From Planctomycetota bacterium (lineage in GTDB: Bacteria > Planctomycetota > Planctomycetia > Planctomycetales > Planctomycetaceae), in NCBI GenBank assembly GCA_030836185.1, contig JAURQH010000021.1, forward strand, positions 62,001 to 126,000: a stretch of DNA of 64,000 nt. The letters are read 5' to 3'. The stretch's first letter is position 1, and each line of letters begins with the position of its first letter. The translations under genes and the position numbers were made by a program. Below, piece by piece: positions 1-64,000 of the stretch. The notes below the pieces were generated by a model. That model did no database searches, was not told where the DNA came from, and was given only the letters and a program-made list of their open reading frames with translations.

Positions 1-996
1 AAATTTCGCGAAAACTTGATCGACGAAGCCGTTTCCGGTCTTCTTCTGCGAAATATCTTTCGATACCGGAATCATCTCCCCACGCATCTTGATCGGTCAC
101 AGCTTTCACCAGAAACCCTTTCAGGAGACCGCGCGAGCTTCTTCAAATCTGATCGATCAATTGTCACCAGTGAGCGGCATGGCTCCCCTCTCATAATTTC
201 TCCCCGATTGGTAAGGCACGACCTTCAGTTTGAAAGTGAGATCCAGACACCCTTCCCGGAATCGAATCGTGTGATTTATTCACGTTGGTCGGATCCTGAA
301 CATCCCAACCAGCGAGTCATTGTAGGAGTTGACGGCATCGTTCAATTCCGAGATTCCTGGTTCCGCACATTAGCAGAGCAAGTCGTCCCTGCTGGCTGGG
401 ATGTCGTGATGATGGATGCTCCCTTTAACCACCGTAGAACTCCAACCGGTTACCGACCAGGGCAACTGTTGTTAGGTGGCAATTACTATCACCTGCTCAA
501 CACCGGTCGTCAGTCCATTCTTGATCTGAGAAGTCTAGTTGAGAGTTTGCAAGGTGACGCAGAGGAGATCGGACTTATCGGGGTCAGTTTGGGAGGTTGG
601 ATGGTGACGACTCTTTCGCAGATTGTCTCACCACTGAAATTTCTGTACGCCGTGACACCGCCATTAGAAATGAGCTGGATGCTACGAGAAGGAGGAGCCA
701 TCGTCCGTGCGGCCTGGCAAGGACTCTCTCAAGATGATCTCAGTTGGGATGAAATGCAAACCTTGATGCGTCCCCTTTCGCCCTATCATTATCGCCCCAC
801 GATGAGCCCCGAGAATATCCGTTTTTACACAGCACGTTACGACCGATTTGTGTCCACTTCAAGAATCGAACAATACTCAAAAGCCATCGGTGCACAGTTG
901 GAACAGTGGCCCTGCGGACATATCACGGCAACGTGCCGTCGTGAAGTGGCCAAAGACATTGGACAGCAAATTCGCGAACAATTCGGCGTCGTTTAG
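1..996 (+). CDS. Alpha/beta hydrolase family protein (5' end outside window)
   Basis: This is an alpha/beta-hydrolase-fold protein of unknown substrate. The frame is open to the left edge of the window; a TTG at 16 is available as a start, but the true start may lie upstream, so treat it as 5' partial. The nucleophile elbow reads GVSLGG (about residues 192-197 from the TTG), which supplies the serine. A downstream ARYDRFV segment is a plausible acid and the C-terminal CGHI a plausible catalytic histidine, in the usual Ser-Asp-His order. The elbow and general layout recall the ABHD18/DUF2048 group, but this is only a resemblance. No signal peptide is visible in the part seen. It is convergent with the WD40 gene, and a dispersed 29-nt repeat sits at the junction. 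Confidence 0.8.
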   Translation, partial: KFRENLIDEAVSGLLLRNIFRYRNHLPTHLDRSQLSPETLSGDRASFFKSDRSIVTSERHGSPLIISPRLVRHDLQFESEIQTPFPESNRVIYSRWSDPEHPNQRVIVGVDGIVQFRDSWFRTLAEQVVPAGWDVVMMDAPFNHRRTPTGYRPGQLLLGGNYYHLLNTGRQSILDLRSLVESLQGDAEEIGLIGVSLGGWMVTTLSQIVSPLKFLYAVTPPLEMSWMLREGGAIVRAAWQGLSQDDLSWDEMQTLMRPLSPYHYRPTMSPENIRFYTARYDRFVSTSRIEQYSKAIGAQLEQWPCGHITATCRREVAKDIGQQIREQFGVV

Positions 997-1021
997 CAGT
1001 CTGTTGATCAACGGATTCGTC

Positions 1022-1050
1022 GCAGAATTAAGTTTTTCGACGGGCTGTTA
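1022..1050 (+). repeat. Dispersed 29-nt repeat, copy A
   Basis: This stretch, from GCAGAATT to GGGCTGTTA, matches positions 17166-17194 in the opposite orientation with two mismatches. It lies between two convergent genes and touches the last codon of the WD40 gene. It is probably a short dispersed element; its origin is unknown. Confidence 0.7.
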
Positions 1051-2184
1051 GGGCGAACTCGTAACAACCGTACCAATCAAAGATTCGCCGGGAATCGTCC
1101 AAAATCGTATCAATCCATCGCTTGACGATGAATACAACAAATTCCCATCCATCGAGAAACGTGCTCCAGTTCCAGTTCCCATATCGGGATCGGTCAACCA
1201 GATTATTGGTTCTCCTGTGTTTAGATCACGGACGGTGATGGTATCAGTATCCCCATGGCATACGAACGTTTTTTCGTCTCGTGAAATTTGCAGACTGCGA
1301 GCACAAGGAAGAGACAGTTTCTGCTCCCAGAATCGTTCTTGCGTTGACAAATCCCAGCAAGTCACCTTTCCATCAAATGACGCAGCTAACAAATAATGGC
1401 CATCGGAGGTGACTTCCATCTCACGAGCGACGGATTGATCGATTCTCCAGGATTTCGATCTGCGCCAGCGTTTTCTGGAGCCGTTCGGTTCTCGGAATCT
1501 CCAGTGTTCGAGACCGTTATCAAAACTGATCAACAAGCTGGTTGGGGTGTCGAATAGAACACAGAATGCAGTTGTATTCTTTCCTCGAATGACACCGACC
1601 GTCTCCAGTGATTGCGTATCCCAGACAATGACAGATCCATTTGTCATTCCGGCTGCCAACAAATTTCCATCAGGACTAAACGCCAAAGATTCAGTGATTC
1701 GATCACTCTCGCCTAAGAGGATGATTGGATCACCCGAAGTATCCAATTTTTTAAGACAAACTTCACCCGTCGAGAATGTGACAGCAAGCGTATTTCCGAC
1801 CGGAGACATCTTCATGCCTTCGCACGACATTCCGGGAAAGAGATCGATCACAGAGCCACGACGATCCTGACTTGTTACTAGCTCTTGTTGATAAACTTTG
1901 CCGTGATGATCGCGATAAAGTAATGTTTCTCCGAATGGCGAAATCACCAGGTCATAAATCGGGTTACGCTGCTCCACAACCTCTGCTGATTCGGGGAGAA
2001 AAAACTTTTCCACAGAGGAAAGTTCCGACTGTGCTGCTGAAATCTCTTTCCAGAAGAAACCGCAACCCGCAAAGAGTACGATCAATAGGCTAATTAACGG
2101 CAGACGGGCAGACTTCGAGGGTTTCTCGAAGGCTTGGGGCTCTTTAATCTGCGCAGTGAAAGCGTAAAATTCACCGGTTTTCAT
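1048..2184 (-). CDS. WD40 repeat protein with N-terminal membrane segment
   Basis: This 378-residue protein has about 27 hydrophilic residues, then a hydrophobic stretch (roughly residues 28-46, PLISLLIVLFAGCGFFW), then a beta-propeller domain. I count seven WD40-like repeats; the clearest contain SPDGNLLAAG, SDGHYLLAAS and SMDGNLLYSS and end in blades such as VIVWD, VTCWD and IRFWT. Seven repeats would close one propeller. The hydrophobic stretch could be a membrane anchor, or a lipoprotein signal because it ends in FAGC, although the leader is long for that. The propeller would then face the periplasm and probably act as a binding scaffold. The partner is unknown. The gene stands alone between a convergent hydrolase and uppP. 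Confidence 0.8.
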   Translation of the reverse strand: MKTGEFYAFTAQIKEPQAFEKPSKSARLPLISLLIVLFAGCGFFWKEISAAQSELSSVEKFFLPESAEVVEQRNPIYDLVISPFGETLLYRDHHGKVYQQELVTSQDRRGSVIDLFPGMSCEGMKMSPVGNTLAVTFSTGEVCLKKLDTSGDPIILLGESDRITESLAFSPDGNLLAAGMTNGSVIVWDTQSLETVGVIRGKNTTAFCVLFDTPTSLLISFDNGLEHWRFREPNGSRKRWRRSKSWRIDQSVAREMEVTSDGHYLLAASFDGKVTCWDLSTQERFWEQKLSLPCARSLQISRDEKTFVCHGDTDTITVRDLNTGEPIIWLTDPDMGTGTGARFSMDGNLLYSSSSDGLIRFWTIPGESLIGTVVTSSP

Positions 2185-2342
2185 CGGGGCTTGCCAGTTG
2201 TGAGGAAAAGGCGGTGGGATGCCCTCAAGATGGGTCCTTGCTATATAACACGGCTCACAAGAAAATGATTCGCATTGATTATTGAGAAATTGGATTTTTG
2301 GAGAAATTATCTGATCGCAAACTCAGTAGTTTCGAAAGCTTT

Positions 2343-3113
2343 TTACTGAAGTTGCCAGATCAGCGTGAAGCCTCCAAACAGCAGGCACCACACACCAAAA
2401 AGTCGCAAATTTCCCTGTTTCAGAATTTTGAGTAATCCAAACAACGCCAGCAAACCCATGATTGCTGCCACAAACGCTCCCGCTCCCAGCATGATGAGGG
2501 GCGTTTGCAATGGTTCACCTTTCAGAATTGAAAACAGTTGCAAAAACGCAGCGCCCGATAAAGCCGGGATTGCCAGCAAGAAGGAAAAGGCGGCCGCCTC
2601 GGCACGATTCAAACCGGCTCCTAACCCTGCTGCGATTGTCGAACCGCTCCGAGAGATTCCGGGAAGAATCGCCACCGCCTGCGCACAACCAATGCCAAAC
2701 GCCGCCTTCCAGGAAAGCTGACCGCACAAAATCTCTCCTGACTTTTGTCGGTCACACCAAAATAACATCAACCCGGTGATCGGTAAGCAGATACCCGCCA
2801 AAAGCGGAGATTCTAACCAGCTTTCCAGAAACAGTTTGACTCCCAGCCCAACGATGACCGCGGGGATTGTCCCGACAACCACAAGTCCCAAAAGACGGCG
2901 GTCTTTCAAAAGCATCGTAAGGATTCTAGCGCGATAGACGGCCAGAATTGCCAACAATGTCCCGGCATGCAAAACGATATTCAGATCACTGACATCCGCC
3001 GATATCCCCAACCAACTTTCCAGAACCACTAAATGCCCGGACGAGCTGATCGGTAAAAATTCCGCGATTCCCTGAACAACAGAGAGTAGCAGTAGTTCCC
3101 ACCAGGTGATCAT
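2343..3113 (-). CDS. uppP: Undecaprenyl-diphosphatase UppP (BacA family)
   Basis: UppP is an integral membrane enzyme that dephosphorylates undecaprenyl pyrophosphate, recycling the lipid carrier for peptidoglycan and O-antigen synthesis and giving bacitracin resistance. At 256 residues it has the usual length. The two signature regions are present: QGIAEFLPISSSGHL near residues 14-28 and PGISRSGST near 148-156, which supply the conserved Glu, Ser and Arg of the active site. The rest is a series of hydrophobic helices. It starts at ATG 3113. The gap of about 20 nt to the SLC13-type gene upstream suggests co-transcription. Confidence 0.95.
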   Translation of the reverse strand: MITWWELLLLSVVQGIAEFLPISSSGHLVVLESWLGISADVSDLNIVLHAGTLLAILAVYRARILTMLLKDRRLLGLVVVGTIPAVIVGLGVKLFLESWLESPLLAGICLPITGLMLFWCDRQKSGEILCGQLSWKAAFGIGCAQAVAILPGISRSGSTIAAGLGAGLNRAEAAAFSFLLAIPALSGAAFLQLFSILKGEPLQTPLIMLGAGAFVAAIMGLLALFGLLKILKQGNLRLFGVWCLLFGGFTLIWQLQ

Positions 3114-3134
3114 AAATACTTCCTGTCACCTGAA

Positions 3135-4943
3135 TTAAAAATGCCACACAAACGGAATGATTGCCATGCTGATTCCGAAAACGATCAAACTTAAAGGTCC
3201 ACCTAATCTCAAATAATCGGACGACTTGTAACCTCCCGGTCCAAAGACCATCAAATTTGTTTGATAGCCGACCGGTGTTGCGAAGCTGGCAGCCGCAGCA
3301 ATTGTGATTCCCACCAACAACGGCATTGGATCGATGGAAAGCTGCTCGGCAGTCGAGAAAACAATCGGCAAAATCAAAACAGCGGCCGCCTTGGCCGTGA
3401 TCAGATTCGTCAGTACCATGACAGTGGCGTACAAAACTGCGAGAATCAAATAAGGGTTTTTTCCCGCGAGACTAATCACACCGTCGGCAAGCAAAATATC
3501 CGTTTCGCTCGATGACATCGCCTCCCCGATCCCAAGCCCAGCTCCGATAACAAGAAGCACGCCCCAATCAATCGAGCGTCTGGCTTCGATCCCCTTGCAG
3601 CAGCCCGAAAGCACCATCATCGACGCGGCGACAAGTGACGCTTTCAACATGTCTAATAGCCCTGTCGCGACAACAATCACCATCGCCAACAAGACCAGTT
3701 GCGAAAACCAGGCAAGCTCGTGACGGGGAGGTGTATAACCTTCAACACGGCTGACGAGAAAGAAATCGCGAGAGTTTCGATGCACTTCCAGAAATGACTC
3801 ATGGGTCTCCAGTAAAAGTGTGTCTCCCGGCTGGAGCTGAATGTCACCGATTTTCACATTGAGACGTTCCCCATTTCGAGCCACGGCGATTACCGCCGCG
3901 TTATAGCGTGAACGAAATCGTGATTCTCGAATGGATTGTTTCTGATTTGGAAAACTGTCAGAGACCACCGCTTCGATAAGAACCCGATCACTGCGGGGAC
4001 TATCCAGTTTGAACACCTGATTGGTGGCGGGAGACAACCCTGCAATTTTTTGTAAGTCGACGATTGATTCCACAATTCCGACAAAAATCAAACGGTCTCC
4101 CGCTTCGAGTCGCGCATCTGAACTGACTGCTGGAAGAATGTGGCCACCACGATCAATTTCCATCAGGTAGAGTGAAGGAAGATGTCGCAATCCGGCCGCT
4201 TCAATCGTCTTCCCAACAATACCTGGATGATCCTCGACAATCATCTCGACGGTATATTCTCGCGGATCGGCTAACGGACTGATCGCCGGTCGTCGGTCGG
4301 GTAAAAGCTTTTTAGAAAAGAGCAGCAGATAACCGAGACCTACAATTGCACAAGGCAATCCGACCCAAGACAACTCAAACATCGAAAATCCTGGAAGGGA
4401 TTGCTCAACCATTTGCCCACCGACCTCGACAAGCTGGACGTGTTGGCGAATTTTTCCATCAATCACCAACGTGGTGCTGGTGCCGATCAAAGTACACAAC
4501 CCACCTAAAATGGTGGCGTAGCTCAATGGTAAAAACAAATGTGAAACGGACAACCGAAATTTTTTCGCCCAATCTCCGATTACAGGCACCATCATGGCAA
4601 CAACAGGCGTGTTATTGAGAAAGGCACTCAAAATCGCAACCGGGAACATCACTCTCGCTTGCCCCTTACGGAGCGTTTTGGGTTCGCCCAATAATTTCGC
4701 ACCAACGAAATTCATTCCGCCTGTTTGTTTGAGACCCTCTGCCACAACAAACAAAACAGCAACGGTCGCCAACCCAGGATTGGCAAATCCTTCCAAGGCT
4801 GATGCAGTGTCGACAACACCCGTCACCAACAGAACCGTTAAGCCTCCCAGCAACAGTAAGTCTGCCGGGACACTCGATACTGTCAGCGCAATCGTGATCA
4901 CAATCAGAACAGAAAGTGTGATCTGATTGGCGGCAGTGATCAT
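3135..4943 (-). CDS. SLC13/DASS-family permease with two TrkA-C domains
   Basis: This 602-residue membrane protein has the layout of the SLC13-type permeases. It has an N-terminal block of hydrophobic helices with a typical loop (AFLNNTPVVAMMVP), a central soluble part of about 180 residues (roughly 220-400) resembling two TrkA-C/RCK-C domains (motifs such as LEAGDRLIFVG and LQPGDTLLLET), and a second membrane block ending in ATPVGYQTNLMVFGPGGY. That C-terminal block is typical of sodium-coupled anion transporters. Family members carry sulfate, dicarboxylates or phosphate, and the sequence alone does not decide the substrate. The TrkA-C pair probably binds a regulatory ligand. A sulfate or phosphate role would fit the downstream position relative to the CysQ-like phosphatase gene, but that is inference. 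Confidence 0.88.
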   Translation of the reverse strand: MITAANQITLSVLIVITIALTVSSVPADLLLLGGLTVLLVTGVVDTASALEGFANPGLATVAVLFVVAEGLKQTGGMNFVGAKLLGEPKTLRKGQARVMFPVAILSAFLNNTPVVAMMVPVIGDWAKKFRLSVSHLFLPLSYATILGGLCTLIGTSTTLVIDGKIRQHVQLVEVGGQMVEQSLPGFSMFELSWVGLPCAIVGLGYLLLFSKKLLPDRRPAISPLADPREYTVEMIVEDHPGIVGKTIEAAGLRHLPSLYLMEIDRGGHILPAVSSDARLEAGDRLIFVGIVESIVDLQKIAGLSPATNQVFKLDSPRSDRVLIEAVVSDSFPNQKQSIRESRFRSRYNAAVIAVARNGERLNVKIGDIQLQPGDTLLLETHESFLEVHRNSRDFFLVSRVEGYTPPRHELAWFSQLVLLAMVIVVATGLLDMLKASLVAASMMVLSGCCKGIEARRSIDWGVLLVIGAGLGIGEAMSSSETDILLADGVISLAGKNPYLILAVLYATVMVLTNLITAKAAAVLILPIVFSTAEQLSIDPMPLLVGITIAAAASFATPVGYQTNLMVFGPGGYKSSDYLRLGGPLSLIVFGISMAIIPFVWHF

Positions 4944-4970
4944 GAACGGCTTTCCCGAGCAAACTCAATG

Positions 4971-5972
4971 TCAGTCATATTTTGCCAATACTCCCAGAGA
5001 TTCCATTTGCTCAAGAAGGCTCTCGTGTAAGGGACCGTTTGTGGCAACCACTCCACGATTTTCGATCAACTTACTACCATGTCGGAAATCTAGTTTCTTG
5101 CCAAACGCATCGGTCACCGTGCCTCCGGCTTCAGTCACACATAAAACGCCTCCGCCGTGATCCCAAATCTTCTCCCGGTAACCGGGACGAGTCGGCAGAC
5201 GCAGGTAAATTTCAGCATCTCCACGAGAAACTACGGCGTATTTGGCCTGGCTGTCGAGTCTGCGAGGTTCACCACCAATTCCTAATGTTTCTGCGAGACG
5301 GGCCGAATCACTATGTGAACTGTGTCCCGATTCCACCGATTCACACATTCGCATTTGACCTGCATCAGCTTCCTGACTCACCTTGACCTGCACAGGTTCG
5401 GCAGAGGGATCATCAATAGGAAGTTGCCAAGTCCCATGACCTCGTACTGCATAGAAGATAGTGCCAGCCGAAGAAGAGTCACCCGTGTATGACAAGTTCG
5501 GACATCCCAGCAGTCCGACTTCCAATTCCCCGCCAATGGCCAACGCGAGGGCGACAGCGTACTGATCGCCTCTCAGAAATCCTTTGGTTCCGTCGATAGG
5601 ATCGATTGTCCAAAAACGAGGCGAGTAATCCTGAGCGTTTCCAAAGTCGATGGATTCATAGATCATCGTGGGATCGGTGGAATGCCCGGAAGATTGAATC
5701 GCCGATTGAATCTGAGGCAAATAATGATCGCCGTCCGCATCTTTCAGTTGTGCGGAATCCTCTTCACCAATAATCGGATCATCGGCGAATGCATCTTTGA
5801 TCGCCCGACAGACAACCGCTTGGCTCGCATAATCGGCAATCGTCACTGGAGAACGGTCGTCTTTGGATATGGCATCTCCGCCAATTCCCGATTGAACTCC
5901 TCGACAGACAATGGAAGCACGACGAACGGCATCAATGGCAATTTCTAATTCACGTGTAAACTCATGGCTCAT
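4971..5972 (-). CDS. CysQ-like 3'(2'),5'-bisphosphate nucleotidase / inositol monophosphatase family
   Basis: This Mg2+-dependent, Li+-sensitive phosphatase-family protein is probably a 3'-phosphoadenosine 5'-phosphate (PAP) nucleotidase, with inositol or histidinol phosphate as the alternative substrate. The family metal-binding motifs are all visible: IIGEED, the hallmark DPIDGTKGF, and the C-terminal WDHGGGVLCVTEAGG. DGTKGF with Lys is more typical of the PAP phosphatases than of inositol monophosphatases. I place the start at ATG 5972 (333 aa). The open frame continues upstream to 6095, but that part (about 41 residues) has no homology character and would overlap lpxB. A role with the neighbouring SLC13 carrier in sulfur metabolism is possible but unproven. 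Confidence 0.88.
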   Translation of the reverse strand: MSHEFTRELEIAIDAVRRASIVCRGVQSGIGGDAISKDDRSPVTIADYASQAVVCRAIKDAFADDPIIGEEDSAQLKDADGDHYLPQIQSAIQSSGHSTDPTMIYESIDFGNAQDYSPRFWTIDPIDGTKGFLRGDQYAVALALAIGGELEVGLLGCPNLSYTGDSSSAGTIFYAVRGHGTWQLPIDDPSAEPVQVKVSQEADAGQMRMCESVESGHSSHSDSARLAETLGIGGEPRRLDSQAKYAVVSRGDAEIYLRLPTRPGYREKIWDHGGGVLCVTEAGGTVTDAFGKKLDFRHGSKLIENRGVVATNGPLHESLLEQMESLGVLAKYD

Positions 5973-6091
5973 TAGTTTGGCTCTATTCCTGGTATTTGGA
6001 CTATCGGACTTTAGTGTGCTCGCAGGAACATTCAGTAATGCACTGTAACGATCGGCTGATCTCATCAACAGGCAACACATCGACTCCTGAA

Positions 6092-7258
6092 TCAAGCGGC
6101 TTTTTGACGGCTCTGTTGGGGGAATGTTTTCAAGATGGCATCGGCCGTTTTGGAGATGGCACCAAATTGAACGGTCCGGTATTTTAATCGTTCAATCTCT
6201 GCCTGCTTCTCGAGCAATTGATCGGGGTGAGTCAACCAATTATCGACAACTTGGAACATCTTGTCATAGTTACGCCCCACAGGCCCCATATGATAAAACT
6301 CGGGGAACACTTCGCAGTTCTCAAACAGATTTGGTAGAGAAATGTATTCAATCTGAAGTAACGTCTTGCCGATCACCCACATAAATAATCCGCCATTGTA
6401 CATCACTATGGCTGGTTTCGTGCGTGCTAGTAGTTCTAAACTGACCGAGCCTGAAACCATCACACAGCAATCCGAGATTTCAATAATTTCGGATGTTCGA
6501 TCAATATGAAATTCAATGGGTAGCTCTTGCCCCAATCGTTCGTATTGTTTTTCGCACCAGACTTTTTGACTCTCTCGGTAGCAGGCCACCAGAAATTTCA
6601 CCTCTGGGTGCTTTTCATGCCAACGCGAAATCAATTTTAACTGATCGGGGAAGTTGCCTTGAACTTCACTGTTGCGACTTCCCGGCAACACGCCCACAAT
6701 GCGATCCGCATCGCGGTGTTGATCCAAACAAAACGGTTCGTTCAGTTTTTTGGCAGCCACTTCGTCAAAGAAGGGATGCCCCACAAATTCAACTTCAATG
6801 CCATGCTTGGCATACCATTCTGGTTCAAATGACAAACCGCATAACACGTGATCAACATACTTCCGCATGCGTTCGACGCGCCAAGTGGCCCACGCCCAGA
6901 TTTGAGGCGGCGAAAAATAATAGACGGGAATTCCGGCGGCTTTTGCTCGTTTTGCGATAGACCAGTTAAAGCCGGGAAAATCGACCAGAATTACGGCATC
7001 AGGTTTGTGTGTTTGAAAATATTGTTCGGCCTGATCGGCAAGTTTGAAGAACTTTCGCAACAACGGCAAGACAGCAAAGATTCCCATCACGGCCATATCG
7101 GTCAGTTGAAAATGTAAGTCACAACCGGCTTCCTGCATTTCCGGGCCACCGAAACCGGTAAACGTCAAATCGGGACGACGCTGTTTCAGTTCGTGGATCA
7201 GATGTGCCGCATGTTGATCACCGGAGGGTTCGCCGACGGAGAAAAATATTTCAGGCAT
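6092..7258 (-). CDS. lpxB: Lipid-A-disaccharide synthase LpxB
   Basis: LpxB is a glycosyltransferase of family GT19 that joins UDP-2,3-diacylglucosamine and lipid X to form the lipid A disaccharide at the inner membrane. At 388 residues it has the family length. Diagnostic segments are GEPSGDQHAAHL at the N-terminus, VLVDFPGFNW, the YYFSPPQIWAW segment, VLPGSRNSEV in the middle, and VSGSVSLELL with YNGGLFMWVIGK towards the C-terminus. The short gap to lptB upstream (about 70 nt) places two lipopolysaccharide genes together. This supports an outer membrane containing lipid A in this organism. Confidence 0.95.
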   Translation of the reverse strand: MPEIFFSVGEPSGDQHAAHLIHELKQRRPDLTFTGFGGPEMQEAGCDLHFQLTDMAVMGIFAVLPLLRKFFKLADQAEQYFQTHKPDAVILVDFPGFNWSIAKRAKAAGIPVYYFSPPQIWAWATWRVERMRKYVDHVLCGLSFEPEWYAKHGIEVEFVGHPFFDEVAAKKLNEPFCLDQHRDADRIVGVLPGSRNSEVQGNFPDQLKLISRWHEKHPEVKFLVACYRESQKVWCEKQYERLGQELPIEFHIDRTSEIIEISDCCVMVSGSVSLELLARTKPAIVMYNGGLFMWVIGKTLLQIEYISLPNLFENCEVFPEFYHMGPVGRNYDKMFQVVDNWLTHPDQLLEKQAEIERLKYRTVQFGAISKTADAILKTFPQQSRQKAA

Positions 7259-7331
7259 GACTGTTCTTCCTGGTCTTCACTGCTGGCTGGTGAGGATAAA
7301 TAATTGATCGAGTCTAAAAAAATGCGGAAGG

Positions 7332-8201
7332 CTAGGATGCAATGGCCTGAGGAAATTCATCATCAGGCTCGTCTGATTCATTTTTAGAAATGTCAGAGTT
7401 GTTTTCCAATTCAACATCATTCGTTTCAGGACCGGGTCGGAAAGTTTGTTTCCCTTCCAGAATTGAATTGGCATCGAAGCGTTTCCCGAAGTAAAGTTCA
7501 CGCGCTTCTGGATGATTGAGGACCGTTTCGGCATCACCGTCGACAATCACCTTACCCGCACAAATAATGTAACTGCGGTCGGTAATCGTCAGCGTTTCAC
7601 GCTCTCGATGGTCGGTCAATAGAATCGAAATCCCCGATTGTCGAAGATCTTCGATGATATCCTGAATGCTGTGAATCGTGACGGGATCAATACCCGTGAA
7701 AGGTTCATCGAGTAAAATGATTTGAGGATCACTGGCGAGACAACGGGCAATCTCCAAACGACGACGTTCTCCCCCAGAGAGAGTGGATGCGATTTGTAGA
7801 CGCTTGTCGGTCAGTCCAAATTGTTCGAGCAATTGATCGACACGATCCCAAGCTTCGGATTTTCTCCAATTGAGGAACTCCAGAATGGCAAGAATGTTCT
7901 TCTCGACCGACAGCTTGACAAAAATACTGCTGTCTTGAGGAAGGTATCCCAGTCCCATGCGCGCTCGTTGGTACATGGGCATTCGGGTGACATCTTCACC
8001 ATTCAGGTAAACATGCCCCTCGGTGGGTGTCGTCAGACCACACGCCATCCGAAACGAGGTACTCTTACCAGCTCCATTCGGCCCCAATAACCCCACCACT
8101 TCACCGGGGTAAACATTGAAGCCGACTCCTGAGACTGCCCGTTTTCCCGGGTAGTCCTTAATCATGTCGCAGCATTCGAGTAATGCGGTTCCGCCAGTCA
8201 T
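7332..8201 (-). CDS. lptB: LPS export ABC transporter ATP-binding protein LptB
   Basis: LptB is the ATPase subunit that drives the LptFGC complex to extract LPS from the inner membrane. The motifs are clear: Walker A GPNGAGKST, Q-loop in YLPQDSSIF (typical of LptB), ABC signature LSGGERRRLEIARCLA, Walker B IILLDEPFTGIDP, and the H-loop TDHRERETL. ATG 8201 is preferred (289 aa) because it has AGGG upstream and starts at the conserved N-terminus. Standard LptB is about 240 residues. This one carries about 50 extra C-terminal residues rich in Asp, Glu and Asn after GKRFDAN, which look disordered. Confidence 0.93.
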   Translation of the reverse strand: MTGGTALLECCDMIKDYPGKRAVSGVGFNVYPGEVVGLLGPNGAGKSTSFRMACGLTTPTEGHVYLNGEDVTRMPMYQRARMGLGYLPQDSSIFVKLSVEKNILAILEFLNWRKSEAWDRVDQLLEQFGLTDKRLQIASTLSGGERRRLEIARCLASDPQIILLDEPFTGIDPVTIHSIQDIIEDLRQSGISILLTDHRERETLTITDRSYIICAGKVIVDGDAETVLNHPEARELYFGKRFDANSILEGKQTFRPGPETNDVELENNSDISKNESDEPDDEFPQAIAS

Positions 8202-8497
8202 CCCTGACACCTGTTTTTCGGGTTTCGGGCATGTCCTCATGACATATTTTGAGCCCGTTGAGTTCGAACGTCATTCTAATACAGGACCGAAAATCCCACC
8301 AGCCCGGATACGCACCCCGAAAATTGACCGAAATCCTCTCAAATATTGTATTTCCCTTCTTATCACAAGGGTCTGAGCAGCCCTGCCGCCACCAGACTCA
8401 ATACGGTTGCAACCTGACTCATCTCGCGGGATGATTGGTTCATCACACTCTCAGAAATTATTCCCCACTGACATTACCTGAAAGCTCTCGACTTCCC
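8202..8497. other. Divergent intergenic region, lptB / molybdenum carrier-like gene
   Basis: About 300 nt separate the two divergent starts, so promoters for both genes must be here. I could not identify a convincing -35/-10 pair, riboswitch or repeat. Confidence 0.5.
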
Positions 8498-8974
8498 ATG
8501 GAAATCACATTCATCAGTGGCGGACAAACGGGCATCGACCGTGGCATGTTAGACGCATGTTTGGAATTAGACTTTCCTTGCGGTGGGTGGTGCCCGGAAG
8601 AACGCCTCGCAGAAGATGGCCCGATTGATGCCAAATATCCTCTCGAAGTTCTTCCCGGTGCCGGTTATCCCGAGAGAACGCGAGAGAATGTCCTCGATAC
8701 GGACGGCACCATCATTCTGTTTCGGGAAGAGTTAACAGGAGGCACCAAAAGTTCTCAGAAACTGGCTCGATCACGACGCAAGCCTTATTTACTGTTGGAC
8801 CTGGAACAACTCGAACTGGAGGAAGCTGCAGAAACGTCGAGTGAGATGATTTTCGAGAAGGGGTTATGGCGCATCAATATTTCTGGCCCCCGCGCTTCGG
8901 AATGGCCCGAATCTCACCAGCTTGCTTTTCAGTTCACATCAAAACTGATTGCCAAAGTTCGTGGAGAGGATTGA
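8498..8974 (+). CDS. Putative molybdenum carrier / YpsA-type SLOG-superfamily protein
   Basis: This 158-residue protein starts at ATG 8498 with a Rossmann-like strand and the loop SGGQTGIDRG, followed by FPCGGWCPEERLAEDG and later ELTGGTKSS. This pattern is that of proteins annotated as putative molybdenum carriers (PF12694), part of the SLOG/TIR-SIR-related nucleotide-binding superfamily. Biochemistry in this group is thin: a related protein binds molybdenum, and other SLOG members bind nucleotides. The frame is open upstream to 8435, but those 21 residues lack family character. There is no Mo-cofactor gene nearby. Confidence 0.8.
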   Translation: MEITFISGGQTGIDRGMLDACLELDFPCGGWCPEERLAEDGPIDAKYPLEVLPGAGYPERTRENVLDTDGTIILFREELTGGTKSSQKLARSRRKPYLLLDLEQLELEEAAETSSEMIFEKGLWRINISGPRASEWPESHQLAFQFTSKLIAKVRGED

Positions 8975-8982
8975 TCACAAAA

Positions 8983-10125
8983 TCAGTGATCTACATTTTC
9001 GGTAAGTTTCCGCAATTCCTCTCCCGGATCGATACTCGACTCACCCTGCATCTCCGACAAATCGGCGACTGTTTCAATCGAGTCCTTCCGATGGGATCGC
9101 ATGCGAGAAGATCCCACTGTTGAGCGATAGACAGACCAAATCGCCATCATGAACACCGCTCCAAAGACCACAAACAGCCAACGGGCCGGGTTGCTCGTTT
9201 CCGTCAACGAAATCGGCATGTCCGAAGGAGCAGCAGCCGTAATGCGGTTTGCGATAAACAACGGTGTTAATTGCAAATCACTCTGAGACGCGTATCCCTG
9301 AATCTTGTAAAAGTAGCCAGAAAGTTTGACGGGAATTTTTTGTTCAATCAAATCTGAAACGGGAAGAGCCTCATCTACAAACAGGCCCGCAACACGGTAG
9401 GGAACATTGTCAGAGGTTGGCGTGATGATCCAGGCAATGTAGTAATCCTCAATGCCGTATCCATTCAGTTCGGCAGAGACTTTTTCCAACCGGCGTATCA
9501 ACCCCTCGATTTCGATGACCTGTCCACGATAATAATCGGGAGCAGACAATAGCGCTTCACGAGCCACATTGACCTCAGCGGCGGCATTTAACTCGCTGAG
9601 GGGGACTCGACTGGCATGACTCAGCACATGAAAGAAGCTGTCTGATTCGGTACTCCGCACACCGACCGAATAGTCTTCAACAGTGCGAAAGTGATCGGAA
9701 GAAATTTCTACGTTTTCTTCAACAGGTTCTTCAGGCAACTCCGGGAGAGAACTCTCCACCTCCTCGACTTGGTTGAGGATCGCTGCGTCTACCGTCTGCG
9801 CTGGAGCAGTATCGACTTCCGGTTTGGTTTGATCGGTTTCCGTGTTTTCGGTGGGCTCGGATTCCGAGGACGACTGAGTTGATAGAAACTCATCCATCTC
9901 CACACGAACAAGCTCCACATTTCGATCGCCCGAGGTAGGTTCCGATGCCGGTTTCTCAGTAGATTGAGGGGTATCCTCGGGAAAGAGATTGGCCCAAAAA
10001 CTTGGTTGGGCGGTCACCTTAATCGCAAAAATGACGATTCCCAGCGAGAGAACCATCATGATCATGCGCCATTGAAAGGCACGATTCATATAAGGCGGTG
10101 AAGTCTGGGGAGAGCGAGGTTTCAT
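8983..10125 (-). CDS. Hypothetical two-membrane-segment protein
   Basis: I do not recognise this 380-residue protein. It has a short basic N-terminus, a membrane helix near residues 20-38 (MIMMVLSLGIVIFAIKV), about 110 residues of Glu/Thr/Ser/Pro-rich low complexity, a folded-looking domain from about 150 to 315, a second helix near 325-345 (WLFVVFGAVFMMAIW) and a basic tail. The folded part contains REALLSAPDYYRGQVIEIEG and could be an OB-like domain, but that is a guess. The start at ATG 10125 has AGAAAGAA upstream; a longer frame to 10251 is less likely. It is divergent from purQ. Confidence 0.7.
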   Translation of the reverse strand: MKPRSPQTSPPYMNRAFQWRMIMMVLSLGIVIFAIKVTAQPSFWANLFPEDTPQSTEKPASEPTSGDRNVELVRVEMDEFLSTQSSSESEPTENTETDQTKPEVDTAPAQTVDAAILNQVEEVESSLPELPEEPVEENVEISSDHFRTVEDYSVGVRSTESDSFFHVLSHASRVPLSELNAAAEVNVAREALLSAPDYYRGQVIEIEGLIRRLEKVSAELNGYGIEDYYIAWIITPTSDNVPYRVAGLFVDEALPVSDLIEQKIPVKLSGYFYKIQGYASQSDLQLTPLFIANRITAAAPSDMPISLTETSNPARWLFVVFGAVFMMAIWSVYRSTVGSSRMRSHRKDSIETVADLSEMQGESSIDPGEELRKLTENVDH

Positions 10126-10296
10126 CGAATTCTTTCTGTAATGCAATCTATAATAGAAGAGAACTCCCTGCGACTCAATAACCAGCATTTTGAGTAACTC
10201 AAAATCCTTCCATTCAGCACGCTGGCAGATTTTCCGGCGGGTCGGTAGCATCGTTCTCTCAGGTTATCTGTTTCATAACTGGCTCACGGATTGGTC

Positions 10297-11106
10297 ATGT
10301 CTTCGCCAAAGTTTTGTATTCTTCGCGCTCCAGGAACCAACTGCGACCTCGAAACGGCCCGCGCGTTCGAGTTGGCGGGCGGAATTGCGGAACGAGTTCA
10401 CTTATTTCGTCTTTTGGAAAAACCGGAACTCCTTGCCGACTATCAGGGGTTGTGCATACCGGGAGGATTCAGCTACGGCGATGATATTGGGTCGGGAGTG
10501 ATTTTTTCACGTCAGCTACAATATCGACTGAGTGAAACCTTGGCCGACTTTCTGCAAGCCGACAAATTAGCATTGGGAATCTGTAACGGCTTTCAAGTGT
10601 TGTTGAAGTCAGGACTACTGCCGAACGGTATTGAGTCATTCCCTGCCCCCGAGTCCACTGAGCCAGAGGCCACACTGACCTGGAATTTGAACGGCCAATA
10701 CACCGCGCTCTGGGTCAATTTGAAAGTTCGCTCGACGAATTCCGTCTTCTTCAAAGACATCGACGAAATCGAAATGCCGATTGCTCATGCGGAAGGAAAA
10801 ATTGCCGTCCGCGATCCTGCCATTCTCTCCACCTGGAAAGAACGCGAGCAAATCGCTGTCGCCTATCATCCACAGGATTCTGATCAAGCGGTGAGTGACG
10901 AGATTCTCGATTATCCAATCAACCCCAACGGTTCCATCGCCAATATTGCCGGGTTGACCGATCCCACGGGTCGTATTCTCGGATTGATGCCGCATCCCGA
11001 ACGCTTTCTTTTTGCGACACAACATCCGCAATGGACGCGTAAACAACTTTCGGGAGATGGTGACGGACTTAAACTCTTCCAAAATGCGGTACAATATTTC
11101 TGCTGA
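10297..11106 (+). CDS. purQ: Phosphoribosylformylglycinamidine synthase subunit PurQ
   Basis: PurQ is the glutaminase subunit of FGAM synthase, step 4 of de novo purine synthesis, feeding ammonia to PurL. The class I amidotransferase features are visible: GTNCDLETARAFELAGG at the N-terminus, IPGGFSYGDD, the nucleophile elbow LGICNGFQ with Cys96, and the catalytic pair MPHPER near residue 236. At 269 residues it is a free-standing PurQ of the slightly long type, implying a separate small PurL and PurS elsewhere. I choose ATG 10297, two codons after an in-frame TTG. No other pur gene is adjacent. Confidence 0.95.
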   Translation: MSSPKFCILRAPGTNCDLETARAFELAGGIAERVHLFRLLEKPELLADYQGLCIPGGFSYGDDIGSGVIFSRQLQYRLSETLADFLQADKLALGICNGFQVLLKSGLLPNGIESFPAPESTEPEATLTWNLNGQYTALWVNLKVRSTNSVFFKDIDEIEMPIAHAEGKIAVRDPAILSTWKEREQIAVAYHPQDSDQAVSDEILDYPINPNGSIANIAGLTDPTGRILGLMPHPERFLFATQHPQWTRKQLSGDGDGLKLFQNAVQYFC

Positions 11107-11178
11107 AACTGACATGTCCCTGACAAAAACATTCCGATCCTCTAACATTTGAGCGTCGTGAGCACGGAGTCTTTATTT

Positions 11179-11514
11179 ATGGCTCGTCGTAATTGGGATT
11201 TGAATCGCAAATTGACCGGCTGGGCCTCCCTGATGTGTTTCGTGGGATGGGCAATCTGCGAGTCGATGGGATATGGCGAAGAGATTATCGCTGCCGGGCT
11301 TGTCCGAAATGGGCTCTTTTTGGGAGCGTTATGGCTCGCACTCCCCAACAACAAGCGTTCTGCAGCCTGGGAAGACATCTCGTGGTCATCGGTGATGTTG
11401 GTCGCTCTGTTCGCGATGGGGTTTCTCGCGGCAAGATATAAGTGGATGGCCATTCCACTCGTGCTGGGTGTTGTTCTGGCGATCTATTTTCTCCGCCGTC
11501 CCAGCAAGCGCTAG
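11179..11514 (+). CDS. Small hypothetical membrane protein
   Basis: This 111-residue protein starts at ATG 11179, with GGAG nine bases upstream. It has a short basic N-terminus (MARRNWDLNRK), then three or four hydrophobic helices: WASLMCFVGWAICE, LVRNGLFLGALWLAL, SSVMLVALFAMGFLA and WMAIPLVLGVVLAIYFL. It ends RRPSKR. It follows purQ by about 70 nt and may be co-transcribed. Its stop overlaps the stop of the convergent ASCH gene by four bases. I do not recognise the family. Confidence 0.7.
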   Translation: MARRNWDLNRKLTGWASLMCFVGWAICESMGYGEEIIAAGLVRNGLFLGALWLALPNNKRSAAWEDISWSSVMLVALFAMGFLAARYKWMAIPLVLGVVLAIYFLRRPSKR

Positions 11515-11957
11515 AGGTGATTATTGCTGTTATTCTGTTTGCGTTTGAATGGATAAAACCAGACACCGTAAGGCAAAAAACGAACGTCCAACGGTTTTTG
11601 GAGTCGTTCGGGAGACACCAGCTCCCAAGCATGATTTCCCGCTAACAACTCTTCAGGAACACACGCAGACGCAACATCTTTGGGAGTGGAAAGACGAGAA
11701 CCAACAATTTCGACCGATCCCACCAGTTTCCCATAATCGAGTTCCTCTCGGTCAAGATCGTGCTGATCGAGCATTTCTTCTGCAACTGGATACGTGGAAA
11801 ACTTTTTGGAAGCATAAATCAGAATCCGTTCACGACGGAGCGTATTCATGCGTCGAATCTCAAGCGTTTTAACTCCACGAATAATCAACTCGGCCCAAGG
11901 TTGTTGCACTCCCAAAGCAATTTGATCGGGATCGAGACCGTCAGGGGGCGACATCAT
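11511..11957 (-). CDS. ASCH-domain protein
   Basis: This 148-residue protein has the layout of a stand-alone ASCH domain, a beta-barrel fold related to PUA and thought to bind RNA or nucleotides. The N-terminal segment ALGVQQPWAELIIRGVKTLE carries the usual GxKxxE-like signature, and LVGSVEIVG and HAWEL follow at the expected places. ASCH proteins are often linked to RNA modification or coactivator functions, but no specific substrate can be read here. It ends convergently with the small membrane protein and is followed upstream by a K+ channel gene on the same strand. Confidence 0.8.
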   Translation of the reverse strand: MMSPPDGLDPDQIALGVQQPWAELIIRGVKTLEIRRMNTLRRERILIYASKKFSTYPVAEEMLDQHDLDREELDYGKLVGSVEIVGSRLSTPKDVASACVPEELLAGNHAWELVSPERLQKPLDVRFLPYGVWFYPFKRKQNNSNNHL

Positions 11958-11986
11958 GGCGTTTTCCTCGAAATCAATGAGAGTCT

Positions 11987-12694
11987 CTAAAGGTCAGGGT
12001 CAATTTTGGCGTGTGATGCAAGATTCAGTCCGACAAGCCGAGCGACAAGTACCGTCATGAAAATTTGCCCGATGACCGCTTCGAGCCAGCACAAAGTTCT
12101 TGCCATGGGAGTGACCGGACGAATGTCACCATAACCGAGGGTCGTCAACGTGACAAAACTGAAGTAAGTCAATGTGCCCGAATGATCATGCGATAATGCA
12201 GTCTCCTCGGGGAATACAATAGCCCCAGGAGACTGCTTGAGTACCAAAGCGAACAGGAAACTCCAAACGGTCCCTATAATAAGATAAACACACAGCGCTC
12301 CACAGATCTGATCAATGTCGATACGAGGAGAGCGAAGGATGTCTATCAAAAATGTGACTCCCAATATACTAAAAAAGAGAGTCAGAAATATTTGAGACGA
12401 TGTGCGAACCTGTGAATCAAGTTCAACGTATTCAAAGCTAATATTAGAAAACGCAAGCACACCCAGACAGACTGCAATCCAGAAGAGTCGTTTATGCTGA
12501 CGCGCTGCAACAATGGATGTCAGTAACGCCACCTGCAGCATGATGATGCGTAGCAGAGAGGCCAATGAAGAGCCACTCGTCAATGGAGAGAGCACCGAGA
12601 CAAGAAGTAGTGAGGCGAGAAGTAATCGGTATTTGAGGGGTTGAACACGATCAATGATCGCCATCGAAGTAGAAGGATTGTGAGTGTCGATCAT
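11987..12694 (-). CDS. Potassium channel family protein (two-pore-helix type)
   Basis: This 235-residue membrane protein ends in a pore module with the selectivity filter TLTTLGYGDI, followed by a hydrophobic helix, as in Kch/ion_trans_2 channels. The N-terminal half has about four hydrophobic helices without the charged S4 pattern of voltage-gated channels. No C-terminal RCK domain is present, so gating is unclear. The start at ATG 12694 overlaps the stop of the cardiolipin synthase gene as ATGA, which points to translational coupling; a longer frame to 12727 is therefore disfavoured. Confidence 0.85.
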   Translation of the reverse strand: MIDTHNPSTSMAIIDRVQPLKYRLLLASLLLVSVLSPLTSGSSLASLLRIIMLQVALLTSIVAARQHKRLFWIAVCLGVLAFSNISFEYVELDSQVRTSSQIFLTLFFSILGVTFLIDILRSPRIDIDQICGALCVYLIIGTVWSFLFALVLKQSPGAIVFPEETALSHDHSGTLTYFSFVTLTTLGYGDIRPVTPMARTLCWLEAVIGQIFMTVLVARLVGLNLASHAKIDPDL

Positions 12695-14121
12695 TGAATG
12701 GGAGCCATTAAGCGTGAAACCTGACACGCCAGTTGAAACAGAAATGGCTTGCGACTCAACTCTCCTTTTTCCATCTCGCGTGATTTCTCAAAATCAGCGT
12801 TCAACATGCCTTCCACTTCCTTGGCAAACTCTTGATCGGCAACCGCTGCGGTAATCTCGAAATTCAATCGAAAAGATCGATTGTCGAGATTGGCGGTTCC
12901 GACACATGCCAAATCATCATCAACGATAATTACTTTTTGATGCAGGAAACCATTCTGATACCGAAAGAAACGAATTCCCGTTGCCAATCCCTGTTCGATA
13001 AATGCAAAGGAAGAAAGATAAACGAGCAAATGATCGACTTTTTCGGGAACGATGATGCGAACATCGACGCCTCTTAATACAGCTAATTGCAATGCCGCTG
13101 AGACTTCTTCGCTCGGGACATAGTAAGGCGAAGTGATCCAACAGCGTTCGCGTGCAGAATTGATTAAATGCAGGAACATGAGTCCGCACGATGTCATCTG
13201 GTCGGCGGGGCCTGTCGGCACAATCAGCAATTCTATTCCATCATCGATAAGCGGTGAGTTGATCCAATTGAGATCGGGAATTGTCGCACCTGTCGCCCAG
13301 TGCCAATCTTCGACAAACGGCAATTGAACACAGGCGACGGATGGCCCTTGCAATTGGATATGAGTATCACGCCAATGCCCAAACTTGGGATCTCTGCCAA
13401 GATATTCATCGCCTACGTTGTGTCCACCCAAGAACGCAATTTTACCATCCACGATGACTATTTTTCGATGATTGCGGAAATTGAGTTGAAACCGATTGGT
13501 AAATCCCCGCGAGGAGTGAAACGCATTCACTTGCCCTCCAGCTTCGATCAGGTCATGAAAGAAACTCATCTTCAGAGAGTGAGAACCAATTTCATCATAG
13601 AGTAAACAAACCCTGACACCCTCTCGTAATCGTGACAACAATGCCTGCATTAACTGCTGCCCGATTTGGTCATCACGAATGATGAAAAACTGAACGAGAA
13701 CATAGTCTTCTGCCCCCTCAATGGCTTTTATGATTGCAGAGAATGTGGCGTCACCATCAATGAGAAGATGGACGTTATTCTCGCCGGTAAACGGCAGGCT
13801 GGCCAGTTTTTCGCACACTCGAAATCGCTCAGAATCTCCCGGAAGATCCGCACCATGAACCTCCGCAAACCGTTCGAGACCTAACGCCACCTGTTGTTGT
13901 ATTTCCAGATCACCCTTTTGGCGAGAGACAACGTATCCTTCAAATTTATTGCGTCCAAAAATCCAATAAAGAGGAAGCGAGACGACTGGAAAAAGGACCA
14001 ATGCGAAAAACCACGCAACCGCTCCGGGAGGTGTCCGCGTCCGCATCACATTGTGGAATGCCGTCAGCACTCCCAACACTTCAATGGCGGAATAGATTGC
14101 TGTTAACGAGACGAAGTCCAT
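12691..14121 (-). CDS. cls: Cardiolipin synthase, phospholipase D superfamily
   Basis: This 476-residue enzyme has the ClsA-type plan. Two N-terminal membrane segments (about residues 3-20 and 34-53, the second VAWFFALVLFPVVSLPLYWIF) are followed by two PLD catalytic domains. Both HKD motifs are intact: HRKIVIVDGKIAFLGG and HQKVIIVDDDLACVGT. It would condense phosphatidylglycerol (or PG with PE) to cardiolipin at the inner membrane. It is translationally coupled to the K+ channel gene downstream. The pairing is curious, because cardiolipin is known to influence several membrane channels, but no functional link is proven here. Confidence 0.92.
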   Translation of the reverse strand: MDFVSLTAIYSAIEVLGVLTAFHNVMRTRTPPGAVAWFFALVLFPVVSLPLYWIFGRNKFEGYVVSRQKGDLEIQQQVALGLERFAEVHGADLPGDSERFRVCEKLASLPFTGENNVHLLIDGDATFSAIIKAIEGAEDYVLVQFFIIRDDQIGQQLMQALLSRLREGVRVCLLYDEIGSHSLKMSFFHDLIEAGGQVNAFHSSRGFTNRFQLNFRNHRKIVIVDGKIAFLGGHNVGDEYLGRDPKFGHWRDTHIQLQGPSVACVQLPFVEDWHWATGATIPDLNWINSPLIDDGIELLIVPTGPADQMTSCGLMFLHLINSARERCWITSPYYVPSEEVSAALQLAVLRGVDVRIIVPEKVDHLLVYLSSFAFIEQGLATGIRFFRYQNGFLHQKVIIVDDDLACVGTANLDNRSFRLNFEITAAVADQEFAKEVEGMLNADFEKSREMEKGELSRKPFLFQLACQVSRLMAPIQ

Positions 14122-14136
14122 CGAAAACAGCCCCCA

Positions 14137-14877
14137 TTATCCAAGATGCTCACCGCCGGTAATATTGAGAATTTCTCCCGTCACAAAGGAAGACTGTAAT
14201 AGGTAGAGAACACCACTCACAATGTCTTCCGGTGATCCTGTGCGATTTAAGGGAATCGACTCCTTCGCACGTCGATCATGATCCTCATCAGCGCCGGGGG
14301 GTGGCAAAATCGCTCCGGGGTGAATTCCATTCACCTGAATACGTGGAGCCAACTCTTTTGCCAACATATTTGTCATGGCCACAAGCCCCGACTTACTCAA
14401 TGTGTAAGCATCATGGCCGGGAGGATGAGCCTCTCCTCGCCAATCACAAATATTAATAATATGACCACGACTGTCATCGGCCAAGCCACGTACAAACTCT
14501 TGCGAGAGTACAAACGGGGCCTGTAGGTTGACAGCAAACTGTCGCTCCCAGGACTCCCCCGTTGTGTCTAACAACAGTCCCTCTTCAAACAATGAAGCAT
14601 TGTTGATGAGAACATCCAAACCGCCGAATTCAGCCCGAATCGATTGACACATTTCAGGAACACTCAGCAACGGCTGAGAAAGATCGGCCTGAAATGAATG
14701 GGCCACACCTCCCGCGTTTCGAATCTCGGCAACCGTTTGTTGGGCTTCTTCTTTCGAACGATTATAGTGAACGGCAACTTGGTGTCCGTTACGACCAAGT
14801 GCGACCGCGATGGCGCGTCCGATTCGAACGCCCGCCCCCGTCACCAAAACCGTCTTTTGAGAATGAGATTCTTTCAT
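14137..14877 (-). CDS. Short-chain dehydrogenase/reductase, pteridine-reductase-like
   Basis: This 246-residue classical SDR has the NAD(P) loop TGAGVRIGRAIA at residues 12-23, the NN motif in LINNASLF, and the active-site YTLSK, with the catalytic Ser represented in the NICDWRG region by a less usual residue. The glycine-rich loop containing R-I-G-R-A, and the short HYNRSKEEA region that follows, resemble NADPH-dependent pteridine reductases such as FolM/PTR1. The sequence does not settle the substrate. ATG 14877 is preferred; a TTG at 14886 overlaps the upstream stop. It follows the CorC pair by only a few bases and is probably in the same operon. Confidence 0.82.
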   Translation of the reverse strand: MKESHSQKTVLVTGAGVRIGRAIAVALGRNGHQVAVHYNRSKEEAQQTVAEIRNAGGVAHSFQADLSQPLLSVPEMCQSIRAEFGGLDVLINNASLFEEGLLLDTTGESWERQFAVNLQAPFVLSQEFVRGLADDSRGHIINICDWRGEAHPPGHDAYTLSKSGLVAMTNMLAKELAPRIQVNGIHPGAILPPPGADEDHDRRAKESIPLNRTGSPEDIVSGVLYLLQSSFVTGEILNITGGEHLG

Positions 14878-14882
14878 AATGC

Positions 14883-15860
14883 TCAAGCCCGACTAAGGGC
14901 TTCAATCAGCCCCTGTTCGTAAATCACTCCGATAACCGCATCGCGTTTTTTGACCACGCCGATCTTGGCCCCTTGTTCTCGAAGAGTGAGTAAGGCCTCA
15001 AGCCGATTCTCTTTTTCATCAAAACTGGGCATCTCTTGAATATAAGAGCTAATCGGTCTGCTGGTCAGCAGAATGTCAATTGTGCGAACGTAACCGTACC
15101 AGTCTCCCGATTTTCCCGGTTTTCGAATAATAACGTAGGCCAAACCATAGAGACGGGCCAGGTCGAGTAATTTCTCTCGATCTGTGGAATCATCCAGGCC
15201 AATAATACGCGCCGTAGGAGTCATAACCGTCGTGACTCTCTCTTGCACCAGCCGCATCAATCCAGACACCATCCGATTCTGAACATCCAACAAAATTCCT
15301 TCCTGATGACCTTGTGAGAGCACTTGCGCCAATCGATTTCGTCCCAGAATTGCTGCACCGCTGCGGTCATTATCTCCCGATAGTCGCTCAAAGATTCTGG
15401 CAATCATAATTAATGGAAAACTGATCGGACGAAACATTAGATCGAAAAACCGAAACAGTTTTGTATCTTGTTTGAGCAACGACATCGGTGCTCGAAAGTA
15501 GAGGTTCTTTGGTAACAGTTCTCCGCAGATAAAGACAATCGGTGAAACGGCCAGTGTGGCCAAAACTTCTGCGTATCCTCCGTTATCAGATATTTGATGA
15601 CCGACAAACAGCCCGACCGCTAAAGTGGTCACATAGTTGGCGACGTTATTACCCACCAGGCAGGTTGCCACAAAGCGGCTTGGATTCTGAATGAACCACA
15701 GCAGACGAGAGGCCACCTTGTCACCGGCTTGGGAATCGATGTTCAAACGCAAAACACTAATGCGATAAAATCCTGTTTCTACTCCGCTAAAGAACGCCGA
15801 GAGGCGTAACCCCACCAGAAACAGCAACATGGTCCCCAACACAAAAAAAGTGTCATTCAT
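14883..15860 (-). CDS. CNNM/CorC-type protein, short paralogue (DUF21 + CBS)
   Basis: This 325-residue protein has the CNNM transmembrane domain (DUF21; about residues 1-180, four hydrophobic segments beginning TFFVLGTMLLFLVGLRL), then a pair of CBS-like repeats (about 200-325, with VTTVMTPTARIIGLD). It lacks the C-terminal CorC_HlyC domain found in its neighbour. The family is associated with Mg2+/Co2+ efflux. The start at ATG 15860 overlaps the upstream paralogue by eight bases, indicating coupled translation and suggesting the two products act together, possibly as a hetero-oligomer. Confidence 0.85.
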   Translation of the reverse strand: MNDTFFVLGTMLLFLVGLRLSAFFSGVETGFYRISVLRLNIDSQAGDKVASRLLWFIQNPSRFVATCLVGNNVANYVTTLAVGLFVGHQISDNGGYAEVLATLAVSPIVFICGELLPKNLYFRAPMSLLKQDTKLFRFFDLMFRPISFPLIMIARIFERLSGDNDRSGAAILGRNRLAQVLSQGHQEGILLDVQNRMVSGLMRLVQERVTTVMTPTARIIGLDDSTDREKLLDLARLYGLAYVIIRKPGKSGDWYGYVRTIDILLTSRPISSYIQEMPSFDEKENRLEALLTLREQGAKIGVVKKRDAVIGVIYEQGLIEALSRA

Positions 15861-17160
15861 CGGTGCCCCCTTCCGTACCACTCGGAAGTGAGTCATTCTC
15901 TAACACTTTTGAAACCATCACTCGCAACTGCCGACGTGAAGCATCGATCACTCGGAAACGAAAACCGAGCCACTCACACTCATCGCCATTGTGGGGAAGA
16001 TGTTCCAGTTCTTCGTGCAACATTCCCGCCACGGTTAACAGGCCATCCGTTTCCGGTTCATAGTCGAGGTCGAGTCGACGTGAGAGATATCGCAATGTCG
16101 TCATTCCTTCGACATGAAACTTTCCTGGTGCAACTTCAAGAATCGGCTCACGCTTCAACACGCGTCGTGCACGACTGGGTTCTGCGGAAAGCACCGTGTC
16201 CATGATGTCGTCGTAAGTCACAATGCCGATATTCTCGCCGTATTCATTCACGACAGACGCCACATGAGTGAACTTACCCGTCATCAAATGTAGCGTGTAA
16301 GCCAATGATGCCGTCCAGGGAACATGAATGACGGGTTCCGTTTTTTGTTCGAGCAGTTCATCCGGGAGATGGGCAAACTGCAACAACAGCATCGCTTCAT
16401 TCAGTTCTTCCGTGCCTGGCTCCTGAAGGACCACACAATCTCCCGGCGGAGCCTCGTGCCCTACGGCTGCCAGTGAAAAAGGAGGATCAATCGCCACGTA
16501 AGAGCCTCGAGGTCTCATCACCTCTTCCACTTGGATCTCTGACAAGTCCAAAATATTATGCAGCACTTGTCGCTCGTGCCGGGCGACGTGCTTCTCAAGA
16601 TTGGTCAGATCGACCGCACGTTCGAGGTCATCGGCATCCAGAATTGGCTCTTTCTTGAGATGTGGCCAAAACGTTCGTCGTGCCATCCGCGTAATTCGAT
16701 TGAGTGACGGGCTGACCGGATCGAGAAGTCGTATCAAAATCGCCAACGGCCAGGAAAACAAGACGGAAAGCCGGCGAGAAAAAACGACGGCAATACTTTT
16801 GGGAAGCACCTCTCCGCCAACGATCATCAAAATCATCCCAAAGACACCGAACGCTCCTCCTGCAAATTGTTGCTCGCTTCGAATCAGTTTTTGAGAAACG
16901 ACAAAAGAAATCGCGAAGTAGCTGAGATTGATGAGCAAGTTCCAGAACAAAACCGCCGTGAGAAGTCGATCAGGATTGTGACAGAGTTGTGCAACCACTC
17001 GTTGCGGGGCATTTCCAACTCGAAAACGACGAATGTCTTCCTGCGATAAAGAGAACAAAGCCGTTTCGCTCGACGAAAAAAAACCGGAAGCCAGCACAAG
17101 CACGCACATGGCGATCATGCCGGGTAACCAGAGTTCAACCGAGGATAGGAATTCAGTCAT
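15853..17160 (-). CDS. CNNM/CorC-type protein, full-length paralogue (DUF21 + CBS + CorC_HlyC)
   Basis: This 435-residue protein is a complete HlyC/CorC-family member. It has an N-terminal DUF21/CNNM membrane domain containing LASGFFSSSETALFSLS (the conserved SSxExA signature), two CBS repeats around residues 200-320 (VEEVMRPR, then VVNEYGENIGIVTYDDIMDTV), and a C-terminal CorC_HlyC domain ending LRVMVSKVLEND. Family members export Mg2+ or Co2+, and the CBS pair binds adenine nucleotides. The shorter paralogue begins inside its last codons. A dispersed 29-nt repeat lies just upstream of its start. Confidence 0.9.
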   Translation of the reverse strand: MTEFLSSVELWLPGMIAMCVLVLASGFFSSSETALFSLSQEDIRRFRVGNAPQRVVAQLCHNPDRLLTAVLFWNLLINLSYFAISFVVSQKLIRSEQQFAGGAFGVFGMILMIVGGEVLPKSIAVVFSRRLSVLFSWPLAILIRLLDPVSPSLNRITRMARRTFWPHLKKEPILDADDLERAVDLTNLEKHVARHERQVLHNILDLSEIQVEEVMRPRGSYVAIDPPFSLAAVGHEAPPGDCVVLQEPGTEELNEAMLLLQFAHLPDELLEQKTEPVIHVPWTASLAYTLHLMTGKFTHVASVVNEYGENIGIVTYDDIMDTVLSAEPSRARRVLKREPILEVAPGKFHVEGMTTLRYLSRRLDLDYEPETDGLLTVAGMLHEELEHLPHNGDECEWLGFRFRVIDASRRQLRVMVSKVLENDSLPSGTEGGTDE

Positions 17161-17165
17161 GGTGT

Positions 17166-17194
17166 TAACAGCCCGTTGAAAAACTCAATTCTGC
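17166..17194 (-). repeat. Dispersed 29-nt repeat, copy B
   Basis: Read on the minus strand, this matches the stretch at 1022-1050 with two mismatches. It starts six bases upstream of the CorC-type gene's ATG, so it would lie in that gene's untranslated leader and could affect its translation or transcription. Confidence 0.7.
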
Positions 17195-17415
17195 TGCAAA
17201 CGGATTTATGAAAAGTGGGACGTCATCACAAAAACCTTAATGATTCGTCAGAATCATCAAGCGGGTTTATTTGTTGTTCTCATCAATGAATCCGCGACTC
17301 AACAGGCGACTCATGGTATTTCGATTGTGAAGAGGGAAGGTTGTTGTTTCAGCCCAGAATACCGCAATGTCTGGTGTGGGTGCAATTGCCTGAAAATAAC
17401 CAATTGAAGAAGTTG
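17195..17415. other. Intergenic stretch upstream of the CorC operon
   Basis: About 220 nt with no credible gene. Both neighbours are on the minus strand, so a promoter for the CorC/SDR group is expected here. I could not pick one with confidence. Confidence 0.45.
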
Positions 17416-18765
17416 TTAATCCTGATCAACAGTGATTTTGTCTTCCACAGAATGAATCCCCGAAAACACCTTCTGGAATTGTTGGTATCGATCACGAACG
17501 ATTTTCAAGTCTTCCGCTTCCGGCAAGGACCGTTCGGCTTCACGGAGGACCATTTCTGCATGTTTACAAATCCCTGTTCGGTCAGTTTTTCGGGTGGCCA
17601 CGTCGGCAAGCATCGTGAGCCTCTCCAAGAGACGAATCAGTACAGAAGCAGTTCCCGAACTGCACTGCCGAATCTGATTCAGGCAAGAATCAAGGACTCC
17701 GTTGAATGTAAAGGGAAAGGCAATCACACGTAATTGCCCCGATTGGTCCTCCCGATAGGGTGAAGGAATTTTACGCCTCGCCAGTTTTGCCAAATCACTT
17801 GATAAATAGTCCAAGCAGGTAATGGCAGTGAAGGGATCGTTTATCCCCGGTGACAAGGCGCGAACGGCAACCTCCACCAACTCATGCACGGCACATTCCA
17901 CATCCTGTCGAGGAGTACGCCGGCTGCCCACAAAGAGTGTTTCGTTGAACTGACGCTTCAGCACGAGTTCAATTTCCTGAAGACCGGCAATACGAAAGAC
18001 TGGCTGGTCTAGCGTGATGAAGTCTCCCGGACGACGTTCGACCAAAACCACAACCTCATATTGAATCGCCAACTCCAACAAACGGTCTGAGTCGATGACT
18101 TGAAGATACCCCTCGCGAGTGGCGTGAATCGTGGTGGTTTCTTTCTGATTGAAGTCTTCGATGGAATAAGAGTTCCCAGATGATTCGTCCCCTGCCCCCA
18201 GATGGTCAGGGAAGAGTGAATCGATTGAGCGCGTTAGCTCATGCGACAACGATTTGATGATCTCAGATGCTTGAATGGCCAACGCCACATGATGCACAAA
18301 ATAAATCAAGACTCCAAAGTTAAAGACCGCAAACGCGACACCCACTGAGACGGAAAGGTGAGGGACAACATCCGTTTCATTTCCCAAATGTCGTAACACC
18401 AAAAAACAATACAGGCTGGGCGCAACAAACGCACCAATAGCGAACTGCGTCACGCGATCTTGCATATAATTTCGTAAGACACGTGAACCATATGATGACG
18501 AAGCGTTTGAGAGGATCAGCACGGTTAAAGAGAAGACAATTCCTGCGACAGTAATCATCGAAGAGGCGATATGACTCAACAATAGTACGGAGATATCACG
18601 AGAAGTGATGAGCCAGGGCAGATACGCAGCGATCCATTGCGCTCCCCAATAATCTAACCACGGGAGGAAAATCGCCAATGCCACCGCTATAGAGACAACA
18701 ATTGTGGGTAGAAACCAGAAACTGGTTCGAAACTGGTCCCATAGATTCAACGTCCGAATTCGCAT
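17416..18765 (-). CDS. DUF2254 family membrane protein
   Basis: This 449-residue protein matches the DUF2254 plan. Four N-terminal membrane helices (about residues 15-160, including FLPTIVVSIAVALAIFLPWL and SMITVAGIVFSLTVLILSNAS) are followed by a soluble region of about 280 residues. Characteristic segments are SSYGSRVLRNYM, TIHATREGYLQVIDSDRLLELA, and EVAVRALSPGINDPFTAITCLDYLS. The family has no assigned function, and the region around SPGINDPFTA is its hallmark. It is followed upstream by the AhpD-like gene on the same strand but about 95 nt away. Confidence 0.88.
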   Translation of the reverse strand: MRIRTLNLWDQFRTSFWFLPTIVVSIAVALAIFLPWLDYWGAQWIAAYLPWLITSRDISVLLLSHIASSMITVAGIVFSLTVLILSNASSSYGSRVLRNYMQDRVTQFAIGAFVAPSLYCFLVLRHLGNETDVVPHLSVSVGVAFAVFNFGVLIYFVHHVALAIQASEIIKSLSHELTRSIDSLFPDHLGAGDESSGNSYSIEDFNQKETTTIHATREGYLQVIDSDRLLELAIQYEVVVLVERRPGDFITLDQPVFRIAGLQEIELVLKRQFNETLFVGSRRTPRQDVECAVHELVEVAVRALSPGINDPFTAITCLDYLSSDLAKLARRKIPSPYREDQSGQLRVIAFPFTFNGVLDSCLNQIRQCSSGTASVLIRLLERLTMLADVATRKTDRTGICKHAEMVLREAERSLPEAEDLKIVRDRYQQFQKVFSGIHSVEDKITVDQD

Positions 18766-18860
18766 AGTAGCAATAGCGTATCTGACGACGTTGACAGGTG
18801 CACGTAAAAATTGTTACGCGAGCTTCGAAGCGTTTCTCCGCAGCGACGACATTCAAAGAC

Positions 18861-19481
18861 TTATCCCGCGATTTGTGTGTACTTCACGCCAGCCTGAATG
18901 ACGGCAGCGACCTGAATGGCTTCCAGTAATTGTTCGTCTGAGATCCCCAGGTTGCGAGCTTTCTTGACATGGCCCGCCGTGCATGGCTTACAAGCGTTTA
19001 TGTCACTAATTGCCGTATTGATGAGTTCCACCATCTTCTCGTCGAAAGAAGTTCCCGAGAAAACGTGAGCCCGAAGTCCAACAGACATTCCGTCAAAAAT
19101 TTCGCTACCGCTGAGATCGCGAAATTTGAAAAACGTGTTGTACATGGAATTGGTACTGACCAAAGAACCGATTTCGGCAAACTGTTCGTCGGTGACCATA
19201 TCACCCGCCCTGTCGCGCAGAAACTTAATCCACGAGTCAGAACCAGCGTTGGCAGCCACGGCAATCGCAATTACCAACCGTTCTCGTTCTGTCAGCTTCC
19301 CTTCGCCCATAACAAACTTTTTGAAGTTCATATAGAAGTCCTGCAAGAATGCAGGAACTCGTCCCATTAACAAAAATGGTTCCGGGATTTCGTCAAGCTC
19401 AAAGACTTCCTTGATGCGACCGTATGTTTGTTGGGCTTTGTCGCTGGCCTCAGATTCTGACAAGGGAGCAATACGAGACAT
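18861..19481 (-). CDS. AhpD-like / carboxymuconolactone decarboxylase family protein
   Basis: This 206-residue helical protein carries the CMD/AhpD redox motif CKPCTAGHV near the C-terminus (Cys164, Cys167, His171). In AhpD this CxxC plus His set reduces AhpC or breaks down peroxides. The N-terminal half (EPFLLMGRVPAFLQDFYMNF, then GKLTERERLVIAIAVA) is typical of the family. The gene lies directly downstream of an AhpC peroxiredoxin on the same strand, which supports a role as its reductant. ATG 19481 is preferred over an in-frame start at 19514. A strong hairpin separates the two genes. Confidence 0.85.
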   Translation of the reverse strand: MSRIAPLSESEASDKAQQTYGRIKEVFELDEIPEPFLLMGRVPAFLQDFYMNFKKFVMGEGKLTERERLVIAIAVAANAGSDSWIKFLRDRAGDMVTDEQFAEIGSLVSTNSMYNTFFKFRDLSGSEIFDGMSVGLRAHVFSGTSFDEKMVELINTAISDINACKPCTAGHVKKARNLGISDEQLLEAIQVAAVIQAGVKYTQIAG

Positions 19482-19523
19482 GGAAAAGTCCTGCGAGTGG
19501 GTTTCGGGAGCCAATCAAACTCG

Positions 19524-19549
19524 AACAGGCCACCCGAAGGCGGCCTGTT
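19524..19549 (-). terminator. UUCG-capped hairpin between ahpC and the AhpD-like gene
   Basis: On the minus strand the transcript would fold an 11-bp stem (outer AACAGGCC / GGCCTGTT, one G-U pair inside) closed by a UUCG tetraloop. The bases after it are only moderately U-rich. It may be a partial terminator that lowers expression of the downstream gene, or an RNA-stability element. Confidence 0.5.
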
Positions 19550-19589
19550 GACGAGTGTCGTTATCGTCGAAAATCGAAACTGAAATTAA

Positions 19590-20132
19590 TCAGTCCAGAG
19601 TTTCATCACCTTTGCTCCAGTTACAGGGGCAAAGTTTGTCAGTCTGTAAAGCATCCAGCACGCGCAGAACTTCGTCAACATTCCGACCAACGGACAGGTC
19701 GTGAATTGCCAACCAGCGAGTCACACCTTCTGGATCGATCAGGAAGATGCCGCGATACGCGATTCCTTTTTCGTCATCCAAGACGCCGTAATCGGTGGAA
19801 AGTTTGAGATTATTATCGGCGAGCATGAGGTATTTCAGTTTCGCGAGATCATCATGAGCATCGCACCAGCCTTTGTGAGAAAAGACGCTATCAGTGCTGG
19901 CCGTCAAAACTTCACACTCACGATCCTGAAATTCGCCGAGGGCATTGTTGAAGGCGACAAGCTCGGTCGGGCAGACAAAAGTGAAATCGAGAGGGTAGAA
20001 GAAGAGGCACACCCATTTCCCCGAATAATCGCCCAATTTCACATCAACGAACTGATCATCAGATCCGTCTTTTGTGCGATCATAAGCCTGAACTGCGAAA
20101 TCGGGAGCCGGTTTTCCAACTTGAACGGTCAT
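19590..20132 (-). CDS. ahpC: Peroxiredoxin, AhpC/Prx1 family
   Basis: This 180-residue thiol peroxidase has the peroxidatic motif DFTFVCPTE (Cys54) and reduces H2O2, organic peroxides and peroxynitrite. The C-terminal region reads LCPCNWSKG, so the resolving position has two cysteines (168 and 170) where many AhpC proteins have VCP followed by a non-Cys residue. Length and order are as expected for a typical 2-Cys peroxiredoxin. The AhpD-like gene downstream is the likely electron donor, since no ahpF is seen. Confidence 0.93.
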   Translation of the reverse strand: MTVQVGKPAPDFAVQAYDRTKDGSDDQFVDVKLGDYSGKWVCLFFYPLDFTFVCPTELVAFNNALGEFQDRECEVLTASTDSVFSHKGWCDAHDDLAKLKYLMLADNNLKLSTDYGVLDDEKGIAYRGIFLIDPEGVTRWLAIHDLSVGRNVDEVLRVLDALQTDKLCPCNWSKGDETLD

Positions 20133-20495
20133 TTTCTGTCGAACTTTCTTGGTCTGAATTTGGTGAATGTGGGTCAGAGTAAAACACTTCTCAACATCAT
20201 AGGCGTAATGAACGGGAAAAAAAACCGAATCCGAGATTGCAGCTCTCTCAATAAGTTATGTTTCCTCTTCGCAGATGCTTCTTGCGTCGGGAATTTCTCC
20301 CGACTATGCTGAGGTATCACGAAGTTTCTTGTGAATCTGACTTCACTCGAAGACAATTAGGATGCTTCGTGAACAGGCCAACCCTTCAGAATGATTTCGT
20401 ATTTTCCAGACACTACAAAGCTTCATTGCCCGACTCATTATCATTGGTCACCGGCATGAATCATTGGCCCCTTTGAACCGGGATAATCGGGTTCC
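20133..20495. other. Divergent intergenic region, ahpC / TPR operon
   Basis: About 360 nt between divergent genes, so it should contain both promoters. It holds one clear short hairpin (20286-20304: GTCGGGA, five-base loop, TCCCGAC). I see no recognisable riboswitch, and no OxyR or Fur site that I can defend. Confidence 0.5.
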
Positions 20496-23400
20496 ATGAA
20501 ACGACACCTATATTATTTGATCGCTGTTACTGTTGGCGTCTTCGTGCAGTCCTTACACGCCGCAGAGCCATACCTTGAGTTAATCCAGGCGATGCGCAAT
20601 CGGGGATTCTCGGATACCGCCCTCGACTATATCGAAGATCTGCGGACCCGGAACGACTTACCAGCCGATGTCAAAGCGCGTTTGTCTTTCGAAGAATTCA
20701 AGGTTCATCAACAGTCGGCTCGACTGGCAAAAACAGTTGAGTTGAAACAGGCAGCCCTCGAAAAAGCGCTCGCCTCTTTAGAACGATTTTCCAAAGAGAG
20801 CCCCAATCATCCGCTTGCCGGTTCGGCGAATTCAGAAAGAGCGGGTATCTTTCTCGATAAAGCGAAGGCCTTAATCTGGGAAAGCCGTAGCGAAAAGAAT
20901 GTCGCCAAAAAGAAAAAACAACAAGAGGAAGCGCGTGGGCACATTGCCAAAGCACGCGATGTCTATCAAACCGCCAGAGATCAATTTGAAAAAGCTTACG
21001 CCGCTTTTAAAGGACAATTTCTCGACGAGAAGAAGGACGAAGAAAAGTTCAAAACCCGCAAGGATGCCGAACAAAACTTCATTCAGGCTCAATTCGATCT
21101 CGCATTGTGTTCTTATCAGGAAGCACGGACCTTTGACGACGGTTCGCAACCCTACCTCGCCGGACTCTCAAAAGCGGCTGAACAATTTGAAGCCATTCAC
21201 TCCAAGTATCGATCACAAGGTGCCGGGTTGTACTCGCGAATCATGCAAGGAAAATGTTTCGAGGAACAAGCCGAACTTGGGCGCGCGCTTGGTATCTATG
21301 ATGAGCTTCTCGGCCACCCCGGCGAATCAGACACGATGAAGATGCTGAAGTCTCAGACATTCTTCTTCAAACTCATTGTGTTAAACAAACCCGAAAAATC
21401 TGATCACAAGTTGGTCGTGTCTGAAGCAACCAAATGGTTGCAAGAAAACCGCCGCGAATCGAAAACGTCTTACGGTCTGGGAATTCAATGGGAACGAGCT
21501 CGTGCTTTGGAGATCCTCGGGAGTCAAGGCGACCTCCCCAAAGAAGAACAACAAGGATATCTCGAATCTGCGTTTAGTGAAGCACGTGAGTTGGCACTTT
21601 ACGCGGGTGAATTTCGCGACCCGGCAACCGCCATGGTTCAACGACTTGAACCTCTTGTGAGTGGCGAAAGTGGTGATCCCAAGAATTTTGGTGTCGCGCT
21701 TTCTGTTGCCAAAAATAAAGTCCGGCAACATGCCGAATTCTCCAAGAAAGTCAAAGCGGCACAAAATGACTCGCAAAAACAGGCGGCACAATCCTCCTTC
21801 GATCTCCACCTCAAAGAGACAGAGCGAATTATTCGACTCGGCCTGTCGCTGATTGAAGGTGGCGAAAAACCAGGCGAGATTGCCTCCATGCAATACTTTC
21901 TCGCGTTCACATTGTATTACGCGAAAAAACAATACGATGCCGCGGCTGTTGCAGATTTCATCGTACGGACTGCCTCGGAAGATCAGGCCATTCAAGCACA
22001 AGATGCCGCGTATTTGGCCTTGGGAGCACTCAGTCAGATTTATTATGCGAAGCCAACTGCACAACGAGATGCAGAACGGCAAATGATGTCCGATGCGGCA
22101 AGTCTGCTTGCCAGTCGTTGGCCCGAGAGTGGCAAGGCTGATGATGCTCGTCTCATTCTTGGCGATATCTACCGCGGCGCCGGTGAGCCACTGGAAGCGG
22201 TCAAATATTTTAATGCCGTGAACGACACGCATCCGCGTCATCAGGAAGCCGTCCTCAAAGCGGGGCAGGAATTGTGGGTCGCCTATCTCCGCGAACTCCA
22301 AAAGCTGGAAGCGGAACGGCTAGAAAAAGCCAAGCTGGACGATCTTGCCGCCCGAGCGGAAAAACGGATCAAGGAAGGCATGGTCTTGGTCGAAAAGGGG
22401 CTTTCCAGTGAAGGGACCCCGACAGACATCTATGTTCTCGCAAAAGTCACACTCGTTGAAATCCTGAACGCCAAAGGACAAGAAGCAGAATCGATCAAAC
22501 TATTGAACGAAGGCGATCACAACATTATCAAGCATGTGAGCGTCGAGAACGAAGCCAACCGACCTCAACGTGGTCCCCAAAGCCGTCCCGTCGCGATTCA
22601 GGTTTATCAACTCTTGCTTCGTACCTACATGGGCTTGGGGAAAATTGACGAAGCGATCAAAACCATGGGCGACCTTGAAGTTGTTGCCGGTAGCGAAAAC
22701 CCCGATGCACTCACTCAAATCTACATTCAGCTCGGCTTCAAGCTCAAGGAAGAGATTGATCGCTTGAGGGCTGAAGGAAATCAGGAACGACTCGATACCG
22801 TGATGGCAGCGTTCGACCGTTTTCTGCAAGCACTATCTGAGCGGGACAGCGGTCTCGACTACAGCTCTTTACTTTGGATTGCCGAATCATATGCCAACTT
22901 GGGTGATGGCGTCGAAGGCGATACATCTGCCGCAGCAGCTTACTACGACAAAGCGGCTGCCGCTTACGACAAAATTATCGAGAAGGGAAAAGGCAATGCC
23001 GACTTCATCGACCCCGCCTACATCCCCAGTATTAACACACGCATCGCGGTTTTACAGAAACGTCAAGGGAATTATGAAGAGGCGTTCAAAACGATTGCAG
23101 AGGTTCTTGCCGGGAATGCCAAGCAACTCGACGCACAAATGGAAGCCGCTCTGATCCTTAAGGAATGGGCCGAGATCAGTGGCGAGAATCAAAAATATCT
23201 CGATGCCGTAATGGGAAACAAGCAGAAGGACCAAACAATCACGACCGGAACTTCGGTGTATGGATTCGGTCAACTCGGATTGCTCATTCAGCAGGTCATG
23301 AGTAACCCCAATTCCACAATTCCCAATATTCGTGAGCGATATTACGACGTGCTCTACGAGATGGGCGACTCGTTATACCAATATGGAAAATCTCTGAGTG

Positions 23401-24158
23401 GAGATGAGCAGAAAGATTTCTTCGTCCGTGCTAAAAGTACGCTGTATCAATTCGCCTTGAACAGCACCCCCGATGTCGATAACGAGACTTGGACGAAGTT
23501 CGACAGCCTCTATCTCGACGTTCAAAATTCACTGGGTGAAATTCCCGAACCGCTGGAGCGTCCCACGGCAGTTGCCGGAACGGACGGACAACCGCCCAGT
23601 AAAACCACGGCTAATATCGAGGACGAATATAACTCCGCAGACTTAGAGGGTCAGGGGGAAATTATCGACACCCCCGTCGAAGAACCGACAGGGCCAAATT
23701 ATATGCTGGCCGCCATTGCCGTCCTGGTTTGTGCGGGAATGGGAGTGGGGCTCTTTTTCCTCATCAAACCCAAGAAAAAAGCACGCCGTAGAGTTCCCGG
23801 ACGCGATGACGATACTCCCGTCACGATTGGAGCACCGAGTGCCGCTCCAGCAAAGAAAGCCGCCGCCCAACCTCGTCCTCAAAAACAGTCGGCACCTCAA
23901 ATCGAGACCAAACCGGCAAAAGCCCCTCCCGCAAAATCGCAGCAGGCCGAAAAATCAAAAGCGAAACCTCAGGAACAACCGGCACCTGCGAAAAAGCCCG
24001 CTGCCGGAGCTGCTTCTGCGGAACAGCCTGTCAAAAAGAAAAAAACGGTGGCCGATTTAACGCCAGAAGAAAAAGCCGCTTTGAAGAAGAAAATTCTGGC
24101 CAAGAAAAAAGCCGAGGCGGCCAAAGCCGCAGAAGCCAAAAAGTCTGAAGATTCTTGA
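20496..24158 (+). CDS. Large periplasmic TPR protein with C-terminal membrane anchor
   Basis: This 1220-residue protein has a signal peptide (residues 1-22, ending SLHAA), then about 1040 residues of alpha-helical repeats of TPR type (for example AVADFIVRTASEDQAIQ, DARLILGDIYRGAGEPLEAVKYF and RIAVLQKRQGNYEEAFKTIAEV). A membrane helix follows near 1063-1085 (YMLAAIAVLVCAGMGVGLFF) and then about 135 cytoplasmic residues rich in Lys, Ala, Pro and Gln. The repeats would therefore sit in the periplasm and the basic tail in the cytoplasm. It heads a plus-strand cluster with a second TPR protein and ExbB/ExbD/ExbD, so a scaffold for that proton-driven complex is the best guess. No catalytic domain is visible. 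Confidence 0.82.
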   Translation: MKRHLYYLIAVTVGVFVQSLHAAEPYLELIQAMRNRGFSDTALDYIEDLRTRNDLPADVKARLSFEEFKVHQQSARLAKTVELKQAALEKALASLERFSKESPNHPLAGSANSERAGIFLDKAKALIWESRSEKNVAKKKKQQEEARGHIAKARDVYQTARDQFEKAYAAFKGQFLDEKKDEEKFKTRKDAEQNFIQAQFDLALCSYQEARTFDDGSQPYLAGLSKAAEQFEAIHSKYRSQGAGLYSRIMQGKCFEEQAELGRALGIYDELLGHPGESDTMKMLKSQTFFFKLIVLNKPEKSDHKLVVSEATKWLQENRRESKTSYGLGIQWERARALEILGSQGDLPKEEQQGYLESAFSEARELALYAGEFRDPATAMVQRLEPLVSGESGDPKNFGVALSVAKNKVRQHAEFSKKVKAAQNDSQKQAAQSSFDLHLKETERIIRLGLSLIEGGEKPGEIASMQYFLAFTLYYAKKQYDAAAVADFIVRTASEDQAIQAQDAAYLALGALSQIYYAKPTAQRDAERQMMSDAASLLASRWPESGKADDARLILGDIYRGAGEPLEAVKYFNAVNDTHPRHQEAVLKAGQELWVAYLRELQKLEAERLEKAKLDDLAARAEKRIKEGMVLVEKGLSSEGTPTDIYVLAKVTLVEILNAKGQEAESIKLLNEGDHNIIKHVSVENEANRPQRGPQSRPVAIQVYQLLLRTYMGLGKIDEAIKTMGDLEVVAGSENPDALTQIYIQLGFKLKEEIDRLRAEGNQERLDTVMAAFDRFLQALSERDSGLDYSSLLWIAESYANLGDGVEGDTSAAAAYYDKAAAAYDKIIEKGKGNADFIDPAYIPSINTRIAVLQKRQGNYEEAFKTIAEVLAGNAKQLDAQMEAALILKEWAEISGENQKYLDAVMGNKQKDQTITTGTSVYGFGQLGLLIQQVMSNPNSTIPNIRERYYDVLYEMGDSLYQYGKSLSGDEQKDFFVRAKSTLYQFALNSTPDVDNETWTKFDSLYLDVQNSLGEIPEPLERPTAVAGTDGQPPSKTTANIEDEYNSADLEGQGEIIDTPVEEPTGPNYMLAAIAVLVCAGMGVGLFFLIKPKKKARRRVPGRDDDTPVTIGAPSAAPAKKAAAQPRPQKQSAPQIETKPAKAPPAKSQQAEKSKAKPQEQPAPAKKPAAGAASAEQPVKKKKTVADLTPEEKAALKKKILAKKKAEAAKAAEAKKSEDS

Positions 24159-24183
24159 ACCGACACCTTGCCCAAATCTGAAG

Positions 24184-24200
24184 TCTCATTCTGAATGAGA
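24184..24200 (+). other. Short hairpin between the two TPR genes
   Basis: A perfect 7-bp palindrome (TCTCATT, CTG loop, AATGAGA) in the 66-nt gap. There is no U-tract, so it is not a standard terminator; it could stabilise processed mRNA ends. Confidence 0.4.
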
Positions 24201-24224
24201 TAACAAATACGTTGGAGATTTATT

Positions 24225-25268
24225 ATGAAATCAGTTTCGCTGCGATCACTGCTCAGTTGTGCTGCCGTAGTGTTCAGCCTTTCGTCAGCTTACGCGGTCG
24301 ATACCATCTATATTGATGGTGCTTCTGCCGCTCGTGGAACAATTACCAGCTACACCAAAGATGTGGTTAAGATTCAACAAGGGAGCAACGAACGGGAAAT
24401 TCCCGTCAATACGATTACTTCTCTAAACTGGGATGGCGAACCGCTCGATCTCAAAAATGCACGTAGCAGTGAAAAAAGTGGAAATGTGACGAAGTCACTC
24501 GAACTGTATCAGAAAGTGAAAGACAATCTGGCAGGTCTCTCTAAAGATGCCCAGGCTGATCTTGATTATCTCATGGCACGAGCAAGAGCACGGTTGGCCA
24601 TTACGAACCCAGCCAAAGCAGATGAAGCCATCAAAGCACTCGAAGGATTCAAAACCGCCAACGGAAATCACTTCCGCTATTACGAACTGCAACAGTATCT
24701 GGGTCAGTTGTATGCCGCCAAAGGAGACACTGCCAAAGCGACCGCCGCGTTCAATGAAATGAAATCGGCTCCTTACAAAGATTATCAAATGGCCGCTCAA
24801 ATTTTGGCCGCTGATACACTCCTTGCCAGTGGTGATGTGGACAAGGCCAAAGCCGATTATCAGGCCGTGGCCAACATGGCCACAAATTCTCAACAGGAAT
24901 TAAACCGTAAGAACGAAGCACGGCTTGGCTTGGCATTCTGTCAGACTAAACAGGGACAACCGGCAGATGCCGTAAAAATTGCCAATGAAGTCATCGGCGA
25001 AACAGAACCAACCCAAGCCGCCGTCCAAGCGAGGGCCTTTCTTCGCAAAGGTGACGCACTGGTCGCCCTGGAAAAACCTCAACAAGCCGTAATTGCCTAT
25101 CTTGCCGTCGATTTACTGTTTGCTTCCGAGCCAAGTTTGCACGCGGAAGCTTTGCACCACCTCTCCACGCTGTGGACTCAGGTTGGAAAAGCGGATCGAG
25201 CGTCAGATGCGCAGGCCCGATTGCGGAGCCAATACCCGGAAAGCTCTTGGGCCAATGGTGGAAAATAA
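24225..25268 (+). CDS. Periplasmic TPR-repeat protein
   Basis: This 347-residue protein starts at ATG 24225 with GGAG seven bases upstream. A signal peptide (residues 1-26, ending SSAYAV) is followed by a short beta-rich section (TIYIDGASAARGTITSYTK, then REIPVNTITSLNWDG), reminiscent of a small SH3-like or Sm-like fold, and then TPR-like helices to the end (LAITNPAKADEAIKALEGF, GLAFCQTKQGQPADAVKIA). Its TPR region, order and spacing suggest it works with the large TPR protein upstream and the ExbB/ExbD set downstream. Family and ligand are unknown. Confidence 0.82.
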   Translation: MKSVSLRSLLSCAAVVFSLSSAYAVDTIYIDGASAARGTITSYTKDVVKIQQGSNEREIPVNTITSLNWDGEPLDLKNARSSEKSGNVTKSLELYQKVKDNLAGLSKDAQADLDYLMARARARLAITNPAKADEAIKALEGFKTANGNHFRYYELQQYLGQLYAAKGDTAKATAAFNEMKSAPYKDYQMAAQILAADTLLASGDVDKAKADYQAVANMATNSQQELNRKNEARLGLAFCQTKQGQPADAVKIANEVIGETEPTQAAVQARAFLRKGDALVALEKPQQAVIAYLAVDLLFASEPSLHAEALHHLSTLWTQVGKADRASDAQARLRSQYPESSWANGGK

Positions 25269-25532
25269 ATCGGTCATCGTGATTTTGCGATTTGCGTTGT
25301 AAACTGACCTCTCAAGACACTTTACAAACAGATTCCGTCAGATCCTTGTATTGCACTCTGGAACGACGTTCAATGGCACATTAAACTAATAGCCAACCTG
25401 AAAGAAAGGATGTCTTCGATTTCTGAGCAAGGCTGCTCACCCGCGGAACCCAAATTTCATACAGCAAGCTCTCATCAGCATGCTGATCAAAACAACGACT
25501 TCACAGACACCCGAGAAAAGAGGAATTTACCC
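25269..25532 (+). other. Gap between the TPR genes and exbB
   Basis: About 265 nt. An open frame runs through the second half from 25410, but it lacks codon character and a ribosome site, and exbB most likely starts at 25533. This gap may contain a separate promoter for the exbBDD genes. I see no clear terminator. Confidence 0.4.
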
Positions 25533-26384
<852 letters not shown>

Positions 26385-26425
26385 TCTTCCGGCCCGTCCG
26401 GTGACCTTGGTGTGGAGAGAGTTCG

Positions 26426-26905
26426 ATGAAATTCAAAAAAGCCGATGTGGCGACTGCCGAAATTGACATGACTCCGATGATTGACATCGTGTTTCAGTTG
26501 ATCGCATTTTTTATGGTGATTACCAATTTCGAGCAAACGCAGGCAGACGAACGAGTCATTCTTCCCAAAGACTCACTCGCGATGCCTCCCAAAGTGAAGC
26601 GGGAAGACGAGTTGACCATCAACATCGGTTTTGAACGCAATCTGGAGGGCGAGAAAGTTGATCCCCAAGCCTATATTTTCTGGCCGGGTGAGAAAATTCG
26701 CCTCGATGGGTTAGAAGCCAAACTCCGCTTGGAAGCGCAGATCTATCGTGATGAAGGCAAAGAGATCTCAGAGATAACTGTGGTGATTCGAGCGGATGCC
26801 GAGGTTCCCACGGGTATCGTTCAGGGCGTGATTAAGCTTGCCCAGAAGGATGGTATCATGTTTGAAAAATTTGCCATCAAAGCTCAACAATCGGTAGAAC
26901 CATAA
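26426..26905 (+). CDS. exbD: Biopolymer transport protein ExbD/TolR, first copy
   Basis: This 159-residue ExbD/TolR protein has a short cytoplasmic start, one membrane helix carrying the proton-accepting Asp in MTPMIDIVFQLIAFFMVI, and a periplasmic domain. It starts 41 nt after exbB and would form the inner pore element of the ExbB5-ExbD2 type motor. The periplasmic domain ends IMFEKFAIKAQQSVEP, as is common in the family. It differs clearly from the second copy, so the two could form a heterodimer in one motor. Confidence 0.92.
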   Translation: MKFKKADVATAEIDMTPMIDIVFQLIAFFMVITNFEQTQADERVILPKDSLAMPPKVKREDELTINIGFERNLEGEKVDPQAYIFWPGEKIRLDGLEAKLRLEAQIYRDEGKEISEITVVIRADAEVPTGIVQGVIKLAQKDGIMFEKFAIKAQQSVEP

Positions 26906-26941
26906 GTCTTCACAGACTCCTCGATAAGAAGAAGTGTCGTT

Positions 26942-27481
26942 ATGAAAATTCGTGGAAAACGATCGACGGAAAAAATCGAACCGCAAATGGCGCCCATGAT
27001 TGATGTGGTGTTCCAGTTGCTGATCTTCTTCATGCTCACATTGAAAATTGTCGAGCCTGAAGGCGATTTCACCGTCAACATGCCAATCGGTCAATCCGCT
27101 GCCGAAAGCGATAGTCCCAAACCGCCCGTCATTAAGGTCCGCATGAAGGCCGATGAAAACGGTGAAATGTATTCGATGACCATCGCGAATAAAGAACTCT
27201 TCGCCAGCGCTCCGGGTGCCTCTCAAGAAGAGAAATCGAGCAACGCATTCAAACGCTTGAATAGCGAAATATTGAACGCCATCGGCTCGCCGGGCAACCC
27301 GCTTGCCGAGGACCAAGAAGTCGAACTCGATCCTGATTATGCGTTGAATTCGAAGTATCTGATCAACGCCATTGGTGCGTGTCGTGGTCGCGTACAACGG
27401 GTGAATGGGCAGGCACGCATGATCGATTACATCAAGAACATCAAGTTTGCTTCCCCGCGTCCAGAAGAGGCTGGCGGCTAA
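26942..27481 (+). CDS. exbD: Biopolymer transport protein ExbD/TolR, second copy
   Basis: This second ExbD is 179 residues, starting 36 nt after the first. The membrane helix has the conserved Asp in MAPMIDVVFQLLIFFML. Its periplasmic domain is longer than that of the first copy and contains an extra stretch (SAPGASQEEKSSNAFKRLN). Both ExbD copies keep the key Asp, so neither looks degenerate. A two-ExbD arrangement with one ExbB is frequent in planctomycetes. No TonB or TolA is visible here, so the energy receiver is unknown; the TPR proteins are candidates. Confidence 0.92.
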   Translation: MKIRGKRSTEKIEPQMAPMIDVVFQLLIFFMLTLKIVEPEGDFTVNMPIGQSAAESDSPKPPVIKVRMKADENGEMYSMTIANKELFASAPGASQEEKSSNAFKRLNSEILNAIGSPGNPLAEDQEVELDPDYALNSKYLINAIGACRGRVQRVNGQARMIDYIKNIKFASPRPEEAGG

Positions 27482-27599
27482 CCGTTCGCTTCGGGCCAGA
27501 ATATGGCTCACTCCAAGAAATTGAGCGCATTGCTGCCCAGTTTTTCCTACAATCAATCTAACTTGCCACGTATTGATTGTGCTTTGGGAGATCTGTTGG

Positions 27600-28568
27600 A
27601 TGACAATGCATGCCTCTTCACGACGAGATTTTTTGATTCATTCCGCGACGACAGCCGGGTTAGTGGGCCTTGGTTCCAAACTCGGAACACAGTTCTTATC
27701 GGCGGAAGACTGTACAATGACCGATGAATACCCATGGATTGATGCGCATTCACACATCTGGACGCGCGATGTCGAGAAGTATCCTCTCGCGAATGGAAAA
27801 ACGCTCGACGATCTCGCCCCCGGTAGCTTTACAACTGATGAGCTGCTCGATGTCGCACACAAAAATGGTGTGGGGAAAGTGGTTCTCATTGCCCACAACG
27901 TCTTTTATCGGTGGGACAACTCTTACATGATTGATGCTGCTCGCCAGCATCCACATGCCTTCCGAATTGTCGGCATGGTCGACAACATGGCCCCGCAACC
28001 TGATGTTGCCATGAAAAAACTGTTGTCCGACAAAGTAACAGGGTTCCGTATTACGCCGGGCGTTTATGGACGAGAGAAATGGCTCGACAACCCCGGCATG
28101 CACTCCATGTGGAAGATGGCCGCAGATACTCGTCAAAACATGTGTTGCCTGATCAATCCTGAAGACCTGCCGACCATCGATTCCTGGTGTGACAAATACC
28201 CGGAAACGCCCGTTGTTATCGACCACTTTGCCCGCGTTGGTATCGATGGAGAGATTCGGAAAAATGAACTCGACAATCTTTGCAAATTGGCGCGACATCA
28301 GTACGTCACCGTGAAAATTTCAGCTTATTACGCCCTTGGCAACAAAAAGCCCCCGCATACCGAACTCATCCCGATGATCGAACGGCTGATTGACTCTTAC
28401 GGTGTGGAACGACTTATGTGGGCCAGCGATTCTCCGTATCAGTTAGTCGGCGAGAATACCTACTCCGATTCCATAAAACTGATCACAGAACGCATGGGCT
28501 CTCTCTCGACCACAGATCGCGAGTGGCTATTACGCAAGACGGCTCATAAAGTTTTCTTTTTTAACTAA
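27600..28568 (+). CDS. Amidohydrolase 2 family protein, Tat-type leader
   Basis: This 322-residue metal-dependent hydrolase is related to the amidohydrolase-2 family (PF04909). It has a leader with SRRDFL, matching the twin-arginine consensus, then a hydrophobic region. The start of the barrel has WIDAHSHIW, giving the paired metal-binding histidines, and the C-terminal strand shows WASDSPYQ with the conserved Asp. ATG 27600 has GGGAG upstream. The substrate is not deducible; relatives act on lactones or decarboxylate aromatic acids. It lies 119 nt downstream of the ExbD genes and might share their transcript. Confidence 0.85.
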   Translation: MTMHASSRRDFLIHSATTAGLVGLGSKLGTQFLSAEDCTMTDEYPWIDAHSHIWTRDVEKYPLANGKTLDDLAPGSFTTDELLDVAHKNGVGKVVLIAHNVFYRWDNSYMIDAARQHPHAFRIVGMVDNMAPQPDVAMKKLLSDKVTGFRITPGVYGREKWLDNPGMHSMWKMAADTRQNMCCLINPEDLPTIDSWCDKYPETPVVIDHFARVGIDGEIRKNELDNLCKLARHQYVTVKISAYYALGNKKPPHTELIPMIERLIDSYGVERLMWASDSPYQLVGENTYSDSIKLITERMGSLSTTDREWLLRKTAHKVFFFN

Positions 28569-28605
28569 CCGTGTTTGTTGCTTCTCATCCTTCGAAAGTT
28601 GATTG

Positions 28606-28913
28606 ATGCCGATTCGTGAATCAGATCTCAGTCGTCTGGTCAAAACGACGATCATGCTGGTCCGCGTTTGGCTGATTGCTTTGCTCGTCGGCTTGTACAG
28701 TCTCATACCGGTCTTTAAAGAATACTCTTCTACGAAAAGTTCGCCGATATTCCGTCGGGTGTTTTCACTGTCCTCGGCCTGGAATCAATCTCCGATGCGT
28801 TGGAAGAACCATTCGGGTTCGATCTGGACGATCTCGATTTAGAATCGCTCTGCCTCACCATAGATCGAACGACGGCAGAGATTCTCGTTGTTGAGCAAGT
28901 CTCTCAAGGTTAA
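28606..28913 (+). pseudogene. Bestrophin-family anion channel remnant, internally deleted and frameshifted
   Basis: From ATG 28606 the frame gives about 40 residues (LVRVWLIALLVGLYSLIPVF) that look like the first membrane helix of a bacterial bestrophin-like channel. The frame then shifts near 28720-28728. The second frame gives IPSGVFTVLGL and then ALEEPFGFDLDDLDLESLC, ending at TAA 28911-28913. The EPFGxDxxDLxLExLC segment is the conserved C-terminal part of bestrophins. A complete member has about 290 residues, so roughly 200 central residues are missing, with the join near VLGLESISDAL. I infer a decayed gene rather than a small new protein. Confidence 0.65.
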
Positions 28914-29353
28914 TGCTGACAGCAGTTTGCTGCCAACTGCCAGTTTCCAAATCGGGTATTTCTCGAATTTCAGTTCCGAATTTGCGCGAAAGATTTTGGG
29001 AAACTAACGCATCAACATATATTGAATACTTCTTATGAAGTTTATGTCCATGTCTCTTATAAACACAGAACAGTATTAGCTTTAGGTAAAATGAATTTGT
29101 TCGAACTCGGATCAAAAACGTGTTTCCTTCAACTCAAAAAACGTGCCAGAATATTCCTCGAAAAACCGGCCTCCGCCAGTCTTGAATCCGTTTTCACTCC
29201 TCGTCAGGATCGCTCTCTACAGGGATGCATGACGCAGCCGTAAGAGTCCTCCGCAAGACGCGGGGGCGCTTTTACCCCGACTCTGGCCTTCCACTGAAGG
29301 CCTGAACATTCTCGATAATCGGGGGTACTGCAGTTTGAAACAAAGGAGTGATT
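28914..29353. other. Gene-free stretch between the bestrophin remnant and the CAP gene
   Basis: About 440 nt, noticeably AT-rich in 28990-29110. A 73-codon open frame (29022-29243) has no ribosome site or family character. There is a small CCGC/GCGG stem near 29250-29265. I see no gene here; the region may hold more decayed sequence. Confidence 0.5.
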
Positions 29354-29791
29354 ATGTGTAGATTTTCGTTACCGTTAGTCCTGACACTCATGTTGTCATT
29401 TTCGTCATGTCTGGCAGAGGCTGGTCCAGGTGAATACGTTTCGCCCGAAGAACACGCTTGGGTCACAGAACATCCCGTGATTCATAAATTGCTGGATCTC
29501 ACCAACAAACATCGTGCGAAATACAATCGAGCTCCGGTGGAACTCGATCCCTACCTGACACTCAAAGCTCAACAGCACGCCGAATGGATGGCAAAAACGG
29601 GATACTATCAACACAGTCGCTTTGGTTATCCCGAGATCATTTTTTACAGCCCCGGCTCCGCCGAAAATGCCGTCAACGGTTGGATTCGTTCCCCCGCACA
29701 TCACGGCATCATGCTCAAGCGAGCGAATTATGTCGGCTTTGGATACATGTTGATCAACGGTCGGGATTATTGGGTCGGAATTTTCTATTGA
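29354..29791 (+). CDS. CAP/SCP-domain secreted protein
   Basis: This 145-residue protein starts at ATG 29354 with AAAGGAG five bases upstream. It has a signal peptide (residues 1-24, PLVLTLMLSFSSCLAEA; the Cys could be a lipobox) and a single CAP/SCP (PF00188) domain. The domain motifs are LLDLTNKHRAKYNRAPVELD, QQHAEWMA, GYYQHSR, SAENAVNGWIRSPAHHGIML and YVGFGYM. These provide the His, Glu and His that line the CAP cleft. Function in bacteria is unclear; lipid binding or peptidase-like roles are proposed in the family. It stands alone in a decaying region. Confidence 0.85.
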   Translation: MCRFSLPLVLTLMLSFSSCLAEAGPGEYVSPEEHAWVTEHPVIHKLLDLTNKHRAKYNRAPVELDPYLTLKAQQHAEWMAKTGYYQHSRFGYPEIIFYSPGSAENAVNGWIRSPAHHGIMLKRANYVGFGYMLINGRDYWVGIFY

Positions 29792-29813
29792 GGACCGACT
29801 CGGCTTGTATCAT

Positions 29814-29831
29814 GACAGCTTGGCTGCTGTC
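29814..29831 (+). terminator. Weak hairpin after the CAP gene
   Basis: GACAGC and GCTGTC enclose a six-base loop, followed by only three T bases. The position 23 nt after the stop is right for a terminator, but it is short and lacks a U-tract. Confidence 0.25.
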
Positions 29832-29902
29832 TTTGAAGACGCTCTACACAAGAGGTGCGGGGCGTTTTTTCGTTTTAGCTTTGTCTACTTGTCAGAGATT
29901 GT

Positions 29903-30295
29903 TCATAAATCAATGGGCCAATACACGCGAGCGAGTGGAAGCAACGCACGGCCATCGACATCGAAGTCCTCACAGTTTTCGACGACCAATGTCGCTAGTT
30001 CATCCAAATCGACGAGCGTTAAAGGGACCGTTGCACGTTTGGCCTCATAGCCGGTCTCTTTGGTGAACCCTTCTATACTCAGGAAGACTTCGCGATGTGT
30101 CGAACGTAACATCCCCAAAATACTACGAAGGACAGGTGCGCCGGTCGAGTCCTTGAGACGATGTTTGACTTCGGCAATGATTCTTGGTTACTGAAGACCA
30201 AGACCATCAGGAGAGGCAATCACATCGAGTCCGCGATCTGGTCCGGTGGGAGCCACCCACGTCCGTGAACGATTTTTCTTATTGACGTAATCTGA
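29903..30295 (-). pseudogene. Mrr-like restriction endonuclease fragment with nonsense codon
   Basis: Read on the minus strand, the frame gives GPDRGLDVIASPDGLGLQ, a TAA stop at 30188-30190, then PRIIAEVKHRLKD, and on through VPLTLVDLDELATLVVENCE to a stop at 29903. The GxDxGxD...ExK pattern (GPDRGLD, AEVKH) is the PD-(D/E)xK core of Mrr-type nucleases, and the C-terminal half is typical of that group. The stop lies where a Gln codon CAA would make sense, so one C-to-T change explains it. The N-terminus is absent; the frame runs into the transposase end near 30290. It is therefore a 5'-truncated, interrupted gene. Confidence 0.7.
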
Positions 30296-30821
30296 TAGCT
30301 CTCAATTGGTTCCGTTGTTCCTCACTCATCACCCGCACTCTCGGCGGTCCCGGAGGCTTGCCGCACTTCTTCTTCCGAGGATAGTTCCTCGAACGCTTGT
30401 CCCGCCTGCGATATCCATCGTCCTTAATCGCCGCTAAACGTGCAAACAGATTTTTCGCGGGAGCCGGTCGCCAACACTCCATCTCCTCTCGAATCGCCTG
30501 CAACACACCTTTTACACTCAACTCGTCCGGTCGCCGGTTGTGCTGCTGCAGTTCGCGTACGCCCAACAACTTCACCACCCAGAGTGCCAATATCGACCAG
30601 TCCAGTTCCACGGGAACATTCTGCGGCGAGTGTGACCGCAAACGCTCACGCTCGAAGATTTGCTTGTGCCCCCAAAAGAAAAGCTCTATCCCCCAACGCT
30701 GGCGATAAATCTCGGCAGCCTGTGCGCGCGACAATTCGAGCGAGTTGAGAATGCTGGTGACCAGATACATCGGTTCGTGATTCGTCTCGACACGCAACAG
30801 TCGCAACTTAATCGGGGGAGT
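30279..30821 (-). pseudogene. IS4-type transposase, C-terminal fragment
   Basis: About 180 residues survive. The fragment has the IS4 Y-(2)-R-(3)-E-(6)-K signature exactly: YRQRWGIELFFWGHK, where Glu is the third member of the DDE triad. The N-terminal part with both catalytic Asp residues is missing; a TGA lies a few codons upstream of KLRLLRVE. A Lys/Arg-rich tail (RRRDKRSRNYPRKKK) follows. No terminal inverted repeats could be matched. The fragment abuts the nuclease remnant, so insertion or deletion at this point probably damaged that gene. Confidence 0.8.
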
Positions 30822-30880
30822 TCATCCTTACCAGAATGAAGCCGGGTACTATGCTGCCTCTCGCGTGAGCAGGTAAGTTT

Positions 30881-30910
30881 CATCCGTGAAATCCGCGTGA
30901 TCTGCGGTTC
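30881..30910 (+). repeat. CCGCG/CTGCGG-type intergenic repeat unit
   Basis: The stretch reads CATCCGTGAAATCCGCGTG, followed by ATCTGCGGTTC. It shares its CTGCGGTT end and short-period G/C rhythm with 31058-31087, 31928-31947 and 53980-54044. The family is degenerate, so copy boundaries are approximate. Confidence 0.4.
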
Positions 30911-30997
30911 AAAGAAATTGTTTCGCAGTCAGCTCACTGGTGGCAAGTCGCCAGTGACATCCGACGACCAAAACTCTCTCTTGCATAAACGCTAAAT

Positions 30998-31023
30998 CTG
31001 GGGGCTCATTGCGTTCGTCCCCA
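30998..31023 (+). repeat. 26-nt hairpin repeat, copy 1
   Basis: The stretch begins CTGGGGGCTCA and ends TTCGTCCCCA. Its GGGG and CCCC arms can pair. It matches 55282-55307 in the same orientation with two differences, so it is a dispersed element. Confidence 0.7.
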
Positions 31024-31048
31024 TCCATCCATCCATCCATCCATCCAT
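31021..31048 (+). repeat. Tetranucleotide microsatellite (CCAT)7
   Basis: Seven perfect tandem copies of CCAT directly follow the 26-nt hairpin repeat. Such tracts can change length by slippage. Here it is about 80 nt from the end of the DUF1559 gene and outside any coding frame, so no phase-variable gene is evident. Confidence 0.9.
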
Positions 31049-31057
31049 CTCATAAAT

Positions 31058-31087
31058 TCTCTGCGTCCTCTGCGAACTCTGCGGTTT
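31058..31087 (-). repeat. CGCAGAG-type intergenic repeat unit
   Basis: Read on the minus strand it is AAACCGCAGAGTTCGCAGAG followed by GACGCAGAG, that is, three spaced copies of a CGCAGAG core. Related units are at 31928-31947 and 53980-54044. Confidence 0.55.
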
Positions 31088-31127
31088 ACACCTCTCAGAT
31101 CAACTACAGCTTGACGTACCCCTACCG

Positions 31128-31907
31128 CTAATATTCCTCTGGCACTGTCTCTCCACCATCGGGTGTCGCAAGGGCTTTGAGAACTGTGGGATCAATATCG
31201 TTGCTAATAGCCCGCACACGTCCATCAGCGAAACCGATGATTGTCACACCGCTATGGACTTCAACGCCCATCGTCTTTGTTCCCGGTTTAAGACCCAGTG
31301 CCGGATCGCGTGCATTGTCGGGAGCACCCCACGGCATTAACCCTTCCTGTATTTCTCCCATCATAATTGTGTTGCTCAGTCCATCTGCGCGTGAGATATA
31401 ATCTTCGGTCAACGATTGATTATCGGGAAACAGGCGCGAGTTAAGAGTATACGGCATTGGATAATAGCCATTCGAGTTTGGTTCGGTGTCGATGCCATGG
31501 ATGCGCAACCAGTAGATCGACAATTTCGTCCACTCCTGATTGTCGGGATGGTCCCAAGGGAGGGACAGGTCGATACGATCATAGATTGTCGATTGATCGA
31601 TAAACGGCAGCAATTGAGTCACCCAGCCGTGTACCGGTTCGTCTTTCTCATTGAAAAATGTCGGCGCTGCAAAGAGACCATCGTTCTGAGAGCAGTAGTT
31701 TTTTTGAGCCAGTGCCAAATTCTTGAGATTGTTGATCGATTGCACTCTAAGGGCAGCTTCTCGGGCATTTCGATTCACGGGTAGTATTAATAGGAAAACC
31801 AGAATGAGAATCACTCCGATCCCCACGCAACCAATGGCCTTTTGCTTGGTCGTTAATTGAGTTGGAATTTCTGTGTTCAATTCGTTGGCCGATTTGTCAT
31901 GATTCAT
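31128..31907 (-). CDS. DUF1559 family pseudopilin-like protein
   Basis: This 259-residue protein has a hydrophilic N-terminus of about 24 residues, a membrane helix (AIGCVGIGVILILVFLLIL), and the DUF1559 ectodomain. The family segment follows the helix (RVQSINNLKNLALAQKNYC), and the C-terminus has HSGVTIIGFADGRV, the H-x(n)-DG signature. Unlike most DUF1559 proteins it has no GFTLIE-type prepilin cleavage site, so it is probably anchored rather than processed. ATG 31907 is used; a TTG four codons earlier is possible. The role of DUF1559 proteins is unknown, but they are expanded in planctomycetes. Confidence 0.85.
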   Translation of the reverse strand: MNHDKSANELNTEIPTQLTTKQKAIGCVGIGVILILVFLLILPVNRNAREAALRVQSINNLKNLALAQKNYCSQNDGLFAAPTFFNEKDEPVHGWVTQLLPFIDQSTIYDRIDLSLPWDHPDNQEWTKLSIYWLRIHGIDTEPNSNGYYPMPYTLNSRLFPDNQSLTEDYISRADGLSNTIMMGEIQEGLMPWGAPDNARDPALGLKPGTKTMGVEVHSGVTIIGFADGRVRAISNDIDPTVLKALATPDGGETVPEEY

Positions 31908-32212
31908 ATCTTTGTCCAATGATCGTTCTTCGCGAACTCCGCGGTTTCAATTTCCCAATCTCAGCATTCGGATCATCAATTATGGTCCTACCCATCCGAC
32001 TTGCTTGCGCAAGACGGCTATGGACAACGCTTTATTCAGTGTTTCCATTGTACCTGAATGAAATTCCATTGGCAGACCTGTTTTTGGTCGGCTACAATGA
32101 ATACAGCGACGCTGATGTCTTCTGACGCGATTGGACATTTGGTTTTTTACCATTGTTCTGCGTCAGCCGGTCGCTCCCGCCTTTTTCCACACATCTAATA
32201 GATTTTTGTGCC
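31908..32212. other. Divergent intergenic region, DUF1559 / cytochrome gene
   Basis: About 300 nt. It contains one CGCAGAG-type repeat unit (31928-31947, minus orientation) and must hold promoters for both neighbours. Small open frames in it have no support. Confidence 0.5.
31928..31947 (-). repeat. CGCAGAG-type intergenic repeat unit
   Basis: On the minus strand: AAACCGCGGAGTTCGCGAAG. It matches the start of the 31058-31087 unit with a few changes. Confidence 0.5.
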
Positions 32213-35200
32213 ATGCGATTGAAGACAATCACACGTGCGCTGGGATGTCTTGCTGCTTGCTGTCTCGCGACATCTCTGTTTGCCGAAGAACCTCCCTCCG
32301 CTCAAAAACCGCTTGATCCCAAACATGCCAAAAAGTATGCCGCAGGGTTGAAGCTGTTTAAAGGGAAAGTCCGTCCGTTATTGATGGACCGTTGCGGTTC
32401 GTGTCACGGCGTGGATGTGATTGAGGGCGAACTCGATCTCACCGACCGCGCAGGTCTTCTCAAAGGAGGAGCGACGGGACCGGGGATCGATCTCAAGAAG
32501 CCGGCAGAGAGTTACCTGATGAAGTTGGTGACTCACAAAGAGCAGCCCTACATGCCTTACGAAGAAGACAAGATGCCGCAGGCGGAAATCGACCTGTTAC
32601 AAAAATGGATCGAATTGGGCGCCCCCTATGACAAGCCTCTGACTGAAGAAAAGATTGCCGTTATTCCGTGGCAGGAACGTGAAGTTGCCGATGATGCGGA
32701 TCAGTTCTGGTCATTCCAAAAACTGAATGTGACTAAGCCGCCACAAATCGGTGATGACAAATGGTCTCGGAATGAAATTGACCACTTCGTTCTCGCTAAG
32801 TTAAAAGACAAAGAAGTCACGCCCAACAACCGTGCCGACAGACGAACTTTGATTCGTCGTGCCTATTACGATCTGATCGGCATGCCGCCGACACCGGCTG
32901 AGGTGACATCGTTCCTGAACAACGACGATCCAAACGCGTATGCCAAAATGATTGACAAACTCCTCGCCAGCCAACATTACGGCGAGCGCTGGGCCAGGCA
33001 TTGGCTCGATGTGGCCCGCTTTGCCGAATCGCACGGCTTTGAACAGGATTACGACCGACCGTACGCCTATCACTTCCGCGACTTTGTGATTCAGGCACTC
33101 AATCAGGATATGCCTTACGATCAATTTGTTCGCTGGCAATTGGCGGGGGATGAGATTGCTCCTGAAAACCCACAGGCGCTCATGGCGACCGGTTTTCTGG
33201 GTGCGGGTGTCTTCCCGACTCAGATCACAGCCAATGAAGTCGAGCGAACCCGTTACGACGCCCTCGATGACATGGCGGCCACGACGGGTAACGCAATGCT
33301 TGGATTGTCCGTGGGTTGCGCTCGCTGTCACGATCACAAATTCGATCCGATTCCGCAGGCCGATTATTATCGGTTCGTGTCGACCTTCACGACGGCTGTC
33401 CGCAGTAACGTCGATGTTGACATGACACCGGAAGAGACGGCTACCAAACTGGCCGCGTGGGAAAAAACTCACGCTCCCAAGGAATCAGCTTTGGTCGCCT
33501 TTGAGAAGAACGTGCTGCCCGGACGATTTCAGAAATGGCTCGCCTCTGAAGACCTGACGAATCAATCGATGCTGGCTGAGACTGACTGGATTCTGTTTGA
33601 TCAAATCGCTGCCAAATCAAAAAATGGTGCCACTCTGACACGCCAATCAGATGGCTCGCTACTCGCCAGTGGGAAGAATCCTAACGACGACGTATATACG
33701 TTCACATCGCAGCCTCTCATTCCGGGACAGTTGATCTCGGCCATTAAGCTGGAAGCGTTGGTCGATCCATCGATGAAAAAGAAAGGACCGGGACGTGCCG
33801 ATAATGGCAACTTTGCCTTGAGCAAAATTCGTGTCTTCCTGGAAACATTAGAAGGCAAAGATCGGCGAGAATTGAAGTTGATCGAACCGAAAACGGACTT
33901 CGAGCAAAACACGGCCAGCCTGTCGATTGCCTCTTCTCTCGACGATGATCCTAAAACGGGTTGGGCCGTCGACCCGCAATTCGGCAAGTCTCACTGGGCA
34001 ACATTTGCAGTGACCACGGAGACTGCTGTCAAACCCTCGACTGCTGAACGGTTGGTTGTCGAACTCAACTTCCAAGTGAATACAAAACACGCGATTGGCC
34101 GTCCACGGTTGTCGTATGCTGTCAAACCGGCTCGACCAAGTGCCGACGGCAAGATGGCCGACTTATCGATCTTGCGAGCCGTCAGTGAACTGGCCGAGAA
34201 GGGAGAAGTCTCCAAGCTGAATGAGAAGACTCGAACCGCATTGCTCGATCATTATCGTCGCCAGGACTCGGAATGGGTCGTCTTGAATGACGCAGTCCAG
34301 AAATCTCTCGCGACCAAGCCACAGCCGAATCTCACGAAAATGATGATCGTTTCCGAAGGAGTGAAACCGATTCGCCACCACACCCAGGGAGCCGACTTCT
34401 TCGAAGAGACCTTCTTCCTGCGGCGTGGAGACAACGAACAGAAAGCCGGCGTGGCCGAGCAAGGGTTTTTGCAGGTGTTAATGCGCGGCGATACGACAAC
34501 CGATCAATGGAAAGTCGAACCGCCCGTCGAAGATTCAAAGCTTTCCTATCGACGTACGTCACTTGCTAATTGGATGACCGATACCAAAAAAGGACCGGGG
34601 CATCTGTTGGCCCGCGTGATTGCCAATCGCGTCTGGCAACATCATTTTGGCACGGGCATCGTCAGCACGCCGAACGATTTCGGAGTGCAGGGACAAAAAC
34701 CGACTCACCCGGAATTACTCGACTGGCTGGCCCAATATTTGATCGACAACGACTGGCGTCTCAAACCACTTCACAAACTGATCATGACTTCTGCTGCGTA
34801 CTCGCAGTCGTCTCAGTTTGATAAGGAGAAAGCAAAAGCCGATCTCGCTAATCAATACTTGTGGCGATTTGAGTCTCACCGCGTGGAAGCGGAAATCATT
34901 CGCGACAGCATGTTGTCGGTCTCGAATACTCTCGACGAAACGATGTTCGGGCCAGGAACTCTCAACATGGGCCATAAGCGTCGTAGTATTTATTTCATGA
35001 TCAAACGCAGCAAACTCATTCCGTTCCTGCAAGTCTTTGATTCGCCCGAGCCGTTGGTGTCAGTCGGCGGTCGCCCGGCGACGACGGTTGCTCCGCAGGC
35101 GCTAGTCTTTATGAACAGCCCGTATGTGCGTGAATATGCGACCAATTTTGCGAAACAATTACTTGGTAAAAACACAACGACGGAAGACATTGTCAAAAAT

Positions 35201-35380
35201 GGGTATTGGCAAGCGCTCAGCCGCGATCCGACTCCACAAGAGTTGGCGGCGACCACAGGGTTCATCGATGCCCAGACAAATTCGTATACGGACGAGATGG
35301 AACCGAATCCCCGCGAGCTGGCAGTGACCGACTTTTGCCAAACCTTATTCAGCTTGAACGAGTTTATTTATATCGAGTGA
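32213..35380 (+). CDS. Planctomycete cytochrome C / DUF1549 / DUF1553 protein (long form)
   Basis: This 1055-residue secreted protein has a signal peptide (about 1-24, ending SLFA), a planctomycete cytochrome C domain with one c-type heme site CGSCHG (Cys61, Cys64, His65), a DUF1549 region (RNEIDHFVLAKLKD through ARCHDHKFDPIPQADYY), and a C-terminal DUF1553 region (GTGIVSTPNDFGVQG, PTHPELLDWL, LTRDFCQTLF-like end). Between the two DUFs is an insert of about 250 residues (roughly 440-700) that is absent from the second copy in this window. The ARCHDHK segment could be a second heme-like or metal site. The protein is always paired with DUF1501; roles in periplasmic redox or glycan breakdown are suspected, not shown. 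Confidence 0.9.
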   Translation: MRLKTITRALGCLAACCLATSLFAEEPPSAQKPLDPKHAKKYAAGLKLFKGKVRPLLMDRCGSCHGVDVIEGELDLTDRAGLLKGGATGPGIDLKKPAESYLMKLVTHKEQPYMPYEEDKMPQAEIDLLQKWIELGAPYDKPLTEEKIAVIPWQEREVADDADQFWSFQKLNVTKPPQIGDDKWSRNEIDHFVLAKLKDKEVTPNNRADRRTLIRRAYYDLIGMPPTPAEVTSFLNNDDPNAYAKMIDKLLASQHYGERWARHWLDVARFAESHGFEQDYDRPYAYHFRDFVIQALNQDMPYDQFVRWQLAGDEIAPENPQALMATGFLGAGVFPTQITANEVERTRYDALDDMAATTGNAMLGLSVGCARCHDHKFDPIPQADYYRFVSTFTTAVRSNVDVDMTPEETATKLAAWEKTHAPKESALVAFEKNVLPGRFQKWLASEDLTNQSMLAETDWILFDQIAAKSKNGATLTRQSDGSLLASGKNPNDDVYTFTSQPLIPGQLISAIKLEALVDPSMKKKGPGRADNGNFALSKIRVFLETLEGKDRRELKLIEPKTDFEQNTASLSIASSLDDDPKTGWAVDPQFGKSHWATFAVTTETAVKPSTAERLVVELNFQVNTKHAIGRPRLSYAVKPARPSADGKMADLSILRAVSELAEKGEVSKLNEKTRTALLDHYRRQDSEWVVLNDAVQKSLATKPQPNLTKMMIVSEGVKPIRHHTQGADFFEETFFLRRGDNEQKAGVAEQGFLQVLMRGDTTTDQWKVEPPVEDSKLSYRRTSLANWMTDTKKGPGHLLARVIANRVWQHHFGTGIVSTPNDFGVQGQKPTHPELLDWLAQYLIDNDWRLKPLHKLIMTSAAYSQSSQFDKEKAKADLANQYLWRFESHRVEAEIIRDSMLSVSNTLDETMFGPGTLNMGHKRRSIYFMIKRSKLIPFLQVFDSPEPLVSVGGRPATTVAPQALVFMNSPYVREYATNFAKQLLGKNTTTEDIVKNGYWQALSRDPTPQELAATTGFIDAQTNSYTDEMEPNPRELAVTDFCQTLFSLNEFIYIE

Positions 35381-35473
35381 AAGTGAGTGCCGAACTTCAA
35401 ATGACAAATATCAAAAAAGGATCGATCTCACTTTTACTTTTCGACTATTCCCACATTTTAACTTTGGTTTCTT

Positions 35474-36919
35474 ATGAACCTCTACCAACCACTCCATCGA
35501 CGACAACTTCTGCAACGAGCCGGGGCCGGATTCGGAGGCGTTGCACTCGCTTCGTTACTTCAACAAGAACAGCTTTTGGGAGCAGCCCCCGGAGCTGTGT
35601 CCGATCCTCTCGCACCTAAAAAACCGCACAACGAAGGGCGAGCGAAAGCCAAACGAGTGATCTGGCTCTTCATGAATGGCGGGCCATCGCAGGTTGATAC
35701 CTGGAACTATCGCCCGGAACTTGAAAAACGGGACGGCAAAGAGTTGGAAGGGTTCGACAAAAACACCGGCTTCTTTACCGGACAGGTCGGCCCGTTGATG
35801 AAGTCGCCATTCAAATTTTCTCAGCATGGCGAAAGCGGTGCCTGGGCGTCGGAAATCTTTCCACATATGTCGCAACATATCGACAAGATGGCGTTCCTGC
35901 ATTCGTGCCATACCGAGTCGAATAACCACTCACCCGCCCTATTTATGGCCAATTGCGGCTTACCGAAAATGGGATATCCGTGCGTCGGTTCTTGGGTGAC
36001 TTACGGATTGGGATCTGAAAGTCGCGATTTGCCCGCTTTCATCGTGATGTCCGACCCGAAAGGACGTGGACTCCCCAAAGGTTATTCTCAAAACTGGGGT
36101 GCCGGTTTCCTGCCGAGTGTCTATCAGGGAACGTGGCTCAAGCCGACAGGCGAGCCGATTGATAATCTTAAGCCACCCACTGCAATGGATGTTTCTCAAC
36201 AGCGCCGCCAACTCGATCTGATGAAACAACTCAATCAGTTCCACGCCGAGCAAAATCCCGGTGAAGCTGACCTCGCTGCTCGGATCGAAAGTTTTGAACT
36301 CGCCTACCGCATGCAGCAAGCCGCCCCGGAAACGCTCGACATCACCCGTGAGACGAAAGAGACACAAGACCTCTACGGCATCGGCGATCCTGATTGCGAT
36401 CACATTGCGAAGCAGTGTCTTGTGGCACGACGATTCCTCGAACGGGGAACACGATTCGTACAGATTTATTCGGGCGGTATGGAGAACGAACGAAGTTGGG
36501 ACGGCCATAAAGACATCGTCAAGAATCACGCCGGCTTTGCCAAAGAGACCGACAAACCCATCGCCGCGTTACTACAAGACCTTGAAGCGCGGGGACTTCT
36601 GGAGGATACGCTGGTCGTTTGGGGTGGAGAGTTTGGTCGGTTACCCATCGTCCAAAAAGGTGGCACGGGCCGCGATCATAGCCCGCATTGCTTCACCGTA
36701 TGGATGGCGGGTGGTGGGACCAAAGGGGGAACATCGTACGGCGTGACAGATGAAATTGGTCACAAAACAGTTGACGACAAAGTTCACATCAATGACCTGC
36801 ATGCCACGATCCTCGACCTTTTAGGTCTCGATCATGAACGACTTACCTTCCGGCAGAATGGTCGTGATTTTCGACTGACCGATGTTTCGGGACATGTGGT
36901 GAAAGAGATCATTGCTTGA
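35474..36919 (+). CDS. DUF1501 family secreted protein, copy 1
   Basis: This 481-residue protein has a twin-arginine-type leader (HRRQLLQRAGAGFGGVALASLL) and the DUF1501 fold, which belongs to the alkaline phosphatase/sulfatase-like superfamily. Characteristic motifs are WLFMNGGPSQVDTWN near the N-terminus, FVQIYSGG in the middle, VVWGGEFGRLP, GRDHSPHCF, and HINDLHATILDLLGLDHERLT at the end. The His/Asp pattern suggests metal binding, but the usual sulfatase Cys/Ser is not evident. It is 94 nt downstream of the cytochrome gene, and the pair is almost certainly an operon acting outside the cytoplasm. Confidence 0.9.
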   Translation: MNLYQPLHRRQLLQRAGAGFGGVALASLLQQEQLLGAAPGAVSDPLAPKKPHNEGRAKAKRVIWLFMNGGPSQVDTWNYRPELEKRDGKELEGFDKNTGFFTGQVGPLMKSPFKFSQHGESGAWASEIFPHMSQHIDKMAFLHSCHTESNNHSPALFMANCGLPKMGYPCVGSWVTYGLGSESRDLPAFIVMSDPKGRGLPKGYSQNWGAGFLPSVYQGTWLKPTGEPIDNLKPPTAMDVSQQRRQLDLMKQLNQFHAEQNPGEADLAARIESFELAYRMQQAAPETLDITRETKETQDLYGIGDPDCDHIAKQCLVARRFLERGTRFVQIYSGGMENERSWDGHKDIVKNHAGFAKETDKPIAALLQDLEARGLLEDTLVVWGGEFGRLPIVQKGGTGRDHSPHCFTVWMAGGGTKGGTSYGVTDEIGHKTVDDKVHINDLHATILDLLGLDHERLTFRQNGRDFRLTDVSGHVVKEIIA

Positions 36920-37119
36920 CGCGAAGGAGGCCACAACTTCGGTTTTCGATAATCGCGAAAAACGCTAAGCCACTTCAAATCAATGGTTTAACTGTTTTCT
37001 GAACTCCCCTTGTGGAATCTTGGAAAGATGTCCTATCATTCTACTCCTGCCGAATGCCTTTCCTGTCCCGTTCCGGGACACCTCGATATTTCCTTAGAAA
37101 ATCAGTTGGGAACTTTCCC

Positions 37120-37350
37120 ATGAAATCTGTGCGCACATTGTTCGTCGTGTTTGGTTCGTTGTTTGTTGTCTCATTGCTGACGGGTTGTCAGCGCATGATG
37201 CATGAACTCCATCCCGAAAGATTATGGCGTCTCAACCGCGGTCCTGCCGTCGGTCAGATCGACCCTAACTTCAGCATTTCCGATGACGAAGCGACCGCGA
37301 AATCTGAGGATCTGAGTCGCCTGTTTCAGCCGACTCCTGTTTTCAAATAA
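37120..37350 (+). CDS. Small lipoprotein
   Basis: This 76-residue protein has a clear lipoprotein signal: basic start MKSVR, hydrophobic core TLFVVFGSLFVVSLL, lipobox LTGC at about residues 20-23. The mature part (about 50 residues) has no recognised domain. ATG 37120 is chosen because the signal begins there; the frame is open upstream to 37012 without meaning. It sits between the two tail-to-tail DUF1501 genes, on the plus strand. Its function is unknown. Confidence 0.72.
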   Translation: MKSVRTLFVVFGSLFVVSLLTGCQRMMHELHPERLWRLNRGPAVGQIDPNFSISDDEATAKSEDLSRLFQPTPVFK

Positions 37351-37362
37351 GACTCCACGAAC

Positions 37363-38796
37363 TCAGCCGCCGATTAATTTGCGATTGAAGTGACCTTCGT
37401 TAATTGTGGGACGTTCCGGGCGGCCTTTGTGGTTATAGGTGAGGTCCATGTTGTCGAGACCCATTAAGCCGAGAATCGATGCGTGGATATCGTGAACGTG
37501 CATTTTGTCCTCCACGGCGTAGAGTCCAAGTTCGTCGGTTGCTCCGATGGTCTGTCCCCCTTTGATTCCGCCACCCGCCATCATCATGGAAAAACCGGTC
37601 GGGTTGTGATCGCGGCCATCGCCTTTCTCGCTCATCGGTGTGCGTCCAAATTCACCACCCCAAATGACGAGCGTGTCTTCGAGTAAGCCACGTTGTTTGA
37701 GATCTTTGATGAGCCCGGCGACAGGGCGATCCATCGACTTACACAAACGTGCGTGATTTTTTTCGATGCCCGAGTGAGAATCCCACTTGCTTCCTGTTCC
37801 ACTATAAAGTTGGACAAAGCGGACGCCTCGCTCAATCAGACGGCGTGCCAACAGGCAATTACGCCCGAAGACTTCTGTCTCCTTTTGATCGAGCCCATAG
37901 AGTTTTTGAGTGTCGTCGGTTTCTTCGGTCAGGTCAATCGCTTCGGGAGCGTTGGACTGCATACGGAAAGCGAGTTCGTAACTTTTCAAACGCGCGTCGA
38001 GTTCTGATTGCTGAGGGTTTTTCTCGGCGTAGACCTGATTGAAATCTTGTAGCAAATCGAGCTTATTTATTTGCCGATCAGCAGAATACCCTTTCGGCCA
38101 ATTGAGGTTGGCAATCGGTTCGTCACTCGTGCTTTTGATACGCACTCCCTGGTGCGAAGCGGGCATGAATCCCGAACCCCAGTTACGTGGTCCATTGACG
38201 GGCCGACCGCCGCTATCACACATGACGACGAAAGATGGAAGGTTTTCATTCGCACTACCAAGACCATAATTGACCCACGAACCGAGCGAAGGGCGCCCGG
38301 CCACGTTGATACAGGTATTCATTTGGCAAACACCACCGGCGTGATTGATGCCGTTGGTCCAACAGGATCGCAGGACGGCAATATCGTCCATGCAGGTTGC
38401 GATTTCCGGGATCCACTCGGACGCCCACATGCCGCTTTCGCCATGCCGTTTCCATGTTCTTGGTGCCGCCAATAACGGGGCGCCTTTTTCTCCCATCGCG
38501 GTGATTGGCTCATCGAAGCTGGCGGGAAGCGGTTGCCCCGAGAGTTTATTGAGCAGAGGTTTCGGATCAACGAGATCCAGATGACTCGGGCCACCTTCCA
38601 TGAAACACCAAATCACACGTTTCGCGGTGGCCGGAAAATGTGCAAGAGGTTGTGAGGACGCGAACGATTCGCGATTCAGCATGGCAGAAAATGCCAAGGC
38701 TCCGAACCCCGCTCCCGCAGTGTGCAGAAATTCGCGACGCGAAGAGGGCATGGTATGATGTGGTAACTGATTTTGTTGACAAATTGTTGAAGACAT
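37363..38796 (-). CDS. DUF1501 family secreted protein, copy 2
   Basis: This 477-residue DUF1501 protein has a Tat leader (SSRREFLHTAGAGFGALAFSAML) after about 17 residues; ATG 38796 has AGAGAGA upstream. Motifs match copy 1: WCFMEGGPSHLDLVDPK, FVQLYSGTGSKWDSH, VIWGGEFGRTPMSE, GRDHNPTGFSMMMAGGG, and HVHDIHASILGLMGLD. Here SKWDSH is intact, where copy 1 has RSWDGH. It is 79 nt downstream of its own cytochrome partner and points tail to tail at copy 1. Confidence 0.9.
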   Translation of the reverse strand: MSSTICQQNQLPHHTMPSSRREFLHTAGAGFGALAFSAMLNRESFASSQPLAHFPATAKRVIWCFMEGGPSHLDLVDPKPLLNKLSGQPLPASFDEPITAMGEKGAPLLAAPRTWKRHGESGMWASEWIPEIATCMDDIAVLRSCWTNGINHAGGVCQMNTCINVAGRPSLGSWVNYGLGSANENLPSFVVMCDSGGRPVNGPRNWGSGFMPASHQGVRIKSTSDEPIANLNWPKGYSADRQINKLDLLQDFNQVYAEKNPQQSELDARLKSYELAFRMQSNAPEAIDLTEETDDTQKLYGLDQKETEVFGRNCLLARRLIERGVRFVQLYSGTGSKWDSHSGIEKNHARLCKSMDRPVAGLIKDLKQRGLLEDTLVIWGGEFGRTPMSEKGDGRDHNPTGFSMMMAGGGIKGGQTIGATDELGLYAVEDKMHVHDIHASILGLMGLDNMDLTYNHKGRPERPTINEGHFNRKLIGG

Positions 38797-38875
38797 GAAT
38801 GTCTCTCTCAAATAATTGATCGGTAACTTAGCAATCCATTGAGGATTTTATCTCAAATCTCCTGCAACTTTCTCG

Positions 38876-41299
38876 TCACTCCACATACATAAATTCACTC
38901 GAATTCAACAGGACATGACAAAAGTCGGTCAGACGATCATCATTGATCGGTGTGCCGACAAATTCGACCGCTTTGGATAATTCATCGCTGTTCGGTTCTC
39001 GTCCCCAAGCCAGACGAGTTGCATAGGAAATCGTTTGTTCGGTTGATTCCAGTTTTTGTTTTTTGAGTCGTTCGGAAAACTTCTTCGCACGTCCCAAGAC
39101 CCAATCACCGTTGATCATCATCAGCGATTGCAGCGGCGTAGTCGTTGTATTCCTCTCGGCAACACTCTTGAGCCCATTAGCAACATCGAATAGGTGCAGA
39201 AACTCATTCGGCGTATTGCGGATTTGCTTGATGTACAGAGAACGTCGTGGAGTTGTTCCACTGACAGATGAACCCCCCATTTTTTGCTGGAGTTCTCCAC
39301 TCACGGCCAAAATCGAATCGCGAATCTGTTCCGCCGAGAGGCGTTGCACGGGAAACCGCCACATCAGGTCTTCGCCGGAATCTTTTTGTTGATACTCTTC
39401 GGAGTGGGGATGGTGAGACGCTTGCTGCCAAGTCGACGACATCAGAATTCGCTTGTGCAATTTCTTGAAGCTCCAACCATCTTCCACAAATGTCACGGTC
39501 AACCAATCGAGTAACTCGGGGTGCGTGGGTGGTAAACCAAGATGGCCGAAGTCGCTGGCAGTCGGCACAATTCCTCTACCAAAATGCTGTTGCCAAATAC
39601 GATTCACAATGACCCGAGTCGTCAGCGGATTATCGGGTTTGGTGATCCATTCGGCGAGAGCCGTTCGACGGCCCGTTGTTCCAGAAGCATTATTCAATGC
39701 CGGAGAAGCTGTCGTCGAGACCTCGCTAAGAACTGTGAGAAAACCTGGTTTGATGGGTGTTTTTTCAGGGTCATCGGGAATGATTGTGGGAGAAATCGCA
39801 CCGTGGAAATCGGTCGCCGCCATCAATTTGACCGGTTCTTTGGGTTTGAGATTATCAAATTCGGCGAGTTTCTTTTTGAGCTCTTCGTGTTTCTCCTTGT
39901 CTTCTTTCTTCAAGGATTTCAAAGGGCCACCACCCTCATCCCAGAATTGACGACCGATCAGGTAAGACATTTGCTCGTCCCAACTTGTTCGCTCCTCGGG
40001 GGGAGTGTTATAGCAGGCTTGAATGTCGAGTGGGAATTTTGTGACAGTACTTTTCCACTTCCGATCGTAATACGGTTTCAACAATGCGTCGATTTCAGTG
40101 CGAACATCGGCAGTTGCCTCTTCCCATTTTGCTTTTTGTGCATTGTACAGCTCTTCTTCTTCAACCGTTGCGAATGGCTGCGGGACATCATCCTTCCAAA
40201 TAATCGGTTCAAAGAAAGCACGTAGTTTGAAATAATCACGCTGTAATAAAGGATCAAATTTGTGATCGTGACATCGCGCACACGCCATTCCCATACCGAG
40301 GAATACATCACCGGCCACATCGGTCATTTCATTGATAATGTCGTTCCAGTGAGACTTGGCATCACGCTGGTTGTATTCGTAAATCCCCAGTCTCAAAAAA
40401 CCGGTGGCCACAATGGCTTCCGCATCGGCGTTGGGAATTTCGTCTCCTGCTAACTGTTCTTTGACAAACTGAGGATAAGGTTTGTCTTTGTTGAACGAGT
40501 TCACGACATAATCGCGATAGCGATAGATGTTGGACCGAAAAGCATCCTGATTCCAGCCATCCGATTCTGCATACCGAACCACATCTAACCAATAGCGTCC
40601 CCAATGTTCGCCGTACCGTTTGTCGGCGAGAAGCTTGTCGATCAATTTCTCCCAAGCCTCTGGAGATTCATCCTGCAGAAAGGCGTCAAGTTCTTGGGAT
40701 GTCGGCGGTAAACCAATCAGATTGAAATAAAGTCGTCGGGCCAGCTCTGTCCGCGTCGCTTGGGGAGCAGGTGACAATTTGTTGTCGTTGAGTCGATCAA
40801 CAACAAACCGATCAATCTCGTTATGCGACCAGGAGTCAGACTTTGCTTGAGGGACTGTTGGTTTTTTGAGAGGTTGAAACGCCCACCATTCTCGATCCGT
40901 CGCGGTGATTAATCCGCTCACTTCTCGAATTGGCTCACCATGATTGGGCCAAACGGCATTGCCGGCGATCCAATCGACAAACGGTGAGACCACTTTTTCA
41001 GGCAATTGCCCTGTTGGTGGCATTTCGTATGACTCATACCGCATCGCCTCGATGATGAGACTTTCGTTCGGTTTTCCTGGAACAATCGCCGGCCCACTCT
41101 CGCCACCCTTCAACATCGCCTCTCGACTGTCGAGACGCAAATTACCTTCTTGCTTTTTGGGACCATGACATTTGATGCATTTGGTCGCGAGAACCGGGCG
41201 GATCTGATCTTCAAACAGTTTGTCAGGAGACTCAGCGCAGAGCGATTCCGAAACTGTGAGACACAGACAGAGCGCGTACAGGAGAAACCGGAACGCCAT
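38876..41299 (-). CDS. Planctomycete cytochrome C / DUF1549 / DUF1553 protein (short form)
   Basis: This 807-residue protein has a signal peptide (about 1-22), a planctomycete cytochrome C domain with heme site CIKCHG (Cys41, Cys44, His45), then DUF1549 (NEIDRFVVDRLND through ACARCHDHKFDPLLQRDYF) and DUF1553 (GIVPTASDFGHLGLPPTHPELLDWL, RRSLYIKQIRNTPNEFLHLFD). It lacks the large middle insert of the other copy. ATG 41299, with GAGG seven bases upstream, is preferred to ATG 41320. Together with the DUF1501 gene downstream it forms the second such module in the window. Confidence 0.9.
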   Translation of the reverse strand: MAFRFLLYALCLCLTVSESLCAESPDKLFEDQIRPVLATKCIKCHGPKKQEGNLRLDSREAMLKGGESGPAIVPGKPNESLIIEAMRYESYEMPPTGQLPEKVVSPFVDWIAGNAVWPNHGEPIREVSGLITATDREWWAFQPLKKPTVPQAKSDSWSHNEIDRFVVDRLNDNKLSPAPQATRTELARRLYFNLIGLPPTSQELDAFLQDESPEAWEKLIDKLLADKRYGEHWGRYWLDVVRYAESDGWNQDAFRSNIYRYRDYVVNSFNKDKPYPQFVKEQLAGDEIPNADAEAIVATGFLRLGIYEYNQRDAKSHWNDIINEMTDVAGDVFLGMGMACARCHDHKFDPLLQRDYFKLRAFFEPIIWKDDVPQPFATVEEEELYNAQKAKWEEATADVRTEIDALLKPYYDRKWKSTVTKFPLDIQACYNTPPEERTSWDEQMSYLIGRQFWDEGGGPLKSLKKEDKEKHEELKKKLAEFDNLKPKEPVKLMAATDFHGAISPTIIPDDPEKTPIKPGFLTVLSEVSTTASPALNNASGTTGRRTALAEWITKPDNPLTTRVIVNRIWQQHFGRGIVPTASDFGHLGLPPTHPELLDWLTVTFVEDGWSFKKLHKRILMSSTWQQASHHPHSEEYQQKDSGEDLMWRFPVQRLSAEQIRDSILAVSGELQQKMGGSSVSGTTPRRSLYIKQIRNTPNEFLHLFDVANGLKSVAERNTTTTPLQSLMMINGDWVLGRAKKFSERLKKQKLESTEQTISYATRLAWGREPNSDELSKAVEFVGTPINDDRLTDFCHVLLNSSEFMYVE

Positions 41300-41492
41300 A
41301 ACAAACCTCGGTAGGATCATAAACAGGTAGGATAAACTCGTCCTCTATTATGAGGGATCTTCACCCTTGCTCTCAACACGAGAATCGGGAATCTCAAGGA
41401 TTGAACCGTAAGATTTTACAATTAAACCGATTGAGGCAGTCGGTAAGCGAGAAGCAATGATTCTTCGTCCACAAAATATGCGTGATGCGTGG

Positions 41493-42293
41493 TCATCCAC
41501 TTTGCCCTTCCTCCCAATGACTGAGAGGCGCAATCAGAGGTGAGCCGTAAACTGGATGTTGAAGGATCGAGACCGGAATGCCGAAGGCTCGTTCGATTAA
41601 GGATTCGGTCAGGACTTCAGCAGGCGACCCGACGGCAATCAATTCTTCATCTCCCAACAAAGCAATGACATCGGCAAATTGAGCCGCCAGATTCAGATCA
41701 TGCAATGAAAGAATGGTCGTTAATTGTCGGTCGTGTGTGAGAGACTGTACGAGGTGTAACACTTCGTGCTGGTATTTCAGATCGAGTCCGGCGGTTGGCT
41801 CGTCGAGCAGCAGGACTTTAGCTTTTTGTGCCAAGGCTCGTGCCAGAATTACACGTCGCCATTCGCCGCCCGAGAGTTCGGTGATGGGACGGTCACGAAG
41901 CTCATCCAGGCAGGTTCTCTTGATCGCGCCATCGACGATTTGGTGATCTTCCTTCGTCAATGGAAACACCCAGCCCCGATGTGGTGCGCGTCCTAATCGT
42001 ACCGCTTCTTCGACACAAAGCGGCCAATCTCGACTCTCCGATTGTGGCATCACGGCCAATTCACGGACTCGCTGTTTGAGCGATAAAGAACCGAAATCTT
42101 CGTCGGCCAGTTGAAACGATCCTGAAAGAGGGGGAAGTTGCCCCGAGAGAGTTCGAAAGAGAGTCGTCTTACCAGCACCATTGGCTCCTAATAGGACAAG
42201 TGTCTGACCCGGTTCGGCAGTCAGAGTGACATTTTTAAGAACGGTTCGTGTTGGGTAACCACAACTGAGATTCTCGATTTCCAATCGACTCAT
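41493..42293 (-). CDS. btuD: Corrinoid/iron-type ABC transporter ATPase (BtuD-like)
   Basis: This 266-residue ATPase has Walker A GANGAGKTT, the signature LSGGEWRRVILARALA, Walker B VLLLDEPTAGLD and H-loop LSLHDLN, as in the FecE/BtuD group. It starts at ATG 42293, overlapping the btuC stop as ATGA. Its place at the end of an operon of cobalamin genes identifies it as the motor of corrinoid import rather than siderophore uptake. It is the last gene of the cobalamin unit. Confidence 0.9.
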   Translation of the reverse strand: MSRLEIENLSCGYPTRTVLKNVTLTAEPGQTLVLLGANGAGKTTLFRTLSGQLPPLSGSFQLADEDFGSLSLKQRVRELAVMPQSESRDWPLCVEEAVRLGRAPHRGWVFPLTKEDHQIVDGAIKRTCLDELRDRPITELSGGEWRRVILARALAQKAKVLLLDEPTAGLDLKYQHEVLHLVQSLTHDRQLTTILSLHDLNLAAQFADVIALLGDEELIAVGSPAEVLTESLIERAFGIPVSILQHPVYGSPLIAPLSHWEEGQSG

Positions 42294-43297
42294 GCTGTTC
42301 CTCTTTTCGTCTTCAAAAGGAACAGAAAGAACGGACCGCCGAGCATCGCGGTCATAATTCCCACGGGGAGTTCGGAATTTCCCATGATGGTGCGGGCCAA
42401 ATCATCGGCAATCAATAGCAACATGGCACCCAGCAATGCACTGGCAGGAATGAGATAGGCATGTCGTGCCCCCACCAAACGTCGAGCAATATGTGGACAT
42501 ATTAAACCGACAAATCCAATAATCCCTGCTGCTGACACCGCAGCCGCAGTCAGCAAACTGCCCGCAGAAAGAACCAGCGCGAGGAACTTTTTTCGACCGA
42601 GGCCAAGAGTCGCAGCCGTTTCTTCCCCAAAGGCGAGCGCATCGAGAGAACGTGATAATAACCACATCATGACCAGTCCTACGGCAATCAATGGAGTGAC
42701 GGCTTGTAACTCGGCCCAGCTTCGCCCTGAGAGAGACCCCATCAACCAACCAAAAATCACAAAGAGCTTTTCGCTGTTAACAATCATCAATAACGAAACG
42801 CACGCCGACAGAAAAGTGCTCAGCGCGACGCCAGCCAGAAGAAGCGAGACCATTGGGGTTTCGCGATTTCGGCCTGCCAAGATGAACACACAAAGAACCG
42901 CTAACAGAGATCCTATAAACGCCGCTAGCGACATCGCACTGAAACCAAATAGAGTTGTCTGAACTCCCATCACAATCACCAACGCAACTCCGAAAGCGGC
43001 TCCACTGGCAGAACCAATCACGAATGGATCTGCCAACGGATTGCGAAAGAGTCCTTGATAACCGGCTCCCGCAACGCCGAGTGCCGCACCGGTCAGACAA
43101 GCTAACAAAATTCGTGGTAATCTTAGCTTCCACAGAATGGTGGCATGGGAAGAAAATATTTGACCCGACGAGATTTCCTGCCACGTCTCGGGAAATTGTG
43201 ACAGCGATACCGTCACCGAGCCAACCATCACGCTAATGGCAATGGTGACGAGGAGAATCCCCGACAGCCCACCGAGAATGAGGACTTTACGATTCAC
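42290..43297 (-). CDS. btuC: Corrinoid ABC transporter permease (BtuC/FecCD family)
   Basis: This 335-residue permease of the FecCD family forms the channel of the vitamin B12 importer. It has about ten hydrophobic helices and the family segments LWKLRLPRILLACLTGAALG, GYQGLFRNPLADPFVIG and FVGLICPHIARRLVGA, the last being the coupling region for the ATPase. The open frame continues to 43471, but GTG 43297 is chosen: it forms a GTGA overlap with the btuF stop and is immediately followed by the first helix (VLILGGLSGILLVTIAISV). Confidence 0.92.
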   Translation of the reverse strand: MNRKVLILGGLSGILLVTIAISVMVGSVTVSLSQFPETWQEISSGQIFSSHATILWKLRLPRILLACLTGAALGVAGAGYQGLFRNPLADPFVIGSASGAAFGVALVIVMGVQTTLFGFSAMSLAAFIGSLLAVLCVFILAGRNRETPMVSLLLAGVALSTFLSACVSLLMIVNSEKLFVIFGWLMGSLSGRSWAELQAVTPLIAVGLVMMWLLSRSLDALAFGEETAATLGLGRKKFLALVLSAGSLLTAAAVSAAGIIGFVGLICPHIARRLVGARHAYLIPASALLGAMLLLIADDLARTIMGNSELPVGIMTAMLGGPFFLFLLKTKRGTA

Positions 43298-44391
43298 TCC
43301 GATTCGCCTTTCGGTGGGTTCGCCTTTGTTCGGTTTGGACCGAACTGTTCGGGATACATCAATCCAACCATGGTTTCTAATGTGTCCACCATTCGTGGAC
43401 CACGTCGAGAGACCTGATCTCCGTCGAGAAGAAAAATCTGTTTCTTGCGAGAAGCCGTGATGCCTTCCCAACCGGATTGTTGGGCAATTTTTTCAGGAAC
43501 GACTTCCTGACTGTGAGTGGTCGGTGCAAAAATGACATCGGGATTCCGTGCAACCACGATTTCATGAGCCACATACGGGTAAGGATCTTCCACATCATGC
43601 AGGATATTGCTCCCCCCTGTGAGATCGAGAATTTCTCCGATGAAAGAACTCGGCCCGGCTCCCATCAATGGTTCGTCCCAAACCTGATAAAACAGTTTCG
43701 GACGTTGGTCGGCAGGAATGTTGGAAACTTTTTCGGTGACGTTTTTCACACGATTTTGTAATGACGAAATAACCTTGCTGGCAGATTCTGGACGATTCAG
43801 AAGTCGTGCCAACATTTTCATCTCGTGATACATTTCTTCCAGAGATTCCGCCCCCAAGACTAACACCGGAATCTGAAGTTCTTCCCAGGTGGACATTAAA
43901 GATTCATGCATCGAATTAGAGCAGAGAATCAAATCGGGGTTGAGGGCGACAATTTTTTCTTGGTCAATTGTCTGCGAAGTGACTCCGCCGATTTTAGGCA
44001 AATCGAGTGCCGCAGCGGGGTAGTTACAAAAGGTCGTTGTGCCGACCAACCGGCTTCCCAATCCCAAGGCATACACCAGTTCGGTGTTTTTGGGAGCCAC
44101 TGAAATGACTCGTGTAGGGGGCGTGTCGAAAGTGACTTTGCGGTCAAGCGCATCAGTCAACGTGAGAGGATATCCAACGGTCTGCTCGCCTCCATCTGAG
44201 ACAGTCTGCACATCGGGAAGCTTACTGTCGGCAATACAACCCGACAGAAATACGCACAAAAGCAACAGATATTTGACGATGTAGGGTCCGCTGTGCGGAC
44301 CGTCTACCAGGAAATGTGGAACTGCACGATAGTTCGCACAGCGGACCCTACGCCTTTTATTCATCTTCGACCTTGAAGGATTATTCTTCAT
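43294..44391 (-). CDS. btuF: Corrinoid-binding periplasmic lipoprotein (BtuF-like), with repeat insertion in its leader
   Basis: This 365-residue solute-binding protein has the BtuF/FepB fold: VISVAPKNTELVYALGLGSR, IVALNPDLILC, LFYQVWDEPLMGAG and DVIFAPTTHS. It is a lipoprotein, since KYLLLLCVFLSGC is a normal lipid-attachment signal. However, ATG 44391 (ATGA overlap with cobU) leaves about 40 residues before that core. Most of them are encoded by a 71-nt palindromic repeat (44281-44351) inserted in frame between MNKRR and IVKYLLLL. Without it, MNKRR plus the hydrophobic core would be an ordinary signal peptide. Whether the long leader still works, or a later start is used, is open. Confidence 0.88.
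   Translation of the reverse strand: MKNNPSRSKMNKRRRVRCANYRAVPHFLVDGPHSGPYIVKYLLLLCVFLSGCIADSKLPDVQTVSDGGEQTVGYPLTLTDALDRKVTFDTPPTRVISVAPKNTELVYALGLGSRLVGTTTFCNYPAAALDLPKIGGVTSQTIDQEKIVALNPDLILCSNSMHESLMSTWEELQIPVLVLGAESLEEMYHEMKMLARLLNRPESASKVISSLQNRVKNVTEKVSNIPADQRPKLFYQVWDEPLMGAGPSSFIGEILDLTGGSNILHDVEDPYPYVAHEIVVARNPDVIFAPTTHSQEVVPEKIAQQSGWEGITASRKKQIFLLDGDQVSRRGPRMVDTLETMVGLMYPEQFGPNRTKANPPKGESE
44281..44351 (-). repeat. Palindromic GTAGGG repeat inside the btuF leader
   Basis: Two 21-nt arms (44281-44301 beginning GTAGGGTCCGCTGTGCGG, and 44331-44351 its near-perfect inverse) flank a 29-nt centre. The whole element is translated without a stop as part of btuF; the arm downstream of the centre gives GPHSGPY. 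One arm occurs again at 45591-45611, and elements with the same GTAGGG/CCCTAC ends lie at 47512-47575. Confidence 0.9.
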
Positions 44392-44975
44392 GGCTGGCAC
44401 TCTTTCACACACTCATCGAGTGATTGTGAGATCGATTTCAAGTTGACCGTGCTTCCAGCCACTCGCCAATAGGTTTGTGACGCGGCAGCAACCAGTGTTT
44501 GGTTGGCCCAACCGTGAAGATCCCGAAATTGTCGGCCTAACAACGACTCGGGAACGACCCCCATGCCAACTTCTCCCGCGACAACCAGGCAGGTGACGTT
44601 CGACTGTTTGACGACGTTCATAAAGTCAGAGATCTCTTGGCGCATTTGCCGTTCGATTTCGGCGAAAGGTGTACTGTCTCCCGCATCGAGCAAAATATTA
44701 CTGACCCAGATCGTCAAACAATCGAGCAAAATGACTCGTGGCGCGGGCGAGATGTCCGGGATGACCTTGGCAAGTTCTCGGCGTGATTCGATTGTGCTCC
44801 AAGAGGAGGGACGACTCGCCTGATGACGGGCAATCCGGTCAGACATTTCCTCATCGCAGCTTTCTGCGGTTGCCAGATAAACAACGTCGTCGTCACCCAG
44901 TTTTTGGGCGAGCGCTTCGGCGAATGAGCTTTTTCCGCTGCGAACACCTCCGAGGATCATCACCAACTGTCCCAT
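44388..44975 (-). CDS. cobU: Adenosylcobinamide kinase / GTP:adenosylcobinamide-phosphate guanylyltransferase
   Basis: CobU (CobP) phosphorylates adenosylcobinamide and transfers GMP to it, giving AdoCbi-GDP for the nucleotide-loop step. At 195 residues it has the family length. The P-loop is GGVRSGKSSFAEALA, the second nucleotide motif is LLDCLTIWVSNIL, and the C-terminal VAGEVGMGVVPESLLGRQFRD is diagnostic. ATG 44975 has GGGAGG upstream and lies one base after the cobC stop. The end overlaps btuF as ATGA. Confidence 0.93.
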   Translation of the reverse strand: MGQLVMILGGVRSGKSSFAEALAQKLGDDDVVYLATAESCDEEMSDRIARHQASRPSSWSTIESRRELAKVIPDISPAPRVILLDCLTIWVSNILLDAGDSTPFAEIERQMRQEISDFMNVVKQSNVTCLVVAGEVGMGVVPESLLGRQFRDLHGWANQTLVAAASQTYWRVAGSTVNLKSISQSLDECVKECQP

Positions 44976-44976
44976 C

Positions 44977-45639
44977 TCACGACCTCCCTGATTGTAAAGC
45001 GAGTGACATGTGATCAAGGTTCACCGGAGGTAACGGACGCACTTCTCCATGTGCGGGAATCTGTTCCAGCCATTCGTGGATCGATAACTGATTAGCCAAG
45101 CCTGTTAAAGCGGCGATGACTCCTCCGTGACACACGACGACAGTTCGTTCCGGTTGATGGATCTTTTCACATGCCGTGGCAACACGTTCGACAAATTCAC
45201 GTGTCGTTTCACTTCCACCGGGACGATACTTGTTTGGTTCGGTAACCATTTTCATCATGTCGTCACCATGCTCGGCATAGATATCGTCCCAGGCTGTGAG
45301 TTCCCAATCGCCAAAATTTCGTTGGCTCAAACCTTGGCATTCTTCCAAATCGAGTCCGGTCAACTTTGCTAAATGCTCGGCTAGAATTCGTGCACGACTC
45401 AAACCAGAATGAACAATACGATCAACTGATAGACTGGCTAACGACTCAGCCACTTCAATCGCGTGTTGTCCTCCTGCGGGAGATAGCTCAACATCAGTTG
45501 CGCCGTAGCAGACATTTTGATGTTGCTCCGCAACGGCAGTGTGTCGAACAAAGAGAATTTCTGAAGCATCCCGTTGATTGTCGTTTTTTTGTAGGGTCCG
45601 CTGTGCGGACCGTTCTCCCTGAGCGTTGATTTCATTCAT
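44977..45639 (-). CDS. cobC: Histidine phosphatase family protein, CobC-like alpha-ribazole phosphatase
   Basis: This 220-residue phosphatase removes the 5'-phosphate of alpha-ribazole phosphate or adenosylcobalamin 5'-phosphate, completing nucleotide-loop assembly. The catalytic core is present: FVRHTAV (nucleophile His), HSGLSRARILAEHLA, NFGDWE and VVVCHGGVIAAL. Before it are about 30 odd residues, including RSAQRTL, encoded by a copy of the btuF palindrome arm, and a run of seven A bases. ATG 45639 overlaps the cobS stop as ATGA. The open frame continues to 45708 without support. Confidence 0.88.
   Translation of the reverse strand: MNEINAQGERSAQRTLQKNDNQRDASEILFVRHTAVAEQHQNVCYGATDVELSPAGGQHAIEVAESLASLSVDRIVHSGLSRARILAEHLAKLTGLDLEECQGLSQRNFGDWELTAWDDIYAEHGDDMMKMVTEPNKYRPGGSETTREFVERVATACEKIHQPERTVVVCHGGVIAALTGLANQLSIHEWLEQIPAHGEVRPLPPVNLDHMSLALQSGRS
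45591..45611 (-). repeat. Single arm of the GTAGGG palindrome inside the cobC 5' end
   Basis: The 21 bases are identical to the arm 44281-44301. Here they are translated in another frame, as RSAQRTL. A T7 tract (45584-45590) touches it on the plus strand. The full palindrome is not present. Confidence 0.85.
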
Positions 45640-46460
45640 ACCGGCCACCTCATGATGGACGCCAGCAAGATCACTAATTGACCAAGATAACCGACACTGC
45701 CGAGACAATCACCCGTGATGCCACGCAGTTTTATGAGCACGAGTCCACGAAACCAGATAACCAAGATCGTAAGACCAACAATCCCTGCAAGCGCCTGCCA
45801 GGGTTGAAGATACATCCACAATACGAACACCGGAACCATCCAGACGCTGCCGATGAAAACATCCTTGAGAGTCATTCGCTGACCGACATCACGAGAGAGC
45901 GATTCCCGTTGTTCAATGGGTGGAACCAGCCACATCACGACAAGGATGACCCAGCGTCCGATCACTCCCGAGGCTATCAGTACAACGGCCCAATGAAGTA
46001 ATTCGTTGGGATCAATCACATTCAAAAGATGAATGGTGGCTCCTGTCCGAATGGCAACTGCCGAGACGAGACCCAATACGCCGTAGGTACCGAGACGGCT
46101 GTCCTTCATGATTTCCAAAACTCGTTCGCGAGTCCATCCCCCTCCGAAGGCATCACAACAATCGGCCACCGCATCTTCGTGCATTGCTCCGGTGAGTCGA
46201 AGTTCGAGGGTCAACGAGACCATCACTGCTAACCATATTAGCCAGACGAGAGAAGTCGACCAAATGAGCCCAACGGTGATGACAGAAATCATTCCTCCCA
46301 CCAAAGGAAAATAACGTGGACAATCACGGAGAGATTGTGCATCAGCCGCGCGAGAAGAAATTGGCACGCGGGTTAAAAATTGAATCGCCGTGATGAATGC
46401 CCACCACTGTTGTTTGAAAATATTCGTCGAGGAAGTGACCGTAGAAACAGAAGCCGTCAT
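45636..46460 (-). CDS. cobS: Adenosylcobinamide-GDP ribazoletransferase (cobalamin synthase) CobS
   Basis: CobS is an integral membrane enzyme that joins AdoCbi-GDP with alpha-ribazole (phosphate) to complete adenosylcobalamin. It is 274 residues, close to the family length, with several hydrophobic helices. The metal-binding motif is in HEDAVADCCDAFGGGWTRER, followed by ImKDSRLGTYGVLGLV, a family hallmark. ATG 46460 overlaps the cobT stop as ATGA, and the end overlaps cobC. It does not need CbiB itself but depends on that product being made elsewhere. Confidence 0.93.
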   Translation of the reverse strand: MTASVSTVTSSTNIFKQQWWAFITAIQFLTRVPISSRAADAQSLRDCPRYFPLVGGMISVITVGLIWSTSLVWLIWLAVMVSLTLELRLTGAMHEDAVADCCDAFGGGWTRERVLEIMKDSRLGTYGVLGLVSAVAIRTGATIHLLNVIDPNELLHWAVVLIASGVIGRWVILVVMWLVPPIEQRESLSRDVGQRMTLKDVFIGSVWMVPVFVLWMYLQPWQALAGIVGLTILVIWFRGLVLIKLRGITGDCLGSVGYLGQLVILLASIMRWPV

Positions 46461-47485
46461 GAGGTTGCCTCCTTCGGAATCCCCAAGTCTGCAAATGTCG
46501 CCATGTTTGACATCAAGGCAGCAGCCGCATCGAGCATCGGCATTAATAACAATGCCCCCGACCCTTCACCCAGTCGCATGTCCCATTCGAGGAACGGTTG
46601 CAACTTGAGATGTTCCAACGCGCGTCGATGCCCGGGCTCGGCCGACAAGTGAGCAGCAATAAAATACTCGGCACAGCCCGGATGTAATCGCTCGGCAATC
46701 AATGCTGCGGACGTTGTCACATAACCGTCGAGAACAATCGTCAGTTTTTGTTGTGCCGCGCGAACCATCAGACCGGCCATGGCTACGATCTCATATCCTG
46801 ACACGGCGGCAATGGCTTTTTTGTCCTCAAGAGATTTCACACGCTCGACGGCATCACCGACAAAGGTCCGTTTGTGGGACAACATGGCATCATCGGCCCC
46901 CGCTCCGCGTCCCACCGAATATTCAACAGGAACATCGGCCAGCAATGTGGTCAAACAGGCGGCGGGAGTCGTGTTGCCGATTCCCATTTCGCCACACGAG
47001 ATCACCTTGATGCCATCATCGTAAGCTCGTTCGGCTTCATTGAAACCAATCTGCCAGGCTTGATCGAATTCCGCGACCGTCATGGCCGGTTCACAGGACA
47101 AGTCACGAGTCCCGCTACGAATAACCGAATCAACGTAAGTAACATCAGAAGAACAGTTTGCGGTTTGAATAATGTCTCCTGAAACACCCACATTGACGAG
47201 TTTCAGATTGGTGTGGGATTGCTTGGCCAAAACCGATGAGGCAGCACCTCCCCCGAGAATATTGGCCACCATCAACGCCGTCACATCAGAGGGCCACGCG
47301 GAGACTCCCGATTCGACGACGCCATGATCGCCAGCAAACAGGACCATACGTCTCGGCTGCGTGACGGGAGAGAGTGATTGTTGAATATCACATAATCGCG
47401 CAGCGAGATCTTCCAGTCGCGCCAAGCTGCCGGGCGGTTTGGTGAGTTGGTCGAGGTGTGATTGGATGTCTTCAGGTGTCAACAT
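46457..47485 (-). CDS. cobT: Nicotinate-nucleotide-dimethylbenzimidazole phosphoribosyltransferase CobT
   Basis: CobT activates 5,6-dimethylbenzimidazole with nicotinate mononucleotide to give alpha-ribazole phosphate. The 342-residue protein starts at ATG 47485 (MLTPEDIQSHLDQLTKPPGSL). Diagnostic segments are FAGDHGVVESGVSAWP, CGEMGIGNTT and the catalytic-Glu region MRLGEGSGALLLMP. An open frame extends 99 nt further upstream across the GTAGGG repeat, but the conserved N-terminus marks the start. With BluB it makes the lower-ligand branch of this operon. Confidence 0.94.
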   Translation of the reverse strand: MLTPEDIQSHLDQLTKPPGSLARLEDLAARLCDIQQSLSPVTQPRRMVLFAGDHGVVESGVSAWPSDVTALMVANILGGGAASSVLAKQSHTNLKLVNVGVSGDIIQTANCSSDVTYVDSVIRSGTRDLSCEPAMTVAEFDQAWQIGFNEAERAYDDGIKVISCGEMGIGNTTPAACLTTLLADVPVEYSVGRGAGADDAMLSHKRTFVGDAVERVKSLEDKKAIAAVSGYEIVAMAGLMVRAAQQKLTIVLDGYVTTSAALIAERLHPGCAEYFIAAHLSAEPGHRRALEHLKLQPFLEWDMRLGEGSGALLLMPMLDAAAALMSNMATFADLGIPKEATS

Positions 47486-47511
47486 ATTGAAGTCACTAAT
47501 AGAACGTAACT

Positions 47512-47575
47512 GTAGGGCCGGTTTCACCGGCCTGAATGATCTCTGGTTTTTGATGGCCGGTGGAACCGGCCCTAC
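47512..47575. repeat. Palindromic GTAGGG repeat upstream of cobT
   Basis: The arms 47512-47532 (GTAGGGCCGGTTTCACCGG...) and 47555-47575 pair with one mismatch around a 22-nt centre. The ends GTAGGG and CCCTAC are those of the btuF element, but the inner arm sequence differs. It occupies most of the cobO-cobT gap, about 26 nt before the cobT ATG. Confidence 0.85.
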
Positions 47576-47607
47576 GCTTGTCACTGCTATGAATTTATTA
47601 ACTTTGT

Positions 47608-48231
47608 TTAGAACTCCACTCCCGGTTGAGGTTTGATCCCCGCCTTGAAGGGATGCTTGATGAGTTTCATTTCAGATGCCAGGTCGGCAACGTCGAGTAA
47701 CTCCTGCGGTGCGTTGCGTCCTGTAATGACCACATGCAGATCGTGTCGTTTACTCTTGAGCTCATTAAGCACTTTTTCGACTTCAATGTACTTATACCTC
47801 AAAGCAATATTGAGTTCGTCCAGAATGACCATATTGAACGAGGGGTCACGCAGTAGCTCGACTGCTTTGTCCCAGCCTTTGCCCGCCGTGGCGATATCAC
47901 GTTCTCGATCCTGCGTCTTCCAGGTGAAACCTTCTCCCATCGAGTGAATTTCGATGGGCAGATTGAGTTTGGGAATGATAGTCGCTTCACCGGTGGAGAT
48001 GGCTCCCTTAATGAATTGCACGATGCCAACTTTCATATCGTGTCCGAGAGCCCTCAATGCCATCCCGAACGCGGCTGTTGATTTTCCTTTGCCATCACCC
48101 GTGTGAACGATGATGAGTCCTTTTTCGTCAGTCGTCTTGGCCATCTTTTTTTCGAAGACTTCATTCTTCCGTACCATCTTCTTGCGGTGCGCTTCGTTGA
48201 TTTCTGCTTCGGATTTTTGCGTTGAACTCAT
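47608..48231 (-). CDS. cobO: Cob(I)yrinic acid a,c-diamide adenosyltransferase CobO
   Basis: CobO (BtuR/CobA type) adds the 5'-deoxyadenosyl group from ATP to Co(I) corrinoids. The 207-residue protein has the family P-loop HTGDGKGKSTAAFGMALRA, IVQFIKG, and NMVILDELNIALRYKYI, then VVITGRNAPQELLDVADLASEM. ATG 48231 overlaps the cobQ stop as ATGA. About 30 charged residues precede the P-loop region, which is common. The gap of about 120 nt to cobT downstream holds a palindromic repeat. Confidence 0.94.
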   Translation of the reverse strand: MSSTQKSEAEINEAHRKKMVRKNEVFEKKMAKTTDEKGLIIVHTGDGKGKSTAAFGMALRALGHDMKVGIVQFIKGAISTGEATIIPKLNLPIEIHSMGEGFTWKTQDRERDIATAGKGWDKAVELLRDPSFNMVILDELNIALRYKYIEVEKVLNELKSKRHDLHVVITGRNAPQELLDVADLASEMKLIKHPFKAGIKPQPGVEF

Positions 48232-49745
48232 GATACGGTTTCTATTTCAGAATTGATCAATTGCATTAAGCGATCGGTTCCGATGGCAGCTTCCACTTCA
48301 TCGGCAAGTCGGTCCAGTTCGCGTTCCGTCAATTCAGCATAAGGTTGGGAAGACGACGAGTCTTTGCCAGTTTGTCGACAGATTTTCTCGATCCATGCAG
48401 CCCGGAATTGGTCATTATGAAACAGACCATGCAGGTAACAGCCCCAGACTGAATTGCCATAACCTGATGATCCGCAACGATATGTCGCTTCCGACACTTT
48501 CAACCAACCGTTATCGGCAGTGCTTGTTCCCTGATGGATCTCATAACCTGAAACGCTCAGCCCGGCAGTCCTCGGTACGGGTGAGTTCTCGCAAATAGTG
48601 GCTGTGATTCGTCGGGTTTGTTTGGGTGTTTGTTCGAAAGTGGTCTGAACGGGAAGCAGTCCCAAACCATCCGCACCGGGGAGGTCCGATTCCAATTGAT
48701 GCGGATTCTCGATTCCGGTTCCCAGCATTTGATAACCACCGCACAGGCCGATGATTTCGACTCCAGCTTCAGCAGCATCAACAATGGCAGCAGCCAATCC
48801 GGTTTCTCGTAACCAGGCCAAATCATCAAGCGTGCTTTTGGTTCCCGGCAATAGAATGACATCGGGTGTACCCAAGTGGCGTGCCGACCGGATGAAACGA
48901 ATGCGTGTGTTTGATTCGCTTCGCAGCGCGTCAACATCGTCGAGGTTCGAGATGCGAGGGAAATAGATGACGGCAATGTCAATTTGGTCGGTAACTGCTT
49001 GATGCGAGATGCGTGTCTCTTGCACGGGTGCCGCGTCTTCTTCGGGAAGATTCAAATCTGTCACCCAGGGAACGACACCTAAAACCGGAAGCCCGCTACG
49101 CTCTTCCAGAATTTTCACTCCGTCATCAAACAGTGAGTGATCGCCTCGAAATTTGTTGACAATCAATCCGCAAACCTGCTGACGATCTTTGTTTGGCAAT
49201 AATGACAAGGTTCCCAGCAGTTGTGCAAAGATGCCACCAAGCTCGATGTTACCTACGAGTAACACGGGAGCATCGGCATAGTGGGCGACGCGCATGTTGA
49301 CGAAATCGAACTCTTGCAGATTCAGTTCGGCGGGGCTGCCCGCACCCTCAATAATGACCAGATCATATTCTTCCCTGAGAGCATCCAATGCGGACGTCAT
49401 TTCTGTCCACAACATTTTTGAACGCTCAAAGTAATCGCGAGCGTTCAGATTGTTCCAGGGCCTCCCGTTGACGATCACTTGCGATCGAGAGTCGGCTTCC
49501 GGCTTGAGCAACACGGGATTCATCTGCACGGTCGGTTCGATGCCGCAAGCAAGTGCCTGCAAAGCTTGCGAACGTCCGATCTCTCCACCGTCTGCACAAA
49601 CTGCCGCGTTGTTGGACATATTTTGGGCTTTGAACGGTGCAACACGCAGACCGTACCGTCGAAAAATACGACATAAAGCGAATGTCAGTAAGCTTTTACC
49701 TGCAGATGAGCAAGTGCCCTGAATCATGAGAGTCCGCGCTGTCAT
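48228..49745 (-). CDS. cobQ: Cobyric acid synthase CobQ (CbiP)
   Basis: CobQ amidates four carboxylates of adenosylcobyrinic a,c-diamide using glutamine and ATP. The 505-residue protein begins MTARTLMIQGTCSSAGKS (the P-loop-like N-terminus), has DLVIIEGAGSPAELNL in the synthetase domain, and a class-I-type amidotransferase domain with the nucleophile region IIGLCGGYQMLG and the C-terminal YLHGLFHN histidine. ATG 49745 overlaps the bluB stop as ATGA; an extra 31 upstream codons are not credible. Its substrate would need corrin-ring enzymes not found in the window. Confidence 0.94.
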   Translation of the reverse strand: MTARTLMIQGTCSSAGKSLLTFALCRIFRRYGLRVAPFKAQNMSNNAAVCADGGEIGRSQALQALACGIEPTVQMNPVLLKPEADSRSQVIVNGRPWNNLNARDYFERSKMLWTEMTSALDALREEYDLVIIEGAGSPAELNLQEFDFVNMRVAHYADAPVLLVGNIELGGIFAQLLGTLSLLPNKDRQQVCGLIVNKFRGDHSLFDDGVKILEERSGLPVLGVVPWVTDLNLPEEDAAPVQETRISHQAVTDQIDIAVIYFPRISNLDDVDALRSESNTRIRFIRSARHLGTPDVILLPGTKSTLDDLAWLRETGLAAAIVDAAEAGVEIIGLCGGYQMLGTGIENPHQLESDLPGADGLGLLPVQTTFEQTPKQTRRITATICENSPVPRTAGLSVSGYEIHQGTSTADNGWLKVSEATYRCGSSGYGNSVWGCYLHGLFHNDQFRAAWIEKICRQTGKDSSSSQPYAELTERELDRLADEVEAAIGTDRLMQLINSEIETVS

Positions 49746-50398
49746 GAGTTCTCCCGGACAGTTTGGATTGGCTCTGTGGCTTTTTGGTTCCACGATTCGT
49801 AGAAGACCACCTCTTCGAGAGGCGTGCGTGTTTTCCAACCTTGCTGTTCAAGATGTGGTCGGTCCTCAAAATATTCGGGGATCCCCAAGCAGAGATAGCC
49901 CACCAATGTGATTTCAGGAGGGATCTCGAGAATCTCTTTAACTCGCTCAGGATCAAGCAGACTGACCCAACACATTCCCACACCTTCCGCTCGTGCGGCC
50001 AACCACAAATTCTGAATCGCACAGCAGGTACTATAAACGTCGGTTTCCGGCATCGTATTTCGACCGGCAACATGCGGTCCACCGCGTGAGGAGTCACAAG
50101 TGACGGCAATGTTAACGGGAGCCGACCGGATCGCTTCCAAATGAAGCGACAGATACTTTTCGCGTTCGATGCCGATGTAGTTTCCAGCCGCTTTGTTATT
50201 CTCTTCAGCAACCAGGTCGGCAATGGTCGATTGAGTTTCTTGAGAACGAATGATGGTAAAATTCCAAGGCTGCATGAAACCGACCGAGCCCGCGTGATGG
50301 GCGGCGTCAAGAATTATTCCAAGTGTTTCCCGCGGGATCTCGTCCGGTCCGAAATCACGGACATCGCGTCTGCGGTAAATCGCCTCGAACAATTCCAT
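49742..50398 (-). CDS. bluB: 5,6-dimethylbenzimidazole synthase BluB
   Basis: BluB is a flavin-destroying nitroreductase-fold enzyme that converts FMNH2 and O2 to 5,6-dimethylbenzimidazole, the lower ligand of cobalamin. The 218-residue protein has the typical RRRDVRDFGPDEI start, the VGFMQPWNFTIIR segment, and AEGVGMCWVSLLDP. Its place next to cobQ and cobT supports BluB over a general nitroreductase. It means this organism makes DMB aerobically. It starts 27 nt after the lipoprotein gene and its stop overlaps cobQ. Confidence 0.93.
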   Translation of the reverse strand: MELFEAIYRRRDVRDFGPDEIPRETLGIILDAAHHAGSVGFMQPWNFTIIRSQETQSTIADLVAEENNKAAGNYIGIEREKYLSLHLEAIRSAPVNIAVTCDSSRGGPHVAGRNTMPETDVYSTCCAIQNLWLAARAEGVGMCWVSLLDPERVKEILEIPPEITLVGYLCLGIPEYFEDRPHLEQQGWKTRTPLEEVVFYESWNQKATEPIQTVRENS

Positions 50399-50425
50399 CG
50401 GGTCACTCCTGTTGAAAGTCAGAGA

Positions 50426-50731
50426 TCATTCTGTTGATGCAGCGTTTGAGGTGACGGGAAAATAACGGGGAGCCGACGGTGATTGGCTTTGCAGTTGCGT
50501 CGCCTCGACGAAGCTTTTATTCTTTGCTTGGCGGTCAATCACGAGGACTTTATGAACCGTTGGTTTTCCCGTGTCGGCATCAATAAGTTCGCTGGCAGAA
50601 ATCTGACGTTCCTTCCCCTCAAGATCGATTACGGTGTACTGACTCTCGACCGTTTGGATATCTCCAGTTTCAGCAGCTCCACAACCAAACAAACAACAAA
50701 CGATAAACAGGAGCAAGAGGGACCATTTCAT
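50426..50731 (-). CDS. Small lipoprotein of the cobalamin operon
   Basis: This 101-residue protein has a lipoprotein signal ([17 protein letters not shown], lipid site near Cys17) and about 84 mature residues that match nothing I know; they contain [20 protein letters not shown]. Its start overlaps the stop of the DUF1559 gene as ATGA, and bluB begins 27 nt after it. It is therefore inside the riboswitch-controlled transcript. It may assist corrinoid handling at the envelope, but only its context suggests so. Confidence 0.75.
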
Positions 50732-51660
50732 TGCAGCCCTCCCATCTTGGATTCCAGCTTGTCCCGATTATCAAAGACAATGTTGCTGTCCAGAGGCCCA
50801 AACCAACCGATGCTTAATTCCTCGGCGATCCCACCATAAAAGTTCGGCGCAGTCACGGTTCCCGACATGATGGCGTTTGTCACTCGCCCATCACACCAGA
50901 TGACATTGGCCGTCCGACCTGTATGCCGAAAATGAGTCGAGGGAATAGGTTGCCCCCAGACGCCGGGTTGATCAAGAGGGTGAGAACCATTCACATAATA
51001 AACGGGTTCAATGAACGGGTATTCAATCGCAACCGAACTTCCGCTATCGCCACAAGATAATGCCGTGTCGGTGAAGGCAACCGTTCGAGCCAATGACCCG
51101 ATGTCGCGCATCCGCGATGTTTGGATTTGACCGAGAGCATAATTGGCCCAACCGTGGATGTAGGCGGTGCCTCCGACATAGTTTGCGTTGTAGCCGTAGC
51201 CTCCTCCTCCTGCTTCAAATGCGCCCGACCCTCCACACAACGTAGGAGAACTCATATCCTGACTGAAGTTACCAAAAGACGGGCAACGCTTGACGTTCTC
51301 GTTACTTTCAAAATAGGGCGAGAGTGGTCCGCGATGCGCATCCCAAAGGTCGCTTGGCGTGTCTCGTGCTCCGAACCATCTTTGCAGATTGTCAGGTGTT
51401 CCTGCGGGAGGCCAGTAACCGCCGTTGGAATCGGCGTACATATGGCACGCCAAACCAATTTGGCGAAGATTGTTTTTACAACTCACCCTGCGGGCGGCGC
51501 CTCGTGCCTGCTGAACGGCGGGTAATAATAATGCGACCAGCACCGCGATGATGGCAATGACAACCAGTAATTCGATGAGAGTGAACCCTCTGGTGCAAGA
51601 CGACTTGCGGGGTTGTGTCGGAGCGCAGCAGCGCACAGAAAACAAAGCCTCTTTCAACAT
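50728..51660 (-). CDS. DUF1559 pseudopilin-like protein heading the cobalamin operon
   Basis: This 310-residue protein has a prepilin N-terminus: about 24 residues, then [23 protein letters not shown], with the Gly-Phe cleavage site and conserved Glu at +5. The DUF1559 ectodomain follows ([28 protein letters not shown]) and ends with the H-x(9)-DG motif, [15 protein letters not shown]. It is the first gene after the cobalamin riboswitch and is coupled to the lipoprotein gene. The DUF1559 family has no known link to cobalamin, so this context is unusual. A role in a surface structure for corrinoid capture would be speculation. Confidence 0.9.
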
Positions 51661-51825
51661 GGCAATTTCCTCGTTGCGATTGTTGACCGAAGATCACTTC
51701 GATCGGAAAGAGACGCACGAAGAAAACAGGTCGTTATTAAGCGTCGCGCAGAGAACAACGAAGATTCGCTATTGCGCACAGCCTGATTGCGATCCACTTC
51801 CGTCGAGTGATCTCTTCACTAAAAC
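51661..51825 (-). other. Leader between riboswitch and first operon gene
   Basis: About 165 nt of untranslated leader. Directly after the riboswitch, GTGATC (near 51829) can pair with GATCAC about 14 nt downstream, a possible expression platform. There is no clear terminator U-tract. Confidence 0.4.
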
Positions 51826-51996
51826 TGATCACAGGCAGGTCTTCTGGCTCCCGGATCGACCTACTGGCTGCGCCTTCCCGTCATCCTTTGACAGTGGCAG
51901 TGGCAGCGTTCGTCCCCGGTTACAGCGGCGGGACCGCAACGGATTTGCACCGTTTTCCCTATTCTCCGAGAGATGACTTCTCCCCCGGCACCCGTA
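51826..51996 (-). ncRNA. Cobalamin riboswitch
   Basis: Read on the minus strand, the conserved elements occur in the canonical order: AGGGAA, GGTGCAAATCC, GCGGTCCCGCCGCTGTAA, the B12-box core GCCACTG, GGAAGGCG, AGTAGG, and GAGCCAGAAGACCTGCC. This is the RFAM-type AdoCbl/cobalamin riboswitch; I identified it by eye from these motifs. It would repress the operon when cobalamin is bound. Ends are approximate. It precedes the DUF1559 gene by about 165 nt and lies downstream of a good -35 box. Confidence 0.93.
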
Positions 51997-52005
51997 TCGT
52001 CCATG

Positions 52006-52034
52006 ACGTTACACAGCCTGCTTCCGCCTGTCAA
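52006..52034 (-). promoter_or_regulatory. Candidate sigma-70-type promoter of the cobalamin operon
   Basis: On the minus strand a perfect TTGACA (52029-52034) lies 17 bases upstream of TAACGT (52006-52011), a weak -10. The predicted start near 51999 coincides with the 5' end of the riboswitch, which strengthens the call. Confidence 0.5.
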
Positions 52035-52099
52035 ATCAATTCAACCAAGATCTTTTCGACGCCAAAATTCCTTCGAGAAAAGCAGAGTGGACCAGAAAA

Positions 52100-53701
52100 T
52101 TATTCCCACTCAATCGTGCTTGGTGGCTTCGAACTGACATCGTAAACCACGCGATTCACGCCGCGAACGGTGTTGATGATACGAGTTGAGATGCGTTGCA
52201 AAACTTCTGTCGGCATGGGATACCAATCCGCCGTCATAAAGTCATCAGTGCTCACTGCCCGGACGGCAATGACGTCTTCGTAAGTCCGACCGTCTCCCAT
52301 CACGCCAACAGACTGAATCGGCAACAACACAGCAAATGCTTGCTGAATCGACCGATATAAGTCGGCATTGCGAAGCTCCTCTATAACGATTGAGTCGGCC
52401 TGACGCAAAGTGACAAGCCGCTCTTCGGTGATTTCGCCAAGACAACGAACAGCCAGACCCGGTCCAGGGAATGGATGTCTCCAGACAATCGATTCCGGCA
52501 AACCAAGTTCAAGCCCCATACTGCGGACTTCGTCTTTGAACAAATCTCGCAACGGTTCGACAAGTTGGAAGCCGAGCTTCTCAGGCAAGCCACCCACATT
52601 ATGATGAGACTTAATCGTGGCAGCGGGACCGTCCACATTGGCTCCCGACTCGATCACATCGGGATACAAAGTTCCCTGAGCGAGAAACCCGGCATCCTTG
52701 ATCGACTCGGCTTCTTTCTGAAACACTTCGATAAAGACGCGACCAATGATTTTTCGCTTTTCCTGAGGGTCGGTCACGCCGGCCAATTCATCCAGAAACC
52801 GATCCCGGGCATCGACGACATGTAAGTCGGTTTTGAAATGCTGAGTGAACTCGCGTTCGACTTCTTCTGCTTCACCCGCACGTAATAAGCCATTATTGAC
52901 AAAGATACACGAGAGCTGATCTCCGATGGCTTTATATAACAAAGCAGCAACGACCGCCGAATCAACTCCACCGGAGAGACCGCAAATGACGCGGTTATTG
53001 CCGACTTTCTGCTTGACGATTTCGACTTCCCGCTCGATTAACGAACTGATTTTCCAGGTTCCCTCGCAGCCACAAATTTTGCGAACAAAGTTCGCCAGTA
53101 GTTGACCACCTTGTTGGGTATGTGTCACTTCCGGGTGGAACTGCAATCCGAACAGTGGGCGAGATTTATGTTTGACGGCTGCATGAGGGCAAGAATCAGA
53201 CTGTGCCAATGTCTCAAAAGTGGCCGATGCCTCTTTGACCTGATCGCCGTGACTCATCCAGGCAGTAATATGCTCGGGCATGGAGTCGAAGAGATCCGCG
53301 TCAGGACTCACATTGCATTCGGTTCTGCCAAATTCGCGCGAATCGCCCGGCGAGACATCACACCCCGATGCCTGGCAGACGAGTTGCATCCCGTAACAAA
53401 TTCCCAAGATGGGAATGTCGAGATCAAAGATCGCCGGGTCGGGATGCGGGGCGTCTTCGCCATAAACGCTCGAAGGGCCGCCAGAGAGAATCAAACCCTT
53501 CGGGTTCAACTCTTTAATTCGTTCGACCGGCAGATCGTGTCGGACCAACTGGCAGAATACATTCTGCTCGCGAACACGGCGGGCAATGAGTTGGGCAGTT
53601 TGCGAACCGAAATCGAGGACGAGAATGACTTCGTCTTGCGGATCAATGAACCCTGTCTGACCATCCCACAACTGAACTTCTTTAGCAGTCGAACCGGACA
53701 T
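52100..53701 (-). CDS. guaA: GMP synthase (glutamine-hydrolysing) GuaA
   Basis: GuaA converts XMP to GMP with glutamine and ATP. The 533-residue protein has the N-terminal class I amidotransferase domain with [12 protein letters not shown] (nucleophile Cys) and [11 protein letters not shown] (His, Glu). The ATP-pyrophosphatase domain has [15 protein letters not shown], and the C-terminal dimerization domain ends IEWE. ATG 53701 with GAGGAAAC upstream is chosen; the frame is open to 53812, but those residues do not match the family. Its end lies just past the cobalamin operon promoter. Confidence 0.96.
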
Positions 53702-53930
53702 TTGTTTCCTCGGAATCTCCACGCCGAGAGTTCCTCTCGGCGAAATGGGAAAACGAGTCATTTTATCACTCAGCGGGGGAAATTCAATCTCGACAAGTCG
53801 ATAGCGTAGCATGAATAGCAGAAGCAGGTTACGTCAATTCTTCTCTTGTGTGATGTCCAAGCCGGTTTCACGAGTGTGCCTCGGCACAATGAAGTGATAG
53901 CCGTTATGCAAGTCAACTCTCTGGGGACGA

Positions 53931-53950
53931 CGTTTGCTCGTCAAACGGGG
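53931..53950 (+). repeat. CGTTTG...CAAACGGGG hairpin, copy 1
   Basis: Reads CGTTTGCTCGTCAAACGGGG. Stem GTTTG/CAAAC. At 55196-55215 the same ends enclose the reverse-complement loop. Confidence 0.7.
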
Positions 53951-53979
53951 TGGCGCAGTAACCAGACACCTCGTCTTTC

Positions 53980-54044
53980 AAACCGCAGAGTGTGTAGAGA
54001 TCGCGGAGAAGAAAGTCTCGCGCAGAGGCACAGCGACGCAGCGG
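53980..54044 (+). repeat. CGCAGAG-type intergenic repeat tract
   Basis: Begins AAACCGCAGAGTG and continues with spaced GCGGAGAA, CGCAGAGG and GACGCAGCGG units. Related to 31058-31087 and 31928-31947. Boundaries are approximate. Confidence 0.5.
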
Positions 54045-54074
54045 AATAGCCGCGAAGCGGCGACACCAAATCAG

Positions 54075-54093
54075 CCCCGGACGCAGTCCGGGG
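54075..54093 (+). repeat. CCCCGGAC/GTCCGGGG palindrome
   Basis: A perfect 8-bp palindrome with a GCA loop. Strong enough to fold, but with no U-tract on either side, so not an intrinsic terminator. Confidence 0.7.
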
Positions 54094-54154
54094 TTTGGAA
54101 TCACACAAGACACCAGAGGGCTGAAGGCCCGCCCCCAAAACCAGGAAATAGTTT

Positions 54155-54186
54155 TGTAGGTCGGGATAGCGCAGCGTATCCCGACA
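54155..54186 (+). repeat. TCGGGATA/TATCCCGA palindrome
   Basis: Arms at 54161-54168 and 54177-54184, loop GCGCAGCG, flanked by TGTAGG. The TGTAGG flank recalls the GTAGGG ends of the cobalamin operon elements. Confidence 0.65.
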
Positions 54187-54436
54187 GTTGTATATGACGA
54201 TCAGTCATCTGACGCAACACCATGCTCTAAAACCCATAACTCTTGAGGCTGGACATTTTGTGCCTCTATTGAACGACCACCTGCGCTTGAAGCAAGAATG
54301 CATCGAGGTCGAGGAAGAGAGTATCTACACGAGACTGGAAGAGGAAAGAGTCATGTTTTTGTAACAGTTTCTGGTCGTGAACTGTGTTAGAATCGATCTA
54401 CATAAGAGTATTTCACCACGCATCGAAGGGCTGACG

Positions 54437-55081
54437 ATGAATGAGAGCTACGAGAAATTCATGGATGAATGGAGCAATGAAGAACATCATAAAGATCAAT
54501 CATTTATTCGCGACGGGATCATTGACCCGGTGAGATGGGACCGCACGGACCTGAAAGTCATGTTTCTACTCAAAGAAGCGTATGACAAAAGAAAGCGACC
54601 GGAAGGTTTCGACTTGCGAGAAATTGTTCGCGAGAAATGGAAAAAACCTAAAAACAAGACATGGAGATCATTGTCGGCATGGGCTTACATATGTCACCAC
54701 GCAAAGGACGCAAAATCATTGTTGAGCAAAATATTTTCGGAGCAACAGTTTGAAGTGTTGCGATCCTGTGCCATTGTGAATCTCAAAAAAAGTCGTGGGG
54801 TCTCGGAATCAAAAATGGATGACATCATAGAACACACTCTCAGAGATAAGCAGAGACTCTTAGATCAGATTGCACTTATTAATCCAAAGATTATTGTATG
54901 TGGTGGAACCATGTCGGCAGTCGAGAAATTATATAGTGATGAGGATATTGAAGCTCCTTACGAGAATGTCTGGAAAATACAAGATCGTTACTTTGTTAAG
55001 TTCAAACATCCAGCAGGCAGATTCAGCAGTTTGATGAACTATTCACTCGGCTTCTTGCTTCTTAAATCTGGAGCTGTTTAG
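54437..55081 (+). CDS. Uracil-DNA-glycosylase-superfamily-like protein, likely acquired
   Basis: This 214-residue protein starts at ATG 54437 with AGGG upstream. An early segment reads LKVMFLLKEAYDK, a mid-strand reads INPKIIVCGGT, and the C-terminus has FKHPAGRFSSLMNY, where the His-Pro sits where UDG-superfamily enzymes have their catalytic loop. The catalytic Asp or Asn of motif 1 is not clear, so activity is uncertain. The coding sequence is AT-rich and Lys-rich compared with its neighbours and is flanked by dispersed repeats on both sides, which suggests horizontal transfer. No partner gene is adjacent. Confidence 0.6.
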   Translation: MNESYEKFMDEWSNEEHHKDQSFIRDGIIDPVRWDRTDLKVMFLLKEAYDKRKRPEGFDLREIVREKWKKPKNKTWRSLSAWAYICHHAKDAKSLLSKIFSEQQFEVLRSCAIVNLKKSRGVSESKMDDIIEHTLRDKQRLLDQIALINPKIIVCGGTMSAVEKLYSDEDIEAPYENVWKIQDRYFVKFKHPAGRFSSLMNYSLGFLLLKSGAV

Positions 55082-55195
55082 ACGCGGGGTGACTTCAGTC
55101 ACAAGAAACTTTCCATCATGCGGGGGCGAGAAATTCTTGATGTGTCTCACTTGATTGAACAAGCATGATGCTTGACCTCTTGTGCTGACGCACTC

Positions 55196-55215
55196 CGTTT
55201 GACGAGCAAACGGGG
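55196..55215 (+). repeat. CGTTTG...CAAACGGGG hairpin, copy 2 (inverted loop)
   Basis: Reads CGTTTGACGAGCAAACGGGG. Outer bases and the CGGGG tail match 53931-53950, but the core is its reverse complement. Confidence 0.7.
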
Positions 55216-55281
55216 CTACCCTAAATCAACTCAAATCCGTGAGCCTCCGTTTTCTTCCGTCTCATCCGTGTTCTCACTTTT

Positions 55282-55307
55282 CTGGGGGCTCACTTCGTTC
55301 GTCCCCA
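55282..55307 (+). repeat. 26-nt hairpin repeat, copy 2
   Basis: CTGGGGGCTCA...TTCGTCCCCA, matching 30998-31023 with two differences. It lies about 28 nt past the 3' end of crcB (minus strand), where a hairpin could act at the transcript end. Confidence 0.7.
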
Positions 55308-55334
55308 GCCACCCAGCCGCTGTGCGCAAATCCC

Positions 55335-55715
55335 TCAAGACACCGAAAAAAACACCCGCACCAGCTTCATTCCCAAAAAGACTGCCGAGAGTCCTACGAT
55401 CACATTGAGAAGAATATTCGCCATCGCCGCCGAGAATCGTCCCGCTTGAATGAGTTCCAGTGATTGCATGCTGAATGTCGAGAAGGTTGTGAGTGAACCC
55501 AGAAATCCTGTCACCAGAAAAGCAGACATTGTTTCTGAGGTCATTTTGCGATCAAGCACCAGCGCCATGAGTAAGCCGATCAGCAAACATCCCGTCATAT
55601 TGGCGGCAAAAGTACTCCACGGAAAATCGGCAAACCGTTTGAATGCCAAGTTGAAACCGTGTCGCGCGATGGCTCCACAGAATCCCCCCATTCCGATTGC
55701 GAGAATCAGCTTCAT
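55335..55715 (-). CDS. crcB: Fluoride channel CrcB/FluC
   Basis: This 126-residue protein is a fluoride-specific channel of the Fluc family, which exports F- as a dual-topology dimer. Four membrane segments are visible; hallmarks are GGFCGAIARHG near the N-terminus, FAANMTGCLLIGLLM (pore Asn), and TGFLGSLTTFSTFSMQS, which contains the phenylalanine box and polar track. No fluoride riboswitch is visible in the short gap of about 36 nt upstream, and it probably shares a transcript with the thioredoxin-like gene. Confidence 0.94.
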   Translation of the reverse strand: MKLILAIGMGGFCGAIARHGFNLAFKRFADFPWSTFAANMTGCLLIGLLMALVLDRKMTSETMSAFLVTGFLGSLTTFSTFSMQSLELIQAGRFSAAMANILLNVIVGLSAVFLGMKLVRVFFSVS

Positions 55716-55751
55716 CGGATTAAGGCTTTCAAAACAGGGTTGGGAAAGTGA

Positions 55752-56312
55752 TCAATCATTGTGCAATTTTCGCAAACGCCCGGAAGTTCGGAGCATCCAT
55801 TGGATGCGTTCGAATTCATCCAGCCAGTCCTGGATCACATCGAGTGTTAATTGGTCACCGGGAATCGCGAGGCCCGAAGAGCAGGCGGCACCGTCAAGTT
55901 GGTTGACCAAAACGCGATATTTGGAAAGCGTCCGGTCACCCGCGCGTCCACACACAAAATTGTCTTCACTCAAAAACAAGACTGCAGGAACCCGAGCGCC
56001 ACCACAGGTGGTCAATTCTTCGGCCAAATCCGGGTTGTCATCCCGATCAAAAAAACGCAATTGAATCTTGTCAGTTGCCTGGGCAAACAGATGAAAGATG
56101 GGGCATTGATTGACGCAGTCTCCGCACCAGGCACCCGCCATCACGATGACCTTCATCTCTCGGACAAACCCCGACAACAACTCTTTTTGAGAATCTGTCA
56201 GTGAGATGACAGCCGAGAATTGATCCCACTTATCGAGCTGCTCGGGAGTGGCATACTTTTCGAGGAATGATTGATAATCGAGGCCTTGTTCAAATTTTGC
56301 TGCGTAATCCAT
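55752..56312 (-). CDS. Thioredoxin-fold protein with CGDC active site
   Basis: This 186-residue protein has a thioredoxin-like domain in its second half. The active site reads MAGAWCGDCVNQCP, giving a CxxC with Gly-Asp between the cysteines, followed by LRFFDRDDNPDLAEEL and the cis-Pro region ARVPAVLFLSED. The N-terminal 60 residues are helical. No signal peptide is visible, so it is probably cytoplasmic. The CGDC motif differs from thioredoxin's CGPC. It lies between crcB and a DegT-type gene and may be co-transcribed with both; its partner is unknown. Confidence 0.82.
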   Translation of the reverse strand: MDYAAKFEQGLDYQSFLEKYATPEQLDKWDQFSAVISLTDSQKELLSGFVREMKVIVMAGAWCGDCVNQCPIFHLFAQATDKIQLRFFDRDDNPDLAEELTTCGGARVPAVLFLSEDNFVCGRAGDRTLSKYRVLVNQLDGAACSSGLAIPGDQLTLDVIQDWLDEFERIQWMLRTSGRLRKLHND

Positions 56313-56337
56313 GAGTGTCTTGTCTTTTCCAGATAAA

Positions 56338-57501
56338 TCAATTTGCTTCAGTGATCAGATCATGGGAAAACTGTCGGATTTTGTCCACTGCTTGCACAAA
56401 AACCGATTGCCAATCCGATGTGTCCAGTAATATCGGGTGGTGCAATGTCAGGATATTGTCATCCGCACGGTCCGCTTCTTGCAAATCTCCCACTGCACGA
56501 TATCTCTTCTTGCTATGAATCTTGTGCAGGCTGCGAAATCCGGGATAAACGGCAAATCCTTCGGCAATCATCGCTGTCGAAAATGAATCGCGCGTTAATC
56601 CTCCGAATGCCGTCGGCTCATATTGAAAGCCCGCTTTGTAATAACCGGGCATCGAATCTTTGTATGAGGAACGTATCGGCGTCAGTCCTGTGGTCGTTGC
56701 GAGAGCGTCAAACAGTTTCTCTGCCGAGTCGGTTCGGGTCCGGGTTCGCTCATCGAGTTGGTGTAATTGTGGCAGGAGGACGGCTGCCTGCATTTCGGAA
56801 AGAGGTGACACATCGTTTCCGCGTTCGGTGTGCAAAGTGATTCGTTGTTGATAGAGATTGTGATTGGTGATAATGGCTCCACCACGACCGGCTGAAAGCA
56901 GCTTGCTACCTCCAAAACTCATCACGCCAATGTCCCCGCCCATGCCGGCAATCGTTGCCTGAATGCGGGCTCCTTCCAACTGACAGATATCTTCGATGAT
57001 CGCTATGCCGCGCGGTTCACAAATCGAACGGACGCGATTCATGTCCACCAGCCCGCCATGTAAGTGAGAGACAATAATCGCCTTCGTCTTCTCCGAAATA
57101 GCCGCTTCCAGTTGATTGACATCAAGTTGCCAGTCATCAGTGCGAAGATCGACCAATACCGGCACGGCATTAAGCATGACAATATTTGTAAAGTTGGCTT
57201 TGAAGTCGTAGGCCGCCATGATGACTTCATCACCCGGTTTGACACCGACGGCTCGCAATGCCAGTTCGACCGCCGCCGTCCCGCTGGAACAAAGATGAGC
57301 GTACTGACAAGAATGAGAGTCTTTGAGAGCCTCTCTCAGCCGTTGGCAATGTGGCCCATGATATCGTCCCCAATCTCCGGTCTTTATGAGTTCCTGAAAG
57401 ACCTTCACAATCTCGGAGTCTGTGATCGGCCAGTCGGGAGGCCCGGCGGGATAAATCGGCTCGCCACCGAGAACTGCCAAAGGATGTTGCGTGTCGGACA
57501 T
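56338..57501 (-). CDS. DegT/DnrJ/EryC1/StrS family aminotransferase-like protein
   Basis: This 387-residue PLP-fold enzyme of the sugar-aminotransferase class has CSSGTAAVELALRAVGV near the N-terminus, DFKANFTNIVMLNAVPV, IEDICQLEG (conserved Asp), and the cofactor-lysine segment SFGGSKLLSAGRGGAI. The usual pattern is SFxxxKxxxxGEGG; here GRGG replaces GEGG. Relatives aminate keto-sugars such as dTDP-4-keto sugars, or make 3-amino-5-hydroxybenzoate. No sugar genes are adjacent. ATG 57501 is preferred to an in-frame start at 57534. Confidence 0.88.
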   Translation of the reverse strand: MSDTQHPLAVLGGEPIYPAGPPDWPITDSEIVKVFQELIKTGDWGRYHGPHCQRLREALKDSHSCQYAHLCSSGTAAVELALRAVGVKPGDEVIMAAYDFKANFTNIVMLNAVPVLVDLRTDDWQLDVNQLEAAISEKTKAIIVSHLHGGLVDMNRVRSICEPRGIAIIEDICQLEGARIQATIAGMGGDIGVMSFGGSKLLSAGRGGAIITNHNLYQQRITLHTERGNDVSPLSEMQAAVLLPQLHQLDERTRTRTDSAEKLFDALATTTGLTPIRSSYKDSMPGYYKAGFQYEPTAFGGLTRDSFSTAMIAEGFAVYPGFRSLHKIHSKKRYRAVGDLQEADRADDNILTLHHPILLDTSDWQSVFVQAVDKIRQFSHDLITEAN

Positions 57502-57588
57502 AAAAATTCGTTCGGACGGCTTCAAAATAACCAATCACAGTATGGAGAAAGATTCGAATCGCTTAAAGTATAGAAACAGGAATTCTGA

Positions 57589-58674
57589 ATGTCTCAACCA
57601 TCTTCGCACATCCCCGACACACTTGCAGAGGAGGATCCTACGATCACTCTCGGTGGTCGGATACTGCAATCGCGGTACTTTCTCGCGCCTTTGGCTGGCT
57701 ACACTCACTTGGCCTTTCGGACCGCCATGCGAGAGTTGGGGGGCTTGGGATTAGCAACAACCGACCTTGTTCTGGCGACGCATCTGATCTCCGAGAGCAA
57801 AAAGTCGATGGAGCTGGTCGCGACAACTCCCGCCGATAAGCCGCTCACCGTACAAATTTATTCGGGAGTCATCGAACATCTGGTGAAAGCCGCTCATTGG
57901 CTGGAAGATCATGGTTATGAGGCCATTGACATCAACATGGGGTGTCCGATGGCCAAGATTAACTCTCAAGGTGGCGGAGCACGAATGATGTGTGACACGT
58001 CGGGTGCTTGTGAAGTTGTCAAATCAGTGATCGATGCCGTCGATCTTCCCGTGAGTGTCAAAATGCGGCTCGGTTGGGACAGCGAGACCATCACTGCCCC
58101 TGAATTGGCCAAAGCCTTTGAAGAGATCGGTGTCGCCGCCATCACAGTGCATGGAAGAACTCGCGCTCAGGGATTTCATGGTCATGTGGACCTCGACGGA
58201 ATCCGTGCAGTCAAAGAGGCGGTCTATCAAATCCCCGTGGTTGGTAATGGCGATGTGTTGACTGTCGAGAATGCGCTGCGGATGCGGGAAGTGACCGGCT
58301 GTGATGCCGTCGCCATCGGGCGCGGAGCGATGATGGACCCGTGGATCTTTCGCAATCTGGAACGTGTGATTATGCAGGGAAAAGAACCGATTGAGCCGAC
58401 TGGCGAGGAGAAGATTCAATTCCTGATTCGACACTTCACATTGATGACAGAACAACACGACGATTACAGTTGCGTCTTGTTCCGAAAATTCGCCGGCTGG
58501 TATGGCGCGAAATTAGGAATTCCTGAAGACTTGGAAAATCGCCTCAGGCAGTTCGAATCGGTTGACGAGTTTCATGAAATCGTCACTCAGATCAAAGAGC
58601 GACAGGGAGAGCGGGAATCGTGGATTCCGACCAACATGATTCGTGTCCCGAATGGCCCCGTTGAACGCTGGTGA
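57589..58674 (+). CDS. dus: tRNA-dihydrouridine synthase (DusB-like)
   Basis: This 361-residue flavoprotein reduces uridine to dihydrouridine in the tRNA D-arm using FMN and NADPH. It has the FMN-barrel motifs LAPLAGYTHLAFR at the first strand, VQIYSGV, the catalytic-Cys segment INMGCPMAKINSQGGGA, VKMRLGWD, ITVHGRTRAQGF and VVGNGDVLT, then AIGRGAMMDPWIF. The total length is in the family range, with about 30 more residues at the C-terminus than the shortest forms. Its stop is one base from the stop of the convergent cyclase-fold gene. Confidence 0.93.
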   Translation: MSQPSSHIPDTLAEEDPTITLGGRILQSRYFLAPLAGYTHLAFRTAMRELGGLGLATTDLVLATHLISESKKSMELVATTPADKPLTVQIYSGVIEHLVKAAHWLEDHGYEAIDINMGCPMAKINSQGGGARMMCDTSGACEVVKSVIDAVDLPVSVKMRLGWDSETITAPELAKAFEEIGVAAITVHGRTRAQGFHGHVDLDGIRAVKEAVYQIPVVGNGDVLTVENALRMREVTGCDAVAIGRGAMMDPWIFRNLERVIMQGKEPIEPTGEEKIQFLIRHFTLMTEQHDDYSCVLFRKFAGWYGAKLGIPEDLENRLRQFESVDEFHEIVTQIKERQGERESWIPTNMIRVPNGPVERW

Positions 58675-58675
58675 C

Positions 58676-60421
58676 TTATTTCTTATTCAAGTCTTGAAGA
58701 TCGTCCCGCTCTTTGTAGGGTCTCACCGTAAGATACCAGTCTTCCCACCGCTGGGCAGCCTCGGCTCGCCAGGTTCGTGCTTCCAACTCCTTACTGGTTC
58801 CTTTGGCAACCGATTGTAATGGGTTCAACGGAAGCCCCACGCCGTCCAGTTTTTTACTGAGGACACATAACCCTGCATACGCTTCGCGAGCGACATCGAA
58901 GTGAGGATCTTTGCGGATGAGATGAATGAATAGTGGAGCCTGAGTGAGATCATTTCCACGAGCCAACGACCAGACCGCAATCGAACGAACTTCAGGATCC
59001 GGGCTCTTCAGCAGCTTTAATAATCGTTCGGTTTGCCCGATCAATTCTTCCCGTTGGCCGGCTTGAACTTGCTCGATGACCGCCTTTTGAAGGGGGACTA
59101 AATCTGCCGAGGCACTCGACTCAAGTTGTGCCAGCAAATCGGTGACAGGAACATCGGTCGATTTGGTAATGATCTTGCCGTTTTTCTTCTCGACGCCACG
59201 CAGATCACTGGGAAGACCGCGTCCACCCGCCAATAACCCACTTCCAATCGTAGGTTCATCGGGGCGAGGAGGGCGAATTGATTTTGCGGTCGCTTTGTAA
59301 AGAAACAAGGTGGCAAAACAGGTGCTTACATCGGGGTTCGAGTCTCCCGACCAAGAGCCATCTGCAGCTTGAGTTTTGATCAGAAAATCGGCACCTGTCT
59401 GGTACCAGTCATGATCACCCACTTTGTCGACCGCAGCGAAGGCGGCAAACCGTTCCAATCCGTAGAGATAATATAAACGCCAGACGGATTGTTTCAGTCC
59501 TAATTCCTCATCGCTGCCCAACAGTCGCAAGCTTGCCTTATATTTTCGCGACAACTCACCTGATGAAATCGCAACCAATTTTTCTTTCTGTTCGGAAATC
59601 TGCTCCTGATTTTCTTCTTCGGTGATGTCGACGATTTCCAGAATGCCACCATATGTTTTGTAGTTTTTCTGTAGTAGTAGTTGTTTGCGTTTCTGAACTG
59701 TTCGCTGCTCGATCACTCCGTTGGGATACAACATTCGCAAGCACAGAGCCATGCTACTTCCACCGGCTGCAATCAAACTTGGCTTTGCACCTGAACGATT
59801 TTCGCGTGATGCTTCATTCGGATGATAGAGAAAACCTCCATCGGAAAGTTGCGTGTTGGAAAGCCAATTTGCGGCCTTATTCCAAGCTTTTACAGGGATT
59901 TCGATTCCCGCACGATGAGCCGCCCACAAACCGAGCAAAGCATATTGCGTGATGCTTGTATCGCCAACCTTCTCATCCCCCTGATTCGGATAATACCAGC
60001 CTCCGACCTCTCGTTGACCTTCCAGAATATAATTGGCAATCATCTGAAGTTCGGTTTTATACGTCTCGCCGCCCAAGGCATCGTACAGCAACGCTGTCAC
60101 GCCCGCGGTGTAGTATTGATTTCTCAGATTCTTTCCATACCGGCCTGATTGAAAATTCTTCTGATGGGCCTTCAATACGCCCTGAATGTAGGCGTCATCT
60201 TTAGGAGTCCCCGTCTTCAACAATGTGTACGCCACCAACACATCGGACTGGGTAGTATCGGTCGCTTCGGCGATCAAGAAACGACGAGCTTTCTGAACCG
60301 CTGCTTTCACTTCCGCATCAGTCGCGGCGTTAAGCACCGAGACATCCTCACAGATGAGGAAGCAGGAAGTGAGCAACATCAGGCAACGTATTGAGAGCAT
60401 AAGTGAAAACCGGAGAGTCAT
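58676..60421 (-). CDS. Secreted terpene-cyclase/prenyltransferase-fold protein with HEAT-like C-terminus
   Basis: This 581-residue protein has a signal peptide (about 1-31, containing LMLLTSCFLICED), then alpha/alpha-barrel repeats of the squalene-cyclase/prenyltransferase type (about 35-400), with QW-like motifs such as GGWYYPNQGDEKVG, SDGGFLYHPNEAS and AADGSWSGDSNPDVS. The catalytic DxDD motif of true cyclases is not visible, so it is unlikely to make hopanoids. After about residue 480 come HEAT-like helices (PDPEVRSIAVWSLARG). It is probably a periplasmic binding protein typical of planctomycetes. Its role is unknown. Confidence 0.82.
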   Translation of the reverse strand: MTLRFSLMLSIRCLMLLTSCFLICEDVSVLNAATDAEVKAAVQKARRFLIAEATDTTQSDVLVAYTLLKTGTPKDDAYIQGVLKAHQKNFQSGRYGKNLRNQYYTAGVTALLYDALGGETYKTELQMIANYILEGQREVGGWYYPNQGDEKVGDTSITQYALLGLWAAHRAGIEIPVKAWNKAANWLSNTQLSDGGFLYHPNEASRENRSGAKPSLIAAGGSSMALCLRMLYPNGVIEQRTVQKRKQLLLQKNYKTYGGILEIVDITEEENQEQISEQKEKLVAISSGELSRKYKASLRLLGSDEELGLKQSVWRLYYLYGLERFAAFAAVDKVGDHDWYQTGADFLIKTQAADGSWSGDSNPDVSTCFATLFLYKATAKSIRPPRPDEPTIGSGLLAGGRGLPSDLRGVEKKNGKIITKSTDVPVTDLLAQLESSASADLVPLQKAVIEQVQAGQREELIGQTERLLKLLKSPDPEVRSIAVWSLARGNDLTQAPLFIHLIRKDPHFDVAREAYAGLCVLSKKLDGVGLPLNPLQSVAKGTSKELEARTWRAEAAQRWEDWYLTVRPYKERDDLQDLNKK

Positions 60422-60520
60422 GAAAAATCAACGTGGCCCCTTGATTCCTTCATCCTACTCAGGAAAGACACGCCACGTCAAATTTTCTCAACATCGGCAC
60501 CTTCTCAAACGATTTCGCAG

Positions 60521-61465
60521 TCACGCAGCCTCAGAGATTCGGTCTCCGTCGTTTTCGCTTTCGGGCAATAACAAGTCAGACTGTTCTGGCATTTCGGGAC
60601 TGAACTGCGGAGTCGCCGACAATGAGGACTCTGGCAGGCTCGGGCTAGTCGCGGGAGAACTTTGGTTGAGGGCCGCTTCCTGTTCAATCACTTCGCTTGA
60701 CAAATTGTTGTAATCAATGGCTCCCGCACATTTGGGTTCATACTCAAAAATTGGTTTGCCGAAGCTGGGAGCTTCTGCCAATTTGATGTTTCGACGAATA
60801 CGACTGTCAAAAATCTTGGCCTGTGACCAAGGAGAGCCGGGATCGCTTTGTGATAAGAAATTGAACAGGTCATCGGTGATGTCTTGTGCGAGACGTGTTC
60901 CCGTCTCATAAAGGCAAAGCACCACACCCGACACCGTCAAATTTCGATTCAAACGCCGTTTCACTAATGCCGTCGTTTCAAACAACTTCGACAATCCCTG
61001 CAACGCCAAAAAGTGGGGCTGTAGCGGAATGAATACTTCTGTTGCCGCGGTAAGGGCATTGATGGTCAACACGCCCAAGGAGGGTGGACAATCGAAGATC
61101 ACATAATCGAGCGACTGCACTTCAGGATCGGATTCCATCGCCTCCTTCAGAATGAATTCTTTCCGATCCTCGCCGGAAAGCTCGACTTCTGCCGCTGCGA
61201 GGTCAATATTGGAAGGAATCACCCATAAGTTGGAATCCACCAATTTTTTGCTTTGAGAAAAAGTTCGTGTTCCGGCGAACACATCGTAAATGGTGGCGGT
61301 CCCATTGTACGCTTCTTCACCCACGTGGAGACTGGCATGTCCCTGTGGATCGAGATCGACAAGACACACTTTTCGTCCTTGTGCGGCAAGTCCGGCGGCA
61401 AGATTGACACTGGTCGTCGTTTTACCGACGCCGCCCTTCTGATTCATGACGGCGATGATACGCAT
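60521..61465 (-). CDS. ParA/Soj family ATPase
   Basis: This 314-residue P-loop ATPase has the deviant Walker A KGGVGKTT, switch I-type [11 protein letters not shown] and Walker [12 protein letters not shown], and is similar to Soj/ParA used in chromosome or plasmid segregation and in positioning. The first 245 residues cover the family; the rest (about 70) is Ser/Pro/Glu-rich and looks disordered, ending with DRISEAA. No parB gene or parS-like palindrome is beside it, so a positioning role for another cargo is as likely as chromosome partitioning. Confidence 0.88.
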
Positions 61466-61637
61466 GGGAATCCTTTCCCTGATTATATGAGGTCGTCAGT
61501 TGACGAGTATTTTGATGGAGTCTACAAAAATGTTGCCGCGCAGCGGCGGCCACAAGTTAGGTCCAGAAGTATAGGATCCCGGAAGCAGTCTGAAAAGAGG
61601 AGTTTAAGAACGGTTTAAAGCATTAAATAGAAATGGT

Positions 61638-62012
61638 TTAGGCTGCGTTGTCTGTTCGCGTCTTCAGAAGCGAGGCAGCCACTAGGCCTGACAACATACC
61701 TCCCATAACGTAAAACTTTCCCCAGCCGACATCCATCATTTCGATCAAGGCGAGAAGAGCATCGGAGTGAATCGTATTGGTCAATTCGCGGGTTATGTCA
61801 CCATAATTACCCATATTCACATCAGAATTTTTCAGAACGAGAACAAAGAAAACAAACACTCCCCCCGAGAAAATGAGAATGGGAGTTTTGTAAGTCGGCA
61901 GCCGAAAACGCAAGATCGCATAGAAACTCAGGAAAAGGCCAATCATTGTTAGGACGAGGACTGCTGCTATCAGTGATCCAAGTTTCGGAAGATAAAGCCC
62001 CAGAACGATCAT
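61638..62012 (-). CDS. Small hypothetical membrane protein
   Basis: This 124-residue protein has two N-terminal hydrophobic segments (SLIAAVLVLTMIGLFLSFYAIL and PILIFSGGVFVFFVLVL), a polar loop of about 45 residues (DVNMGNYGDITRELTNTIHSD), and a third hydrophobic segment near the end (FYVMGGMLSGLVAASLL). I do not recognise it. It stands alone between parA and the HD gene, and its codon use is similar to its neighbours. Confidence 0.65.
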   Translation of the reverse strand: MIVLGLYLPKLGSLIAAVLVLTMIGLFLSFYAILRFRLPTYKTPILIFSGGVFVFFVLVLKNSDVNMGNYGDITRELTNTIHSDALLALIEMMDVGWGKFYVMGGMLSGLVAASLLKTRTDNAA

Positions 62013-62191
62013 CGGCTGACACTTATTAATGAGTATTAATCAATTGTCGTATCATGTATTTTACAGGCAACTTAGCGATGAACAAGGAAATTCACATTTC
62101 CTCTTGCCCACGCAATCGATGAGATTAGAATGAACAAATACCGAGTTCGCTTTCTTATTGATGTTACACCACGCAAATGTGGTGATCTTTC

Positions 62192-62863
62192 ATGACTCAC
62201 GATAAATTGCGGCGTCAAATTCTGTCTGAAACCGCCCGCCTGTTGATCACTCAGCAGGAAACTCTTGTTGGACGTGCTCGTCTTCGAGCCGCTCGCAAAC
62301 TGTACCGAGGCTGGGTGAAACCTGCCGACATGCCCAGCGATCGAGAAATTCATGCGGAATTGGATCGCATGTCGAATTTTCATCAGCCAGCTCCCGAGGA
62401 TCGGTTTGCATTATTTCGCCAGTTGTTGATTGCTTTGGAAAAAGTGCAGCAACCCAAGAAAACACATCCCGAAGGAGACGCTCTCAACCACAGTTTGCAG
62501 GTTTATGACCTCGTCTGTGACGAAGTTCCCTACGATGAAGAAATGCTGCTGGCGGCACTCTTACACGATGTTGGGAAAGGGATCGATCCAAAAAATCATG
62601 TTGAAGCAGGACTCGGTGTCTTGGGAGAAACGATCACCGAACGAACCGCTTGGTTGATTGCCAACTGTCACGAAGCTCGAAAAATCAAAGAAGGCACTAT
62701 CGGCATGCGTGCCCGCAAACGACTGCAAGAGTCGGAAAACTACGAAGATATTATTTTGCTGGCAGAAAGTGATCTTCAAGGCTGTCAGGTGGGAGTTTCG
62801 ATTCCCGAACTCGATGACGCCTTGGAACATATTCGATCTTTAGAGACAGAGTTTGGTTTGTAA
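62192..62863 (+). CDS. HD-domain phosphohydrolase-type protein
   Basis: This 223-residue protein has an N-terminal helical region (RQILSETARLLITQQE) and an HD domain with the sequence of metal ligands H (ALNHSLQVYDL), HD (ALLHDVGKG), and a further His region (ANCHEARKI). HD-domain proteins hydrolyse phosphate esters of nucleotides or nucleic acids. The specific substrate is not clear; it is not a RelA/SpoT or dGTPase type by length. It is followed 66 nt later by a receiver-like gene on the same strand, so a signalling pair is possible. Confidence 0.85.
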   Translation: MTHDKLRRQILSETARLLITQQETLVGRARLRAARKLYRGWVKPADMPSDREIHAELDRMSNFHQPAPEDRFALFRQLLIALEKVQQPKKTHPEGDALNHSLQVYDLVCDEVPYDEEMLLAALLHDVGKGIDPKNHVEAGLGVLGETITERTAWLIANCHEARKIKEGTIGMRARKRLQESENYEDIILLAESDLQGCQVGVSIPELDDALEHIRSLETEFGL

Positions 62864-62929
62864 GAGACACTCAGTACAATCGAGGACTCACCTCGGAATG
62901 ATTATTATAAAAACCATAGGAGCCAAGGC

Positions 62930-63304
62930 GTGTCCAAACGAGTTCTCGATGTCGGTCAATGCAATCCCGACCATTCCTCCCTGAGTCATTTTCTGACCTC
63001 AAATTTCGATGTTCAGGTCGACCGATCCCACGAAATGAATGACACCTTACAGAAGTTGCAATCGAATCAGTACGATCTGGTCATGATCAATCGCAAGCTC
63101 GACCGCGATTATTCGGATGGCATGGAGATCCTTAAAATGATCAAGGCCGATAACACCATGAAAGATGTACCGGTTGTTCTCATCTCAAATTACGAGGACG
63201 CTCAGGAAACCGCCGTCAAAGCGGGTGCAGCCCCCGGCTTCGGGAAAGCCCAATTAAGCGATCCGGCAACTCTCGAAAAAGTCACCGCCATTCTGGGAAG
63301 TTAA
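62930..63304 (+). CDS. Receiver-like domain protein lacking the phospho-acceptor Asp
   Basis: This 124-residue protein starts at GTG 62930 and has the alternating pattern of a response regulator receiver (CheY-like), with a conserved Lys in GFGKAQ, and Ser in VVLISNYED. The strand that should end in the phosphorylated Asp reads YDLVMINRK, so the acceptor is Asn, and the N-terminal acidic pair is reduced (VLDVGQCNPD). It is therefore a stand-alone pseudo-receiver, unlikely to be phosphorylated in the usual way. It lies directly downstream of the HD gene. Confidence 0.8.
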   Translation: MSKRVLDVGQCNPDHSSLSHFLTSNFDVQVDRSHEMNDTLQKLQSNQYDLVMINRKLDRDYSDGMEILKMIKADNTMKDVPVVLISNYEDAQETAVKAGAAPGFGKAQLSDPATLEKVTAILGS

Positions 63305-63310
63305 AACGGA

Positions 63311-64000
63311 CTAACTGATCGGCTCAAAGAATCGGCTCAGTTCGTGTTCAAGATCCGAGGGATTAAAGCCGACGACGATTTCAACATCTTCAGTCGTCTG
63401 AGTTCGCATTCGCCGATCAATCACGCTCATCCCACGAGTCAAATCTCCTTGTAACTCGACATCGACATGCTGCATTTCTGTTGTGAGTTGTGCCGGTTCG
63501 GTCACAGCCATCAGTGCGAGCAATTCAGACAACGAGACCCCTTCGACACCCAGATGCGAATGGTGGGCGCGCAAAAAATAGGTAACCAGTTTCTTGAAGA
63601 GCCCTCCCAGAGCGCCCGCAGACTCAAACTGAAATCGATTCAGTTCTTCAAACGAAAACACAAATTGACTCGCCACATCAAGCGGAACCAGTGTTTTTGT
63701 GCAATGAGAATTCATAACCGCGTGAGCCGCATCGGGATCCGCATGAAAATTGAAATCGGCGACCGCCGTTACGTCGCCCGGTCCCTGATTGACGCCACCG
63801 AAACAGACCAAGCGATTCAGTTGTTCCAAAAAATCGGGCATGCGTTCTACGGCTAATTGGACATTCGTTAAAGGGCCAAATGTGAGCAAAGTGATGTCGC
63901 CAGGCGCTTCGCGAACCAAATCCGTCATCAATTTTACGGAATCCTTCAGATGTTGCAGCGAGCTGGCCGGAGGTTCGATCTCTCCCAAACCTCGCGTTCC
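63311..64000 (-). CDS. Inosine/uridine-preferring nucleoside hydrolase family protein (5' end outside window)
   Basis: About 229 C-terminal residues of a nucleoside hydrolase are visible. The diagnostic segments are ITLLTFGPLTNVQLAVER, LVCFGGVNQGPGDVTAVADFNFHADPDAA and VPLDVASQFVFS. The N-terminal DxDxxxDD calcium site is beyond the right edge, and the frame is open to base 64000. The protein would hydrolyse N-glycosidic bonds of nucleosides for salvage, though the substrate group cannot be told. It is convergent with the receiver-like gene, with stops six bases apart. Confidence 0.88.
   Translation of the reverse strand, partial: GTRGLGEIEPPASSLQHLKDSVKLMTDLVREAPGDITLLTFGPLTNVQLAVERMPDFLEQLNRLVCFGGVNQGPGDVTAVADFNFHADPDAAHAVMNSHCTKTLVPLDVASQFVFSFEELNRFQFESAGALGGLFKKLVTYFLRAHHSHLGVEGVSLSELLALMAVTEPAQLTTEMQHVDVELQGDLTRGMSVIDRRMRTQTTEDVEIVVGFNPSDLEHELSRFFEPIS

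Follow-up and report, generated by a model that had tools for sequence, protein, structure and literature searches.

What does one palindromic sequence do inside two genes of a cobalamin operon, where it is read in different frames? The window analyzed here, a 64,000-nt stretch of a planctomycete genome, carries this operon on the minus strand, and a cobalamin riboswitch (51817 to 52010, minus strand; RF00174, 120.6 bits) lies upstream of it. The original prediction placed a 71-nt palindrome inside btuF and a further copy of its 21-nt arm inside cobC, and likened both to the palindromic elements of Rickettsia. We reproduced these coordinates and confirmed both genes by Pfam, and then compared the genome with its relatives.

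The repeat and its distribution

The arm, GTAGGGTCCGCTGTGCGGACC, is present three times in the window, as exact copies at 44281-44301 and 45591-45611 (both on the plus strand) and with 2 mismatches at 44331-44351 (minus strand), and 100 dinucleotide shuffles of the window gave no match. It consists of a GTAG tail followed by a hairpin with a 7-bp stem (GGTCCGC and GCGGACC) and a 3-nt TGT loop, which falls within the 5 to 13 bp typical of GTAG-type REPs. Judged by this architecture, the arm is a GTAG-type REP and the 71-nt palindrome at 44281-44351 is a head-to-head REP dimer, or REPIN, with the GTAG ends pointing outward and a spacer between them. REPs are short mobile hairpin sequences found in the intergenic regions of many bacteria. 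The predicted fold of the palindrome reaches -44.8 kcal/mol, compared to -23.5 for shuffled sequences, none of which folded as well.

The original prediction proposed searching the genome and its relatives for the arm. In the assembly that contains the window, a draft of 5.16 Mb in 107 contigs that is ca. 98% complete, this search gave 22 matches with up to 3 mismatches, 8 of them exact, and the reversed control pattern gave none under the same threshold. As two pairs of matches are 71-nt head-to-head dimers (the one in btuF and another on contig C2), the matches correspond to 20 sites; G002, a congener, has further dimers. The copies are dispersed, with about 14 of the 20 sites extragenic or ahead of likely starts and about 6 in coding sequence, of which 2 (in an S9 peptidase and a PSD1-type protein) have possible later starts. 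The family was present in 25 of the 99 related genomes searched, with more than 100 copies (at most 1 mismatch) in two relatives and up to 124 in one of the relatives. The tallies of gene context leave out G008, a GC-rich relative in which spurious long open reading frames in all frames are indistinguishable from genes.

We rejected a known regulatory RNA as the identity of the palindrome, as Rfam finds the cobalamin riboswitch alone, 7.5 kb away, and a scan for sigma-70 promoters and terminators found that the REP arms themselves form no site resembling either. The operon also contains a REPIN of a second (sister) GTAG family, GTAGGGCCGGTTYCACCGGCC, at 47512-47575, between cobO and the ATG of cobT. 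It is missing in both congeners compared with this genome, G001 and G002, and in G001 the cobT ATG directly follows the cobO stop.

Filled and empty sites in btuF and cobC

The gene for a BtuF-like B12 substrate-binding lipoprotein (43294-44391, minus strand; PF01497) begins at an ATG at 44391 that overlaps the stop codon of the upstream gene cobU (44388-45017, minus strand; PF02283) as ATGA. Its leader has 52 residues, ending in the LSGC lipobox with Cys52, and the REPIN encodes R14 to Y37 of it (RRVRCAN...GPHSGPY), in agreement with the approximately 24 residues that the element had been said to add to the signal peptide. On the btuF strand, the arm with 2 mismatches is read (R)RVRCAN and the exact arm GPHSGPY, and the 29-nt spacer (44302-44330) lies between them. 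The cobC gene (alpha-ribazole phosphatase-like; 44977-45639, minus strand; PF00300) is coupled in the same way, with its ATG at 45639 overlapping the stop of cobS (45636-46460, minus strand; PF02654) as ATGA. Its single REP (45591-45611) supplies approximately residues 10 to 17, read RSAQRTLQ; the window reads MNEINAQGERSAQRTLQKNDNQRDASEILFVRH here. Both insertions are free of stops and precede the first Pfam-matched residue, as anticipated.

G001 and G002, both draft assemblies, were the congeners available, and a contig scan of further genomes yielded no other congener except one identical to G002. Comparing the N-termini of both genes, as the original prediction also proposed, revealed filled and empty sites. 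The btuF leader of G001 is 22 residues long and has no palindrome; that of G002 has 52 residues and carries the dimer exactly where the window has it, so neither congener combines a long leader with the lack of a palindrome. In cobC, G002 provides the empty site, reading MNQSTEVLFVRH directly from the ATGA start with the frame kept, and the corresponding position in G001 is occupied by a REP that has decayed (GTAGGGGCCGTTGGTCGGACC, read RSDQRPLQ). This difference between G001 and G002 could reflect a loss or a separate event.

The ATGA overlaps of btuF and cobC are conserved in all three congeners. From the REP to the FVRH motif with the catalytic His, cobC has no ATG, GTG, or TTG, and the only such codons between the REP and the lipobox Cys of btuF are TTGs, all of them within the hydrophobic core, where a start would cost the signal peptide. 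As the starts are conserved and no usable later start exists, read-through is the only ordinary reading, and we infer that both REPs are translated in frame, although a rare start (ATT, CTG, or ATC) 3' of the REP may exist in either gene. We consider it quite unlikely that the REPs are instead effectively 5' untranslated, with annotated N-termini that are too long and hairpins that act solely at the RNA level, by tuning the coupled translation. Such a reading would fit the warning of Di Nocera et al. (2013; PMC3733652) that REPs annotated as "intragenic" at an N-terminus mostly reflect misassigned start codons, the great stability of the hairpins, and the family copies found just ahead of likely real starts (L016, L017, L028, L032, and L037), as well as two cases in G087 (L294 and L304) and the cobT REPIN, which also precede likely starts. 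However, it would leave the overlaps kept in three species to be explained, along with the startless stretch of cobC from the REP to FVRH and the cobC of G002, which has the empty site and reads on from the very same start, and it cannot apply to comB (described below), which is interrupted internally.

Coding copies elsewhere, frame use, and the transposase

In comB (2-phosphosulfolactate phosphatase, PF04029), an exact REP lies mid-gene and in frame (contig C41, locus L012, positions 1501-1521), where it is read VGSAVRT. G002 shares this copy, and G001 and eleven further aligned relatives (twelve in all) are without it, with the G001 protein 12 residues shorter at the REP point. A ketoacyl-synthase gene has a slightly decayed REP in the genome of the window and none in G002. 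In an S9-family peptidase, a REP-derived signal peptide n-region is in frame in all three congeners (HRSAQRTL, HRSAQRTL, and HRSAPRAL; L031, L310, and L311). Last, the PSD1-type protein begins MVRTAAPT on a REP and has a homologous sequence in G002, with a later TTG start possible. Two N-terminal candidates from G087, an NHL protein and an S13 peptidase, were rejected, as in each the REP is followed by an ATG from which a good signal peptide can be read.

Five of the six frames of the arm are stop-free (VGSAVRT, RVRCAD, GPHSGPY, VRTADP, and SAQRTL), and the sixth contains TAG. The two-frame reading first proposed, with GPHSGPY in btuF and RSAQRTL in cobC, was correct, and the other copies in this genome use three more frames, so that all five are in use, VRTADP solely in the PSD1-type protein and subject to the reservation about its start. 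One 21-nt palindrome can therefore be read in every stop-free frame. As only one of the six frames contains a stop, any of the other five would be acceptable to a host gene. There is also a warning here for annotation, as planctomycete N-termini with RSAQRTL, GPHSGPY, or VRTADPT may be REP-derived.

A RAYT partner could be identified in relatives. G002 codes for a RAYT of 187 amino acids that matches the NF047646 model for REP-associated tyrosine transposases (186.9 bits, cutoff of 80) and is flanked by the same REP, as a dimer on the upstream side and as a copy with one mismatch 13 bp past the stop. G088, which is from a different family, has a related RAYT in three copies bracketed by exact REPs in inverted orientation; one copy is frame-broken, and the other two, both intact, share 56% identity with the G002 RAYT. 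RAYTs are usually single-copy. The inverted REPs around the G088 copies (L071, L131, and L132) are spaced 613 to 634 bp apart, and this RAYT looks as if it moves itself like an insertion sequence. The genome of the window has RAYTs of the same subfamily, with other REPs or none recognizable at their flanks and one located at a contig end. Those with recognizable flanking repeats carry other GTAG hairpins (GTAGGGCAGGGGCCTCCCTGCC, GTAGGGCCGGTTYCACCGGCC, and GTAGGCTGGGACTCGTCCCAGC). Paralogs of one subfamily (L146, L147, and L149) each have a different hairpin beside them, suggesting that transposase and REP diverged together. The RAYT cognate to the REP studied here was not found among the 107 contigs of this draft, so its copies in this genome are probably relics, with the ca. 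98% completeness leaving room for doubt.

With these data, we consider it very probable that the elements are REP/REPIN insertions dispersed by a cognate RAYT and kept in frame in tolerant coding regions, with one spacer flipped later. The RAYT, an HUH/Y1 single-strand transposase, would have dispersed the REPs and apparently been lost since from the genome of the window. Coding copies would persist only where the frame was kept and a tolerant region was hit, such as the signal peptide n-region of btuF, the variable N-terminus of cobC, or a loop of ComB, and the REP-encoded residues would be neutral extras in the protein. It seems unlikely that the REPs were recruited for a function, for example to supply a basic signal peptide n-region or to slow the translation of btuF and cobC within the riboswitch operon. 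The n-region of the S9 peptidase, in frame in all three congeners, would fit such a role, and so would the btuF dimer, which two species retain and whose arms are perfect in G002. Against it, the cobC copy is missing in G002 and decayed in G001, G001 has a btuF without any REP, the REP codons vary freely (Q to P, T to A), and the insertions are spread across unrelated genes. The filled and empty sites indicate that genes which apparently still work can take up a REP in frame and tolerate it, in a phylum that has been little studied for such insertions.

The btuF spacer and comparison with known systems

The palindrome appears to have gone on producing change after its insertion. When the btuF dimers of this genome and G002 (L041) are compared, flanks and arms align directly, and the 29-nt spacer matches at only 9 of 29 positions. 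Reverse-complemented, it matches at 26 of 29, and the maximum reached by 100,000 shuffles was 20. The spacer is open in both orientations with the frame kept, read NYRAVPHFLVD in the window and DRLPGNVELHS in G002, so that about 10 codons changed at once. Both dimers are 71 nt long and abut the same flanks (AATAAAAGGC / ATCGTCAAAT), which makes an in-place inversion within the coding sequence, in one congener lineage, the simplest account of the alignment. Two independent insertions in opposite orientations are improbable. A symmetric dimer would be able to insert either way round, but the identical abutting nucleotides and the equal length in both genomes argue against two events, as does the spacer itself, which is common to these two dimers and absent from all the others read.

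The inverted arms would turn the element into a mutation hotspot, with a template switch across the hairpin as the most likely cause of the flip. Such switches between the arms of an inverted repeat are a known source of spacer inversions, which have also been described within yeast coding genes (PMC8604942). Our limited literature search found no report of a spacer inversion in a REPIN, although a search of this scope says little about absence. The other orthologous dimer (C2 in this genome, C200 in G002) has kept its spacer orientation, so a general inversion bias is unsupported by the comparison, which rests on two orthologous dimers in all. We regard as highly improbable the more far-reaching idea that intragenic REPINs are invertible coding cassettes, in which the btuF spacer would flip repeatedly, perhaps aided by a RAYT, to give two alternative leader peptides within populations; each species assembly has a single orientation. 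If it were true, mobile hairpins would be a recurrent source of in-frame protein variation.

The resemblance to Rickettsia that was first suggested holds in part. As in the Rickettsia palindromic elements, palindromes are inserted in frame into many unrelated protein genes (here btuF, cobC, comB, and a ketoacyl-synthase gene). The family is a different one, as the intragenic RPE-4 and RPE-6 of R. conorii belong to the CGTC superfamily, without a dedicated transposase (PMC3733652), whereas the arm described here has a GTAG tag and its REP/REPIN family a RAYT partner. The way of working is therefore similar, and the assignment to the RPE type does not stand.

The closest match is with the GTAG REPs of Di Nocera et al. 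(PMC3733652), who described 24 families, reported REPs within genes of many species and GTAG-type REPs among planctomycetes, and named R. baltica as host of several REP families. The GTAG tail with a short hairpin, the head-to-head dimers, the association with RAYTs, the copies inside open reading frames, and the planctomycete hosts are all shared, and our placement rests on these features, not on a match of the arm sequence to one of their families. REPIN/RAYT systems (Bertels and Rainey 2011, PMC3116915; PMC8266576) likewise have REP doublet hairpins with a spacer and a flanking single-strand transposase gene. In P. fluorescens SBW25, however, REPs are almost all extragenic, with 14 of 1,067 16-mers overlapping genes, compared to about 6 of 20 sites in coding sequence here. 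The spacer flipped between inverted repeats within a protein-coding gene resembles the yeast template-switch inversions (PMC8604942), with the differences that the host is a bacterium and that a mobile element supplies the arms. REPs inside genes, REPs in planctomycetes, and spacer inversions by template switching have thus each been described before. What this case adds is clean comparative evidence from empty sites in congeners, a single genome that uses all five open frames of the arm, and one spacer inversion inside a gene.
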